Below the pieces are notes generated by a model. It was not told the DNA's origin and ran no database searches. It saw nothing but the letters and a program-made list of their open reading frames with translations. This document shows positions 1 through 6,633 of a stretch of 6,633 nucleotides of DNA, piece after piece. Within the stretch, counting starts at the first letter, position 1. Each line of letters opens with the position of its first letter. The position numbers and the translations under genes were made by a program. The stretch comes from Lautropia sp. Lineage in GTDB: Bacteria; Pseudomonadota; Gammaproteobacteria; Burkholderiales; Burkholderiaceae_E. The DNA is taken from contig JACCRJ010000299.1 in assembly GCA_013813615.1 (NCBI GenBank), positions 1 through 6,633 on the forward strand, in the 5' to 3' direction.

Positions 1-1
1 C

Positions 2-163
2 TTCGTGGCTGCGATGGGATTACCGGTGGCCGGCTACCTGCGGGATACGCAGGCCTATGTGCACCTGGCCGCGCACGGCCTGACCGTGTTCGACGTCCGC
101 ACGGCGCAGGTGGCGCAGGACCTTGAAACCTGGAGGCCGCTCACGCAGTGGGTGCTGCACTGA
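2..163 (+). CDS. C-terminal end of a probable ParA-family ATPase (5' end outside window)
   Basis: Only the last 53 residues are present, reading in frame from base 2 to a TGA at 161-163. The visible stretch contains GLPVAGYLRDTQAYVHLAAHG, then GLTVFDV, and ends in a tryptophan-containing tail (ETWRPLTQWVLH). The pattern of a short beta strand, LRDTQ-Y, A-A-HGL-(V/L)FD and W-PL--W resembles the C-terminus of ParA/MinD-like P-loop ATPases of proteobacteria. Those proteins position chromosomes, plasmids or cell-surface machines in the cytoplasm. The Walker motifs would lie upstream of the window, so the family call rests on the tail alone. The gene converges with dapB and their 3' ends overlap by 23 bp (141-163). 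Another P-loop protein with a similar C-terminal helix remains possible. Confidence 0.55.
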   Translation, partial: FVAAMGLPVAGYLRDTQAYVHLAAHGLTVFDVRTAQVAQDLETWRPLTQWVLH

Positions 164-971
164 ACAGCGCTTGGCGCAATCCCAGCACGTCGTCCATGTC
201 ATAGAGGCCGCTGTCGCGTCCGGCCAAAAAGCGGGCTGCCCGCAGGCTGCCTTGGGCGTAATTGGCGCGGCTGGTCGAGCGATGGGTGATCTCGATTCGC
301 TCGCCGGTGCCGAGGAACATCACCGTATGGTCGCCCACCACGTCGCCACCGCGGATGGCGGAGAAGCCGACGGTTCCCGGGGTGCGCGGGCCGGTATGAC
401 CGTGGCGCGCATGCACCTCGATGTCCGCCAGCCGCTTGCCTTGTGCTGCGGCGACGACTTCGCCCATCTTTTGCGCGGTGCCGGAGGGCGCGTCCACCTT
501 GTCGCGATGATGTGACTCGACGATTTCGATGTCGCAGGTGTCGGCGAGGGCGGCTGTGGCCTGCGCGATCAGCTTCATCGCGACGTTGACGCCGATGCTC
601 ATGTTCGGCGACAGGACGATCGCGAGTTCACGGGATGCCGCCTGGATGGTGGCGCGCTCGGTTTCGGTGAAACCGGTGGTGCCGATCACCATCCTGGTGC
701 CGCTGCGGCCGCAGGCCGCCAGGTGAGCGAGCGTCGCCGCGGGCCGGGTGAAGTCGATCAGGACGTCCGCCGACTGCAGGCCTTCATGCAGGTCGGCCGT
801 GACGCGCACGCTGCTCTGCCCGCCGATTGCCGCCAGCGGATCGGTGCCGACGACCGGGCTCGCCGCGATGTCGAGCGCACCGGACAGGGTCAGATCCGGC
901 GCGCTGTTGACCGCTTCGATGAGCATCCTGCCCATGCGGCCGCTCGCGCCGGCAATGGCGATGCGCAGCAT
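141..971 (-). CDS. dapB: 4-hydroxy-tetrahydrodipicolinate reductase (DapB)
   Basis: DapB is a cytoplasmic enzyme that uses NAD(P)H to reduce the dihydrodipicolinate-pathway intermediate to tetrahydrodipicolinate, a step to diaminopimelate (cell wall) and lysine. The 276-residue product matches the usual length of about 270. The N-terminal Rossmann loop GASGRMG lies at residues 8-14, the GTTGF nucleotide-binding turn at 97-101, and SPNMSIGVN at 121-129. The family signature HHRDKVDAPSGTA starts at His154-His155, with catalytic-type residues His154 and Lys158. The RGGDVVGDHTVMF stretch of the substrate domain follows. The ATG at 971 lies one base after the bamE stop. I see no good Shine-Dalgarno there, because a GC-rich inverted repeat (974-990) occupies the spot, so translation probably depends on coupling to bamE. 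The 3' end overlaps the convergent ParA-like gene. Confidence 0.97.
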   Translation of the reverse strand: MLRIAIAGASGRMGRMLIEAVNSAPDLTLSGALDIAASPVVGTDPLAAIGGQSSVRVTADLHEGLQSADVLIDFTRPAATLAHLAACGRSGTRMVIGTTGFTETERATIQAASRELAIVLSPNMSIGVNVAMKLIAQATAALADTCDIEIVESHHRDKVDAPSGTAQKMGEVVAAAQGKRLADIEVHARHGHTGPRTPGTVGFSAIRGGDVVGDHTVMFLGTGERIEITHRSTSRANYAQGSLRAARFLAGRDSGLYDMDDVLGLRQALFSAAPTA

Positions 972-972
972 G

Positions 973-1479
973 TCAGCCGGCCGCCGGCTGGTAACCCGGC
1001 AGCGCGGGGTCCCTGGGGTCGTCGCGCTGGGGCAAGGCGTCGGCCTTGACGCGGGCCACCCGGTCCTCCTGGAATTCGATCGTCACCTTGCGCAACTCCG
1101 CGTCGCCGTTCGGATACTGGAAGCGAAACACGTAGTCCCAGCGGTTGGGATGGAAGATGTCGGTCAGCAGCGGCGAGCCGATGGTCAGCCTGACCTGCTC
1201 GCGGCTCATGCCTTCGCGCACCTGGTCCAGCATTTGCTGGTTGAGGTAGTTGCCCTGCGGGATGGAGAACTTGTAGGGCTCGAGGAAGCCGCTGCGGGAT
1301 CGGTCGGCGCTGGTGCATCCGCCGGCAAGCGCCAGCGCAAGCAGTAGTGCCGGCAAGAGTGTCGGCAAAAGTGCCGGCAACTGCGCCGGCAAAACCGCGG
1401 TCGCGCTCTGATATTCAGTACCTCCTCGGCGAGCCGATTTCAGGCCTCGATCCGCAGGAGCGGTTGGTGTGAAAGGCAT
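973..1479 (-). CDS. bamE: Outer membrane assembly lipoprotein BamE (SmpA/OmlA family)
   Basis: BamE is a small periplasm-facing lipoprotein of the BAM complex, which inserts beta-barrel proteins into the outer membrane. The product is 168 residues. After a long signal peptide comes LAGGC, with the lipidated cysteine at Cys55; Ala rather than Leu at -3 makes the lipobox slightly atypical. The mature part carries the family landmarks: [11 protein letters not shown], then [17 protein letters not shown], then [14 protein letters not shown], then a strand ending [13 protein letters not shown]. The proline-rich tail reaches past the usual core. The ATG at 1479 was chosen because AGGGAG (1487-1492) sits 7 bases upstream and because residues 11-20 supply the positive n-region (R, K, R, R). 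The hydrophobic core is built from a 12-bp tandem repeat. Gene context supports the call: divergent from fur, followed at once by dapB. Start codon confidence is moderate; family confidence is high. Confidence 0.92.
974..990. repeat. GC-rich inverted repeat at the bamE/dapB junction
   Basis: The plus-strand bases CAGCCGGC-C-GCCGGCTG form a perfect 8-bp inverted repeat around one central base. In the bamE-dapB transcript this can fold as a 6-bp GC stem with a 5-base loop, ending at the bamE stop codon two to three bases before the dapB ATG. It occupies the place where a dapB ribosome binding site would be expected. It also encodes the last bamE residues, so its conservation may be partly coding. 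Confidence 0.6.
1345..1392 (-). repeat. Four tandem 12-bp units in the bamE signal-peptide region
   Basis: Read on the minus strand from 1392, four adjacent 12-base units follow the pattern TTGCCGGCACTN with one to three changes: ttgccggcgcag, ttgccggcactt, ttgccgacactc, ttgccggcacta. They encode [12 protein letters not shown] and LPAL at residues 30-45. The next 12 bases (1333-1344, LLAL) look like a diverged fifth unit. The repeat stays in frame and extends the hydrophobic stretch before the lipobox. Confidence 0.85.
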
Positions 1480-1486
1480 CGTGGAA

Positions 1487-1492
1487 CTCCCT
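1487..1492 (-). promoter_or_regulatory. Ribosome binding site of bamE
   Basis: The minus strand reads AGGGAG here, 7 bases before the ATG at 1479. This decides the start. An even stronger Shine-Dalgarno-like string (GAGGAGGT, 1427-1420) lies inside the gene, but no in-frame ATG, GTG or TTG sits at a usable distance from it. Confidence 0.65.
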
Positions 1493-1536
1493 GCTGTGGG
1501 CGGCAGCCGCCCGGCCGGCGGCGCAATCGGACGCTG

Positions 1537-1543
1537 TATGATA
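1537..1543. promoter_or_regulatory. Symmetric -10 element (TATGATA) between bamE and fur
   Basis: The heptamer TATGATA reads as TATGAT on the plus strand, one mismatch from TATAAT, and as TATCAT on the minus strand, also one mismatch. It is the only AT-rich stretch in a GC-rich 97-bp spacer between divergent genes. Transcription would start near 1549 towards fur (about 28 bases before its GTG) and near 1531 towards bamE (about 52 bases before its ATG). No convincing -35 box is visible at 17 bp in either direction. An 8-bp palindrome, GTTGCAAC (1549-1556), lies at the expected fur start point and could be an operator; it does not resemble a classical Fur box. Confidence 0.45.
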
Positions 1544-1576
1544 AAGGTGTTGCAACCTCCCCATGTGCGAGCCGCC

Positions 1577-2005
1577 GTGTCGACCACTGCAGACTTGAAG
1601 AGTGCAGGACTGAAGGCTACCCTCCCACGGCTGAAGATCCTGGAGATTTTCCAGCATGGTCGCCAGCGCCACATGAGCGCGGAAGACGTCTACCGAGAGC
1701 TCCTGACGGAGCACCAGGACGTCGGACTGGCCACCGTCTACCGGGTCCTGACCCAGTTCGAGCAGGCCGGCATCCTCAAGCGCAGCAACTTCGAGTCTGG
1801 CAAGGCGGTCTTCGAGCTCGATGAGGGCTCCCACCACGACCATCTCGTCTGCCTGCAATGCGGCCGGGTAGAGGAATTCTTCGATTCCGCTATCGAGCAG
1901 CGGCAGCAGCGCGTCGCGGCGGAGCACGGCTTCGAGCTTCAGGAGCATGCGCTGGCGCTGTACGGCAACTGCAAGCGGCCGCAATGCCAGTATCGTCTCA
2001 GGTAG
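1577..2005 (+). CDS. fur: Ferric uptake regulator Fur
   Basis: Fur is a dimeric cytoplasmic repressor that binds operator DNA when loaded with Fe(II) and controls iron uptake. With the GTG at 1577 the product is 142 residues and lines up with Escherichia coli Fur with an offset of one. The N-terminal [12 protein letters not shown] is at 11-22. The winged-helix recognition region [19 protein letters not shown] is at 49-67. The metal site HHDH is at 86-89, and the structural zinc cysteines are Cys92/Cys95 and Cys132/Cys137 (93/96 and 133/138 in E. coli). An upstream in-frame ATG at 1538 would add 13 residues but lies inside the predicted -10 box, so I prefer the GTG although its ribosome binding site is weak. 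The gene diverges from bamE, and its last 22 bases overlap the start of the ATP-grasp gene, suggesting coupled translation. Confidence 0.96.
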
Positions 2006-3477
2006 GCGGCCAGTCGCAGCAGCAGTCCCAGTCGGCGGCGGATGAGCCCGGCCTGGCGCTGATAGCGCCGCCGGCAGCCGGCTATGACGAGATGCTGCTG
2101 CCGGACGGCGCGGTCCGTCCCCGTTATGCGGCCTATCAGGACTGGCTGCAGTCCCGGTCCGCGGACTGGATGGAGCGCAAGCGTGCCGAGGCAGACCTGA
2201 TCTTCCGGCGCACCGGGATCACGTTTTCCGTCTACGGGGACGAAACCGGTACCGAGCGCCTGATCCCGTCGGACGTCGTGCCGCGCATCATCGACGCCGA
2301 GGAGTGGGGCCGGCTCGAGCTCGGCCTCATCCAGCGGGTCAAGGCAATCAACCGCTTCCTCTGGGACATCTATCACCAGCAGGACATCCTGCGCGCCGGG
2401 CTCATCCCGGCAGACCAGATCCTCATCAACCAGCAGTACCAGGTGGCGATGGTGGGCGTGCAGGTGCCGCACCAGACGTACGCCCACATCGTCGGCGTCG
2501 ACCTGGTGCGCCACAACGACGGCGAGTTCTACGTGCTGGAGGACAACCTGCGAGTACCTTCGGGTGTGTCGTACATGCTGTCCAACCGCAAGATGATGAT
2601 GCGGTTGTTCCCGGAGCTGTTTCAGACGTATGCGGTCCGGCCGGTGGAGCATTACCCGGCGATGCTGCTGGACACGCTGAACAACGCGTCGCTTCAGGAC
2701 CGCCCCACCGTCGTGGTGCTGACGCCGGGCCCTTACAACAGCGCCTACTTCGAGCACGCCTTCCTGGCGCAGCAGATGGGCGTGGAGCTGGTGGAGGGCC
2801 GGGACCTCTTCGTGGAAGACGGGTTCGTCTACATGCGGACCACCTCCGGGCGCCAGCGCGTGGACGTGGTCTACCGCCGCCTGGACGACGTGTTCCTCGA
2901 CCCCCTGGCGTTCCGCCCGGACTCGGTCCTGGGAGTGCCCGGGCTGCTGGCCGCATACCGCCTGGGCAACGTCGTCATCTCGAACGCGATCGGCGCCGGG
3001 GTGGCCGACGACAAGTCCATCTACCCGTACGTCCCTGACATGATCCGCTTTTACCTCGGCGAGGAGCCGCTGCTCAAGAACGTGCCGACGTTCCAGTGCC
3101 GCAAGCCGGACGATCTCGCCTATGTGCTGGCGCACCTGCCGGAACTGGTGGTCAAGGAAGTCCACGGGGCCGGCGGCTACGGCATGCTCGTCGGGCCGAC
3201 CAGCAGCACCGAGGAGATCGACCGATTCCGCAAGGTGCTGATCGCCCGTCCGCAAAGCTACATCGCGCAGCCCACCTTGTCGCTGTCCACCTGCCCGACC
3301 TTCGTCGAGGAGGGCGTCGCGCCGAGGCACCTCGATCTCCGCCCGTTCGTGCTGACCGGCAGGGAGATCCGGATCGTGCCTGGCGGCCTTACCCGGGTCG
3401 CCCTGCGCAAGGGCTCGCTGGTGGTCAACAGTTCCCAGGGCGGCGGCACCAAGGACACATGGGTGGTGGACCACTGA
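1984..3477 (+). CDS. Circularly permuted ATP-grasp protein (COG2308, DUF404/DUF407)
   Basis: The 497-residue product belongs to the circularly permuted ATP-grasp family related to glutathionylspermidine synthetase. The family is predicted to form amide or peptide bonds at the expense of ATP; no member's substrate is inferable here. The conserved core runs from GYDEM (about residues 33-37) to the end. It includes [13 protein letters not shown], then [17 protein letters not shown] with the likely metal/ATP residues Glu186-Asp187-Asn188, then [15 protein letters not shown], then [14 protein letters not shown]. After these come [34 protein letters not shown] with Lys391, [19 protein letters not shown], and the near-terminal [12 protein letters not shown]. 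All family motifs look intact. Residues 2-18 are a Gln/Ser-rich tail outside the family core. The ATG at 1984 is the last good start before the core and overlaps fur by 22 bp. The stop overlaps the alpha-E start by one base (TGATG). Confidence 0.93.
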
Positions 3478-4409
3478 TGCTCTCCCGGGTCGCATCGCAT
3501 CTCTACTGGATGGCCCGCTACCTGGAACGCGCGGAGAACATGGCGCGGATCCTGGACGTCGGCCAGTTGCTCTCCCTGGTTTCGCGCGGCGCCGGCAGCG
3601 AAGCGTCCGCCATCGAACCGCTGGTCATCACCAACTCTCTGGACGCCTTCGACGCGTCCGGCCGCGCCCGCACGCCGGAGGACGTCGCCGGCTACCTCGC
3701 GTGGGACGGCCTGCATGACTCCAGCATCTTCAATTGCCTGCGCAACAGCCGGGAGAACGCCCGCGCCGTCCGTGCCGACATCACCACCGAGATGTGGGAG
3801 GACATCAACGACACCTGGCTACACCTGCTGCAGAAGCGCCATCAGGACCACGAGCCGGCAGACAACGCCTTCTTCGAATGGGTGAAGGAACGCAGTCACC
3901 TGTTTCGCGGGATCACCTTCGCCACCATTCGACGTGACCAGCCCTACCATTTCATCCGGCTGGGCACGTTCATCGAGCGGGCCGACAACACCGCGCGGAT
4001 CCTGTCGGTCAAGCAATCCACGCGCGGAACGTCCCAGGCCGGCGACGAAGTCACCGACTATTACCGCCTGAGCGCGGTGCTGCGTTCGGTGAGCGCGTTC
4101 GAGGCGTATCGCGACACCTACCGGGACGGTGTCGACGAGCGCCACGTCGCGGAACTGCTGATACTGGACCCGACGCTGCCGCGCTCCCTGCGATTCTGCT
4201 TCGACGAGATCGTGCGGATCCTGACGCTGCTTCCGGGCGCCACCGCCAAACCCGCCCGCCGCCTCGCGGTGACGCTGCTCGCCAACCTCGAGTTCGCCAG
4301 CATCGAGGAGATCTACAGCGAGGACTACCATGGGTTCCTCGAGCGGTTCCTGCTGGAGACGGCGCAACTCGGCGACGCGCTGCATCATGCCTACCTGGAA
4401 CTGAAGTAG
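3477..4409 (+). CDS. Alpha-E domain protein (COG2307, DUF403)
   Basis: The 310-residue protein is an all-helical alpha-E domain of the usual length. Its biochemical role is unknown; it is a constant companion of the circularly permuted ATP-grasp and is presumed to act in the same pathway. The hallmark helix motif occurs twice: HLYWMARYLERAENMARIL (residues 8-26, with Glu17-Arg18-Ala-Glu-Asn21) and LGTFIERADNTARIL (about 163-176, with Glu167-Arg168-Ala-Asp-Asn171). Other conserved segments are SIFNCLRNSRENARAVR, ITTEMWEDIN, YYRLSAVLRSVSAFEAYR and PRSLRFCFDEI. I see no signal peptide or membrane span. The start codon shares one base with the upstream stop, and a GGTGGA at 3465-3470 could serve as ribosome binding site. 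The stop codon overlaps the ribosome binding site of the next gene. Confidence 0.94.
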   Translation: MLSRVASHLYWMARYLERAENMARILDVGQLLSLVSRGAGSEASAIEPLVITNSLDAFDASGRARTPEDVAGYLAWDGLHDSSIFNCLRNSRENARAVRADITTEMWEDINDTWLHLLQKRHQDHEPADNAFFEWVKERSHLFRGITFATIRRDQPYHFIRLGTFIERADNTARILSVKQSTRGTSQAGDEVTDYYRLSAVLRSVSAFEAYRDTYRDGVDERHVAELLILDPTLPRSLRFCFDEIVRILTLLPGATAKPARRLAVTLLANLEFASIEEIYSEDYHGFLERFLLETAQLGDALHHAYLELK

Positions 4410-4413
4410 GGAG
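4408..4413 (+). promoter_or_regulatory. Ribosome binding site of the transglutaminase-like gene
   Basis: AGGGAG overlaps the TAG stop of the alpha-E gene (4407-4409) and lies 6 bases before the GTG at 4420. This supports the GTG start and translational coupling along the cassette. Confidence 0.7.
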
Positions 4414-4419
4414 CGCCCG

Positions 4420-5214
4420 GTGAAGCTGTCCGTCTACCACGCCACCACCTACCGCTATGCCGAACCGGTGTCGCGCAGTACCCAGTACATCCGCCTCACG
4501 CCGGTCACCAACAACCGGCAGCGGGTGCTGGAGTGGCAGCTGGACCTGCCGACGCGCTCGATCGAGCTGCTGGATGCGTTCGGCAACCTGACCAACCTGA
4601 TGACGCTGTCCACCTCGCACGATTCGATCGCCATTGTCGGCACCGGTACGGTAGAGGTGCCCGAGGTCGACGAAGGCGAACCGGCGGACCTCGTCCACCC
4701 CCGGGTGTTCCTGCGGGAGACCGAACTGACGGCGCTCGACGAGTCGATCGCAGCCTTCTGCGAGCCGATGCGCAAGCAGGTCGCGAGCCGGCCGCTGATC
4801 GGTGCCACCGACCTGATGACGGCGGTGCAGCAGGTCATGTCACACAAGGCTGGCGTGACGGACGCGGAGACCACGGCGTCTCAGGCGTTCTCGCTGCAGG
4901 GGGGCGCGGCGCAGGACCAGGTGCACGTGTTCCTCGCCTGCTGTCGCCATCTCGGACTGCCGGCGCGCTATGTCAGCGGCTATGCCTACACCCAGGACCG
5001 CGCCGCCGTCGCCAGCAGGGCCTGGTCGGAGGTCTGGATCAGCAACCGCTGGGTCGGCTTCGACGTGAGCCTCGGCAGCAATGCCGACGGCGGGCACATC
5101 AAGCTGGCGGTGGGACTCGACTACCGCGACGCCTGCCCGGTTCGGGGCATCCGCCTGGGCGGCGGCGAAGAGGTGCTTTCCACCACCTCGCAGGTGAGGA
5201 AGGCCGGGACCTGA
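4420..5214 (+). CDS. Transglutaminase-like protein lacking catalytic Cys and His (predicted pseudoenzyme)
   Basis: The 264-residue protein has the N-terminal beta domain typical of bacterial transglutaminase-like proteins (KLSVYHATTYRYAEPV through LRLTP-like and DAFGNLTNLMTL, about 1-80) and a C-terminal papain-like core. In active relatives the core reads GVCQD-AH...VFLACCRSLG-PARYVSGY, then ASHAWVEVW, then GFD. Here the first motif is GAAQDQVHVFLACCRHLG, so the nucleophile Cys is Ala164. The second is ASRAWSEVW, so the catalytic His is Arg200. Asp215 in WVGFD is kept. Residues around the site (Gln165, Asp166, ARYVSGY, WSEVW) and the C-terminal DYRDACPVRGIRLGGG block are conserved, and there is no frameshift or stop. 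The family normally acts as a cysteine peptidase or amide-forming enzyme; this one probably cannot use that chemistry. It is the last gene of the cassette, 10 bp after alpha-E, and 42 bp from the convergent recN stop. Confidence 0.93.
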   Translation: MKLSVYHATTYRYAEPVSRSTQYIRLTPVTNNRQRVLEWQLDLPTRSIELLDAFGNLTNLMTLSTSHDSIAIVGTGTVEVPEVDEGEPADLVHPRVFLRETELTALDESIAAFCEPMRKQVASRPLIGATDLMTAVQQVMSHKAGVTDAETTASQAFSLQGGAAQDQVHVFLACCRHLGLPARYVSGYAYTQDRAAVASRAWSEVWISNRWVGFDVSLGSNADGGHIKLAVGLDYRDACPVRGIRLGGGEEVLSTTSQVRKAGT

Positions 5215-5260
5215 GCCCTGATGTCGCGCGCCCCGCCTGGTGGGGGTGGAGCCGGCTCAG
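5211..5260. terminator. Possible bidirectional hairpin between convergent stops
   Basis: A perfect 7-bp inverted repeat, CTGAGCC (5211-5217) and GGCTCAG (5254-5260), brackets the space between the two genes and contains both stop codons. A small inner stem CCCC...GGGG (5231-5234 with 5242-5245) could stack inside it, and the palindrome GAGCCGGCTC (5249-5258) offers an alternative fold. There is no T-run on either side, so this is not a textbook intrinsic terminator. Confidence 0.3.
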
Positions 5261-6633
5261 CGTTCGACCTGCTGTCCGGGGCGCTTCCTGGGCGGCTTCC
5301 CCGTGTGCATTTCCGGTTGCCTCACGGATATCCGCCCGCCGGCGTCGAGCATTTCCCGGGCGTGCGCGCGGGTGGTGTCGGTGATGCGCCTGCCGCCCAG
5401 CATCCTCGCAATTTCCTCGAGGCGCAGCTCGTCTGTGAGCGCTTCCACCTGGCTGCTGATCACGTCGCCGGCGTTGCTGCCGGGCTTCAGGGGGCGGCTG
5501 GTCTTGCTCACCTTCAGCTGGTGATCCGCGCGGCTCGCGACCTGGGGCAGATGAGTGACGCAGAAGACCTGGCAGCTGCTCGCCAGCCGCTGCATGAGTT
5601 CGCCGACCACCGCAGCCACCGCGCCGCCTATGCCGGCGTCGGCTTCGTCGAAGATCAGGGTCGGGACCGGGTTGGCCTGCGCGGCGAGAACGGTGATGGC
5701 CAGTCCCAGCCTGGACAGCTCGCCGCCGGAAGCCACCTTGGCGACCGGACGAGGCACTGCGCCGGCGTGTGCAGCGATGCGAAATTCAATGGCGTCTGCG
5801 CCGGCTGGCCCCGCGGTGGCAGGCTCGCAGGCAACCAGCAGGCGCGCCTTGGCCATTCCGAGGCGGCCGAGCTGCTCGCTTACGCCCGCGGCAAGCCGGG
5901 CCGCAACCGCACGGCGGGCCTTGCCGAGTGACTGTGCCTGCGTGTCGTAGGCCTGGCGGCCGTCGGCTGCCGCGGCCTGCAGCGCGTCGAGATCCTGCGC
6001 GCCAGCAAGCTGTGCATGCTCCGCGCGCAGTTCCTCCTGATGCTGGTACAGGCGCTCCGGCGGCAGCTTCATCTTGCGCGCCGTGGTGAACACCGCGCTC
6101 ACCCGCTGTTCCACTTCCGCCAGGCGTTGCGGATCCAGGTCCATCCGCTGCACGTAGGCCGCCAGTTCGCTGCCGGCCTCGTCCAACTGGATCGAGGCGG
6201 AGTCGATCAGGTCGGCTACCGGCGCCAGCACGGCATCGAGGCCGCTGAGTGCCCGCAGCCGGTGCTCCAGGCCAGCCAGGGTTTCGGTGACGGCGCCGTC
6301 TCCCCTGGATAAGGCGATCGAGGCGGCGTCCGCGCCTTCGATCAGGTCCTTGGCGTGGGCGAGGCGCTTCTGCTCGTTACTCAGCTCTTCCCACTCGCCG
6401 TCGGCCAGTCGCAGCTGCTCGATTTCCTGAAGCTCCCAGCGCAGCCGCTCGGCGCGGATCTCGTGCTCCCGCGAACCGCGCCGGGCTTCGTCTAGCGCCT
6501 TCTCCGCCTGCTGCCATTGCGCGTACGTTGCGCCGACGGCTGCGACCTGGGGCTCCAGCTTGCCGAAGCGGTCCAGCAGTTCCCGCTGGGCGCCGGGCCG
6601 CATGAGGATCCTCGCTTCGTGCTGGCCGTGGAT
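5257..6633 (-). CDS. recN: DNA repair ATPase RecN (5' end outside window)
   Basis: RecN is an SMC-like cytoplasmic ATPase acting in recombinational repair of double-strand breaks. The visible part is the C-terminal 458 residues of a protein that usually has about 555; the Walker A loop lies beyond the right edge. The fragment opens with IHGQHEARIL, the family's IHGQH signature just after the N-terminal ATPase lobe. It continues through a long charged coiled-coil region with the conserved ARKMKLPPERL segment. The ABC signature KVASGGELSRLGLAI follows (about 5715-5740), then Walker B LIFDEADAGIGG (about 5630-5667) and the switch region VTHLPQVASRADHQLKV. The usual Walker B core is FDEVDVGIGG, so both valines are alanine here, but the essential Asp-Glu pair is kept. 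The last 20 residues form a basic Lys/Arg/Pro-rich tail. The gene converges with the cassette. Confidence 0.96.
   Translation of the reverse strand: MHGQHEARILMRPGAQRELLDRFGKLEPQVAAVGATYAQWQQAEKALDEARRGSREHEIRAERLRWELQEIEQLRLADGEWEELSNEQKRLAHAKDLIEGADAASIALSRGDGAVTETLAGLEHRLRALSGLDAVLAPVADLIDSASIQLDEAGSELAAYVQRMDLDPQRLAEVEQRVSAVFTTARKMKLPPERLYQHQEELRAEHAQLAGAQDLDALQAAAADGRQAYDTQAQSLGKARRAVAARLAAGVSEQLGRLGMAKARLLVACEPATAGPAGADAIEFRIAAHAGAVPRPVAKVASGGELSRLGLAITVLAAQANPVPTLIFDEADAGIGGAVAAVVGELMQRLASSCQVFCVTHLPQVASRADHQLKVSKTSRPLKPGSNAGDVISSQVEALTDELRLEEIARMLGGRRITDTTRAHAREMLDAGGRISVRQPEMHTGKPPRKRPGQQVER

Follow-up and report, generated by a model that had tools for sequence, protein, structure and literature searches.

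A transglutaminase-like protein without catalytic Cys and His in an Anbu-type operon that lacks Anbu: a putative binding subunit of an ATP-grasp/alpha-E ligase

Why should an operon keep a transglutaminase-like gene whose product has lost the catalytic Cys and the catalytic His? This question is raised by the window, the whole stretch of 6,633 nucleotides analysed in this study, in which such a gene directly follows the genes for a circularly permuted ATP-grasp protein and an alpha-E protein (Table 1). The order ATP-grasp, alpha-E, transglutaminase is shared with the Anbu operons of Yersinia bercovieri and other bacteria, as described in the available parts of two papers; the transglutaminases there have the Cys-His-Asp triad and are accompanied by Anbu, whereas the window has no Cys, no His, and no operonic Anbu (PMC6376114, PMC5666114). 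According to the available text, no specific complex of the Y. bercovieri Anbu-operon proteins was seen when Anbu served as the bait, and hypotheses on the function of the operon were, to its authors' knowledge in 2017, unconfirmed (PMC6376114). In Burkholderia cenocepacia, a cluster that contains DUF404, DUF403, and transglutaminase-like genes is described in excerpts of a further paper as NtrC- and sigma54-dependent (PMC5491218). Among the best matches in the open-licence PMC literature, no report of triad loss in Anbu-operon transglutaminases was found.

Table 1. Positions of genes, key codons, and the gap at the Anbu place in the window
Feature	Position	Strand	Basis or remark
fur-family gene, left flank	1469..2005	+	PF01475, E 1.3e-45
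Circularly permuted ATP-grasp gene	1858..3477	+	PF14403, E 3e-166; open frame, true start further in
alpha-E gene	3474..4409	+	PF04168, E 2.5e-89
Pseudo-transglutaminase gene (probable)	4420..5214	+	264 aa, GTG start
Codon 114, TGC (Cys)	4759..4761	+	39/42 clade members, 0/66 C-H-D relatives
Codon 164, GCG (Ala), place of catalytic Cys	4909..4911	+	Codon reading; alignment to PDB 3isr
Codon 200, AGG (Arg), place of catalytic His	5017..5019	+	Codon reading; alignment to PDB 3isr
Codon 215, GAC (Asp), third triad residue kept	5062..5064	+	Gln in ten-member subclade
Gap at the usual Anbu place	5215..5256	.	42 bases between transglutaminase gene and recN-like gene
recN-like gene, right flank, cut by window end	5257..6633	-	PF02463, 33.4 bits, below cut-off of 40

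The protein matches PF08379 (E 5.1e-19) and PF01841 (E 9.6e-15), both above cut-off, and no other domain. NCBIfam gave no match for three proteins. Antibody light chains among the PDB sequence matches were taken as chance. A transglutaminase fold was modelled confidently, with a structural match to PDB 3isr, a putative cysteine protease of Cytophaga hutchinsonii. In the profile alignment, read by eye, columns 164, 200, and 215 pair with the Cys, His, and Asp of 3isr, which, unlike the window protein, has all three; a misaligned triad was ruled out by this alignment together with those of the relatives. EPB42 (PDB 7uzs), which we take to be erythrocyte protein 4.2, was also counted among the closest known systems. 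Hereafter, triads are given as the residues at these three columns (C-H-D for the intact form). The initial annotation had placed Ala164 and Arg200 at the catalytic Cys and His, with Asp215 intact, in an open frame with a good start and ribosome binding site; the codons GCG, AGG, and GAC, the uninterrupted 264-residue frame, its GTG, and GGGAG shortly 5' of it bear this out. Sequencing error, named there as a possible refutation, is excluded because P0002, a protein from another source that is 97% identical to the window protein, is also A-R-D, and the whole clade described below carries the same loss. Since neither the nucleophile nor the general base remains, catalysis has very probably been lost. 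Arg200 probably pairs with Asp215.

The locus is of the Anbu operon type (ATP-grasp, alpha-E, transglutaminase, Anbu); in the window, operonic Anbu is missing. The true ATP-grasp start lies further in because the first part of the open frame overlaps fur. The left side of the window also carries dapB and bamE; the truncated gene on the right is presumably recN. No Anbu match was obtained within the window, and nothing in the gap behind the transglutaminase gene could be recognised as a remnant, the best match covering 13 residues at E 10; a divergent Anbu is present on another contig, C315, of the same genome. Outside the window's family, Anbu lies behind the transglutaminase gene at 59/59 loci in one set; the other set, of shorter loci, has it at 23/25. 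PF00227 is matched above cut-off by one operonic Anbu. The initial annotation overlooked that the cassette is an Anbu operon without its Anbu, that the loss recurs, and that the gene is deleted in some genomes.

Family loci were taken from the best 30 matches with loci. The more distant loci L139-L142 (33-36% identical, all C-H-D) were left out of the orthologue set. L194-L197, whose alpha-E is 39-45% identical and where neither fur nor recN was matched, were set aside before counting as a different kind of operon. The ATP-grasp/alpha-E/transglutaminase synteny is kept in relatives, and wherever the family loci are long enough, they have dapB, bamE, and fur as left flank and recN as right flank, which identifies them as positional orthologues. 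The 26 short-form orthologues found in 74 genomes of the family comprise 19 C-H-D, four S-H-D, one A-H-D, one G-H-D, and the A-R-D form of the window. The Ser forms, with His and Asp kept (L043, L044, L048, and L050), may still be active. Outside the family, the best 80 of 228 relatives in the related-locus search were used, and the triad is C-H-D at 84/84 loci examined (part of the matches; a few identical), so triad loss in the window's family is beyond chance. Within the family, Anbu is present at the locus with 17 C-H-D, two S-H-D, and one G-H-D transglutaminases; it is absent with two S-H-D, one C-H-D, and the window form, a fragment with A-H-D, and unreadable for one C-H-D. L136 was left out of the Anbu counts, as its contig ends there. 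The remnant behind the A-H-D gene is a shortened Anbu (L047, gap 5780-6146, genome G065).

Nine further family genomes (L185-L193) have no transglutaminase gene at the locus and keep the ATP-grasp and alpha-E genes, so the transglutaminase gene is dispensable. In eight of them Anbu directly follows alpha-E (three at contig ends); in L185, recN follows alpha-E.

The wider relationships were studied with two protein searches. The first gave 3385 relatives, of which the best 120 were used. The second took an alignment of divergent members as its query; it found 721 relatives at E <= 1e-60, of which the best 120 were again used, and added P0122-P0126. Fragments P0031 (F-R-D) and P0053 (I at 164, remainder missing) and duplicate rows were excluded from the trees. 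In a 188-row tree built without the triad columns, the window protein falls in a 42-sequence clade (SH-aLRT 99). Among the matches listed, no clade member has Cys at 164 or His at 200, 40/42 have Arg200, and 12/42 have a residue other than Asp at 215. Position 164 is V in 21 members, R in 8, A in 5, F and G in 2 each, and I, L, P, and W in 1 each. The 23 clade rows included in a more careful 93-row tree again form one clade (support 100/99). Length is 264 aa in 38/42 members. A nested ten-member subclade (P0033, P0035, P0040, P0104, P0107, and P0122-P0126) has R-R-Q at the triad places in eight members and G-R-Q or G-Q-Q in the others. The triad-intact orthologues of the clade are 56-60% identical, which makes it a case of a bacterial pseudo-transglutaminase with intact orthologues at this distance.

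Residues fixed or nearly fixed in the clade were identified by comparing 32 of its members with 66 C-H-D relatives; they are Ala163 (32 members), Arg200 (31), Asp90 (31), Ser64 (29), Arg236 (29), and Cys114 (29). The 18 positions tabulated for the full clade were hand-chosen. The initial annotation had asked whether orthologues share Ala and Arg at the two catalytic places. Arg200 is present in most of the clade, Ala164 in few members, and the family as a whole is mostly C-H-D. The suggestion that Gln and Val after QD record a reshaping of the pocket after the loss of catalysis did not stand, because relatives with an intact triad have the same residues (Gln167 in 4/66 C-H-D relatives; CQDQVH in P0054 and P0064).

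Loss of the nucleophile is recurrent. Parsimony gave 13 changes between Cys and non-Cys (15 maximal Cys-less clades) and six between His and non-His on the 188-row tree, and 10 and four changes, respectively, on the 93-row tree. A single ancient loss for all Cys-less relatives was rejected (p-AU 4.7e-5; the tested group, 48/93 rows, was defined by residue after a tree had been inspected). Among the metagenomic matches listed, further forms are Y-, N-, V-, and H-H-D, S-C-D, S-L-D, S-R-D, G-R-D, and C-R-D. Most intermediates have lost Cys and kept His and Asp; the order of loss is not fixed, since P0117 and P0129 are C-R-D.

Constraint in the dead clade was judged by relative distances, with codon data for the window alone and with protein databases as the source, where broken copies are hidden. 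The transglutaminase/alpha-E distance ratio was 1.36 for window pairs (n = 16), 1.31 for pairs with other Cys-less loci (n = 75), and 1.47 for C-H-D pairs (n = 45); the transglutaminase/ATP-grasp ratio was 2.75, 2.81, and 2.95, respectively. When scaled to the operon partners, the divergence of the dead protein does not exceed that of its triad-intact orthologues. The interpretation in the initial annotation is supported in part: catalysis is very probably gone, the loss is common to a whole clade, and divergence is not raised against the partners; the scaffolding or regulatory role that it proposed is putative. Site variability in the dead and C-H-D sets is correlated (Spearman 0.55). For the S-H-D pair L043-L044, the only Cys-less pair with nucleotide sequences for both members, dN/dS was 0.047 for the transglutaminase, 0.043 for alpha-E, and 0.027 for ATP-grasp; computable C-H-D transglutaminase pairs ranged from 0.011 to 0.29. 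The window deviates at columns invariant elsewhere in ATP-grasp (6/265), alpha-E (8/103), and transglutaminase (4/74). As the two partners deviate too, the whole window operon lies on a long branch.

Judging from sequence comparison, we favour, with a probability of about 0.6, a catalytically dead and still selected pseudo-transglutaminase that would act as a binding subunit for the ATP-grasp/alpha-E ligase encoded next to it. A binding-partner role is favoured because constraint continues, most of the protein is conserved, and new residues are fixed in the clade. The old pocket would hold its ligand rather than cut it, and the ligand may be a substrate, product, or carrier of the ATP-grasp ligase. 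Cys would usually have been lost first and His later, with deletion of the gene in some lineages. What is retained of the operon seems to be the ATP-grasp/alpha-E pair. Against the binding reading speak the lack of a specific complex among the Y. bercovieri proteins, the dispensability of the gene, the long branch of the whole window operon, and the gain of a Cys at 114.

We regard RloB of Pseudomonas aeruginosa as the closest functional precedent for the window protein. In the available portion of its report, RloB is an inactive transglutaminase protein acting with an ATP-grasp protein of its own operon, and protease-mutant defects are rescued by mutations in RloB and in that ATP-grasp protein (PMC12239564). 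Both systems combine a transglutaminase domain that is inactive, very probably so in the window, with an operonic ATP-grasp protein. They differ in that RloB, as far as the same portion goes, is a membrane protein with a RimK-like ATP-grasp partner and an aspartic peptidase in the operon, whereas the window protein has two soluble-looking domains and is accompanied by a circularly permuted ATP-grasp protein and alpha-E. Seven transmembrane helices of the RloB type were not found in the window protein, either in its domain matches or in the secondary structure of its model. A further seven-helix transglutaminase, likewise inactive, has an effect on vesicle production, according to the part of that paper available (PMC12096838).

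The main rival to the binding-subunit reading is a slow erosion of the operon, in which Anbu left, catalysis became unneeded, the active site was lost under weak selection, and the gene is heading to deletion with no new role. We consider it unlikely, although several observations fit it, namely the graded series from C-H-D through Cys-less forms with His to forms without both and to absence of the gene, the presence of a DUF2126 cassette in all nine genomes without the gene, and the missing or broken Anbu at 4/7 Cys-less versus 1/18 readable C-H-D loci (Fisher p 0.012; genomes not independent). However, an eroding protein agrees poorly with a divergence no faster than that of the partners, a near-constant length in the clade, new residues fixed there, and the existence of the Arg-Arg-Gln subclade. 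That the active site has migrated and an unusual enzyme survives, with another Cys such as Cys114 working in the pocket, is in our judgement very improbable. Cys114 is present in nearly all of the clade and in none of the 66 C-H-D relatives, and pseudoenzymes of other kinds with migrated residues are described in the available part of one paper (PMC10211241), but in the model Cys114 lies in the helix 108-123, which precedes the helix of the former nucleophile by about 50 residues, and no His has been gained and fixed in the clade.

It also seems improbable, though less so, that another transglutaminase of the cell took over catalysis and that the dead copy regulates or competes with that enzyme. 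The proposal of a second active transglutaminase elsewhere, made in the initial annotation, fared differently for gene absence and for Cys loss. Gene absence is associated with the DUF2126-bearing cassette, which we take as the second cassette (9/9 genomes without the gene versus 12/26 with it; p 0.005, genomes treated as independent), but Cys loss is not tied to it (4/7 Cys-less versus 8/19 C-H-D genomes; p 0.67, likewise treated as independent), and redundancy with this cassette was rejected as the cause of Cys loss. A divergent Anbu, 49-54% identical, lies elsewhere in 5/6 genomes without an intact operonic Anbu, the exception being G065 (79% complete), versus 1/28 with one (3/28 if 30-32% matches count), which would suit such a relocation. 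The transglutaminase beside the solo Anbu of G032, however, has Cys but no His at the aligned place (read by eye). The window's own assembly (720 contigs, 82% complete) contains one alpha-E and two PF01841 matches, the window gene and a 714-aa TgpA-type membrane protein with Cys, His, and Asp; DUF2126 was not found in this assembly. A search for a paralogue with an intact triad, as had been proposed, thus yielded one protein of another type but no second cassette.

A broader reading is possible, and we put it forward tentatively. In the family, the catalytic half of this operon would be dismantled again and again, with the nucleophile replaced more than 10 times, the transglutaminase gene deleted, and Anbu moved out. 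In one clade the dead site would have been converted into a new charged pocket, first X-Arg-Asp and later Arg-Arg-Gln, by which the ATP-grasp/alpha-E product or carrier is read. If this is true, ligation is the core of the pathway and the transglutaminase is a reader of the ligation product. The active, dead, and absent versions of the transglutaminase, with ATP-grasp and alpha-E kept, amount to a natural dissection of the Anbu operon that points to ligation as its core.

The genus label of the source genome looks doubtful, because alpha-E is absent from 8/8 further genomes that carry the same genus label (G001-G008) and the window Fur is 58-62% identical to the Fur of these eight and at least 70% identical at 18/22 loci of other genera. 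The window DapB is about equally far from the "same genus" genomes and from other genera, and a MoxR-like protein on another contig behaves likewise. It is possible that the window contig is foreign to the assembly (mis-binned); the check by DapB and the MoxR-like protein gave like behaviour for the two contigs.

Solo Anbu genes 49-51% identical to operonic Anbu were observed in the window's own genome (L198:6337-7161, contig C315) and at L199, L200, and L201; the queries used gave no transglutaminase match beside these four. In G032, a separate transglutaminase-Anbu pair lies at L202:4939-6604. The solo Anbu proteins share a C-terminal tail that is common to four genomes.
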